NCBI GenBank assembly: GCA_937951625.1 | Contig: CALFBP010000071.1 | Location: forward strand, 1-39,488 | Direction of reading: 5' to 3' | Origin: an uncultured Thermoguttaceae bacterium | GTDB taxonomy: Bacteria > Planctomycetota > Planctomycetia > Pirellulales > Thermoguttaceae | DNA length: 39,488 nucleotides | Shown: positions 1-39,488 of the stretch, piece by piece | Position numbering within the stretch: the first letter of the stretch is position 1 | Layout: the number at the start of each line of letters is the position of its first letter | The notes under the pieces: generated by a model | Seen by the model: the letters and a program-made list of their open reading frames with translations, nothing else | Databases searched by the model: none | What the model was told of the DNA's origin: nothing | Position numbers and translations under genes: made by a program

Positions 1-598
1 GGTAGTCGGCGATCGACGAGATGACGGCGACAAGGTTGGCGTGGGTCAACATGACCCCTTTGGGCACCCCGGTCGATCCGGACGTGTAGATCAGGGCTGC
101 GAGATCGAGGTCGATCGCCCGCTTCGCTGGCGCCGCATCGCTCGAACCGGCCAAAAGCTCCTCGAGCGCGAGGCATCGCGGCCCCGCGTCAAGCTCACGG
201 GGCAAGGGACCTCCCACTCCTACGATGAGTCGGAGGCCAACCGCGCCAACCAAGGAGGGGGCCAGAGCACGAAGCCGCGACGAGGTCGCCACGAGCGCCG
301 CGGCTTGGGAGTCGTCCAGCAGGCTGCGCAGCTTGTCGGCCTTGGTCGTGGGATTGACCATCATAAACGTGGCCCCTGCCTTGAGCGCGGCGAAGATGGC
401 CGCCGCGGCTTCCAGGCCGTTTTCAAGGCAGATAGCCACCCGGTCGCCTCGCTCGATCCCTTCGCCCAAAAGTCCATTGGCGAGGCGATTGGCCAAGGCG
501 TCGAGTTCGGCATAGGTCCAACGGCAGCGGCCGGCCACGAGCGCCGTTTTGTCCGGCATCCGCTCCGCGGTGGCTTCGAGGAACGATTCAAGCTGCAT
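1..598 (-). CDS. AMP-dependent acyl/aminoacyl ligase (ANL superfamily), 3' end cut by window edge
   Basis: The N-terminal 199 or so residues of an adenylate-forming enzyme are present, read leftward from an ATG at 598; the rest lies beyond base 1. The start reads MQLESFLEATAERMPDKTAL, typical of acyl-CoA ligases and peptide-synthetase A domains. Near residue 170 is the phosphate-binding loop YTSGSTGVPKGVMLTH, the diagnostic AMP-binding motif. Enzymes of this family activate a carboxylic acid with ATP and pass it to CoA or to a carrier-protein pantetheine. The acyl carrier protein gene ends only 11 bp upstream on the same strand and an asparagine-synthase-like gene precedes it, so the ligase probably loads that carrier (inference). 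The substrate cannot be read because the specificity-determining C-terminal half is missing. Confidence 0.9.
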   Translation of the reverse strand, partial: MQLESFLEATAERMPDKTALVAGRCRWTYAELDALANRLANGLLGEGIERGDRVAICLENGLEAAAAIFAALKAGATFMMVNPTTKADKLRSLLDDSQAAALVATSSRLRALAPSLVGAVGLRLIVGVGGPLPRELDAGPRCLALEELLAGSSDAAPAKRAIDLDLAALIYTSGSTGVPKGVMLTHANLVAVISSIADY

Positions 599-609
599 GG
601 CCCATGCCC

Positions 610-888
610 CTACGCCCGCGCCGTCGCCACGGATGCTTCCTGCTCCGCCTGTTTACGCGCGATGAAACGGACGAGGTTGGCGATCGAGTCCAAATTCTCG
701 GGCACGAGTTCCTCGTCGGCGACTTGGATCTCGAACTCCTTTTCCAGCAAGGCGACGAGTTCCAGCACGCCCGTCGAATCAATGATTCCCAGCCCCAAAA
801 AGGAATCGTCGTCCGAGAAGGGGGTGTCCTGACCAAAGAGAAAGTTTTCGCGGACGAATGCCCGCAGGGTCGTAGCAATGTCGTTCAT
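610..888 (-). CDS. acyl carrier protein
   Basis: A 92-residue acidic helical protein of standard carrier-protein length. The motif GIIDSTGVLEL places the phosphopantetheine attachment serine at residue 38, within the usual D-S context. Carrier proteins of this kind hold acyl or aminoacyl groups as thioesters in the cytoplasm. It lies between an amidotransferase gene (24 bp upstream) and an AMP-ligase gene (11 bp downstream), all on the minus strand, so this is probably a dedicated carrier for a small biosynthetic pathway and not the fatty-acid-synthesis ACP (inference). The ATG at 888 has only a weak Shine-Dalgarno, so translation may be coupled to the upstream gene. Confidence 0.92.
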   Translation of the reverse strand: MNDIATTLRAFVRENFLFGQDTPFSDDDSFLGLGIIDSTGVLELVALLEKEFEIQVADEELVPENLDSIANLVRFIARKQAEQEASVATARA

Positions 889-912
889 GGTGAGTTACGT
901 CTGCATAGGGGG

Positions 913-2958
913 TTACGAAACGGCACTGTGTTCCACTTCGATCCAAGCTGGGAAATGAGCGGCCGCGTCGGACGGCAAACCATCCCGAGTTGTCTCTCGC
1001 ACAGCCGAAACTCTGCTAGCTGCCGGTGAAAAGCCGCGGACGAATCGGTCAATCAAGAGCTGGGTGGAAAGGATGCCAACCAAGGCCATGTTGTCCTTGA
1101 TTCCCAGCGGAGCGCCACTTTTCACCTTGTTCAGCAGTCGTTGGACGGCCTCGGGCTGGAACATCCCATCCTCGCGCAGCCGCCGGGGCGAGAGGAGCTC
1201 TTCCACGTAGCCGTGGTGCTCGTGCTGGTTTCGTGTGCCGCTGGCCGCGACAAAGCACTTGGCGTCCGGGGCCCGGTACGGCTGCTTGGCTCTTGCCAAC
1301 ACCGGCAAAGGAACCAATCGCGCCGCCGCCCGCTTGAGCAAGTGCTTTTCGTCCAGCCCCATCATCTTGAGTCGGGGAGGAAGCCCGGCCGCGAATTCAG
1401 CCACCCGGTGGTCGAGAAACGGAAAACGGCCTTCGACCGCGTGGGCCATGGCCATGCGGTCTCCTTGGGAGGAGAGGATGTAGCCCGGCAGCAGCAACGC
1501 GGTTTCCAGCCATTGGGCCCGGCAGAACGGTGGCCAGCGGTCAAAGCCTTCGGGCAGCAGGGGCAGGCAATCGGCTTGGGTCTGACGGCCCGCCAATTCC
1601 GCCCGAACTGCGTCAGAAAAAAAGACCTTCAACCGCGCGGTCAATTCCCATCGGGGCAGGTGGGAGAACCATGGGCTGGAAAGGTCTTCGGCCCGAACGT
1701 GGAAAAACGCCTTTTGATAGGCCAGCGATTGGGCCCGCAGATTCGGCAAATAGGGATAAAGCCTCTGGAGGAGGCGGGCGCGGGCGTCGGAATCGGGCTG
1801 GGCTGCCCAGAATCGACGGACCTTGGCCTCCTTGAAAATGTCGTACCCGCCGAACATCTCGTCGGCCCCCTCGCCGGTCAGCACCACCTTGAAGCCCTCC
1901 TCACGCACCAGGCCGGCCAGAAGATACATCGGCGCCGGCGCAGTGCGGAGCAACGGACGTTCGGCGTGCCAGACCACGTCGGGAAACACGCGAGCAATGT
2001 CTTCCAGGCGGCAGCGAATCGTGCGATGCTCGGTCTGGAGGGTCTCGACCGCGACGCGCTGATATTCGCTCTCGTCGAATTCGGCGTCCTCGAAGGCAAT
2101 CGAGAACGTGCGAAGCGGCCCCGAGGTGGCGCGACGCGCCAGCGCGGTGGTGATGGTCGAGTCCAACCCACCGCTCAGGTAGGCCCCGACAGGAACGTCG
2201 GATCGAAGCCGTAACCGTGTGGCGTCGCTTAACAGCGAGAGGGCCTGCTCCGCAGACTCCTCCGACGAGTCGCTGCCGGCCTGGCGGTATTCAAGCTGCC
2301 AGTAGCGGGCGAGGCGGAGCCTGCCTTCGCTGACAACGAGGTTGTGAGCGGGCGGAAGCTCGCAAACCTCGCGGAACACGGTCCGCGGGGCCACGGGACA
2401 CCAGAACGTGAACACCTGGTCCAGCCCGATCGGGTCCAGCTCGCGAGTCGCCTCGGGGTCCGCGAAAATCGCCTTCACTTCGGAGCCGAAGAGAAACTTC
2501 GAGCCCACGCACGCGAAGAACAGCGGTCGCACCCCCAGCCGGTCGCGCGAGAGGAACATCCGCTGTCGCCGGGCGTCCCAAAGGGCGAACGCCCATTGCC
2601 CATTGAACCGCTGGACGCAATCCTGCCCAAACTCTTCATAAGCATGGAGGATCACTTCGGTGTCGGAGCGGGTAACAAAGCGGTGTCCCTTGGCCTGGAG
2701 GGTCTCGCGGAGTTCCACGTAGTTGAAGATCTCGCCGTTGAAGGTGATCCAGAGCGAGCCGTCTTCGTTGCTCATGGGCTGGCGCCCACCCTCCAGGTCG
2801 ATGATGCTTAGCCGAGCGTGGGCCAAGCCCACCTTGCCCGCCACATGCACGCCGCACGCATCCGGCCCTCGGTGGCGAATCGTCGCCAACATCCGTTCGA
2901 CCAATTTCCTGTCGACCGGACTGGCGTCGAAATGAACGATCCCGGCAATACCGCACAT
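913..2958 (-). CDS. asnB: asparagine synthase-like glutamine amidotransferase
   Basis: A 681-residue two-domain class II amidotransferase. The protein starts MCGIAGIVHF, so Cys2 becomes the N-terminal catalytic nucleophile after Met removal. The glutaminase domain runs to about residue 200 (RHRGPDACG, FNGEIFNY, SRDRLGVRPLF). The synthetase domain has the ATP pyrophosphatase loop SGGLDST at 262-268. It should use glutamine nitrogen to amidate an ATP-activated carboxylate. The product need not be asparagine: it leads a three-gene minus-strand unit with an acyl carrier protein and an acyl-AMP ligase, an arrangement known from exopolysaccharide/exosortase loci and small-molecule clusters. It is somewhat longer than common AsnB. 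No exosortase or PEP-CTERM gene is visible in the window. The symbol is for the family only. Confidence 0.9.
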   Translation of the reverse strand: MCGIAGIVHFDASPVDRKLVERMLATIRHRGPDACGVHVAGKVGLAHARLSIIDLEGGRQPMSNEDGSLWITFNGEIFNYVELRETLQAKGHRFVTRSDTEVILHAYEEFGQDCVQRFNGQWAFALWDARRQRMFLSRDRLGVRPLFFACVGSKFLFGSEVKAIFADPEATRELDPIGLDQVFTFWCPVAPRTVFREVCELPPAHNLVVSEGRLRLARYWQLEYRQAGSDSSEESAEQALSLLSDATRLRLRSDVPVGAYLSGGLDSTITTALARRATSGPLRTFSIAFEDAEFDESEYQRVAVETLQTEHRTIRCRLEDIARVFPDVVWHAERPLLRTAPAPMYLLAGLVREEGFKVVLTGEGADEMFGGYDIFKEAKVRRFWAAQPDSDARARLLQRLYPYLPNLRAQSLAYQKAFFHVRAEDLSSPWFSHLPRWELTARLKVFFSDAVRAELAGRQTQADCLPLLPEGFDRWPPFCRAQWLETALLLPGYILSSQGDRMAMAHAVEGRFPFLDHRVAEFAAGLPPRLKMMGLDEKHLLKRAAARLVPLPVLARAKQPYRAPDAKCFVAASGTRNQHEHHGYVEELLSPRRLREDGMFQPEAVQRLLNKVKSGAPLGIKDNMALVGILSTQLLIDRFVRGFSPAASRVSAVRETTRDGLPSDAAAHFPAWIEVEHSAVS

Positions 2959-3270
2959 GAGTAACGACCGCTCTGGGGAACAGACGCCAATGGCGTCGCG
3001 GAGCGCTCAGGCCGCCTGGCCCAACCTTCGCCCGCGACGCGCATCGCGGTTAGACAAGTTTAGAACACCCGGCGGCAATCGAGCCTCTTGATTTGCCCGG
3101 TAAAAAGATGTTGCCAAAAAGCAACACGCCGCCACGACAACGCGGCTGACCGAGCAACCGAGTTACAGACCCAAGTAGCGAAGAGGCTCGGTGCCTGCTC
3201 CCCAAGGTCGCCCGAAGGCCCCCACGGTCGCCCGAGGGACCACCGCCGAGAGGTTGATGCCGCGTCGCGA
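2959..3270. other. 312-bp intergenic region
   Basis: It lies between the dehydrogenase stop and the amidotransferase start, both on the minus strand, and must hold the amidotransferase promoter; no convincing -35/-10 pair was picked out. It contains a putative terminator for the upstream gene (3101-3126) and a short imperfect direct repeat with period 20 bp, in which GGTCGCCCGA occurs at 3206-3215 and 3226-3235. No coding sequence is supported. Confidence 0.6.
3101..3126 (-). terminator. putative intrinsic terminator after the URO-D/dehydrogenase unit
   Basis: Read on the minus strand, a 6-bp stem TGTTGC/GCAACA (arms 3121-3126 and 3109-3114) with a six-base loop is followed by TCTTTTTA. It sits about 145 nt downstream of the dehydrogenase stop. 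The stem is short, so strength is uncertain. Confidence 0.45.
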
Positions 3271-4596
3271 TCAGGTGCTTTCGGGCAGTTCATAGCCTTT
3301 GCGCCGAGGACGGTCGAGCAAGGTATTCGCCTCGGGATCGTCAAGGAACTGTTCGTGGACCGGGTCCCAGCGGAGGCGGCGGCCCAGCCAGCGGGCGATG
3401 TTGCCCAGGTGGCACACCGTGGCCGAACGATGGCCGATCTCGGCATCGGCCACCGGTCGCTGCCGGCTCTTGATGCAATCCAGCCAGTTGCGCATGTGAT
3501 CGTCGCTCTTTGCCAGCCGGATCTCGTTGGGGCCGAGCGGCTGTTTGCCAATGTCTTCCGGCTCCGACGAGCAGCGGCCACGGTCGACGAGGATCTTGCC
3601 TTTCTCGCCGATAAAGATCGCGCCTCCATGCGGGCCATCGCCCAGTTCCAGCACGATGTCGCCGGGATAGCGGAAGAAGACCTTAGGCTCGCTGCACAGC
3701 TTGTTGCCGCGGGCCTGGGACTCGGGAGCGGTGTAGGTGGGCGGATTGAACTTCGGGCCTTCGGTCCAGACTTCGATGGGACCGCTTTCGTCCATGCCCA
3801 AGGCCCATTGCACCTGATCGAGGCCATGCGAGCCCCAGCCGGTCATCTCCCCGCCAGAATAGGGCCGGAACGAAATCCAACCTGGCTTCGCCCGCGGCGT
3901 GAACAGGTCGATGTGATACGGCACCAACGGCGTCGGCCCACACCATTGGTTCCAGTCGAGGCCCTCGGGCACTGGCTGGGCCGGCAAGGCGCATTCCCAT
4001 GGACTGGGATAATTGAACGAGACGACGCGATGAATCTTTCCGATGCGGCCGTTGCGGACCCATTCGCAGCCTCTGCGGCAAGCTGGATCGGAACGCTGTT
4101 GGCTGCCGGTCTGGAAAACGCGACCATATTTGCGAACGGCTTGGACGATCCGCCTTCCTTCCACGATGGTGAGCGTCATCGGTTTTTCCGCGTACACGTC
4201 CTTGCCGGCCTGACATGCATGGATGCACACCAACGCCCGCCAGTGATCGGGCGTGGCCGTGATGATGGCGTCAATGTCCTTTCGTTCCAGCATCTTGCGG
4301 TAGTCGGTGTAGGCCTCGGCCTGGAACTTCGCGGCCAGCTCCTTAACGCGGCGTTCGTAGACGTCGGCGACAGCGACGATCCGGGCGAGCTGCGTTGCGG
4401 CGGCGTTTTGCAGCAGTCCGCTGCCCTGCCGACCAATGCCGATCCCGCCGATTCCAATCCGGTCGTTCGCCCCCGGATGATCGGCCGCGGCTAGCACTTC
4501 ACGGGGAATGATGGTCGGAGCCGCGATCCCGGCCGCGGCGCACGCAAGGCTTCGGCGCAAGAACTGTCGTCGCGTGGATTGAATGGTCGATCCCAT
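3271..4596 (-). CDS. Tat-exported Gfo/Idh/MocA family oxidoreductase
   Basis: A 441-residue NAD(P)-dependent dehydrogenase-like protein. The ATG at 4596 is chosen because GGGAGGA lies 7 bp upstream; an in-frame TTG two codons earlier is less likely. The N-terminus STRRQFLRRSLACAAAG is a twin-arginine signal, so the protein should be exported folded, with its nucleotide. A Rossmann stretch (IGIGGIGIGRQG) follows, then the family motif VYAEKPMT and, in the C-terminal half, WGSHGLDQVQWALG. The family oxidises or rearranges sugars and inositols, and planctomycetes carry many exported copies. The gene follows the URO-D-like gene by 43 bp on the same strand and probably shares its transcript. The substrate is unknown. 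Confidence 0.92.
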   Translation of the reverse strand: MGSTIQSTRRQFLRRSLACAAAGIAAPTIIPREVLAAADHPGANDRIGIGGIGIGRQGSGLLQNAAATQLARIVAVADVYERRVKELAAKFQAEAYTDYRKMLERKDIDAIITATPDHWRALVCIHACQAGKDVYAEKPMTLTIVEGRRIVQAVRKYGRVFQTGSQQRSDPACRRGCEWVRNGRIGKIHRVVSFNYPSPWECALPAQPVPEGLDWNQWCGPTPLVPYHIDLFTPRAKPGWISFRPYSGGEMTGWGSHGLDQVQWALGMDESGPIEVWTEGPKFNPPTYTAPESQARGNKLCSEPKVFFRYPGDIVLELGDGPHGGAIFIGEKGKILVDRGRCSSEPEDIGKQPLGPNEIRLAKSDDHMRNWLDCIKSRQRPVADAEIGHRSATVCHLGNIARWLGRRLRWDPVHEQFLDDPEANTLLDRPRRKGYELPEST

Positions 4597-4639
4597 CGGC
4601 AAATCCTCCCGAAAGCAAAAATAAAAACGGTTCGAGCGG

Positions 4640-5614
4640 CTAGCGTTCCCTTACGTAATCCATTAATCGCAAGACGTTCTCGGGTGGGGTCTCGTAGGGC
4701 AGCGCGCCGGTGCCCATGCACACGTTGGGCCGACCAGCGACGATGCGGAGGATGCGGTCCGCGTCGGCCTGTATTGCTTCCCAGGGGCCGCGGGAAATGA
4801 TCTCGGAACCGGTGTTCACGCGGATGCGGATGTCGGTTCGGTCCCAAATCTTGCGGACGAACACCTCTTGGTTGGTTTCGTAGGGGGCGACGACGTAGCT
4901 GGTGCCCGTTTCGAGCATAGCGTCCAAGATGGGCGCGGTGTCGCCGCCAATGATGCAGGGCACAGGGTGCCCAAGGATTTCGGCCATTCCACCGAGAAGG
5001 GCTTTCAACGCCGGCAACTCCAAGCGGCGAAAATTGGCGGGGGAAAGAAGCGGTGGGCAGGCCGCCGACTCAAAGAACGCGATGTCCAGCCCGTGCTCGC
5101 GAATCTCTTCCGTAAAAGCCAACTGCCCCCGCACCAAGTGCATCAAGGCCGCGGCCACCACGTCGGGCTGCGCCGCCACGTCGCACAGCAGCGTCTCGAA
5201 ACCCACGAGATTGCTGGCAATCGAAAACGGCCCACTGACCGGTACCCGCACCTGCGTCTCCGGAAACGCCTTGGCCAGCCGGGTGGCCACCTGGATGACC
5301 ATCGGGATTCGTCCCGCGATGCGGGGATTGAGCGGCTCGAGTTCCAGCAGATCGGCCGCGGATCGGCAAATCGGCTTGGAAATGGCCGGGATACCCGTCC
5401 CGCCGGGGTTCTCTACTTTGGCTCCGTAGGCCTCCGCTTCCAAGTTGTAGATGTCGATGCCCGGCATGATCGGCGTGTGGCGATACAGGCGGTAGGCCGC
5501 AGCATGTCCGGCAAACAGCAGTTCGGGATCGCGCGACACCTCCCAGGGCGTCCGCCCGATCACCGCCGCCGCGTGTTCGTAAACGGAAGGTGAAAGGTCC
5601 ATACGCCGCATCAT
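4640..5614 (-). CDS. uroporphyrinogen decarboxylase / corrinoid methyltransferase family protein
   Basis: A 324-residue protein from the ATG at 5614. The reading frame stays open a further 34 codons upstream, but that stretch does not look like protein; alternative ATGs lie at 5611 and 5602. It belongs to the URO-D fold (HemE, and MtaA/MtbA-type methylcobamide:CoM methyltransferases). Visible family features are GPFSIASNLVGFE, the glycine-rich CIIGGDTAPIL and the C-terminal MGTGALPYETPPENV. MtaA/MtbA enzymes bind zinc through an HxCG motif at about the GGDT position; here the corresponding residues read IIGGD, so the usual zinc ligands seem absent. It is therefore not assigned as HemE or as a corrinoid methyltransferase. 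It is divergent from the sugar kinase and followed by a Gfo/Idh gene. Confidence 0.82.
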   Translation of the reverse strand: MMRRMDLSPSVYEHAAAVIGRTPWEVSRDPELLFAGHAAAYRLYRHTPIMPGIDIYNLEAEAYGAKVENPGGTGIPAISKPICRSAADLLELEPLNPRIAGRIPMVIQVATRLAKAFPETQVRVPVSGPFSIASNLVGFETLLCDVAAQPDVVAAALMHLVRGQLAFTEEIREHGLDIAFFESAACPPLLSPANFRRLELPALKALLGGMAEILGHPVPCIIGGDTAPILDAMLETGTSYVVAPYETNQEVFVRKIWDRTDIRIRVNTGSEIISRGPWEAIQADADRILRIVAGRPNVCMGTGALPYETPPENVLRLMDYVRER

Positions 5615-5926
5615 CGTCGCTTTCGTTTGGCGTTTCAAGAGTCGATGGTGCGGAGCAACCGTTTCCGTAGCGGCGATCGGGCACGTTGCCAGACGACCGC
5701 GCCAAGGAATTCGCAAGACGCGGGACGCCGGGACGCCGATTCAGCGTATCGGGACTGGAAAAGATCCAACCAATTTGCTAAGAAAGAGGCCGTGCCGACC
5801 GCGGTTTTGCCGGCGCTGGGAAAGACTCCAAGCCTGCCCACCGGCTGCAACTGCCTCGCGTCGCATTCAGCCAATTTTTTGGCACACTCGCCCCTGGCTT
5901 CCCAAGGACTTCGGGAGGAACGATCC
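5615..5926. other. divergent intergenic region between URO-D-like and PfkB genes
   Basis: This 312-bp spacer must hold promoters for both divergent genes. Seen directly are a short direct repeat (GGACGCC twice near 5722-5735) and a T-run near 5875-5880. The GGGAGGA ribosome binding site of the kinase is at 5913-5919. No other clear signal was found. Confidence 0.5.
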
Positions 5927-6880
5927 ATGGAAATCGACTGCCTGTGCGCCGGGATCCTTTTTGCCGACTACACGTGTGTCCCAATTCCACGGATGCCTGA
6001 GCCGGGGGAGCTCATTCCAACGGAAGGCATCCAACTCGCGTTGGGTGGCTGCGCCGCGAACGCAGGATTGGACCTGGCCCGGCTGGGCGTGAGAGTCGGC
6101 GTTTCCGGCTGCGTAGGCGATGATGCCTTCGGTCAGTTTATCATCGACACGCTCCGGGCAGGTGGCGTCGACGTTTCGGGCGTGCATCGGGTACCGGGGA
6201 TTGGCACCGCCAGTACCATGGTCATCAACGTTAAAGGCCAGGACCGCCGTTTCATCAGCACACCCGGCGCGAACACCCGATTCACCGTGGCCCACATCCC
6301 GGTCGATTGGGTCCGACAGGCCAAGGTGTTTTACGTGGGCGGGTATCTGATGATGCCGGGATTGGAAACCGACGAGTTTGTCGAGGTGTTCCGGCTGGCC
6401 CGTGCCGCCGGCGCAAAAACTGTCCTCGACGTCGTGCTCTTCGGCGGCGAACACTACTGGGAGACGCTCACCAAAATCCTGCCTCAGACCGACGTCTTCT
6501 TACCCAATGACGACGAGGCAGCGCGGATCACCGGCTGCACGGACCCCCTGCAACAGGCCCAGCGCTTCCGCGACGCGGGGGCCAAGACCGTGGTCATCAC
6601 CCAAGGAAACCGTGGCAGCCTGCTGGTGACCGACAACTTGCGTCTTCGTGCGGGAACCTATCCCGTGGAGTTCGTGAGCGGGGTTGGCTCTGGCGATGCC
6701 TTCGACGCAGGCTTCATCATGGGTCTTCTGCTCGGCGAGGATCCTGCCGGGTGCCTCCGCTGGGGCAGCGCGCTGGGCGCTAGTTGCGTGCGTGCCATCG
6801 GGGCCACCGAGGGTGTGTTCACCCGGTCTGAAGCCGAGGCCTTCATGCGCCAGCATTCCCTGCCCATCGAGCAAATCTAA
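5927..6880 (+). CDS. PfkB-family carbohydrate kinase
   Basis: A 317-residue ribokinase-like sugar kinase. The frame stays open far upstream, but the ATG at 5927 follows GGGAGGA and begins the conserved fold (MEIDCLCAGILFADY). The N-terminal glycine motif LGGCAANAG is near residue 40. The second PfkB signature, GVGSGDAFDAGF, includes Asp257, the expected catalytic base in the anion hole. The family phosphorylates furanose sugars, nucleosides or related hydroxymethyl groups with ATP in the cytoplasm. The divergent URO-D-like and dehydrogenase genes hint at sugar or polyol catabolism (inference). The substrate cannot be assigned. Length is normal and no damage is visible. Confidence 0.92.
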   Translation: MEIDCLCAGILFADYTCVPIPRMPEPGELIPTEGIQLALGGCAANAGLDLARLGVRVGVSGCVGDDAFGQFIIDTLRAGGVDVSGVHRVPGIGTASTMVINVKGQDRRFISTPGANTRFTVAHIPVDWVRQAKVFYVGGYLMMPGLETDEFVEVFRLARAAGAKTVLDVVLFGGEHYWETLTKILPQTDVFLPNDDEAARITGCTDPLQQAQRFRDAGAKTVVITQGNRGSLLVTDNLRLRAGTYPVEFVSGVGSGDAFDAGFIMGLLLGEDPAGCLRWGSALGASCVRAIGATEGVFTRSEAEAFMRQHSLPIEQI

Positions 6881-7220
6881 ATCTCCTTTGCTGGCGCGAA
6901 ATCCGTAGCGCGTGCCTCCCGACCGCGTTCGATGTGTCGGCCCGGCGATCGAGCCGGACATAACTACTCCTCGACCGGGTCCTTCGGGTCGCGTCCTCGG
7001 CCGATTTGGACCTGCTGCCTTGACGCGCTGAACGGATTGTTTGGCGTCGACCTCAGACAATCCAAGCCACGTACCGACCGGCTTAACTGTTTTGCCATCC
7101 GGTGGGCACTAAAGGGCAGGAAGCAATTTTTGTTTTCCTGATCAAGCGAGCCGGGCCTTACCTGATCGTTGATCACGCGCACTATGTTCATGTAATCGCT
7201 CGGGATTTTCTAACACATTT

Positions 7221-7247
7221 TTTACAGAAAAAAAACATCGATATAAC
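7221..7247 (+). promoter_or_regulatory. possible sigma-70-type promoter for the DUF1559 gene
   Basis: TTTACA (7221-7226) and TATAAC (7242-7247) each match the consensus hexamers at five of six positions, but the 15-bp spacer is short. It lies in an A/T-rich stretch about 155 bp before the ATG, leaving a leader with three small hairpins. Confidence 0.35.
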
Positions 7248-7387
7248 GCGAATAAAACAATCCACCTCTAGACTCAATTCAACATTCAGGACGGCTGAAA
7301 AAAGGATTTGTTCCAGATGATGGCCGTCCCCTCAGGGTCTAGGGGCGCCACCCTGGGTGCGGTACATAACAGGTGCCCTGTGTGAAA

Positions 7388-7395
7388 AAGGAGGT
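7388..7395 (+). promoter_or_regulatory. perfect Shine-Dalgarno of the DUF1559 gene
   Basis: AAGGAGGT is fully complementary to the 16S anti-Shine-Dalgarno and lies seven bases before the ATG at 7403. It is far stronger than most ribosome binding sites in the window, which fixes the start and suggests high expression. Confidence 0.85.
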
Positions 7396-7402
7396 GTGGA
7401 GA

Positions 7403-8434
7403 ATGTTACTGTCGAAGACGTCGACGAAGCCGTGCGCACGAGGCTTCACCTTGGTGGAGCTGCTAGTAGTGATCGCCATCATCGGCGTATTGATCGCGTT
7501 ATTGCTACCTGCGGTTCAGGCGGCCCGGGAATCCGCCCGTCGTTCCCAGTGCTCGAACAATTTGAAACAGATCGCACTGGCAATGCACAATTTCCAGGAC
7601 ACGTATCAGAAACTACCGAACGGGGCCCGCGACGGCGATCATCGCATCCCCGATTCCTTGGATGCCTGCTGCAACTCCCGCACGCGGTACGGCTGGAGCT
7701 GGCTGTATCACGTGCTCCCCTTCCTGGAACAAAAACCGGTCAGCGATTTGGCGACCGATGGAGACGACCCGCCACTGACGAACCCCAGTTCGGGGCAAAA
7801 CTCAAAGGAAAATGTTGTTGCCCAAGCCATGATCCCTACCTACTACTGCCCTTCTCGGAGGATTCCAGAGCCCATTGGCAGTGGTAGGTTTTACCGCTCC
7901 GACTATGCAGGCAATGCCGGGGAGCGGGAGGTTGGGCCGACGATTCGCAATTCCCGATCCAATGGTGGGATGCGCGGGGTCATCATTCAAACCGACCGCG
8001 GCAAGACGCGAACGGAGCTAATTGGCGACGGCTCTTCGAACACGATCATGGTTTCCGAGAAGGCCCTCAACCCTAAATCGGCCGGAAACGACGGCGGCGA
8101 CAACGAGCGGTGGAACAACGCAGGCTGGGACGAGGACGTGATCCGCTTTGGGGCCGGTTTGCGAACAATCAACGGAGCCCCGACTCCTTACGGTATCCCT
8201 CCCATCCCCGACAGCTCCGCCACGCAGTACATCAACGGCGCGTGGACGACGGTCAAAGACCCGAGCGGCTATTCTTGGGGCCAATGGCATCCGTTCTTCG
8301 GCTCGTCCCACCCGGGCGGCGTCAACGCCGCGATGGCCGACGGCAGCGTCCGTCTGATCTCCTTCACGATCCAACAGGAGATCATGCGGCGGCTCAGCCT
8401 GTCCGATGATGGTGAGTCGATCGGTAATTTCTGA
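7403..8434 (+). CDS. DUF1559 protein with type IV prepilin-type leader
   Basis: A 343-residue protein. A short basic leader ends in the prepilin peptidase motif RGFTLVELLVVIAIIG, so cleavage is expected after the glycine, followed by a hydrophobic pilin-like helix and PAVQAARESARRSQCSNNLKQ. This is the signature start of DUF1559 (SBP_bac_10), a family hugely expanded in planctomycetes. The C-terminal H-X9-DG motif is seen as HPGGVNAAMADGSVR. The family is surface or pseudopilin-like and its function is not established. The ATG at 7403 is set by the perfect Shine-Dalgarno. Twenty nt after the stop an extended folded element begins, followed by a small lipoprotein gene. Confidence 0.95.
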   Translation: MLLSKTSTKPCARGFTLVELLVVIAIIGVLIALLLPAVQAARESARRSQCSNNLKQIALAMHNFQDTYQKLPNGARDGDHRIPDSLDACCNSRTRYGWSWLYHVLPFLEQKPVSDLATDGDDPPLTNPSSGQNSKENVVAQAMIPTYYCPSRRIPEPIGSGRFYRSDYAGNAGEREVGPTIRNSRSNGGMRGVIIQTDRGKTRTELIGDGSSNTIMVSEKALNPKSAGNDGGDNERWNNAGWDEDVIRFGAGLRTINGAPTPYGIPPIPDSSATQYINGAWTTVKDPSGYSWGQWHPFFGSSHPGGVNAAMADGSVRLISFTIQQEIMRRLSLSDDGESIGNF

Positions 8435-8454
8435 AACCAAGTGCTGCCCACCTA

Positions 8455-8543
8455 AGAGCCGGCCAAAGGACTGCTCACGACGGGTCACCCGATTTGTCTC
8501 CGAACTCGTCATCGAGTGCCGTGAACAGTCTGAGGCCGGCTCT
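8455..8543 (+). ncRNA. branched structured RNA element downstream of the DUF1559 gene
   Basis: A perfect 10-bp outer stem (AGAGCCGGCC 8455-8464 with GGCCGGCTCT 8534-8543) encloses an 11-bp second stem with one mismatch (8469-8479 with 8520-8530). Inside lie two further hairpins: CGGGTCACCCG (8481-8491) and ACTCG/CGAGT (8504-8517). The whole 89 nt can fold as a branched, cloverleaf-like structure between two plus-strand genes. Only a broken T-tract follows (TCTCTTTGCGTTTTC), so it is not a textbook terminator. It may be a 3' stabiliser, a partial terminator that sets expression of the two genes apart, or a small RNA. It does not look like a tRNA. Confidence 0.55.
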
Positions 8544-8723
8544 CTTTGCGTTTTCAAGATGCTCCGCCTTGATTTAAAGCTCTGAACTCCCGTCGCGGGC
8601 TTAAGGGATTGGTTTAAATCCTCTTGCGACAATGTCCCCCGCCAAAGCAGCGATGGAGGCACCGGCGGACTGACGTTGTTGATGTTTGCAAACTGTGGAT
8701 TCTAAGACCTTGGAGATTGAGGA

Positions 8724-8894
8724 ATGAGTGGTTGGATCCGAATTTTGGGTGTTCTGGGGTTAGTACTGGCTTGTTCTGGATTTGTGGGATGCGGTCGAAG
8801 TCAACCCCCACCACCCAAGATGACTGATGAGGTGAAAACGGCGATCAAGTCGGAGGATCAAAAGGTCTTCGAGGCGGAACGCGGGCAACGCTGA
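8724..8894 (+). CDS. 56-residue lipoprotein downstream of DUF1559 gene
   Basis: A short gene found by reading the spacer. The ATG at 8724 follows GGAGATTGAGGA and opens MSGWIRILGVLGLVLACSG. A single hydrophobic segment ends at Cys17 (VLAC) or, more likely, at Cys23 (FVGCGRS), consistent with a lipoprotein signal peptide. The mature part is about 34 residues: a short proline run, then a charged helix (MTDEVKTAIKSEDQKVFEAE). It probably sits in the outer or inner membrane as a tiny lipid-anchored peptide. It lies 289 bp after the DUF1559 gene on the same strand, separated by the structured element; small lipoproteins are often seen next to DUF1559 genes in planctomycetes (recalled, not checked). 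Function unknown. Confidence 0.75.
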   Translation: MSGWIRILGVLGLVLACSGFVGCGRSQPPPPKMTDEVKTAIKSEDQKVFEAERGQR

Positions 8895-8993
8895 ATGGTG
8901 CGCGAACGACAGCACGTTGCTCCGTGCGATTAGTTACTTGCCACGCAGCGCTAATCCGGACCTGATGCCGTTTCAACTGGCGGTAGGCAAGAG

Positions 8994-9046
8994 CAAAAAA
9001 AGTTGGCGAACCGCAAACACCAAAAAATGGCTTGCGGTTCGCCAAC
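8994..9046 (-). terminator. strong intrinsic terminator of the Gld-like ABC operon
   Basis: A perfect 15-bp inverted repeat (arms 9032-9046 and 9002-9016, loop 15 nt), read on the minus strand, is followed directly by TTTTTTT. It begins 25 nt after the DUF4340 stop codon. It is the clearest terminator in the window and marks the operon end. Confidence 0.92.
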
Positions 9047-9070
9047 CCGCGGTCCGAAGTGCGGAAAATA

Positions 9071-10957
9071 TCACTGCTTCGCTGGGGAGGCTTCGTTTCC
9101 CGGCGCGGAGGCATCGGCCTTGGGTGGTTCGGGCTTGGGAGGTTCGGCCTGCGGGGCCTCGGGCTTCGACGTTTCAGGATTCGCGGCCTCAGGCTTAGGC
9201 ACGTCGGCCTTGGGAGCTTCGGGCTTTGCGGTCTCGGGCTTCGCGGGTTCAGGCTTTGCAGCCTCCGGCTTGGGAGCCTCCATTTGGGGAGATTCAGCCT
9301 TGGGAGCCGGCACAGCGTCCTTCAATTCCTTAAGTTCGGCGGGACTGTTGGCCGGAGCAGCCGGCTTATCCTCGGTATGTTCGTCCTCTTTCTTTTCCTC
9401 CTCCTTCTTCTCTTTCTTTTTCACCACGTCCTTGCGACTGAGGTGAATCTTCTGGTACACGTCGTCGGCGATCACATAGTACCAGTCGGCGAATCGGGCG
9501 TTCAGCTCCTTGACGCGCTCCTCGCCTTTTTTGAGCTTCTCCTTGTATTCATCTTCCTTTTTCTGGTTCTCTTTTTGGATACGCTCGCGCTCCGCCTTGG
9601 GATCGGGCTTTTCGTCCTTTTTCTCTTCCTTTTTGTCTGACTCCTTGGGCTCGTCCTTCTTTTCGTCCTTATTGTCTTCCTCCTTTTTCGGCTCGGACTT
9701 GGCCTCGCTGGGTTCGGGCTCAGGGGGCAAGGGCTCCAGCTTGGGCTTTTCGATCACATCGGGGTTGAATTCCGCCATCACGAACAGGTAGCGGTTCACC
9801 CCGGCTGACTTCTCCTGATTGTCCTTATCCTTCCCGTCCTCTTTCTTCGGGGAGGGGCTGCTCGTCCCAGCGATCTGACCGAAGCGGAGCACGTAGGCCA
9901 CGCCGTCTTTCATGACCACGCGGATCTCGCCCTCGCTGGAAAGCAATTCCTCGCGGCCCTCGACGCGGGCCACGTAGAACCCTCGCTGGGCAAGCGAATC
10001 CACGGAACGCCGATCCTTCCGGACCTCGCCCGCGTTGCGGAGGTTCGCGCTCAGCCCGGGGGGCTTCCGCTGCACGTCGACGATCTTCAAGTCGCCCAGG
10101 GCGTATTTCATGTCGTCGAGCTTCTGCGTGTTGAGTTCCTCGTCCGGGGCCATGCCTTGGGAAACCCATTGACCATCGCGTGGCTGGAAAACTTTGTCCT
10201 CGAGCATCTTCCATCGGGGATCGCCGCTATCGTTGTATTCCAAGGCGATTTGTCCACGTTGGATCAACTGGCCCTGAACGGCATCTACCGAGTAATCGTA
10301 GATCTGCACGCCCTTGATGTCCCAGGTGCTGATCTTGAGCAGGTCTTTTTCGATCCAGTCGCCGAAATTGGCCGAGAGTTTGTCGGTCTTCAGGGCGACT
10401 TCGTAGACGGGATCCTGGTCAACCTTGCGGACGTAGCGGATGTCTTTTCGGTCGGGGACTTCCTTGCCGATGATCAGGTCGAGAAGCACCTTTTCGTCTT
10501 TATCCCGAAGGGTGACGCGCATCCCAACGCCCACGGCGCCGGGCCTAGCATCTTTGCCCAACGGATCCACCACGCCGTAGGTGTAGAAGTCCCCGGGATT
10601 CTGAGTCGCCAGGCCGAGCACCCTGAGGTCCAACAAGCTGGTGGCTGCTTCGGCGAGATGATCTTTGGCGTCGGCCGGGTAGTTTTCGTGCGAGGGAATA
10701 CCGAAGCCGGCCGGCTTTCCATCCTTGTCCTTGACCTGGGCGACCTTGAACGGCTTCACCTCGCCCGACTGCTCATCGAACTGAACGATCTCCAAGCTGG
10801 TGACGGCCAAGGGATTGGTGAATTCGGGAAAGAGGGGCTGATTGAGGATATCGACGGTCTCGTCGATGCCGGGCAATCTCGGGCGCGCGGCCCAGGCCAC
10901 CACGGCCGCCACCACGGCGACAAACACGAAAAGAATCGTCTTGTTGTTTTCACTCAT
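9071..10957 (-). CDS. DUF4340 membrane-anchored protein with KE-rich and pentapeptide-repeat tail
   Basis: A 628-residue protein from the ATG at 10957 (GAGG upstream; the frame is open a further 20 codons but without a start signal). It begins MSENNKTILFVFVAVVAAVV, a single N-terminal membrane anchor. The next 350 or so residues match DUF4340 (paired beta-rich repeats with FGIPSHENYPADAKD, YTYGVVDPLG, VYEVALKTDKL). An extremely charged Lys/Glu stretch follows (about 395-530). The tail is a run of about a dozen imperfect pentapeptides of the KPEAA/KPETA type. DUF4340 proteins accompany GldG-like ABC auxiliary proteins, and this gene is last in that operon, so it is probably an envelope-side partner of the transporter (inference). 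Cargo unknown. Confidence 0.88.
   Translation of the reverse strand: MSENNKTILFVFVAVVAAVVAWAARPRLPGIDETVDILNQPLFPEFTNPLAVTSLEIVQFDEQSGEVKPFKVAQVKDKDGKPAGFGIPSHENYPADAKDHLAEAATSLLDLRVLGLATQNPGDFYTYGVVDPLGKDARPGAVGVGMRVTLRDKDEKVLLDLIIGKEVPDRKDIRYVRKVDQDPVYEVALKTDKLSANFGDWIEKDLLKISTWDIKGVQIYDYSVDAVQGQLIQRGQIALEYNDSGDPRWKMLEDKVFQPRDGQWVSQGMAPDEELNTQKLDDMKYALGDLKIVDVQRKPPGLSANLRNAGEVRKDRRSVDSLAQRGFYVARVEGREELLSSEGEIRVVMKDGVAYVLRFGQIAGTSSPSPKKEDGKDKDNQEKSAGVNRYLFVMAEFNPDVIEKPKLEPLPPEPEPSEAKSEPKKEEDNKDEKKDEPKESDKKEEKKDEKPDPKAERERIQKENQKKEDEYKEKLKKGEERVKELNARFADWYYVIADDVYQKIHLSRKDVVKKKEKKEEEKKEDEHTEDKPAAPANSPAELKELKDAVPAPKAESPQMEAPKPEAAKPEPAKPETAKPEAPKADVPKPEAANPETSKPEAPQAEPPKPEPPKADASAPGNEASPAKQ
9110..9310. 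repeat. about 15-bp tandem repeats encoding KPExA pentapeptides
   Basis: Imperfect tandem 15-bp units of the type GCTTCGGGCTTNGCGGC (plus strand) encode KPEAA, KPEPA, KPETA, KPEAP and similar on the minus strand. About a dozen units sit at the C-terminal end of the DUF4340 gene. Such tracts are prone to copy-number change. Confidence 0.8.
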
Positions 10958-11119
10958 GGTCGTCTTGCCTCGCGAAATGTTTCCCAGGGACCGACGCGGA
11001 GGAAGAGGCCAGGGCAACGCCGCGCCGCCAGTTACGCGTCGCCGCAGCCTGCCCGCTTCCCTCGACCGATCTCGGCCCCATGCCTCTTGTCTTCGTGATT
11101 GCCAAACGTCGCTCCCGCG

Positions 11120-13834
11120 CTACGACCGCATTCGGCTGCGGGAAACGCCTTCATATTCGCGGAAACGCCGCGTCAGGAAGACCACCAAGGCCAGCGCGGC
11201 GGGGAAGATCGGCGGGAGGAACACGGCGGCCATCTTGTACCAGTCCTGAACTCTGCGGATCTCGACAGCCAGGTCCGTTTCGATCTGACTGATCTTCTGG
11301 TCCCGCTCCCGCTTCAATTGTTCCTTCTTGGCCTCGATCCGCTGCTGACCGGCTTTCAATTCGATGGCCACCCGCTGGGCCACGTCCAGCGTGTTCATCT
11401 GCTCTTTCTTGAGTTGTTCTTCCAGGTCCTTGATCCGCTTGTCGAGGTTCTTCTGTTCATCTTCGATGGCCTTTTCGTATTCGTCCTCGAAGCGCTTGCG
11501 TTCGCGGGCCGCAGCCTTGCGCGACTCCTCGGTGACCTGGTCGATGCGTTCCAAAGTGCGGTGTTTCGGGCGGCGCTTGCGGATGTCGATGAACCGCCGA
11601 TCGCCCGCCAGTTCGTCAAGCACGTTCATGACGAACGTCACATTGTCGAAGTCGAAACGGATGCCGGCCTCGGGAATGTCGCCTTGCTCGCGGATGCGGA
11701 AGAACTCCTGATGGAGCAGGTCGATGTCGGCCACGAGGACGACGTTGATCGTGGCGCCCTCGGTCGGAGACGACTCGGACTTCCCGTCGTCGGTCTTGGG
11801 GGTGGGCGCCGGGGCCTTGCCGCGAATCTGCGCCGCCATCACGTAGGCCACGCCCTGAGGAATCTTCCTACGGTCCGGGTTCAGCCCGCCGCCGCCAAAC
11901 ATCGCCATCGGGTCGAGCATGTCCCGATAGAGGACGATCCCCGTCTTCTCGCCCGTCCTTACCAGCGGCGTGAAGTCCATCGTCGACGAATTCAGTTTGG
12001 AGACGGCGCCGGGGAAGGGGAACAGCAAATGCTGAAGCCCCGAACTGATGACGTTCTGCTCGTTGAACGGTTCCCTCGCCCCGCAGGCGCTGTCGACGAA
12101 CACGAACTCCTCGGGCAGTCGACTCAACTTGGGAAGGGGATTATAGTCCTGCCAAATGATTTCATCGGCGGTGAACGACACCCCCAAAAGTTCCCACAAG
12201 GGGCGGATGTCGCCCTTGGGCAGGGGCTGCTGGCCCAACATCATCATCGGGTTGCTCGGCGGGCGCCGGGGGGCGCTGGTGCCAGGTACATTGCCGGCGA
12301 AGACCGGAAATGGGTCCTCGAAGATGGCCGTGGGTTGCCCGCTTTTCACCGCGTCGATGAAATGATTCATCTGTTCCGGCCCCAGCGACGAAGGCTGCAC
12401 CGCCAAAAGCGCGTCGTACCTCTCCGTGATCGGACTGTTGGCGTCGACCTGGACCACTTCGTAGGCCCGTTGCAATTCGTCGATGATCGGCCAGTTGGGG
12501 CTTTGCCGGAACGTCTGGAAATCCAACCCGCCGAACAACCGCGCATCGGTCTGGAGCACGCCAATTCGCTTCCGCTTTTGCTGCGTGACCGACATGATCG
12601 AGCGGACCAATTCATACTCCACGGGCGTGCCGCGGTCGATGAACGGTAACGTCACCTTCTGAAGGCCGCAGCTCATGGCCACGCCGAGGAATATGTAATC
12701 CTCGGTGATCGCCCCGCGGTTGAAGGTCGTCACCCGTCGGGGCGTGATCCCGTAACGCTTTTCCGCCCGAGCCGCCTCCTCCGTAAAACGTTCCGTGGGC
12801 GTGATCCGCACGCTCACCGCGTCCTCGCCGAGTGCTTGAATCTCCTGGAGGATGGAGATCAGATTCAATCGCGTCTGGACGTAGGCCTCGGGCACGGAAG
12901 GGCTGATGAAGGCCTCGATCTGGACCACGCGCGGCGTCTGAAGCTCGTCGAACAGGGCGATGGTCGAGGGCGAAAGCGAACTAAGTTTCTCACTGGTCAC
13001 GTCCCGACGCACATCGTGGTAGCGGAAAAACACCGTCAGGCTGACCGTCAACACGCCCAAGGCCACGACACGCGCCGCGTAGTGCCCAGCCATCACGTAC
13101 CAGTCCCGCCCGCGGACCCAGTGCCGCCGGGAAATCAAGATCATGCTCAGGTAGAGCATGACCACCACAATCAAGAGGAAGTAGCTCAACGAGGAGAGCG
13201 AGATGATTCCCCGCCCGAAGTCGCGGAATTGCTCTCCGATGCTCCACTGCTTTATGGCCAGCGCCGTGTCGCGTCCCGTCACCGCTTCGGCGAAGACGGC
13301 GAAGACCAGCGGGGCATTGAACAAGGCCCCCAGAATGAACGCCACGGTCAGGTTGGCAGTGAGGAACGACGCCACCATGCCGATGGCCAGCATCGTCAGT
13401 CCCACCATCCAGTAGCCGACGTAGGTGCCGAAGAACAGGCCCACGTCGGGCCGCCCCAAAGTCCGCAACACCACGAAATTGCACACCAGCGAGAACAAGA
13501 GGGAGACGGTGTAAATGGCGATGGCCGCCAGATACTTGCCCGCCACGATGTCCCCGTCGCTGGCCGGGATCGTGAGCAGCAGTTCGTCCGTGCCCTGGCG
13601 GCGTTCTTCCGCCCAGATGCTCATCGAGATCGCCGGAATAAAGACCAGCATGATGAACGGAAACCAGCGGTTCAATTGGTCGAGATTGGCAAGGTTCGTG
13701 TTGAAGAATTCGTGAGGCCAAAAGGCTGCCAGAACGCTCAGCGACACGAACACGCAGATGAACACATAGCCCAAGGGGCTAGCGAAATAGCTCACGAAGT
13801 TTCGTCGAAAAACTGCAAGCAACGGCGTATTCAT
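11120..13834 (-). CDS. GldF-GldG-type fusion: ABC-2 permease plus ABC auxiliary domain
   Basis: A 904-residue fusion. Residues 1 to about 260 form a GldF/NosY-like ABC-2 permease with about six membrane segments (SPLGYVFICVFVSLSVLAAF, MLVFIPAISMSIWAEERRQG, then LFNAPLVFAVF and SYFLLIVVVMLYLSMIL). From about 265 a GldG-like soluble domain (ABC_transp_aux type) follows: VTSEKLSSLSPSTIALFDEL, then DALLAVQPSSLGPEQM. A long charged coiled coil covers about 755-860, and a last membrane helix (FLPPIFPAALALVVFLT) is near the C-terminus. In Bacteroidetes, GldF and GldG are separate and work with the ATPase GldA in gliding or secretion; here they are one chain. The ATPase gene is 96 bp upstream and DUF4340 162 bp downstream. 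Transported substrate unknown. Confidence 0.9.
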   Translation of the reverse strand: MNTPLLAVFRRNFVSYFASPLGYVFICVFVSLSVLAAFWPHEFFNTNLANLDQLNRWFPFIMLVFIPAISMSIWAEERRQGTDELLLTIPASDGDIVAGKYLAAIAIYTVSLLFSLVCNFVVLRTLGRPDVGLFFGTYVGYWMVGLTMLAIGMVASFLTANLTVAFILGALFNAPLVFAVFAEAVTGRDTALAIKQWSIGEQFRDFGRGIISLSSLSYFLLIVVVMLYLSMILISRRHWVRGRDWYVMAGHYAARVVALGVLTVSLTVFFRYHDVRRDVTSEKLSSLSPSTIALFDELQTPRVVQIEAFISPSVPEAYVQTRLNLISILQEIQALGEDAVSVRITPTERFTEEAARAEKRYGITPRRVTTFNRGAITEDYIFLGVAMSCGLQKVTLPFIDRGTPVEYELVRSIMSVTQQKRKRIGVLQTDARLFGGLDFQTFRQSPNWPIIDELQRAYEVVQVDANSPITERYDALLAVQPSSLGPEQMNHFIDAVKSGQPTAIFEDPFPVFAGNVPGTSAPRRPPSNPMMMLGQQPLPKGDIRPLWELLGVSFTADEIIWQDYNPLPKLSRLPEEFVFVDSACGAREPFNEQNVISSGLQHLLFPFPGAVSKLNSSTMDFTPLVRTGEKTGIVLYRDMLDPMAMFGGGGLNPDRRKIPQGVAYVMAAQIRGKAPAPTPKTDDGKSESSPTEGATINVVLVADIDLLHQEFFRIREQGDIPEAGIRFDFDNVTFVMNVLDELAGDRRFIDIRKRRPKHRTLERIDQVTEESRKAAARERKRFEDEYEKAIEDEQKNLDKRIKDLEEQLKKEQMNTLDVAQRVAIELKAGQQRIEAKKEQLKRERDQKISQIETDLAVEIRRVQDWYKMAAVFLPPIFPAALALVVFLTRRFREYEGVSRSRMRS

Positions 13835-13930
13835 GGCTTCTGTCGCACCAAAGCGTGTCTTGGAAGAGTGAAAACCTTGGGAACCCTGTTCCGCCCTCGC
13901 CCCGCTCCCCTCCAGCCGCCGGAAGACGGG

Positions 13931-14671
13931 TCACGACCTGGCCGCGGACGTCAGCTCGCGGAAACTCTGGTCGAGGGCCTTGCCGCCCCGCGTCAGTTCG
14001 CTCACCGGCCCATCGAACACCAAGCGGCCTTCGTCGATGAACAACACGCGGCTGGCCATGGCCTCGACTTCTTGAAGGATGTGTGTGGAAAGCAAGATCG
14101 TCTTGTCTTGCCCCAGCTTGCGAATCGTTTCCCGCACGTCGTGGATCTGGTTGGGGTCCAGCCCAGCGGTTGGCTCGTCCAGGATCAGCACGTCGGGCTC
14201 GTGCAAAAGGACCTGGGCCATGCCCACACGCTGCCGATACCCGCGTGAAAGTTTACTGATCGGCTTGCCAATCACGCTGCCCAACGCGCACAATTCCACG
14301 ACGGCCTGAATCCGCTGTCGTTTGCGAATGGGGGACATTCCCCGCGCATCCGCGAAGAACTCCAAGAGGGAGCGAGGCGTCATATCGGGGTATAGGGGTC
14401 CGTTCTCCGGGAGGTAGCCCAATCGGGCTGCTCCTGCCAGGCGATCCGTAGCCATGTTGTGCCCGGCTATCCTGGCCACCCCCGCAGAGGGAGCTAAATA
14501 CCCAGTCAGGAGTTTCATGGTGGTGCTTTTTCCCGCCCCGTTTGGTCCCAAAAAGGCCACCACCTCCCCTTGATAGACCTTGAAACTCACGTTTTCGATC
14601 GCAGCAAAACCGCCATAGTATTTCGACAGCCCATCGGCCTCGATCATGGCCGGACCTTGCTGTGGACTCAT
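13931..14671 (-). CDS. ABC transporter ATP-binding protein (GldA-like)
   Basis: A 246-residue ATPase. The ATG at 14671 is chosen because GGAG lies 9 bp upstream; a TTG five codons earlier is unlikely. Walker A GPNGAGKST is at 42-50, the signature loop reads LSRGYRQR instead of LSGGQ (a form seen in GldA/CcmA-type drug and gliding ATPases), then Walker B VLILDEPTAGLD and the switch histidine in LLSTHILQE. It powers the permease fusion encoded immediately downstream, so the complex would sit on the cytoplasmic face of the inner membrane. It heads the operon, and the AT-rich spacer at 14672-15182 must hold its promoter. Confidence 0.94.
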   Translation of the reverse strand: MSPQQGPAMIEADGLSKYYGGFAAIENVSFKVYQGEVVAFLGPNGAGKSTTMKLLTGYLAPSAGVARIAGHNMATDRLAGAARLGYLPENGPLYPDMTPRSLLEFFADARGMSPIRKRQRIQAVVELCALGSVIGKPISKLSRGYRQRVGMAQVLLHEPDVLILDEPTAGLDPNQIHDVRETIRKLGQDKTILLSTHILQEVEAMASRVLFIDEGRLVFDGPVSELTRGGKALDQSFRELTSAARS

Positions 14672-15182
14672 GGTGACTCGCTCCAAAAAACGAAAACGTC
14701 CGACACTTGGTGAGGATCTTGCGTGGCTACTTGGGGCTTTCGCGGTCGCAGCCCCGGCGTGGGAAAGCCGCTATTATAACCTCCCCCATCCGATCTGTCA
14801 TAGACTACAAGTTTCACTATCTTAGCACATATAAGACTTCGTTAAACATTCATTACGCAGGCAGGCGCCAACGGTTCATCCAAGTGATGAATTTCGGATT
14901 TGGTGAAATGAACAAGATAGGAACCATAGAGCGGATCGAAAGACTTTAACAAGCATATTCCCATATTATGTACTTCTATTTAGTGAAAATATTACCCCAT
15001 TAATATGTATTTCCCTCCCCTGCCGATCTCGGCGACGCAGGAACGGGGTCATCCCGCATCATATTTTCCACAATCCGGACCAAATCATAGGCTAGAGTGG
15101 CGCGTAGGGACGCTATGCAGGAGGAATTTGCTCGGCTCAAGCTGCCCGGCCAGGTTCTTGGCCCCCGGAAAGGACCCCACCC
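14672..15182. other. 511-bp divergent AT-rich intergenic region
   Basis: It separates the ABC operon (minus) from cheB (plus) and should contain both promoters. Bases 14775-15010 are far more AT-rich than anything else nearby. It includes an inverted repeat ATATTA/TAATAT (14989-14994 and 15001-15006). No coding frame in it resembles the neighbours. AAAGGA at 15169-15174 is the cheB ribosome binding site. Confidence 0.6.
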
Positions 15183-16316
15183 ATGCCCCAACGAGAGATC
15201 CGCGTTCTGGTGGTCGACGACTCGGCGGTTGTGCGTTCGATCATTGCCGATAGCATCGCCGCCACCCCCGATCTCAAAGTCGTGGCAACGGCCGCCGACG
15301 GGCGCCAAGCGCTTGAAATCTTGGATTCGGTCCAGCCGGACGTCATCACGCTCGACATCCAGATGCCCAACATGGATGGGCTTGCGACGCTGGATGCGAT
15401 CCTCGCGCGGCGTCCGATTCCAGTGATCATGGTCAGCTCGCTGACCAAACTGGGGGCCGAGATCACGCTCGATGCCTTGGATCGCGGGGCAGTCGATTAC
15501 CTGGAGAAACCGGACTACGGGGCCAAGACGCGGGCAGCACTTCGCGAAGAGCTTCCGCGGAAGATCCGTTCGGCGGCCAGCCTGGACGTCGAACGGATCC
15601 TCCAGATCCGCCGCAACCGCAAGCAACGCCGCGCCGAGGCCGAGAAGGCGGCTGCCGAACGCCATTCGCCGCTTTCCCCGGAGGAAAAAAAACAGCCCGG
15701 CCCCTGTCCCGCGGAGCTGGCCAACAAGTGCATCGCGATCGGCATCTCGACAGGCGGTCCGCCCGCCTTGGCCGAGTTGTTCCGTGCGCTGAAGCCGCCC
15801 CTTCCGCCGATCGTCGTCGTGCAGCACATGCCTCCCAGCTTTACCAAACCCTTGGCTTGGCGTCTGGACGCCCTCAGTGCCCTGTCGATCAAGGAGGCTG
15901 CCCAAGGCGACGTGCTTCAACCCAACCACGTGCTGATCGCCCCCGGCGGAAAGCACTTGCAGGTCCGCCGCGTGGGCGACACGGTCAAGGCGGTCGTCCG
16001 CGATGGCTCGCCGGTCAGCGGTCACAAGCCCTCAATCGACGTCATGATGCAGAGCGTCGCCGCCACGTTTGGCAGCGGGTGTTTAGGGGTGATCATGACC
16101 GGCATGGGCCGCGACGGGGCTGACGGCTGTCGGGCAATCCGCGAGGCCGGGGGCTACGTCCTCGGTCAGGACGAGGCCACCTCGGACGTCTACGGCATGA
16201 ACAAGGTCGCTTTCGTCGAAGGCAACGTCGATCGCCAAATCCCCCTCGATGCCGCCGCCGCCGCAATCACGCTCGAAGTCCGCCGCCTCCGCGCTCCGGC
16301 CGCCAGTGTTGCCTGA
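15183..16316 (+). CDS. cheB: chemotaxis response regulator protein-glutamate methylesterase CheB
   Basis: A 377-residue protein with both CheB domains. The receiver domain (1 to about 125) has the acidic pair D12-D13, the phosphoacceptor D58 in TLDIQMPNMDG and the lysine in LEKPD (K109). A charged linker (about 130-180) leads to the methylesterase domain with catalytic Ser189 (GISTGGP), His215 (QHMPPSFTK) and Asp311 (MTGMGRDGADG). It removes methyl groups from, or deamidates, glutamates of chemoreceptors. The ATG at 15183 follows AAAGGA. The next gene, 114 bp downstream, is a CheY-like regulator. No CheA, CheR, CheW or receptor is in the window, so it belongs to a system encoded elsewhere or to a CheB-like regulator with another target. 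Confidence 0.95.
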   Translation: MPQREIRVLVVDDSAVVRSIIADSIAATPDLKVVATAADGRQALEILDSVQPDVITLDIQMPNMDGLATLDAILARRPIPVIMVSSLTKLGAEITLDALDRGAVDYLEKPDYGAKTRAALREELPRKIRSAASLDVERILQIRRNRKQRRAEAEKAAAERHSPLSPEEKKQPGPCPAELANKCIAIGISTGGPPALAELFRALKPPLPPIVVVQHMPPSFTKPLAWRLDALSALSIKEAAQGDVLQPNHVLIAPGGKHLQVRRVGDTVKAVVRDGSPVSGHKPSIDVMMQSVAATFGSGCLGVIMTGMGRDGADGCRAIREAGGYVLGQDEATSDVYGMNKVAFVEGNVDRQIPLDAAAAAITLEVRRLRAPAASVA

Positions 16317-16430
16317 ATCATCGACTTGACATGGCCTCGGCATGACCTAGGCTTGCGCGGCGGTCGCGGCCAGTCCAGGCCGCGCCCCACAAGTTGGCAA
16401 GAAGTCCAATGCGGAGGAGGAAACCTAAGC

Positions 16431-16802
16431 ATGGCCGTTCGAGTTCTCGTCGCCGACGATTCCAGCACGATGCGCAAAATCATCATCCGGAACCTCCAGG
16501 CCGTGGGTATTCCCTCGGCCGTGGAGGCCGCCGATGGCAACGAGGCGATCCAAGTCTTTGTCCCGGGACAGTTCGATCTCGTGCTCACCGACTGGAACAT
16601 GCCCGGCAAAACCGGCCTCGAAGTCATCAAGGAAATCCGGGCCAAGGACCCCAAGGTGACGATCATGATGATCACCACCGAGGCGGAGAAAAGCCGCGTC
16701 ATCGAGGCGATTCAGGCGGGCGTATCCGACTATCTGGTCAAGCCCTTCACCAGCGAAACGCTCCGCGAGAAGCTGGAAAAACATCTCGCGGCCTTCGTCT
16801 GA
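16431..16802 (+). CDS. cheY: CheY-like single-domain response regulator
   Basis: A 123-residue receiver domain with no output domain. Acidic residues D9 and D10, phosphoacceptor D54 (LTDWNMPG), the switch Thr in MMITTEAE and the conserved lysine in LVKPF are all present. The DWNMPGKTG context is that of CheY proper. It should carry a phosphoryl signal from a histidine kinase such as CheA to a flagellar motor or other partner. The start at 16431 is set by GCGGAGGAGG; the frame is open upstream without a better signal. It is 114 bp downstream of cheB on the same strand. The symbol reflects the family; whether it acts on a flagellum is not shown here. Confidence 0.9.
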   Translation: MAVRVLVADDSSTMRKIIIRNLQAVGIPSAVEAADGNEAIQVFVPGQFDLVLTDWNMPGKTGLEVIKEIRAKDPKVTIMMITTEAEKSRVIEAIQAGVSDYLVKPFTSETLREKLEKHLAAFV

Positions 16803-17059
16803 AGGTTGCTAGGCAGAAATCTGTCCGGCCCCATCGGGCTTTGTGGTTTCCGCCCAGGCATGTTTCAATAGCTTCAACGGTGCTTCCAGAGTAGCCTGCC
16901 GAGTCCCGCCGTGTTTTTTTGAATGCAGTGTTTTTTCCACGGAGCTCGGCCGATAATACTCCGTGGAGCAAGGCATTTTGGCTTCGTGAAAGGTTTGAGG
17001 AAGCCCGAACGGAGTTCACCTTTTTCGCCTTAACGGGCAGGCTGCGGGCCTGCAAGCTG

Positions 17060-17115
17060 AAGGCACAATCCCCGTCGCCGGCCCTGCCGAGGCGGCCAGG
17101 ATTGTGCCTTTTTTT
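17060..17115 (+). terminator. intrinsic terminator well downstream of cheY
   Basis: AAGGCACAATCC (17060-17071) pairs perfectly with GGATTGTGCCTT (17099-17110) and the stem runs into TTTTTTT. The 27-nt loop can form its own GC-rich hairpin. It lies about 260 nt after the cheY stop, so it either ends a long 3' UTR or a separate small RNA. Confidence 0.75.
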
Positions 17116-17521
17116 CGTTTCAGGTCCAAACTACCGAAGCAGCGGGGAGATGCGCGGCCGTAGGCTATTCGTTCCCTTGCCTTGCGAGGCGGGAACGATC
17201 CTGCGGCCCGCGTTTTTTAGCTGCTCCTACTGGCTGCCGTCGGCTGGCACTCTACGCCGCTAAACTTCTTTGGGCCGTTTTGAGTTGTCGGACTTGATTG
17301 ACTTGGGATTGGGTTACGTTCACGATAGGCGGTATGCCCCTGGGCTTGGCCGGGCCTTTCCAACAGCGTGATCGATACGTGATCACTGCTCGATCCTGCT
17401 GTTTCAGGGGCCGGTCTGCGGTCGAGGTGCGAGGCCCTCAGCCCGGGCACTCACAGCAACAGCCGGGGCGAGGCCGGCCCTCACGCCCGGCCCCTATCCC
17501 AAAGCGAGAGCGGGTTCAAAA

Positions 17522-17577
17522 CCCTCTCCCTCTGGGAGAGGGCAAGGTGAGGGGGAGTACCAGCGAGGCTCACCTTG
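17522..17577. repeat. REP-like double hairpin, possible terminator of the kinase gene
   Basis: Two perfect inverted repeats abut: CCCTCTCCC/GGGAGAGGG with loop TCT (17522-17542), then CAAGGTGAG/CTCACCTTG (17543-17551 and 17569-17577). The first half is a sequence type known as a dispersed intergenic repeat in many genomes (recalled, not checked). Read on the minus strand the GGGAGAGGG arm is followed by TTTT, so it may terminate the kinase transcript, whose stop is about 140 nt away. Confidence 0.6.
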
Positions 17578-17714
17578 GCAAGCGGGACTTTACCGGTCGC
17601 TTTGCGTGTTGAGGGGTCAGGGTTTGGGGCACTGCTTTACGGTTTCTGGGCTGCGAAGTGGGCTTTCCGCCTTGGGGCTTTCCGCACGGATGGCCATTTG
17701 CCCCCTCCGATTTG

Positions 17715-20700
17715 TCAAAGATTGTCTGGACGATCATTCCGCGGCGCGAGCCAGACGACGACTTCGCCCGAGCGATCCGCGGTGGCACCAGCAACGGCGA
17801 GGCGAGTCCCGTCGGGCGAGAAAGCCAGGCAGGTCGCCCTACAGCGTTGGCCGTTGAGCGTGGCCAGTTCCCGGCCCGTGAACACGTCCCACAATTTCAC
17901 CTCGCACTCATAGCGAACCGAGGCATGGACCGAGCGGGTGGCGGAGGCCAGTGTTTTTCCATCCGGGGAGAAGGCCAACAATTCCACCATGTCGTGATGG
18001 CCCAAGAGCGTAGCCCGAGGTTCGAGGCTCTTGGCGTCGAAGAACTTGATCACCGAATCGCGGCCTCCGGTGGCCAGGATCGTGCCGTCGGGCGAGAAGG
18101 CCACGCAGCGGACGGATTTCAGATGGCCGGGGGCGAGAGTGCGGGGGCGGCGCGAGCCGAGGTCCCACAGTTGGACTCGCGTCTGGCAGGACGCGGCCAG
18201 GGTGGTTCCGTCGGGCGAAAAGGCGACTCGTTGATGTCCTTCGCAGTCGCCCGGCAGATCGAGAGAAAGCCGCCGACCCCCGGTCGGCACGTCCCAAACC
18301 GTGGGTTCGAGGATGGGAAAACCTGGGAAGTTCATGGGATAGCAGGCCAGCAAAGAGGCGTCGGGCGAAAAGGCCAGGTAAAAAGGGGCGCCGGCCGGCA
18401 GCCCGTACTCTTCGTGGTGGGCGCCGAGCTGGATCGCCGGTTGCTCGATCCGGGCCACGGAGCGGTTGGGCGAGTTGAGGTCGCAGAAGTGGATCGCGGC
18501 GTCGTGCGTGCCAATGGCCATAAGTCCCCGCGAAACGGAGACGGCCAGGCATCCGCACTGCTTGCCTGGCAATTCGATCGACGAGACCTGCCGTCCCGTG
18601 TCGGTGTCCCACAGGCGGACCTGCGATTCGCCGCCGGCGGTGGCAAGCGTTCGGCTGTCGGGCAAAAAGGCGAGGCCCGTCACCGGCCGGGACTGTCGCG
18701 GCAGACACCGGACGGTTCCGGTTTGCCAATCGCTCCACAAGCGAAGGGAACGGTCGCCAGCGCCCGTCGCCAGGGTCTTTCCGTCGGGCGAAACCGCTGC
18801 GCACCAGACTGCCCCGAGATGGGCGCCGAGCACCCGGAGCAAGTTGCCCTCGGTCGGGTGCCAAATGCGGATCTGGCCGTCATCGCCCGTGGAAACCAGT
18901 GTGGCGCCGTCGCGGGAAAATACGACCGATCGTACCGCGGCCTGGTGCCCGCGCAGGACTGCTTTGAGCCGAAGGGTTTCCGTCTGCCAAATCCGCACGC
19001 AAGCATCGCGCGAACCGCTGGCCACCCAACGACCGTCGGGACTGAAGGAGGCGGCCAGCACTTTCTCATGAAGGGTTTCCGTGGAGGCCAATTGCTTCCT
19101 CGTTCCGGGATCGATGATGCCGAGCACACGGCCATTCTTCGTGGAAGCCACGATGCGGCCATCGTCAGCCAGAGCGAAGGCCCGCCACCCCTCGACCGTC
19201 CAAAGGCGTGTGCCTGTGTCAGGGTCCCATGCCGAGGTCTTGGTGTCGTGTGTGTCCCAGTGGACCTCGCTGGCCAGCAAAGTCTTGCCGTCCGCGACGA
19301 AGCCTACCCAAGCAACCGGCAGCGTGAACGTGGTGAGCATTTGCAGCAGCCGTGCCTTGGACACGTCCCAAACTCTGACCGTCGAGTCGTCTCCCGCCGA
19401 GGCCAACAGCGTGCCGTCCGGGGAAAACGCGAGGAAGTTGACGTCGTCGCCAAAGCCCTGAAGAGTGCGAAGTTTCTGACGGCGCGCAACATCCCAGAGC
19501 ACGATGGTCTGGTCCCTCCCGGCCGTGGCGAGGATCGCACCGTCGGGCGAGAACGCCGCGCAATAGATCACATCTTGATGCCCATCGAGCGTGGTCCACA
19601 CGTTCTGGGTCGAGTGCCAGAGGTAATGCCAAGTGAAATCTCGCAGGTCTTCTTGTCCGGCGGCGGGGCCAAGCTGCTGGAGAATGCGCCGCGCCCCGGC
19701 CATTTCGCCAACTTCGTAGGCTTGCCAGGCCCAATGAACGTCGGCTGCGTAAACATGTCTGCGCAGGATTTTCTCGCGATCGAGCACTTGGAGCCGGCGG
19801 GTCTCGGCGAGCTGCTGTTGGGAGCGAGCGAGATCGCGTTGTCGTCGGGCCTCGTTGCGTTCGGCCCAAACCCAAAGGGTGCTAGCGGCCAGGCCGGCCA
19901 GCAGCACGAGCACCATGACAGCCGCAGTCATAACCACTGCGGCGTGTCGATGCGCCCATTTGACGGCCCGTTCCCACGAGGAGGGGCGTCGGGCTCGGAT
20001 CGGGCGGTCATCGAGGAACCGCCGCAGATCGTCGGCCAAGGCCTGGGCCGATTCATAGCGGGCCGCCGGGTCCACGGCCATGGCTTTGAGCACGATAGTT
20101 TCCAAGTCCACTGGAAGGTCGGGAACGATTTCGCGCGGCGGCCGGAAATCTCCCTCCAAGATTTGGTGGAGGAGCGTGTGGCGGTCGCTCGACCCGAAGG
20201 CCGGCTCCAGCGTTAAGAGTTCGTATAGCGTCGTGCCCAAGCTGTAGATGTCCGTGCGGTGGTCCAAAATGCTCCGCTGGCCTTGGGCCTGTTCGGGGCT
20301 CATGTACCGAAGCGTGCCAAGCACGTCTCCGGTCATCGTGAGGTTGGCCCCGGTTCGCGTCTGCGCCAGGCCAAAGTCGCTGATGAACAGCTTTCCGCTG
20401 GCATCGACCAGCAGGTTCGACGGCTTGATGTCCCGATGCACCACGCCCATTCGATGGGCGTGCTCCAAGGCCTCGGCGGCTTGAACCCCTAGCCGGACGG
20501 CGGAGCGGTAGAAGTCCCGGCACAAGGACGCCGCTCCGGTGCGGCTCCCCCCTTGCCACACGTTTCTAGTTTGCGGCGCAAACAAAGTGGAAATGGGAGC
20601 TCCGGCCTGCGTCTGGAGCAGCGAGCGGCCAGCCAATTCAAAGCAACTCGCCCCAATGGGGTCTTGCCCAAGGTGAATGCTGGCCGTGCTCCGACAGGGG

Positions 20701-21335
20701 TCCACCGTATGCATTTGCGTGTCGCTGAAGCGGCTGCGAAGCCCGGAGATGATCTGGGCCAGGGTCTGGCCCTCGATGTACTCCATGGCGTAGAAATGCA
20801 CGGCGCGCTCGCTTCCCACGGAGTATACCTGCACGATGTGCTCGTGGCGGAGCGAGGCGGCGGCCTGGGCCTCGTTTCGAAAGCGTTGGAGTTGTCGAGG
20901 GTCGAGCACGGCGGCAAAGGGCAGGACCTTTAACGCAACCCGACGGCGCAAAGAAATCTGCTCCGCCTCGTAGACCACGCCCATCCCGCCGCGGCCGATT
21001 TGCCGAAGGATGCGGTAGTCGCCCAATCGCCCCGCTGCCGGGGGACCTCTCCGCGCAGAGGGGGGAGAATCGGCGCTGGCTTCTTCTTGATTGAACTTGG
21101 GCGCGATGCGTTGGACAATCTCCAAGGCGTCCAAGCAGGAGGCCACTTCGTCGGCAATATATGGAAACTCCGCCAGGAGTTCCTCCCGGCTCAGGGTTTC
21201 GCCTCGCTCCATCGCCTCACGGTATTCCTTGATTCGCTGGATGACCCGAGGGTCCTCGAGCGACTGCGGCGTGTTGGTCTCGGCCGCCATCTGCGACGAT
21301 GCCGCTTGGCAGGAATCGTCATCAGGGTAACGCAT
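17715..21335 (-). CDS. transmembrane Ser/Thr protein kinase with C-terminal WD40 repeats
   Basis: A 1206-residue receptor-like kinase. The ATG at 21335 overlaps the sigma-factor stop by 14 nt and has a purine-rich stretch (GGGGGGAAAGG) before it. The kinase domain (about 105-445) shows the P-loop IGRGGMGVV, Lys136 in VALKV, the catalytic loop HRDIKPSN (300-307), DFGLA at 320-324 and YMSPEQ. About 75 residues (200-276), with no obvious kinase motif, are inserted between the N-lobe region and the catalytic-loop helix. A membrane segment (about 466-490) and a short coiled coil lead to about a dozen WD40 units (FSPDGxxLAxAxxDxxVxLWD) to the end, enough for two beta-propellers. The kinase would face the cytoplasm and the propellers the periplasm. 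It is translationally coupled to an ECF sigma factor. Confidence 0.95.
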   Translation of the reverse strand: MRYPDDDSCQAASSQMAAETNTPQSLEDPRVIQRIKEYREAMERGETLSREELLAEFPYIADEVASCLDALEIVQRIAPKFNQEEASADSPPSARRGPPAAGRLGDYRILRQIGRGGMGVVYEAEQISLRRRVALKVLPFAAVLDPRQLQRFRNEAQAAASLRHEHIVQVYSVGSERAVHFYAMEYIEGQTLAQIISGLRSRFSDTQMHTVDPCRSTASIHLGQDPIGASCFELAGRSLLQTQAGAPISTLFAPQTRNVWQGGSRTGAASLCRDFYRSAVRLGVQAAEALEHAHRMGVVHRDIKPSNLLVDASGKLFISDFGLAQTRTGANLTMTGDVLGTLRYMSPEQAQGQRSILDHRTDIYSLGTTLYELLTLEPAFGSSDRHTLLHQILEGDFRPPREIVPDLPVDLETIVLKAMAVDPAARYESAQALADDLRRFLDDRPIRARRPSSWERAVKWAHRHAAVVMTAAVMVLVLLAGLAASTLWVWAERNEARRQRDLARSQQQLAETRRLQVLDREKILRRHVYAADVHWAWQAYEVGEMAGARRILQQLGPAAGQEDLRDFTWHYLWHSTQNVWTTLDGHQDVIYCAAFSPDGAILATAGRDQTIVLWDVARRQKLRTLQGFGDDVNFLAFSPDGTLLASAGDDSTVRVWDVSKARLLQMLTTFTLPVAWVGFVADGKTLLASEVHWDTHDTKTSAWDPDTGTRLWTVEGWRAFALADDGRIVASTKNGRVLGIIDPGTRKQLASTETLHEKVLAASFSPDGRWVASGSRDACVRIWQTETLRLKAVLRGHQAAVRSVVFSRDGATLVSTGDDGQIRIWHPTEGNLLRVLGAHLGAVWCAAVSPDGKTLATGAGDRSLRLWSDWQTGTVRCLPRQSRPVTGLAFLPDSRTLATAGGESQVRLWDTDTGRQVSSIELPGKQCGCLAVSVSRGLMAIGTHDAAIHFCDLNSPNRSVARIEQPAIQLGAHHEEYGLPAGAPFYLAFSPDASLLACYPMNFPGFPILEPTVWDVPTGGRRLSLDLPGDCEGHQRVAFSPDGTTLAASCQTRVQLWDLGSRRPRTLAPGHLKSVRCVAFSPDGTILATGGRDSVIKFFDAKSLEPRATLLGHHDMVELLAFSPDGKTLASATRSVHASVRYECEVKLWDVFTGRELATLNGQRCRATCLAFSPDGTRLAVAGATADRSGEVVVWLAPRNDRPDNL

Positions 21336-21957
21336 TGCCCTTTCCCCCCAACAAACGCCTGACGCGGACCAAGCCGCGGACCCAGAGCTTCTCCACGCTT
21401 TCCACAGATCGGCCCAGGTGTCGAGCGACCTCCGGCAACGGCAACTTCTCAAAGTGGTGCAGAAAGATCACGCGACGGTGATCGTCCGGCAATTGGGCGA
21501 GGGCATCGGCCACGATCACCACCCACTCCTGGCGCACCGCCCGTTGGCTCGGCGTCTCCTCTTTAGCGGAAAGGACCGCGAGCGATTGGAAGGCAGCGGA
21601 TGATTCGTCGAGTTCCTCCTGTAACCGGCTTTCCAGACGCACATCGCGGCACTTTGTCCCTAAGAATCGACGCAGCAAATCGTGGATCTGCGACGCCAGG
21701 ATCCGTCGCAGCCAGGCAAGGAACTCCGCTTCCGTCGCGCCGCGGAACTCAGCAAAACCACGGTGCGCGCGCAGGAAGGTCTCCTGCACCATGTCGGCCG
21801 CATCCACTTTGCTTCGCAAGCGTTGATCGAGTTGGAGCTGGGCCAGCAACGTGAGGTAGTTACGACAACCTTCCAAAAGCCACCCCAAGGCCTCCGCATC
21901 GCCACCGCGAGCCATCGCCACCAGCGACTCATACGCCAAATGGTCGCCTCTGCCCAT
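21322..21957 (-). CDS. ECF-type RNA polymerase sigma factor, kinase-associated
   Basis: A 211-residue sigma-70 family protein with region 2 (DAADMVQETFLRAHRGFAEF) and region 4 (QLPDDHRRVIFLHHFEKLPL, then VARHLGRSVESVEKLWVRGL). Region 4 ends close to the C-terminus, so there is no long extra domain. It directs RNA polymerase to a specific promoter set. The 14-nt overlap with the kinase gene indicates coupled translation. In planctomycetes ECF factors of this type are typically encoded next to Ser/Thr kinases, and activation by phosphorylation has been proposed for some such groups. No anti-sigma factor is adjacent. The ATG at 21957 follows AGGAAAT. The likely trigger is a signal sensed by the WD40 part of the kinase (inference). 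Confidence 0.93.
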   Translation of the reverse strand: MGRGDHLAYESLVAMARGGDAEALGWLLEGCRNYLTLLAQLQLDQRLRSKVDAADMVQETFLRAHRGFAEFRGATEAEFLAWLRRILASQIHDLLRRFLGTKCRDVRLESRLQEELDESSAAFQSLAVLSAKEETPSQRAVRQEWVVIVADALAQLPDDHRRVIFLHHFEKLPLPEVARHLGRSVESVEKLWVRGLVRVRRLLGGKGNALP

Positions 21958-22511
21958 GGCCTATTTCCTAGGACGCAAGAACAACGCGGATACCGTCGCG
22001 AAAAATGGCTTAACTCAGAACATGTTCGAAAACTTCACCGTTCCGGGGGGCACAACGCAAATACATTTCGCTTGGGGGAGCTGATGCTGTCAAGGCAGGG
22101 GCACGAAAAAAGGTTGGCAATGCCTGCTTCGACATCCCCTTTGCTGACAGATATGGCGATTTCGAGATTTTCGAAAGATGCCATCGACTGGGAAGAATGG
22201 GAGCTTCAGAGAGCTCCAATCGAACTTGCATTCCCGGGGGGAAAGTCACCGTCCACTTACACGAAGTCCATCCTACCAAAAGACTTGCAGTTCCGAGGAC
22301 CTCAGTCCCCATTTCCTTGAAAAACTCGGTTTTTCAAGGTCCGGGGTTGAGATTATAATTCCCGCCCGCTTGGGCGAGCCGACAGCGACATTTCAACTTC
22401 TGTACGACTTTGAGCAGTATTCATCTCCATTCCCCACATCCCGGTCACGCCTGGACTGCCGGGCAGCATGCTGACGAACGCGAGCGAAGGGAGTCGCCGA
22501 AGACTTGGTCC
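21958..22511. other. 554-bp divergent intergenic region
   Basis: It lies between the sigma factor (minus) and a lipoprotein gene (plus). A perfect 10-bp inverted repeat is at 22315-22339. On the minus strand GGAAC (22040-22044) resembles an ECF -35 element about 85 bp before the sigma start, but no matching -10 was identified. Short open frames in it have no recognisable features. Confidence 0.5.
22315..22339. repeat. perfect 10-bp inverted repeat with five-base loop
   Basis: CCTTGAAAAA and TTTTTCAAGG flank CTCGG. The hairpin has an A/T-rich upper stem and no U-tract after it on either strand, so it is more likely a dispersed palindromic element than an intrinsic terminator. Confidence 0.6.
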
Positions 22512-23519
22512 ATGGGCGCGCGAATCCGTCAGGCCATTGCGCTGCTGATTGTAGCGTTTGCCGGTTGCGGGACCACGAAGTGGACCGACACCGCGCGGAC
22601 GGCGACCGAGCAACTCTTGATCACCGATTCGATCGACCGGGCGGTGAGCCGATTGGACATGAGGGCCTTGGCGGGCAAGAAGGTTTATGTGGATGACACG
22701 CCTGCCAAATCCGTGACCGACAGCGCCTACTTGGCGAGCGCCATTCGGCAGCACGTACTGGCCAGTGGGGCGATCCTGAAAACCAATCGGGATGAAGCGG
22801 ATTACATTCTCGAGGTCCGAGCAGGGGCCGTGGGCACGGACCGCCACGACCTGTTGTTTGGCATCCCGGCCACGAACCTGCCGACGTTTGGCGCGATGGC
22901 GGGCGCCCCGAGCCAGATTCCGGAAATCGCCTTCGCGAAGAAGACCGATCAGCGGGGTGTAGCAAAAATCTCCGTATTCGCCTACAACAAGAAGACTGGT
23001 CGGCCAGTATGGCAGTCCGGCGCCGTGCCAGAGCAAAGTACGACAAAGGCACTTTGGGTGCTTGGAGCGGGTCCGTTCCAACGCGGCACGATCCACCAGG
23101 GGACGACTTTTGCCGGAACAAAACTGAACATCCCGCTCATCGATCCCGTGTTGGGCGACCACAGCGGTCCCACGCCGGTTGCCGTGGCCGATGAAGCCTT
23201 TTTTGTCGAACCCCACGAGTCTGAGGCCGATGGAGGTAAGCAGGAAGGGGGCGCGGTTTCAGGAACCGTTTCGTCCCCGGCGACTCAGGAGAAATCGGCT
23301 CAAAGCGTCCCGTCAAATCCAGCCGTTTCGCCTTCGGCTCCTAGTGTTCCTCCCCTTGCCGCGCGTCCCCCCGCCGTCTCCGCGGCTGCGTCCCCGCCCC
23401 AATCGCCCGCAAACGAGGTTGTTCCCGAGGGGGCCTTTCCACCGTTCGCGCCAACAACTCATTCTTTCCCCGCCCACGACAACTATCGAGGCGAGGCTTG
23501 GTCGGATCGCCTGCGATAA
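22512..23519 (+). CDS. lipoprotein, DUF6655-like
   Basis: A 335-residue putative lipoprotein. From the ATG at 22512 the signal peptide MGARIRQAIALLIVAFAGC ends at Cys19, followed by GTTKWTDTARTATEQ. The mature domain (to about 240) is well ordered: LLITDSIDRAVSRLDMRALAG, VYVDD, YILEVRAGAVGTDRHDLLFG, then VFAYNKKTGRPVWQSG. This pattern recalls a planctomycete family catalogued as DUF6655 (assignment from memory). It also resembles proteins that report on a bound partner, with no catalytic motif. The final 80 or so residues are proline- and serine-rich and probably unstructured. There is no good Shine-Dalgarno at this ATG; the frame is open 34 codons upstream. Function unknown. Confidence 0.8.
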   Translation: MGARIRQAIALLIVAFAGCGTTKWTDTARTATEQLLITDSIDRAVSRLDMRALAGKKVYVDDTPAKSVTDSAYLASAIRQHVLASGAILKTNRDEADYILEVRAGAVGTDRHDLLFGIPATNLPTFGAMAGAPSQIPEIAFAKKTDQRGVAKISVFAYNKKTGRPVWQSGAVPEQSTTKALWVLGAGPFQRGTIHQGTTFAGTKLNIPLIDPVLGDHSGPTPVAVADEAFFVEPHESEADGGKQEGGAVSGTVSSPATQEKSAQSVPSNPAVSPSAPSVPPLAARPPAVSAAASPPQSPANEVVPEGAFPPFAPTTHSFPAHDNYRGEAWSDRLR

Positions 23520-23816
23520 TCGGCATCGGGGGGTGAGGCCAGCCATCAGGGCCAGCGGCATCTCCCCGGGTTTTGTGTGCAGGCGTCGATCGCGAACCGG
23601 ATTCACGGGCGAGTGTATCTTGAAGCCCCATGGCTCCTTGAGATAGGCTTGGGGCAACTAGCCTTCGGGGAGCCGCCCCGCGGTGCCTCGTTATTGGTTT
23701 TCTTAGGCAAATTGACGTAAAGATCAACGCGCCGCGTCTTGGCGGTTGCAACGCGGCGTCGTTGTTCAACGCCCTGCGTTGTTTCAAACCCCCGATAATC
23801 TCAGGAGCCAGAACCG
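23520..23816. other. 297-bp intergenic region with a GC-rich hairpin
   Basis: Non-coding spacer between the lipoprotein and FAD-enzyme genes. TTGACG at 23712-23717 is a good -35 match but no -10 lies at the right distance. The only clear structure is the hairpin at 23726-23763. Confidence 0.5.
23726..23763 (+). terminator. GC-rich hairpin, possible terminator of the lipoprotein gene
   Basis: AACGCGCCGCGT (23726-23737) pairs with ACGCGGCG-T-CGTT (23751-23763), giving 12 base pairs with one bulged T. Only a weak T-rich tail follows (GTTC), so termination would be imperfect. Confidence 0.4.
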
Positions 23817-25181
23817 ATGAATCAGCGAATCTCACGGCGCGATCTGCTACGGACGGTGGGGGCTTCCAGCTTGGCCACAGGTTTCAGCGGGGTGTTGGCG
23901 GGAGGTGCTGCGGTTGCCGATGAACCGCAGCCTAGCGGCTTCACTGGCAGCGTGCTCAAGGCCAACGTGGCCCAGTCCACCGCCACCTGTCCGACCATCG
24001 TCAATGGCGAGGTGATCCAACCGCAGCGGAAACTGTCGCTTTTGGACCAAACCGACGTGCTGGTGGTCGGGGGAGGCTCGGCGGGAGTCGCGGCGGCCAT
24101 CGCCGCCCGAAGAACCGGCGCCCAAGTCACCTTGGTGGAGCGTTACAATCATTTCGGCGGCCTGTGGACCGGGGGACTGGTGCTTGTGGTCATCGGCCAC
24201 ATGGTCAAGGGGCCCAAACAGGTCTGCATGGGCATTGGGGAGGAGATGATGCGCCGCCTGGAAAAGATCGACGGAGGGATCATGAACCGCGGGCCTGGCA
24301 AGAATCCCACGGTCGATGCCGAGGCCCTCAAGTTTGTCATGCTGGACATGGTTGCCGAGGCCGGTGTGAAGGTCTTCCTGCATTGTTGGGGCGTGGACGC
24401 GATCATGGAGGGCGATGCGGTCCGTGGGGCAGTGTTCGAGAGCAAGTCGGGGCGCCAAGCGATTCTCGCCAAGGTCGTGGTCGACGCCACCGGTGATGGC
24501 GACGTGTTTGCCGCAGCCGGGGCGGAGTTCGAGCACCGCACCTACAATATCGGCTTGGTCTCGAGGATCGGGAATCTCGACAAGCTCGGCCCTGCCGCAA
24601 AGGAGGGGCGGCCCCCGCGTGGGCTCGGCGCGTCGACGCCAATTCCCGGCGTGAATTGGGTCAACATGCTCGGTCCCGAACGCGACGGCCTGGACGTGGC
24701 CGAGTTGAGCCGGCTCGAAATGAACCATCGGCGGCAGATCTGGAAGCAACTCGAAAAACTCCGCAAGACGCCCGGCTACGAGCGGGTTTATCTCCTCGAA
24801 ACCGCCCCGCAGCTCGGCGTGCGGATCACGCGGACCCTGGTTGGCGTGAAGACCCTTACCCACGAGGACATCCGTACTGGGGCCCGATTTCCCGACGTGA
24901 TCGCCGTGGGCGGGTTCACCGAACCCAAAGGCGAAGAGTGGCACATTCCTTATGGGGTGCTCGTACCACGGAAGGTCGAGCAGTTGTTGACCGCAGGCCG
25001 GTGCATCTCGGCGGCGTTGAAGACTGCCGACAACATCCGCCTGATTCCGGTGTGTTTCGCCACAGGCCACGCGGCGGGAGTCGCCGCGGCAGTGGCCGCC
25101 CAGGACGGTTGTCCTCCCCGAGCCGTGGAGGTGCCTAAGGTGCAGCGGATTCTCCGCGAACAGGAGGCGTACCTCGGCTGA
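23817..25181 (+). CDS. Tat-exported FAD-dependent oxidoreductase
   Basis: A 454-residue flavoprotein. The N-terminus has a twin-arginine signal (ISRRDLLRTVGASSLATG). A dinucleotide-binding fold follows with VLVVGGGSAGVAAAIAARR (GGGSAG at 85-90, ribose-binding Glu108), then HFGGLWTGGL, DATGDGDVFAAAGAEF and the C-terminal LLTAGRCISAALKTADNIRL/CFATGHAAGVAAAVA. This is the FAD_oxidored type found in many exported planctomycete proteins; substrates are generally unknown. It is preceded by a 297-bp spacer and followed by a likely terminator about 138 nt after the stop, so it appears to be a single-gene unit. No damage visible. Confidence 0.93.
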   Translation: MNQRISRRDLLRTVGASSLATGFSGVLAGGAAVADEPQPSGFTGSVLKANVAQSTATCPTIVNGEVIQPQRKLSLLDQTDVLVVGGGSAGVAAAIAARRTGAQVTLVERYNHFGGLWTGGLVLVVIGHMVKGPKQVCMGIGEEMMRRLEKIDGGIMNRGPGKNPTVDAEALKFVMLDMVAEAGVKVFLHCWGVDAIMEGDAVRGAVFESKSGRQAILAKVVVDATGDGDVFAAAGAEFEHRTYNIGLVSRIGNLDKLGPAAKEGRPPRGLGASTPIPGVNWVNMLGPERDGLDVAELSRLEMNHRRQIWKQLEKLRKTPGYERVYLLETAPQLGVRITRTLVGVKTLTHEDIRTGARFPDVIAVGGFTEPKGEEWHIPYGVLVPRKVEQLLTAGRCISAALKTADNIRLIPVCFATGHAAGVAAAVAAQDGCPPRAVEVPKVQRILREQEAYLG

Positions 25182-25318
25182 ATCGAGGCGGCACCCCCTG
25201 ATTAATGGCAAAAATGGCAATGGTCAGAATCGAAGTCCCATACGCAGAAATCCCAACGAAAATAAAGTATGCGACCATCACAATTGGGAGAATCCACCAG
25301 ACTGTTGGGGAAAGACAC

Positions 25319-25347
25319 TCCCAAAATTTGGGATTTTGCGCTTTTTT
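25319..25347 (+). terminator. intrinsic terminator after the FAD oxidoreductase
   Basis: TCCCAA (25319-25324) and TTGGGA (25328-25333) form a six-base-pair stem with a three-base loop, followed by TTTTGCGCTTTTTT. It is about 138 nt after the stop codon. Confidence 0.55.
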
Positions 25348-25799
25348 AACTTGTACCGTTCCAGCCGACCGAGGGCAACACCCCATGCCGATGACCGACC
25401 TCGTACCAATAAACATCTCCCTCGATCATGGGGGTGTGGTTAGTGTTTGTCGTCGCGCATCGGATTGCGTTTGGGAGCCCCCTCAACGCGCGGGATCATG
25501 CTCACGCTGGCATTGTCGACCAGCATGGAAAATGTTTCCGGAAGACGCGAGTCGGCATCGCCCCGGCCTCCTTTTTGGCGGGGAGAATGGGTCGCGAACA
25601 TACGCTGACGCCTCACCGGGGTTTCGGTACCTACTGGAATGGGGAAGTGGATTGGCGGCGCATCCCGCGCGGGACGGCTAGGGAATGTGATGTGGGGGAC
25701 GCGATCTTTCAGGGGATCGCAAAGTCTGGGCAGGGGGCACAATCCGCATGGCCTGCACGTGCCTTGAATCCGGTGTCCCACCGCGCCGATGGATGTTGC

Positions 25800-25811
25800 T
25801 GCTATTATAAT
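25800..25811 (+). promoter_or_regulatory. possible extended -10 promoter for the FtsX permease gene
   Basis: TGCTATTATAAT contains a perfect TATAAT (25806-25811) and an overlapping TGC-TATTAT extended -10. No -35 match lies 17 bp upstream. It is about 73 bp before the proposed GTG start. Confidence 0.3.
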
Positions 25812-25883
25812 GATGGCCTGCACTGGACTCGCGGTCTTGCTGGGCCGACTGCCCTGGATCCTCTTGCTGGAGCCCGATCCGTC

Positions 25884-28394
25884 GTGGTCCTTTGGAAAGT
25901 AAGCATTCGCGGCATCCGTAGTCGCCCCGGCCGCGCCTTTTTGACGCTCCTTAGCATTGTAATTGCCGTCGCCGCGGTGGTATCGATCGGGATCGCCTCG
26001 TCCACGACGCGGCGGGCGTATCGGGAGATGTTCGCGGCAGTGACTGGTCGCGCCGCATTGGAAATCACCGCCGAGGGCGGAGGGAGCTTCTCCGAGTCCG
26101 TGGTGGCGTTGGTCGAGAAGATCGACGGCGTCCGCGGCGCGGCCCCCTTGCTGCAACGGCCGACGGTGTTGTATTTCAACGGCCGCAAGGTCAAGTTGAT
26201 CGCCATGGGCATCGACCCCGCCCGCGACGAGGTCGTGCGCGACTACGAACTGGCGCAGGGACAATTCTTTCCCGGTCCCCATGGGGCTTTGCTCGAGGCT
26301 CACTTCGCTGAGTCGCTGGGCATCGCGCCGGGCGACGAGATCCAGTTGTTGACGCGACGCGGGCTGTTGTCGTTAGAGGTCTCGGGACTACTTCGCGCCC
26401 GGGGGGCGGGAGCGATGTATATGGGCGGTCTGGTGTTTGTGCCACTCCCCACGGCCCAAACCGCGTTTTCCGCCCGCCACGAGATCGACAAGATTCAAGT
26501 CGTGCTCGACGACGCGGGGAAGGCTAGCGCGGTCGTGGAGAGGATCAGCCGCCAACTGCCCGCCGGAGTGCGTGCCGCGCCACCAGCCACCCAGACGCAC
26601 CTGGTCGAGCAGACCCTAAAGGCGACGCAGCACGGCCTGCTCTTGGCCACTTCGTTTTCGCTGCTCTTGGCCGTATTCATCATCCTGAACACCTTTCTGA
26701 TGAACGTCACCGAGCGACGCCGCCAGTTGGCCTTGCTGCGGACGATCGGGGCCACGCGGCGTCAGGTCGCCAGGCTGGTGATCGGCGAAAGCCTGGTCAT
26801 GGGCGTGGTAGGTACCGCCTTGGGGATCGCCGTCGGAATGGCGGGAGCTAGGCTGCTGACTCGGGCCTTGGATCAGGTCTTGATGACCTCGCTCCCAGCG
26901 ATGCACATCACCCCGATGCCTTTCGTTTTCGCCGTGGCGTTGGGGCTGGGAATGTCCCTGCTGGGGGCCTGGATTCCCGCCCGCCGCGCGGGACGGCTGT
27001 CGCCCCTGGAGGGCATCGACGGCGTGGTCCGGGAGGAGGCCAGCCGTTCCTCGGGGAGCACGGGCGTCGTGGGGGCGTTGATCGCGGCGGCCAGTGGCGG
27101 CGCGATCACCGCCTCGATCGTCGGTTGGCTCCCCACCACGGCAGGCATTCTGGCCGGCGTGATCCTCCTGGTCGGTCTCGTTTTGATGATCCCAGCGATG
27201 TTGGAGGGCATCCTTCGCTTGATCGCCTGGGCCTTCCCCCTCCGCACCCAAGTCGAGTTGCGATTGGCCCATCGCCAGATTCCCCGGCATCGCTCGCGTT
27301 CCGTGCTCACGGTGGGCGTGCTGTTCGTGGCGGCCAGTACTGGCGTGGCCATCGCCAGCGCCGTGCTCGACAACATGAAAAACGTCAAGCACTGGTACCA
27401 GCGGGCGATTGTGGGCGATTTCTTCATCCGCGCCATGATGCCCGACATGGCCACCGGCCTCTCCGCCGACCTGCCGGAGACCCTCGGTGAAGAACTTCGG
27501 ACGGTCCCCGGCATCACCACGTTGGATGCGGTGCGATTCGTGACGGGCACGGCGGCCGATCAACCGGTCGTGATCATCGTGCGCGACTTTGCCGCAAACG
27601 AACAGGTGTATTTCGACTTGAGAGCGGGCGATCCCGACCGCTTGCGGGACAAACTTTTGCAAGGCGAAGTGGTGCTTGGGACCGTGCTCGCGCAGCGGCT
27701 CGGTGTGGGGGCGGGCGACACCATTTCTCTCGAGACGCGCGAAGGGCCGCAACCGTTTCGGATTGCCGGGCTGGCCAATGATTACTTGGTGGGGGGGCTG
27801 AGCGTCTACATGGCCCGGCCCGCGGCCCGGCAGTGGCTCGGCGTGGACGGCGTCGATGGCTACGTGATCCGGGTCAATCCCGCGGCCCGCGACCTCGTGC
27901 AAGCTGAACTCCAGAAACTTTGCGACAAGCACGGGTTGCTTCTCCACTCTGGGGCGGAGATCACAGCGATGATCGACCGGATGACAGTCGAGATCAACGC
28001 TTGCCTCTGGGGCATTCTTGTCTTAGGGTTCGTGGTAGCCGGTTTCGGCGTATTCAATACGTTGACGATGAGCGTGCTCGAGCAGACCCGCGAACTCGGC
28101 CTGCTTCGCGTGATCGCCATGACCCGCCAACAGATTCGCAAAACCATCCTCTCGCAGGCGGTGATTCTCGGCAGCGCGGGAATTGCGCCAGGCACCTTAG
28201 TCGGCTTGGGGTTGGCCTACTTGATCAACCTGGCGACCATGACGGCCATCGGCCATCCGGTGGAATTCCAGGTGCATCCACCGCTTTTGGCGGGTAGTTT
28301 CGTGGGCGCGTCGCTGATCGTCTTGCTGGCGGCGTGGCTTCCGGCGGAACGGGCCGCAAGGCTGAATCTCACCGAAGCCTTGCAATACGAGTGA
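25884..28394 (+). CDS. FtsX-like ABC transporter permease with two FtsX domains
   Basis: An 836-residue membrane protein if started at the GTG at 25884, preceded by GGAG 11 bp upstream. The frame is open further upstream but lacks coding character, and WKVSIRGIRSRPGRAFLTLL is the usual start of this family. TM1 is followed by a periplasmic MacB-type domain (GRAALEITAEGGGSF), a first FtsX block with three membrane segments (about 250-370; TFLMNVTERRRQLALLRTIG), a central two-helix region, a second periplasmic domain and a second FtsX block (about 715-830; TLTMSVLEQTRELGLLRVI, ending LNLTEALQYE). Such permeases work with a MacB/LolD-type ATPase in lipoprotein release or efflux; none is adjacent. 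The nearest ABC ATPase gene, lptB, is convergent and is probably unrelated. Confidence 0.9.
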   Translation: MVLWKVSIRGIRSRPGRAFLTLLSIVIAVAAVVSIGIASSTTRRAYREMFAAVTGRAALEITAEGGGSFSESVVALVEKIDGVRGAAPLLQRPTVLYFNGRKVKLIAMGIDPARDEVVRDYELAQGQFFPGPHGALLEAHFAESLGIAPGDEIQLLTRRGLLSLEVSGLLRARGAGAMYMGGLVFVPLPTAQTAFSARHEIDKIQVVLDDAGKASAVVERISRQLPAGVRAAPPATQTHLVEQTLKATQHGLLLATSFSLLLAVFIILNTFLMNVTERRRQLALLRTIGATRRQVARLVIGESLVMGVVGTALGIAVGMAGARLLTRALDQVLMTSLPAMHITPMPFVFAVALGLGMSLLGAWIPARRAGRLSPLEGIDGVVREEASRSSGSTGVVGALIAAASGGAITASIVGWLPTTAGILAGVILLVGLVLMIPAMLEGILRLIAWAFPLRTQVELRLAHRQIPRHRSRSVLTVGVLFVAASTGVAIASAVLDNMKNVKHWYQRAIVGDFFIRAMMPDMATGLSADLPETLGEELRTVPGITTLDAVRFVTGTAADQPVVIIVRDFAANEQVYFDLRAGDPDRLRDKLLQGEVVLGTVLAQRLGVGAGDTISLETREGPQPFRIAGLANDYLVGGLSVYMARPAARQWLGVDGVDGYVIRVNPAARDLVQAELQKLCDKHGLLLHSGAEITAMIDRMTVEINACLWGILVLGFVVAGFGVFNTLTMSVLEQTRELGLLRVIAMTRQQIRKTILSQAVILGSAGIAPGTLVGLGLAYLINLATMTAIGHPVEFQVHPPLLAGSFVGASLIVLLAAWLPAERAARLNLTEALQYE

Positions 28395-28431
28395 GCGTGG
28401 CGAGGCAAAAATTCGAGTAAGCGTGGCTGGG
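28389..28431. repeat. 25-bp imperfect tandem duplication over a stop codon
   Basis: CGAGTGAGCGTGGCGAGG at 28389-28406 is repeated as CGAGTAAGCGTGGCTGGG at 28414-28431. The first copy includes the permease stop TGA and the second carries TAA at the matching position. Confidence 0.6.
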
Positions 28432-28464
28432 GAGAATTGTCGCCGGTCCAGCCGGTCGCCCCCC

Positions 28465-29193
28465 TCAGGCCGCGCCGAGGTCCATGTCGTCGCCGAAATA
28501 GTACTTGCGGGCGTCCTCGTTGGCGAGGACCTCCTCGGCCGTGCCATGGCAGAGGACACGACCGGCGCGGATGACGTAGCTGCGGTCGGTGATCTTCAGC
28601 GTCTCGCGGACCTGATGGTCGGTAATCAAGATGGCGATGCGTTCGTCGCGCAGACGGCGGATGATCGTCTGAATGCTGTCGATCGTCACCGGATCGATTC
28701 CGGTGAACGGCTCGTCAAGGAGGATGATCTGGGGATTGGAAACCAGGGCGCGGGCGATTTCCAGTCGACGTCGCTCACCGCCGGAAAGGGACATGGCGAT
28801 CGACTTGCGAAGGTGGGCGATGTCGAATTGTTCGAGCAATTCCTGGCAGCGGGCCTTGCGCTCGCGCCGGCCCATGCCCAGCAACTCCATCACAGCCAGC
28901 AAGTTGTCTTGCACGGTCAGTTTGCGGAAGACGCTGGACTCCTGGGCGAGGTAGCCCATCCCGCCCTCCCGGGCGCGGCGATACATGGGCCAATGCGTTA
29001 CATCCAACCCGTTGAGGGTGACCTTACCGGCGTTGGGTTCGATCATGCCGCAGGTCATGCGAAAGGTAGTCGTCTTGCCGGCGCCATTGGGGCCCAACAA
29101 ACCGACAATCTCGCCTGCATGGACCTCGAAATCCACGCCGTCGACCACGCGGCGCCGTCCGTAAACCTTTACCAATCCCTCGGCCTGGAGCAT
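28465..29193 (-). CDS. lptB: LPS export ABC transporter ATP-binding protein LptB
   Basis: A 242-residue ATPase. Walker A GPNGAGKTT is at 34-42, then the Q-loop in YLAQESSVFRKLTV, signature LSGGERRRLEIARAL, Walker B IILLDEPFTGIDP and switch ITDHQVRETL. The order and wording (ITDHNVRETL-like switch, FRKLTVEDN-like Q-loop, C-terminal YYFGDDMDL) are those of LptB and not of general branched-chain ATPases. It drives lipopolysaccharide extraction from the inner membrane with LptF/G, which are not in the window. Its presence supports a lipopolysaccharide-bearing outer membrane. The ATG at 29193 follows GGGAGG. It lies 174 bp downstream of the signal peptidase gene on the same strand. Confidence 0.88.
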   Translation of the reverse strand: MLQAEGLVKVYGRRRVVDGVDFEVHAGEIVGLLGPNGAGKTTTFRMTCGMIEPNAGKVTLNGLDVTHWPMYRRAREGGMGYLAQESSVFRKLTVQDNLLAVMELLGMGRRERKARCQELLEQFDIAHLRKSIAMSLSGGERRRLEIARALVSNPQIILLDEPFTGIDPVTIDSIQTIIRRLRDERIAILITDHQVRETLKITDRSYVIRAGRVLCHGTAEEVLANEDARKYYFGDDMDLGAA

Positions 29194-29367
29194 TGGCTGC
29201 CTCCCTGCATGGTCACGTCTCTCGCGGCATCAAGGAGCGTCGTCTTTGTTAACGGCAGAGAATATGTTACGACAAGTCCCCGCCCTTCCCGACACGAGAA
29301 AAAACACTTCCTACCCGCTGTGTTCCTTTCATGGCTGTCGTTGGTTGACCGGGTTTCGAAGTTCGTT

Positions 29368-31245
29368 CTACCGCACGGTTCCCATGCGGGCGAAATTTGG
29401 GAAGAAGGGAAACCAGATTCCATCGGGGAAGCCGGGCAAGCCGCGGGTGCCGGGAATCGTGTTCCACGAATGGGGCCAGTAGATAAACAGGGCCTTGCCG
29501 ATCATCAAGTTGCGATCGACATAGTATTGCGGGCCCCGCTGTTCCCAAAGGCGGCTGTCCATGCTTTGCGCGCTGTTGTCGCCCAAGGCGAGGTACTGGT
29601 CCTTGCCCAAAGGGAACTCCACTTGCCTTCGGCGCCGGAACACTTCCCAGTGTCGGGGATCGGAAAAGAACTCGATAAACTTTTCCTCGAAATCGTCAGC
29701 ACCGTAAAAATGGGGAAACTCCCCCGGCGCGGCGTCGTAGTCGCACATGGTGCTGGCGCCTCGCTCGGCGATGTAGTAGATGTCGCGGAACAATTTCAAG
29801 TGACTGACCCGGAGTGTGGCTTGGCGCGAACCGATGCGTGCTGGTTCGAGGTCCGCCGTTTCGGGCCGGGAATCGTCGAGGGGCCAGTAGCTCGTGGGGG
29901 CGTCGAACTGCACCACCGTTCCATCCACCCACAACCACAGCTTCTGGTCGAAATTCGCGAAACGTACTTGGTGCGTGCCCCGTCCGCGGCATTTCGTCAT
30001 CGCGGTAGGCTGAAACTCTGGCAAGCCGTCGATCAACAGCTTAGCCTGGCCGGTGGCCAGATCGATCTCGCAACGAAACACCACTCCTGCCTTGACCAGA
30101 GCCATGAGGAACTGGCCCCTGCCCTGATCTGCCGTCAGCGAGCACTCCAGAAGCAAGTCGCCCACCCAGTGCAGGCCGAGCTTCTGATGGCCCAAACTCT
30201 TACCCAGCCCCAACGCCCGGCTCGATCGGTCCAACGCCTGACGCCACGAGTCGACCTGCTCCAGCCGGTTGCGCTCGGTGTTGTAGAACGCGAAGTCGGT
30301 GATCAACTGCGGAGGAATGCTTTCGGGCGACAATCGGCCTCCGCTTTGGAGCCGCTGCCAATGCGAGTAGCTCGGCACCCGGTGCTGGTAATGGAGCCAA
30401 GCCTCGCCCGGCGACCTACCGTTGATATAAAACGACTTCCCATCCTCCGAGGGTTTCCAGGCGTCGGGCTGTCCGGCAGGGGGCGAAGCCGGGGTCCAGC
30501 GGGGCGGCATTCCCTGACGCAGCAATTCAGGCACGACATAGTCGTTGTCATACACCGGCTGCATCATGGCCAGGATTTTGTCCGCCGGTTTTTGGATGAT
30601 CACCGGCTCTTGCTGGCCATCCGGCCGGCTTAAAAGGTCGCCGTGGCGGATGATGACCGTCTCGTTGGGGAGACCGGCGATCCGCTTGATGTAGTTGGTC
30701 TTCGCCCCCCCGGGGTACTTGAACACCGCGACGTCGAACCGCTCCGGGTCGCCAAACTGGTACGGAAATTTGGTCACGATGATCCGGTCGCCCGGGTACG
30801 AAGGATAGGACTTCCCCTGAGGGTTATTCGGCCCAACGTCCATTGGAAAACGACACATGGGGCAAGTGCCCGAGACGACTTCGTTGTTGGTCAGCCGGTT
30901 GGTCGGCTGTTCGACCTCGCTGCTGGCGTTGATCTGGTAGCAGTAGCCGCACTTGGCGCAGTGAACGTCCCGGTGTCGCCCCATCAACGTGGGCGCCATG
31001 GAGCCGGTGGGAATGACGAATGCCTCGGCCTCGAAGGTTCGGAAAAGAAAGGCAAGCACAAAGGCAACCACCACCGACTCGACCAACTCGCGAATCGCCG
31101 CGGCCGACATCCAAGCAGGCGAGGCACTTGGCTGCGCAGACTCTGGCCGCCGCGATTTCTGGCGAGGGTTCTCAGGAGTTCCCATACCCCCGACGGCCGG
31201 TCTAGCCCCAAAAGGGACAAGCCCTTCGTTCGGTCTTCTTTTCAT
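29368..31245 (-). CDS. signal peptidase I with zinc-ribbon-like and beta-rich inserts (copy 1)
   Basis: A 625-residue type I signal peptidase; common bacterial LepB is 200-350. The ATG at 31245 follows GGGGTG. A hydrophobic anchor (about 55-70) precedes catalytic Ser82 in IPTGSMAPTL. Within 15 residues comes an insert with CAKC (96, 99) and CPMC (128, 131), a likely zinc ribbon. The general base is Lys187 (NYIKRIAGLPNE). A long insert with the look of a beta-sandwich follows (ECSLTADQGRGQ, then HQVRFANFDQKLWLWVDG and LRVSHLKLFRDIYYI) before the GDN box LGDNSAQSMDSR. It should cleave signal peptides at the periplasmic face. It is 91 bp downstream of a divergent paralogue, with lptB next. All catalytic residues are present. 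Confidence 0.92.
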   Translation of the reverse strand: MKRRPNEGLVPFGARPAVGGMGTPENPRQKSRRPESAQPSASPAWMSAAAIRELVESVVVAFVLAFLFRTFEAEAFVIPTGSMAPTLMGRHRDVHCAKCGYCYQINASSEVEQPTNRLTNNEVVSGTCPMCRFPMDVGPNNPQGKSYPSYPGDRIIVTKFPYQFGDPERFDVAVFKYPGGAKTNYIKRIAGLPNETVIIRHGDLLSRPDGQQEPVIIQKPADKILAMMQPVYDNDYVVPELLRQGMPPRWTPASPPAGQPDAWKPSEDGKSFYINGRSPGEAWLHYQHRVPSYSHWQRLQSGGRLSPESIPPQLITDFAFYNTERNRLEQVDSWRQALDRSSRALGLGKSLGHQKLGLHWVGDLLLECSLTADQGRGQFLMALVKAGVVFRCEIDLATGQAKLLIDGLPEFQPTAMTKCRGRGTHQVRFANFDQKLWLWVDGTVVQFDAPTSYWPLDDSRPETADLEPARIGSRQATLRVSHLKLFRDIYYIAERGASTMCDYDAAPGEFPHFYGADDFEEKFIEFFSDPRHWEVFRRRRQVEFPLGKDQYLALGDNSAQSMDSRLWEQRGPQYYVDRNLMIGKALFIYWPHSWNTIPGTRGLPGFPDGIWFPFFPNFARMGTVR

Positions 31246-31336
31246 GAACACCCCAAAAACACTATCGTGTATCAACCAATGAACCAGCAAACCCGACTAT
31301 TTTACGGTAATGCAGTCCTCTTTGGCACTCCAACGT

Positions 31337-32764
31337 CTAGCGAATATAGCGAAATGCAGCGAGGTTCGGAATGCGGAATCGGCACCCTTTCCAAGTCACC
31401 TCCCCACCGAAGCCCAAGGCGAAAAGTGGCTTGCCCACGAGGGCCGTCAACTTCAGTCCGTCTCCACCAAGCCAAGTCCGACTGTCGTTCGAAAACAGGG
31501 GATTATCTCCCAGAACAAACCATTCCCCCCCATCATGCGACGCCAAACCCCCCAATCGCCACTCCTGTAAACCTCCGCGAGGCGCTTCGTAGTAAGCATC
31601 CCGGAAGACGCGGACTTGATCTAACTCGAGCGACACATCGGCGCCGCCGAGCGAAAACGGCGGGCGATCTGTTGGTCCACTCAGCTTTGCTCTCTCATAA
31701 GGATAAGCCGCAATCGTGCGGCCGGCGATCGCAACGAGGAACTGACGGTCAAACAAGGAGACGTCCACGCGTACAGGCAGCTCCTCGAAGAGGCGACCTT
31801 GCAACGGCGGGATCGGTAAGGAGCGGCCATTGAGAAACAAATCAGCGCGGCGCGACTCCGGATGAATTTTTGCGACAAACTCCGTTTCGCCGTCCACCGC
31901 CCGAACGTAGAGCCATCCAGGTCCCGAGGCCCTCAACCAACGGAACGTTAATCGCAGATCGTGGGTCGGGTGGATAGCGTCGGCAGGGACCCGCCGTCCG
32001 AGTTCCAGGGCTGGTTCGGTCAGAACCTCCCCCTCCAGCACTTGGTCTGGCCGGCTGGCAACGCGGCGCCAATGACGATAGCTGAGCCAATCAATGGCTT
32101 CGGGATTCGGGCTGGCGGCGTGAACAAAACGCCCTTGGCGGTAGGACCAGCGGCTTGCTGGGGAGTCGGGCCGCCATCGGGGGGGCAGGTGAAGGGAAAC
32201 TTGGGGAACGTACCGTGCGTCGTGTACTAGCACGGAGGTTGCCTCTTGTTCTTTCAGCGTCTTCCGCACGATCGCGCCGTTGATGTAGACGTCGCCGTCG
32301 CGGAGTGAGACGGTCTCGCCGGGCAGACCGATCACCCGTTTTACGGACCACTGGCTTTCGCGTCCGGGCGTGCGAAACGCCACCACCTCCCAGCGCCGTG
32401 GCAAACGGAATTGGAACGTCGCCCGGTCGATCACCACGCGGTCACCGCCCGACAGCCCCCATGCGGTCGGATCATTGGCTGCGTAGCCGCAATTCGGACA
32501 CACCGCTCTGGCTTCCGGCCCGCGCGGATTCCACCCTTGGACGAAAGGGAAGCCGCAGTCGCCGCAGACGATCTTCCGATGCGGCCCGAGAAGCGTCGGG
32601 GCCATCGAGTTGCTGTCGATTACAATGGGGACCGGCAGCCCATCAAGGCACCACGTTCGCAAGGCGATGACGCCGATCGTCATCCAGATGGCGAGTTCCA
32701 TTCCACGGCGAACAGCGACTGGCATGGCCCCGGCGCATCCCGATGGCCTGTTGGAATCCGTCAC
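31337..32764 (-). CDS. signal peptidase I paralogue with the same inserts (copy 2)
   Basis: A 475-residue paralogue of the neighbour. The GTG at 32764 overlaps the transporter stop as GTGA, suggesting coupling; an ATG at 32725 is the main alternative. An N-terminal membrane segment (about 23-38) precedes Ser53 in IDSNSMAPTL. CGDC (67, 70) and CPNC (89, 92) form the same four-cysteine insert, shorter than in copy 1. Lys142 lies in SVKRVIGLPGE. The long beta-rich insert ends in LELDQVRVFRDAYYEAPRGG, matching copy 1. The GDN box is altered to LGDNPLFSNDSR. Catalytic residues remain, so it is probably active but with different specificity (inference). It is encoded between an MFS transporter and copy 1. 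Confidence 0.88.
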   Translation of the reverse strand: MTDSNRPSGCAGAMPVAVRRGMELAIWMTIGVIALRTWCLDGLPVPIVIDSNSMAPTLLGPHRKIVCGDCGFPFVQGWNPRGPEARAVCPNCGYAANDPTAWGLSGGDRVVIDRATFQFRLPRRWEVVAFRTPGRESQWSVKRVIGLPGETVSLRDGDVYINGAIVRKTLKEQEATSVLVHDARYVPQVSLHLPPRWRPDSPASRWSYRQGRFVHAASPNPEAIDWLSYRHWRRVASRPDQVLEGEVLTEPALELGRRVPADAIHPTHDLRLTFRWLRASGPGWLYVRAVDGETEFVAKIHPESRRADLFLNGRSLPIPPLQGRLFEELPVRVDVSLFDRQFLVAIAGRTIAAYPYERAKLSGPTDRPPFSLGGADVSLELDQVRVFRDAYYEAPRGGLQEWRLGGLASHDGGEWFVLGDNPLFSNDSRTWLGGDGLKLTALVGKPLFALGFGGEVTWKGCRFRIPNLAAFRYIR

Positions 32765-34473
32765 TCCGGCAACGGCTGGTCTTTGGTTTCCGGTGCGAAC
32801 GGAAGCACGGCGATTCCCACCAAGAAGATGGCACACATGGTGACCCCCGCGTAGCGCATCGGCTCCTCGTATCCGTAAAAAACCCTATCGCTGAGCACGC
32901 CAAGCGTCGTCGGCCCCAGGGCTGCCACGAAGCGGGCGATGTTGTAGCAGAACGAAGTGCCCGTGCTCCGCAGTCGGGTGGGAAATAGTTCGGGGAAGTA
33001 GATCGCGTACCCGCCAAAGACGGAGAGCTGGAAGAAGCCCATCAGCGGCACCATCACGAAAAGGTGCCAGAATTCGTTCATCAGCAGGAAGGCCGCAGCC
33101 GTGCTGACCATGGCCAAAAAGAAAAAGATGGCGAAACTGGGACGACGCCCGATCCTTTGCGTCACCACGCTGAAAATGTAAATCCCGAAAAACGCCCCGA
33201 TGTTGAAGAACATCAAGTTGATGCTCCGCCAGAAGCCCAAGCGTCCGCCGATGGCCTTTTGGCGGGCGGCGATTCGGTCGGCGTGTTGCTCCAACTGTGC
33301 GGGCGAGACCTCGGTGGCCCCGGCCAAAAGCGCCGCCCGACGCGAGCGATCCTCCGCCGACTGGGCCTGTCGCCTCGGGGCGATTCTGTCCAGCAATCCA
33401 GGCGATTGCCCTGCCGGTAGGTCCAACAGCGAGAGCATAGCTTCAGCGGTCACCGGCTTGCCCTCTTCCCTCAACGTCAGGGCCGCGGCATAAAGCAAGC
33501 GGGCGTCCTGGTCGCGGGGTGTCGTGCCCAGAACCGCGGAAGGCGGGACTTTTTTCTGGATTTCCGGCAGCCTTTCAGGCAGGCGAGCAACCATGGCTAC
33601 GAACTCGAGGTCTTGCTCCGCTTCGCCCTGCTGCCGGGCCTCGTTTTCGAACTGTTTCGAAAAGATCGTGTGCGTCAGGTCGTTGCTAAACACGCCGATC
33701 CCCCACAAGCCGATGACGCCCGAGGAGGCCAAAATCATTCCGACGATCGTGTTTTTGCGCCAGCGGGGATCGCCGAACAATTCCCGCATCGAGCCAGCCT
33801 TCCGCTTCGGTCCGCCCTCACTCATCGCCTTCTGCCACCGCTCGGGCTCTTTGAGGCGGCTAATCACCACGATGGCCAGAAACGCTGGCAGAATGCCCAC
33901 GCCGAAAATCCACCGCCAGGCGCTGTGCGGGAGGACCCCACTGGCCGCGAGGTGTTCGAAAAGCATCACAATCAACGCCGCGGTGACGTTGCCAACTGCC
34001 GAGAGGGCTTGGAGCAATCCAAGGGCGGGCGTTCGGGCACGGTCGGGGAGGGCCTCGGCCACAAGCGACACGCCTACGGCAAACTGACCGCCCACCCCCA
34101 GGCCGGTCAAGAACCGATACAGCGTGAAATCCCACACGCTCACTGAAAACGCGGTCAGGCCCGTAAACACGGAGTACGAGAGGATGGTGAAGACCATGGT
34201 TCGGGCACGGCCGATGCGATCGCCCATAATGCCAAAGGCAATCCCTCCCACGGCCCAACCAATCAACAGGATCGAAGTGGAATAACCAGCGTAGCGGTCC
34301 ACGGCCGGGTCGCTCGCCGGCAAATGCAGCAGTTCCGCGATGGCGGGTTTGCGCTCCGCATTGAACAACTGTTGATCCAAGCAATCGAACAGCCAGCCCA
34401 GGGTGCATACGGTCAGCACAAACCAGTGATAGCCATTCAGCTCGCGGTACCATGGGCGCGGCGATTCCATCAT
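32761..34473 (-). CDS. MFS transporter with a large soluble insert between TM7 and TM8
   Basis: A 570-residue major facilitator protein. The ATG at 34473 follows AGAGGAG; the frame is open 40 codons upstream without a start signal. Motif A reads GDRIGRART (84-92), after TM2. RFLTGLGVGGQFAVGVSLVAE carries TM4 residues of sugar/organic-acid porters. After TM7 (about 243-262) there are about 140 hydrophilic residues (272-410, including QGEAEQDLEFVAMVARLPE and repeated Arg/Ala helices) before TM8. C-terminal helices are normal (YFPELFPTRLRSTG). Substrate unknown, probably a small organic solute. It begins a minus-strand run with the two signal peptidases and may share their transcript. Confidence 0.92.
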   Translation of the reverse strand: MMESPRPWYRELNGYHWFVLTVCTLGWLFDCLDQQLFNAERKPAIAELLHLPASDPAVDRYAGYSTSILLIGWAVGGIAFGIMGDRIGRARTMVFTILSYSVFTGLTAFSVSVWDFTLYRFLTGLGVGGQFAVGVSLVAEALPDRARTPALGLLQALSAVGNVTAALIVMLFEHLAASGVLPHSAWRWIFGVGILPAFLAIVVISRLKEPERWQKAMSEGGPKRKAGSMRELFGDPRWRKNTIVGMILASSGVIGLWGIGVFSNDLTHTIFSKQFENEARQQGEAEQDLEFVAMVARLPERLPEIQKKVPPSAVLGTTPRDQDARLLYAAALTLREEGKPVTAEAMLSLLDLPAGQSPGLLDRIAPRRQAQSAEDRSRRAALLAGATEVSPAQLEQHADRIAARQKAIGGRLGFWRSINLMFFNIGAFFGIYIFSVVTQRIGRRPSFAIFFFLAMVSTAAAFLLMNEFWHLFVMVPLMGFFQLSVFGGYAIYFPELFPTRLRSTGTSFCYNIARFVAALGPTTLGVLSDRVFYGYEEPMRYAGVTMCAIFLVGIAVLPFAPETKDQPLPE

Positions 34474-34868
34474 CGAAACTCCTCTCAGCCTTGTCTGTGA
34501 AGCGGGAGCAAAAAATGTGCTCCTGTGATAGCCGAAATCGTTGCGACTGGCAAGCGCCGCAGGTTTCGGCCCAGTCCAAAACGATGTTCTCAAGCGGTAC
34601 GGCTTCTGGCCGCCTCAGGGCGCAAAGAAAACCGCTTCCCCGGCAGAGGAGTGCAAGCTTGTCGGGAGCGGCAATCTCATCCCCCCAAAAGAACGCTTCG
34701 ACCCCGGGGGCGAGAGCGGATCATCGCTCGAATTCGGCGCATCCTTAGTAAGCCGAAAAGTCGGAATATGCAGGCCGTCGCGCCTTGAATTGTCTCGGAG
34801 CCTGCGCTAATCTGAACAGCTCAGGTCCCTTTTACCTGCCACTCTCCCACCCGCCATGGAGTCCTACC
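34474..34868. other. 395-bp divergent intergenic region
   Basis: It separates the MFS transporter (minus) from a Gfo/Idh gene (plus). A possible plus-strand promoter is at 34785-34813. The ribosome binding sites of both genes are clear at its two ends. Nothing else stands out. Confidence 0.5.
34785..34813 (+). promoter_or_regulatory. possible sigma-70-type promoter for the second Gfo/Idh gene
   Basis: TTGAAT (34785-34790) and TAATCT (34808-34813) are separated by exactly 17 bp, 55 bp before the ATG. The hexamers match the consensus at only four and three positions. Confidence 0.35.
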
Positions 34869-36167
34869 ATGCTCCCACGCCTTACCCGCCGAACGTTACT
34901 GAAAAACTCGACCTATGCCGGAATTGGTTTTTGGGTTGCCGCGGGCACGGCCGCTGCTCGAAGTCGTTCCCCCAATGAAAAGCTCAATATCGGGATCATT
35001 GGGGCGGGCGGTCGCGGGGCGGCCAATACGCAGGGAGTGAAAAGCGAGAACATCGCGGCCCTGGCCGATGTCAACGAACACCATCTGGAGGCCGCCAGCA
35101 AGCAGTTTCCCAAAGCCAAACGCTATGTCGATTGGCGAAAGCTTCTGGATCAGAAAGACCTCGACGCGGTGGTGATCAGCACCCCGGACCACCACCACGC
35201 GCTGGCCTGTGTGGCGGCCATGAAACGCGGCAAGCACGTGTATTGCGAAAAACCTTTGGCGCACTCGGTTTATGAGGCCCGCGTCGTTCAAGATGTTTAT
35301 AAGCAGTTCAAGGTGGCGACCCAAATGGGCACGCAGATTCACGCCACGGACAACTATCGCCGGGTGGTGGAGTGGATTCAAGGCGGAGCCATCGGCCCGG
35401 TGCGCGAAGTCCACGTGTGGTGCGATCGGGTGGGCTTTCCGCCCGGTACGACGCGACCCAAGGACACCCCGCCCGTCCCCAAGCACCTCGATTGGGACCT
35501 CTGGCTCGGCCCGGCGCCGGAGCGGCCTTATCATCCTAGCTATCTGGGAGGATGCACCGTGTGGGAGCAGTGGTGGGATTTCGGCAATGGATGTCTTGGG
35601 GACATGGGCAGCCATTTGATCGACTTGCCGTTTTGGGCCCTGAAACTCCGCGACCCGGTTTCGGTCGAAGCCGAGGGTTGCAACCGCAGCGACGAGTGCT
35701 ACCCGCAATGGCTCGTGGCCCACTTCGAGCACCCCGCCACGCCAGAGCGGCCAGCTTTGAAACTCACTTGGTACGATGGGGGGAAAAAGCCCGCCTCGCC
35801 CCCAGGCCACGACTTGACCAAATGGGGCATCGGGGTGCTGTTCGTCGGCGACAACGGCCAAGTCCTGGCCGATTACAGTCGCCGCTATCTCCTGCCCGAA
35901 GAGAAATTCAAGGATTTCCAAATGAAGCCGTCGATTCCGCCCTCGCCCGGCCATTACGAGGAGTGGCTCCTGGGCTGCAAGACCGGCTCGCCGACCTTGT
36001 GCAACTTCGACTACTCGGGCAAGCTGATCGAGCACAACCTGCTGGGCACGGTGGCATTCCGCGTTGGCAAAAAGCTCCTCTGGGATCCCACCACGTTGAA
36101 GGCCACGAACTGTCCCGAGGCCGATCAGTACCTCCGGCGAGCGTACCGCCCCGGCTGGGAAATCTAG
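34869..36167 (+). CDS. Tat-exported Gfo/Idh/MocA family oxidoreductase (second copy)
   Basis: A 432-residue protein. The ATG at 34869 follows GGAG at 7 bp. The N-terminus LTRRTLLKNSTYAGIGFWVA is a twin-arginine signal. The nucleotide fold reads LNIGIIGAGGRGAANTQG, then VISTPDHHHA, VYCEKPLAHSV and the active-site region LGDMGSHLIDLPFWAL with a conserved histidine. It shares the family architecture with the copy at 3271-4596 but is clearly divergent from it. The family acts on sugars and related polyols, here presumably in the periplasm. It stands alone, between divergent MFS and convergent lipoprotein genes. Confidence 0.94.
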   Translation: MLPRLTRRTLLKNSTYAGIGFWVAAGTAAARSRSPNEKLNIGIIGAGGRGAANTQGVKSENIAALADVNEHHLEAASKQFPKAKRYVDWRKLLDQKDLDAVVISTPDHHHALACVAAMKRGKHVYCEKPLAHSVYEARVVQDVYKQFKVATQMGTQIHATDNYRRVVEWIQGGAIGPVREVHVWCDRVGFPPGTTRPKDTPPVPKHLDWDLWLGPAPERPYHPSYLGGCTVWEQWWDFGNGCLGDMGSHLIDLPFWALKLRDPVSVEAEGCNRSDECYPQWLVAHFEHPATPERPALKLTWYDGGKKPASPPGHDLTKWGIGVLFVGDNGQVLADYSRRYLLPEEKFKDFQMKPSIPPSPGHYEEWLLGCKTGSPTLCNFDYSGKLIEHNLLGTVAFRVGKKLLWDPTTLKATNCPEADQYLRRAYRPGWEI

Positions 36168-36463
36168 AGGCCAACACAGGCGCGGTCCGTCACGACCGGA
36201 AAGGGCGGGGACAATTCGCGCGGCCCTCGTTCTCGACCCACTGCCGCCGCGCTGAAGCAGAAAGATTGACGATTAGCCCTAAGAACCGTGCGGTCGATTG
36301 TCTGGTTTCGGCGACGGCATACAATGAGCGGGCCGAGTGACTGGATGGTACGTGGAACGCCAGCGGCTGCCTTGGTATTCGAGCGGTCTGGGCAGCGAGG
36401 TCAAGTTCCGCACGGGAGAAGGCACGACGGACGGATGGACGCCGGGCTGATTCCAGGCGGCGA
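36168..36463. other. 296-bp spacer between convergent genes
   Basis: It lies downstream of both the Gfo/Idh gene (plus) and the small lipoprotein gene (minus). No convincing terminator hairpin with a T-tract and no coding frame were found. Confidence 0.4.
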
Positions 36464-36676
36464 CTACTCGTAACCGAAGTCTCTCTCGATCTGTAGGGCC
36501 TTGTTGCTGACTCCCCAGGCCTCATTGGGTGCTTGCAGCGGACGCATGCGCCGCACGGTCGCCGACAATTCATCTTCGCGAAATGGGTCGCCGCGGAGAT
36601 CCATGGGGGTACAACCCAACAGGGTTGCCCCCACTGCCGCTGCGATCGCCGCCAGCCAAGGAAGATTCCGGGACAT
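36464..36676 (-). CDS. 70-residue lipoprotein
   Basis: From the ATG at 36676 the product opens MSRNLPWLAAIAAAVGATLL and has the lipobox LLGC at 19-22, then TPMDLRGDPFREDELSA. The mature 49 residues are polar and end ALQIERDFGYE. An ATG 13 codons upstream is possible, but the shorter form gives a normal lipoprotein signal; neither has a clear Shine-Dalgarno. The composition and lipobox argue for a real gene despite its size. It is divergent from the bshB1-like gene, 168 bp away. Similar tiny lipoproteins recur in planctomycetes (recalled). Function unknown. Confidence 0.75.
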   Translation of the reverse strand: MSRNLPWLAAIAAAVGATLLGCTPMDLRGDPFREDELSATVRRMRPLQAPNEAWGVSNKALQIERDFGYE

Positions 36677-36844
36677 GGTTGGTCGCCGAGGAACCAATAG
36701 ACTTGCCAAGACCATCCAAAGGAAGGACCTATTAGGGCCGGGAGTGTCGCATAACTTTTTAGGTGCGTCCAGGCCAATTTCTCAAAAATTCTTCATTTTT
36801 TGGGACTCTAAGATTCAGTTCACTGATCACCGTTTCGTGCCACC

Positions 36845-37534
36845 ATGTTAGACATTCTCGTGATCTCCCCTCATCCGGATGATGCCGAGCTTGGAATGGG
36901 GGGGGCTATCCTGAAATGGAAGGCGCAGGGCCTTCGCATTGGTATCCTCGATCTGACCAATGGAGAACCTACGCCATTTGGCTCACCGGAAATCCGTGCT
37001 GAAGAAACCGCCGCCGCGACCAGACTGTTGGGCATTGACTGGCGCGACAACCTCGGACTGACCAATCGGCGTCTGGAAGCGAGCCTCGATGCCCGGGCGA
37101 AATTGGCGGGGGTGATCCGCCAGACCCGGCCGCGATGGCTATTCTGTCCTTATTGGGCCGATGCCCATCCCGACCACGTGGCCGCCACCCCGCTGGTTGA
37201 GGCCGCCCGTTTCTGGGCCAAGCTAACGAAGACTGATCTGCCGGGCTTGCCGCATTACCCCGAGCGGATTTTCTACTATTTTTGCACCCATCTGCGGCTC
37301 GTGGCGCAACCCTCCTTCGTGTTCGACATCAGCGAGTTTTGGGAGCGGAAACTGGAAATCCTGAAGTGTTACCGCAGCCAACTGATCGAGGGCCGCTCGC
37401 AGGAGAGCCCCACGTTGCTGGATCGGATCCGCGATCAGGCCGCGTATTGGGGTTGGACTATTGGCACGCGCTACGGCGAGCCGTTCGCCAGTCGCGAGCC
37501 GATCGGTTTGACGCGCTTGGACGGATTGGTTTGA
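36845..37534 (+). CDS. bshB1: PIG-L family deacetylase, BshB1-like
   Basis: A 229-residue zinc-dependent deacetylase. The metal site motif is SPHPDDAELGMGG near the N-terminus, with the second part WADAHPDHVAA (about residues 100-110). DLTNGEPTPFGSPEIRAEE and the C-terminal TRYGEPFASREPIGL match BshB1, which removes acetate from GlcNAc-malate in bacillithiol synthesis. Other PIG-L enzymes act on different N-acetyl sugars, so the substrate is not certain. No BshA or BshC gene is in the window. The sulfatase gene starts 29 bp downstream, on the same strand. The start is the only good ATG; no strong Shine-Dalgarno is seen. Confidence 0.82.
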   Translation: MLDILVISPHPDDAELGMGGAILKWKAQGLRIGILDLTNGEPTPFGSPEIRAEETAAATRLLGIDWRDNLGLTNRRLEASLDARAKLAGVIRQTRPRWLFCPYWADAHPDHVAATPLVEAARFWAKLTKTDLPGLPHYPERIFYYFCTHLRLVAQPSFVFDISEFWERKLEILKCYRSQLIEGRSQESPTLLDRIRDQAAYWGWTIGTRYGEPFASREPIGLTRLDGLV

Positions 37535-37563
37535 CTGATACTTTGGTTAAGAGGAGACCTTCG

Positions 37564-39123
37564 ATGACCAACCATCCCGAGTTATTCGAAAGCGCGGAGG
37601 CTCGCGGCGGCGTTTGGCCCGTCGCACCATACCGGGCCGTGTTCGCTGGGTGGCTTAGCGTGTTGGCCGCCGTCTCGGTCTTTGGAAGCGGCTTGCTTTT
37701 TGCGGCCGAACCGCCCGGCAAGCCGGCGCGGCCCTGGAACGTGCTGTTGTTGGTCTCGGATGATTGCGCGGCCGTTCAGGGCTGCTACGGCGGACCAACC
37801 GTCACGCCCCATATCGACCGCCTGGCCCAGCGTGGGCTGCGATTCGATCGGGCTTACTGTCAGTATCCCTTGTGCAACCCGAGCCGGGCTTCGTTTCTCA
37901 CCGGCCTGCGCCCGGATACGACCAAGGTCTACGAGAACGCCACCCACTTTCGTCAGACTGTTCCCGACGTGGTGACCTTGCCGCAGCTTTTCAAAAAGCA
38001 CGGCTACTTCGTGGCCCGGGTGGGCAAGCTTTACCATTACGGCGTCCCCAAACAAATCGGCACCGACGGCATGGACGATCCCGTCTCGTGGGAAAAGGTC
38101 ATCAACCCGCGAGGGCGCGACTGCGACGATGAAGACAAAATCTTCAGTATCGTGGCCGGGCAGAGAGCGACGGTGGCCGTCGGCACACGGAACTATGGCG
38201 GCACCTTGAGTTGGCTGGCCGCGGACGGAGAGGACATCGAACAGACCGATGCCAAAATCGCCCAAGAGGCATGTCGATTGCTGCGAGAGCACCGCGATCA
38301 TCCGTTCTTTCTCGCCGTCGGGTTTTTCCGCCCCCACACGCCTTACGTCGCGCCGAAAAAATACTTCTCGCTCTACGACATGGCCAAAATCGCCCTGGCC
38401 GCCAACCCGCCTGGGGATCGCGAGGGCAAACCGGCGGCTGCCTTGACCGTGTTCCCCCCGCATTACGGAATGGACGAATCGCTCCAGCGCACGGTAATCC
38501 AGGCCTACTATGCCTCCGTAAGCTTCATGGACGCACAGTTCGGCGTGGTGTTGGACGAACTGGAGCGGCTCGGCCTGGCGGATCGCACCGTGGTGGTCTT
38601 CCTGAGCGATCACGGCTACCACTTGGGGGAACATGGGCAGTGGCAGAAGATGACCGTCTTCGAGGAGTCGGCCCGAGTGCCGCTGGTGATTTCTGCTCCA
38701 GGGATGAAGGCGGTCGGTCAGGCCACGGGCAGACTGGCAGAACTAGTGGATGTGTACCCGACGCTGGCCGATTTGTGCGGCCTGACGCCGCCGCCGTCGT
38801 TGGAGGGCGTGAGCTTGCGCCCATTGCTGGACGATCCCCAGCGGCCATGGAAAAAAGGTGCGCTCACCCAGGTCGTCCATCGTGTGCGAGGCGGCCGAGC
38901 CGAAAAACCGCAGGCCAAAGGCGCGGTAATGGGGCGTAGCATTCGGACCGAGCGGTACCGCTTCACGCAGTGGGGTGACGGACCCGATGCCCCGGCTGAA
39001 CTCTACGACCACCAGACCGATCCCCATGAATGGCACAATCGGGCCTCTGATCCCGGCATGGCCGACGTGGTGGCTCAGATGCGGGAACTGCTCCAGGCTG
39101 GATGGCGGGGGGCGCGCCCGTGA
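37564..39123 (+). CDS. exported sulfatase, iduronate-2-sulfatase-like
   Basis: A 519-residue type I sulfatase. The ATG at 37564 follows AGAGGAG. After about 22 polar residues comes a hydrophobic export segment ending LLFAAEP near 49. The catalytic motif CNPSR is at 104-108; Cys104 would be oxidised to formylglycine. Metal ligands are expected at Asp66-Asp67 (LLVSDDCAAVQGCYG) and in FLSDHGYHLGEHGQW. The wording PLCNPSRASFLTGLRPDTTK and GYFVARVGKLYHYG is that of iduronate-2-sulfatase-like S1 enzymes. It would hydrolyse sulfate esters on glycans in the periplasm or outside. It forms a two-gene unit with the PIG-L deacetylase 29 bp upstream. Confidence 0.94.
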   Translation: MTNHPELFESAEARGGVWPVAPYRAVFAGWLSVLAAVSVFGSGLLFAAEPPGKPARPWNVLLLVSDDCAAVQGCYGGPTVTPHIDRLAQRGLRFDRAYCQYPLCNPSRASFLTGLRPDTTKVYENATHFRQTVPDVVTLPQLFKKHGYFVARVGKLYHYGVPKQIGTDGMDDPVSWEKVINPRGRDCDDEDKIFSIVAGQRATVAVGTRNYGGTLSWLAADGEDIEQTDAKIAQEACRLLREHRDHPFFLAVGFFRPHTPYVAPKKYFSLYDMAKIALAANPPGDREGKPAAALTVFPPHYGMDESLQRTVIQAYYASVSFMDAQFGVVLDELERLGLADRTVVVFLSDHGYHLGEHGQWQKMTVFEESARVPLVISAPGMKAVGQATGRLAELVDVYPTLADLCGLTPPPSLEGVSLRPLLDDPQRPWKKGALTQVVHRVRGGRAEKPQAKGAVMGRSIRTERYRFTQWGDGPDAPAELYDHQTDPHEWHNRASDPGMADVVAQMRELLQAGWRGARP

Positions 39124-39133
39124 CATCGCCTGG

Positions 39134-39164
39134 GAAAAAGCGGCGACTTGGCCACGATCGCCGC
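39134..39164 (-). terminator. intrinsic terminator of the right-edge minus-strand gene
   Basis: On the minus strand GCGGCGA/TCGCCGC arms (39158-39164 and 39140-39146, loop 11) are followed by CTTTTTCC. It begins 12 bases after the partial gene's stop and 17 bases past the convergent sulfatase stop. Confidence 0.7.
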
Positions 39165-39175
39165 CCCAGCCGCGA

Positions 39176-39488
39176 TCAGTCCACAAAATCGAGTCCAAAC
39201 AGCGTGGCCCGGTCCATGCGGAAGCGGAGGAAAATGGGCGTGTCCCTTTCAGGCGTTAGCGTATCTTGGCCATTCCAAGTAAGCGGCTTGCGGAATTGAT
39301 CGCCGACGATCGGGTCGGAGTCGGCGAAGGTTCGGCCTGGAATCGGTATCCCGTCCCAGGCGGCGACCTCCACCCGCAATCGGGAGGCCCTGCGCTTCCA
39401 ACCACCGCCACGCTCTGGCCCTTGTCGTTCAACCAAGCGAAACTACCCGGTCTGATGTAAAACCAGGTGGTGAACACCCACCGCTTGC
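39176..39488 (-). CDS. C-terminal end of an unidentified protein, probably frameshifted
   Basis: The gene enters from the right edge and stops at 39176. The last 60 or so residues (LRVEVAAWDGIPIPGRTFAD, then DPIVGDQ, TWNGQDTL and IFLRFRMDRATLFGLDF) look like the beta-rich C-terminal module of exported planctomycete glycan-active or BNR-type proteins. In that frame a TAG stop lies upstream (39443-39445). In the next frame the upstream part reads VFTTWFYIRPGSFAWLNDKG, plausible coding sequence that would join the module only through a one-base shift near 39380-39430. It may be a pseudogene, a real frameshift or a sequence error. Family is not firmly assigned. Confidence 0.5.

Follow-up and report, generated by a model that had tools for sequence, protein, structure and literature searches.

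The window (the whole stretch of DNA analysed, 39,488 nucleotides) contains two adjacent genes, A and B, encoding long type I signal peptidases in which a predicted concanavalin (ConA)-like sandwich occupies the place of the cap domain and a four-cysteine loop follows the serine box. We regard A and B as housekeeping type I signal peptidases, with the sandwich as a structural or docking cap, the cysteine loop as a zinc flap and B sharing substrates, a reading to which we assign a probability of roughly 0.6. Nearly all bacteria have signal peptidase I, which is essential for E. coli and is being pursued as a target for antibiotics. Sampled genomes of the whole phylum carry a signal peptidase with a lectin-fold cap, often with a putative metal-binding loop near the catalytic serine. 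This offers an entry to how planctomycetes, whose envelope is debated, process exported proteins, and to why two such enzymes tend to persist in the class Planctomycetia. Computation supplied the family assignment, the predicted fold, the conservation, the absence of further PF10502 copies, the phylogeny and the gene order. The features, with box letters and domain II limits as in E. coli signal peptidase I, are as follows:

28465..29193, minus strand: lptB (LPS-export ABC ATPase), the next gene after A; TIGR04406 333.6 bits, cut-off 240
29368..31245, minus strand: gene A, signal peptidase I, 625 aa
29551..29583, minus strand: A box E, GDNSAQSMDSR, residues 555-565, from the sequence
29773..30588, minus strand: A ConA-like sandwich in the place of cap domain II, residues ~220-491, ending in RDIYY; VIA-align rows span 220-491
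30685..30687, minus strand: A general-base Lys187 (box D)
30832..30981, minus strand: A four-cysteine ribbon, residues 89-138
31000..31002, minus strand: A catalytic Ser82 (box B)
31033..31104, minus strand: A N-terminal membrane helix, residues 48-71; a helix in the model, ten-residue pLDDT means ~56-67
31337..32764, minus strand: gene B, signal peptidase I paralogue, 475 aa, GTG start
31478..31510, minus strand: B box E, GDNPLFSNDSR, residues 419-429, from the sequence
31589..32251, minus strand: B ConA-like sandwich, residues ~172-392, from VIA-align rows; A-type sandwich profile E 1.6e-8
32339..32341, minus strand: B general-base Lys142
32465..32587, minus strand: B four-cysteine ribbon, residues 60-100; C67, C70, C89 and C92, read from the sequence and nearly invariant in alignment A3
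32606..32608, minus strand: B catalytic Ser53
32657..32719, minus strand: B N-terminal membrane helix, residues 16-36; a helix in the model
32761..34593, minus strand: MFS transporter upstream of B; PF07690 112.6 bits

Both products matched the signal peptidase families above cut-off: PF10502 (cut-off 22.9 bits) scored 100.8 bits for A (E 1e-28) and 71.4 bits for B (E 1.1e-19), and TIGR02227 (cut-off 47) scored 94.9 and 69.5 bits. The catalytic serine lies in PTGSMAPTL in A and SNSMAPTL in B, and the lysine in KRIAGLPN and KRVIGLPG. Ser82 and Lys187 were invariant in alignments A1 and A2, the latter comprising window A and 55 of the 80 A-type references (56 rows), and Ser53 and Lys142 were unchanged in all 27 B rows of alignment A3, from which L172, cut at a contig start, was excluded. 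Each protein sequence has one N-terminal helix with a basic N-terminal side. The structure models (pLDDT 85, pTM 0.84-0.85) contain the same parts in A and B, sandwich and cysteine hairpins included; residues 41-90 of A, with the membrane helix and serine region, are of lower certainty (ten-residue pLDDT means 56-78). E. coli signal peptidase I was the best fold match by Z for both A (Z 12.7, 166 residues, 3.5 Å) and B (Z 14.7, 163 residues, 4.1 Å). Motifs, both families and the fold thus bear out the preliminary description, which had proposed adjacent same-strand signal peptidase I paralogues with intact boxes.

Boxes B-E, the Ser-Lys dyad and the protease fold are common to A, B and the E. 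coli enzyme (LepB; PDB 3s04, 1t7d, 1b12 and 9nlo), whereas LepB differs in its cap domain II, which is smaller and of another kind, in having no cysteine ribbon behind box B, and in its two membrane helices against one each in A and B. The Gram-positive signal peptidases and SipA (4wvg-4wvj, 4n31) have the same protease fold (Z 11.2-12.3 with B), but SipA lacks the Ser-Lys dyad that A and B possess. Domain II of type I signal peptidases, termed the cap, varies in size and is much smaller in the Gram-positive enzymes and SipA, according to passages of PMC4049620. According to a passage of PMC1403754, signal peptidase I of chlamydiae (CT020) is highly conserved among them but has diverged strongly from other such enzymes. 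A literature search of titles and abstracts, with most subscription journals outside its scope, found no description of the inserts seen here.

The long insert between the lysine and GDN boxes, noted earlier for both proteins and likened to a LamG/concanavalin-type beta-sandwich, is evident in the sequences, and the likeness held at the level of fold. In both models, the region between boxes D and E forms a two-sheet jelly-roll sandwich with ConA-like matches of Z ~11-12.5 over 150-175 residues. The insert was predicted to be compact rather than disordered, with ten-residue pLDDT means in A of 94-99 over residues 361-490 but 53-61 over 331-350. Its fold matches include CBM66, ERGIC-53, galectins and legume lectins; CBM66 4azz gave Z 12.2 for A (152 residues, 3.0 Å) and 11.2 for B, tied with other ConA-like rows (1oq1 being YesU). 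The CBM66 and levanase C-terminal sandwiches (4azz, 4b1m, BT1760) share this fold but are modules of sugar enzymes with ~10% identity to the insert. Profile matches of the sandwich were non-significant, with BT1760-type levanase at the top (E 0.034) and CBM66 at E 0.59 (4b1l) and 0.63 (4azz). Judged by sequence, the cap domain of the window protein is called by no Pfam family: its sandwich segment matched none at E up to 1, Laminin_G, PF13385 and PF06439 included, and among 33 insert rows single rows touched PF06439 (E 0.0084) or PF13385 (E 0.14). PF06439 (DUF1080, 3-keto-disaccharide hydrolase domain), a family of its own with 15 matches in the same genome, reached a probability of 88% over 66 columns in the better of two hhalign comparisons. 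An ordinary Laminin_G_3 domain (PF13385) was rejected at 7.6% against that value, each probability coming from one comparison only, with alignments 5 and 14 rows deep; compared with each other, the two families gave 84.5%.

That the sandwich is a working lectin, binding envelope glycan or glycosylated precursors and thereby selecting or concentrating substrates, strikes us as rather improbable. True carbohydrate modules and lectins do occur among its fold matches, but function is not given by fold alone, and the best profile matches fall short of significance. In the relevant passages of PMC6560043, moreover, the CBM66-like sandwich of BT1760 binds neither levan nor levantetraose and is required for folding, whereas CBM66 and a fructosyltransferase sandwich do bind sugar. 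A general role is favoured by the universal presence of the domain in a housekeeping enzyme. The special system for glycosylated or matrix-bound precursors put forward in the preliminary description was not supported: a glycoprotein-specific accessory system was put second because PF10502 matches nothing but A and B in their genome and the form is phylum-wide; the insert, moreover, sits in the position of cap domain II, and a CBM66-like sandwich need not bind sugar.

A CxxC...CxxC insert soon after the catalytic serine, also claimed earlier for both proteins, can be read directly from the sequence, where the cysteine loop lies immediately between box B and the next GDxIxV strand. C96, C99, C128 and C131 of A are invariant in the 56 rows of A2. 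The A model forms two hairpins at 91-136 (ten-residue pLDDT means 88-95), with C96/C99 between strands 91-95 and 102-106 and C128/C131 between strands 123-127 and 134-136, so that the CxxC pairs are predicted knuckles at hairpin turns. Among the homologues, the cysteines are retained or missing as a set (180 of 198 frames scored, 18 being skipped as short or with boxes unmatched by the patterns used; certain genomes, such as L050/L160 and L054/L168, are present twice), which is the pattern expected of one metal site. Seven homologues keep a loop of usual length without CxxC and with 0 or 1 cysteine in all, suggesting that the metal is dispensable. Sandwich and cysteine insert are thus both present in planctomycete homologues, the latter as a two-hairpin ribbon with cysteines conserved as a set.

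We read the four cysteines as a putative zinc ribbon on the exported side. In the ribbon profile, made from 36 of 76 segments, cysteine invariance is by choice, because the 76 had been pre-selected from 83 for at least four cysteines. Zn_ribbon_4 was matched by 27 of these 36 segments at E of 1 or less (lowest 0.0011), and the weak PDB matches of the ribbon include ribosomal L37Ae and rubredoxin ribbons. The ribbon segment from the window scored below cut-off against Pfam zinc families (best PF23903, 18.8 bits vs 27), and no ribbon segment was seen above cut-off in Pfam, where only the first member had its cut-offs displayed. Disulfides or a zinc-free redox site would suit the expected position of the domain beyond the inner membrane, a setting in which disulfides occur commonly, and would fit the sub-threshold zinc-family scores. 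We nonetheless consider them unlikely: the CPxCG-like knuckles at hairpin turns, the Zn_ribbon_4 and PDB matches, and the seven CxxC-less loops with their 0 or 1 cysteine, as expected for one four-ligand site, all speak against them.

A and B represent a phylum-wide form of signal peptidase I. A long, split signal peptidase was found in 58 of 59 sampled planctomycete genomes, and the sandwich profile matched one to three places in each of 20 whole genomes, in the source genome A and B only. The one scan of named genomes kept the best 80 of at least 538 confirmed relatives. Eleven frames of at least 400 aa with an S26 core gave no sandwich-profile match, the B copies of L036 and L037 among them. 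In the source genome, which is 97.9% complete, A and B are the sole PF10502 matches, so that general signal-peptide processing falls to them as far as PF10502 tells. Short canonical enzymes also occur in many other planctomycetes, and the long form need not therefore do the general processing in every genome. Stop-to-stop frames of 1243-1623 aa in L062, L064, L068 and L070, which would imply long fusions at the N terminus, were judged artefacts because neighbouring long frames overlap in L064, L068 and L070.

We infer enzymatic activity, membrane topology, zinc binding, a function for each insert and a division of labour. A single N-terminal helix would anchor each enzyme in the inner membrane, at whose outer face the Ser-Lys dyad would cleave signal peptides. 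Between boxes D and E, the sandwich would replace the E. coli cap domain II and serve mainly as a structural and docking cap, stabilising the protease domain and holding it in position next to the translocon or a different envelope protein. The pair of cysteine hairpins directly after the serine box, most likely built around one zinc, may act as a rigid flap by the substrate cleft. A would be the conserved main enzyme, usually beside lptB, and B an old paralogue that changes faster, keeps its catalytic residues intact and probably handles a share of substrates.

A and B are old paralogues, each forming one clade in the tree with support 100. B branches are longer than A branches (1.09 for window B, 0.38 for window A), 42 of 89 Planctomycetia loci have no B upstream of A, B is shorter than 300 aa in 3 of the 47 loci that have it, and box E of the L097 B copy reads SEN, not GDN. 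These observations would suit a B that is dedicated to a special exported set, or drifting towards loss, instead of a second general enzyme. We hold this tentatively, at below even odds, since the serine and lysine are invariant throughout A3 and four genomes (G167, G216, G274 and G283) carry a B-like gene elsewhere.

Conserved gene order raises the further idea that A is functionally tied to LPS export, its cap being the means by which it acts with the Lpt machinery or is regulated by it, with secretion following outer-membrane assembly. In 107 of 139 loci, from many families of the phylum, the gene directly after the long signal peptidase is LptB-like and lies on the same strand (gap 0-490 bp, median 95), and none was seen near 23 short signal peptidases with flanks of at most ~1.5 kb. 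This control is weak, because the flanks are short and, when loci of the long enzyme were given like flanks, counted from a partial match, LptB appeared at only 3 of 16. Moreover, 29 of the 139 loci lack lptB despite having room, which together with the missing B genes indicates that neither gene arrangement is fixed, and conserved order can reflect mere co-expression of envelope genes; we therefore regard the link as improbable. Also improbable, in our view, is an envelope-sensing protease in which the cap binds LPS, envelope glycan or the LPS-export apparatus and a zinc-stapled flap gates cleavage, coupling secretion to outer-membrane assembly, with up to three ribbons in the anammox flap. 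The number of CxxC pairs is four or six in relatives with hydrazine synthase (HZS_alpha, a mark of anammox bacteria).

Rfam and tRNA scans of the window gave no match, and a promoter/terminator scan found 1 against 1.5 expected and 9 against 7.7. The neighbour scan showed no conserved linkage to the MFS gene; in the window, the GTG start of B overlaps the MFS stop codon as GTGA.

Four genes are arranged on the minus strand of the window in the order MFS transporter, B, A and lptB, where A (625 aa) and B (475 aa) denote the two adjacent type I signal peptidase genes:

32761-34593, minus strand, MFS transporter
31337-32764, minus strand, B, signal peptidase I paralogue, above the family cut-offs
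29368-31245, minus strand, A, signal peptidase I, above the family cut-offs
28465-29193, minus strand, lptB (TIGR04406, 333.6 bits against a cut-off of 240)

The GTG start codon of B shares GTGA with the stop codon of the MFS gene, and by their coordinates B and A are 91 bp apart and A and lptB 174 bp. Both enzymes retain the Ser, Lys and box E motifs; the intact Ser-Lys dyad suggests that they are catalytically active, and a lone helix whose N-terminal side is basic, together with homology, would place them on the outside. A PF10502 search of the whole genome (4.59 Mb, 105 contigs, 97.9% complete) found four stretches only, every one within A or B, and no short canonical signal peptidase; within the reach of that family, general signal-peptide processing thus falls to the pair. 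In our favoured reading, A and B are probably housekeeping enzymes with an enlarged cap, a known kind of enzyme in an unusual variant form. The closest named relatives, among the best 80 of 538 confirmed, were Pirellulales assemblies. Our literature search found no description of either insert in titles or abstracts; for Kuenenia, the parts of a 2010 paper available to us list one signal peptidase I and term the Sec and Tat components canonical, TatC excepted (PMC2881027).

AlphaFold2 models built with homologue alignments (56 rows for A, 27 for B) reached pLDDT 85.2 and pTM 0.84 for A and pLDDT 85.3 and pTM 0.85 for B, the A model being less sure at the membrane helix and serine region (ten-residue pLDDT means 56-78) and of low confidence at residues 331-350. 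The top VIA-align match of each model was E. coli signal peptidase (A: Z 12.7, 166 residues, 3.5 Å; B: Z 14.7, 163 residues, 4.1 Å). In that enzyme, most of domain II is found between boxes D and E, and the concanavalin A-like sandwich of A (residues ~220-491 in the model) and B (~172-392) occupies the same place. Domain II, termed the cap, is described in the accessible part of one account as variable in size and devoid of a conserved sequence motif (PMC4049620). The four-cysteine ribbon is located away from the sandwich site, right after box B and ahead of the GDxIxV strand; in the A model its strands span residues 91-95, 102-106, 123-127 and 134-136, and its turns carry C96/C99 and C128/C131.

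To gauge the spread of the long form, we surveyed the phylum. The P0001 search found a relative in 269 of 294 genomes; when 16 of the 25 missed genomes were searched with PF10502, 14 matched, and in 11 of the 16 the PF10502 halves were separated by a long insert within one frame. The sandwich profile matched most of these weakly (E 2e-6 to 0.005), and L196, L202 and L204 were not found by it. In an even sample, PF10502 matched in all 59 genomes, and the split signature (a frame of 378-1206 aa that is matched in part), which does not itself establish a sandwich, was present in 58 among the matches listed; the exception, G004, had a single match, located on a fragment of 128 aa. The listed matches also included a full-length one, mostly in short frames, for about 30 of the 59, indicating that the long form often accompanies a canonical enzyme elsewhere in the phylum. 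In the fetched loci, the 33-row sandwich profile matched 214 frames, each of which carries the S26 peptidase core; this is a limited background for specificity since these loci were picked around S26 genes. The 41 S26 frames without a match comprised 30 of <400 aa and 11 of at least 400 aa, including the B copies of L036 and L037. Across 20 relatives' whole genomes the profile matched 39 times, at one to three places in each: our genome contributed A (1.5e-44) and B (1.6e-8), and the other 37 lay in frames of 426-830 aa, compatible with A and B in length.

We also examined conservation of the neighbourhood. In 107 of 139 loci, a long signal peptidase was followed by an LptB-like gene in the same orientation, 0-490 bp away (median 95), and in two the gene lay further off (836 and 2517 bp); 29 had no following LptB despite room, some with only a second or divergent copy (L090-L092), and one had no room to score. 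The other eight neighbour queries, taken from the window, each occurred in at most two loci, so the lptB linkage stands out. LptB was seen near none of 23 short signal peptidases with flanks of at most ~1.5 kb, a weak control given that it was visible in just 3 of 16 long-enzyme loci with comparably short flanks.

The preliminary description had read the sandwich as a lectin-like module, a role for which the arguments on either side are not decisive. By VIA-align, where rows differing by at most 1 in Z count as ties, the A sandwich matched CBM66 4azz (Z 12.2, 152 residues, 3.0 Å), galectin-like 1oq1 (Z 12.2), residues 471-668 of galactocerebrosidase 3zr5 (Z 12.5) and ERGIC-53 3wht (Z 12.0), and the B sandwich matched the same four at Z 11.0-12.0; the tie singles out no one structural relative. 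Foldseek agreed for both proteins (A against CBM66 4b1m, TM 0.66 normalised to the target). The fold relatives include true carbohydrate modules, of which some bind sugar according to the accessible part of one paper (PMC6560043), and the lptB linkage perhaps also favours a lectin role. At the sequence level, no Pfam family matched the window's sandwich segment with an E of 1 or less; PF06439 (E 0.0084) and PF13385 (E 0.14), families with 15 and 5 matches in the genome, were touched by single rows among the 33. Profile-profile comparison gave 88% probability over 66 columns with the genome's own PF06439 domains and 7.6% over 40 columns with Laminin_G_3. Nothing among PDB sequences was significant in a profile search; the best matches, BT1760-type levanases (E 0.034) and CBM66 (~0.6), belong to the group also found by fold comparison. 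The strongest counter-argument comes from BT1760 itself, whose CBM66-like sandwich bound no ligand and was assigned a role in folding, solubility and stability, as stated in the same partial source (PMC6560043).

A tree was computed for 85 rows (by quick search, with SH-aLRT as the only support measure) from columns with an occupancy of 60% or more, which partly include the inserts. The 25 A rows and the 26 B rows were each split off from all other rows by a branch with support 100. Both groups include Pirellulales assemblies (L094, L096), a Gimesia (L144) and an Isosphaeraceae assembly (L169), placing the duplication at or before their common ancestor; double copies in L064, L068, L072, L073 and L088 fell outside both. 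In G167, a genome of the window's own family, the A gene had its counterpart from a Thermogutta sp. assembly as sister (L035 with L100). End branches were longer in B (window B 1.09, window A 0.38); six rows sat on long branches, and L036 and L037, both long B rows, paired together. The catalytic Ser and Lys were invariant across 27 B rows, with box E altered in one copy (L097). Of 89 loci with sufficient upstream sequence, 47 have B immediately before A (3 of the 47 frames <300 aa) and 42 do not have it at that position; a further 11 loci were too short upstream to score. Elsewhere in their genomes, G216 and G283 carry a B gene (B clade in the tree), and G167 and G274 a B-like gene by profile score, of 501 and 474 aa respectively. 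Two Planctomycetia genomes have a signal peptidase of a third type, 343-356 aa long (L092:4107-5177, plus strand, and a 343-aa frame of L240), with an altered cysteine loop, a long hydrophobic N-terminal part resembling several membrane helices, and no sandwich-profile match.

The ribbon profile matched L37Ae ribbons best (E 0.0006), followed by a designed zinc finger and rubredoxins, and 27 of 36 ribbon segments touched Zn_ribbon_4 (E up to 1). Between boxes B and D, at least two CxxC pairs occurred in 166 of 180 scored frames, one in L092 and none in 13. The loop persists at its usual length in seven of these 13 (B-D spacing 86-109), with no cysteine in L036, L037, L057, L063, L066 and L067 and one in L082; these seven homologues offer natural metal-free controls. 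The other six lack the loop (spacing 36-51). Such set-wise loss would be expected of one four-ligand site, which is not proof of zinc. Six CxxC pairs in L075-L078 (family f44) and four in L084 (f75) indicate up to three ribbons. HZS_alpha, a mark of anammox bacteria, matched in all five of these genomes (G106, G122, G195 and G088 for L075-L078; G138 for L084), and gave no match in G049, also of f44.

Elsewhere in the window, two ABC transporter genes lie at 11120-14686 (minus strand). One encodes the ATPase (13931-14686); the product of the other, 904 aa long, combines ABC2 membrane and ABC_transp_aux (PF09822) domains, and the pair is reminiscent of gliding-type GldF/GldG systems. At 17715-21957 (minus strand), a 1245-aa serine/threonine kinase fused to many WD40 repeats is next to an ECF sigma factor that scores 205.5 bits (cut-off 183.75) with TIGR02984, a subfamily specific to Planctomycetaceae. 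Finally, a BshB1-type bacillithiol biosynthesis deacetylase at 36845-37534 (plus strand; 200.2 bits, cut-off 182.5) hints at a bacillithiol-like thiol in this planctomycete.
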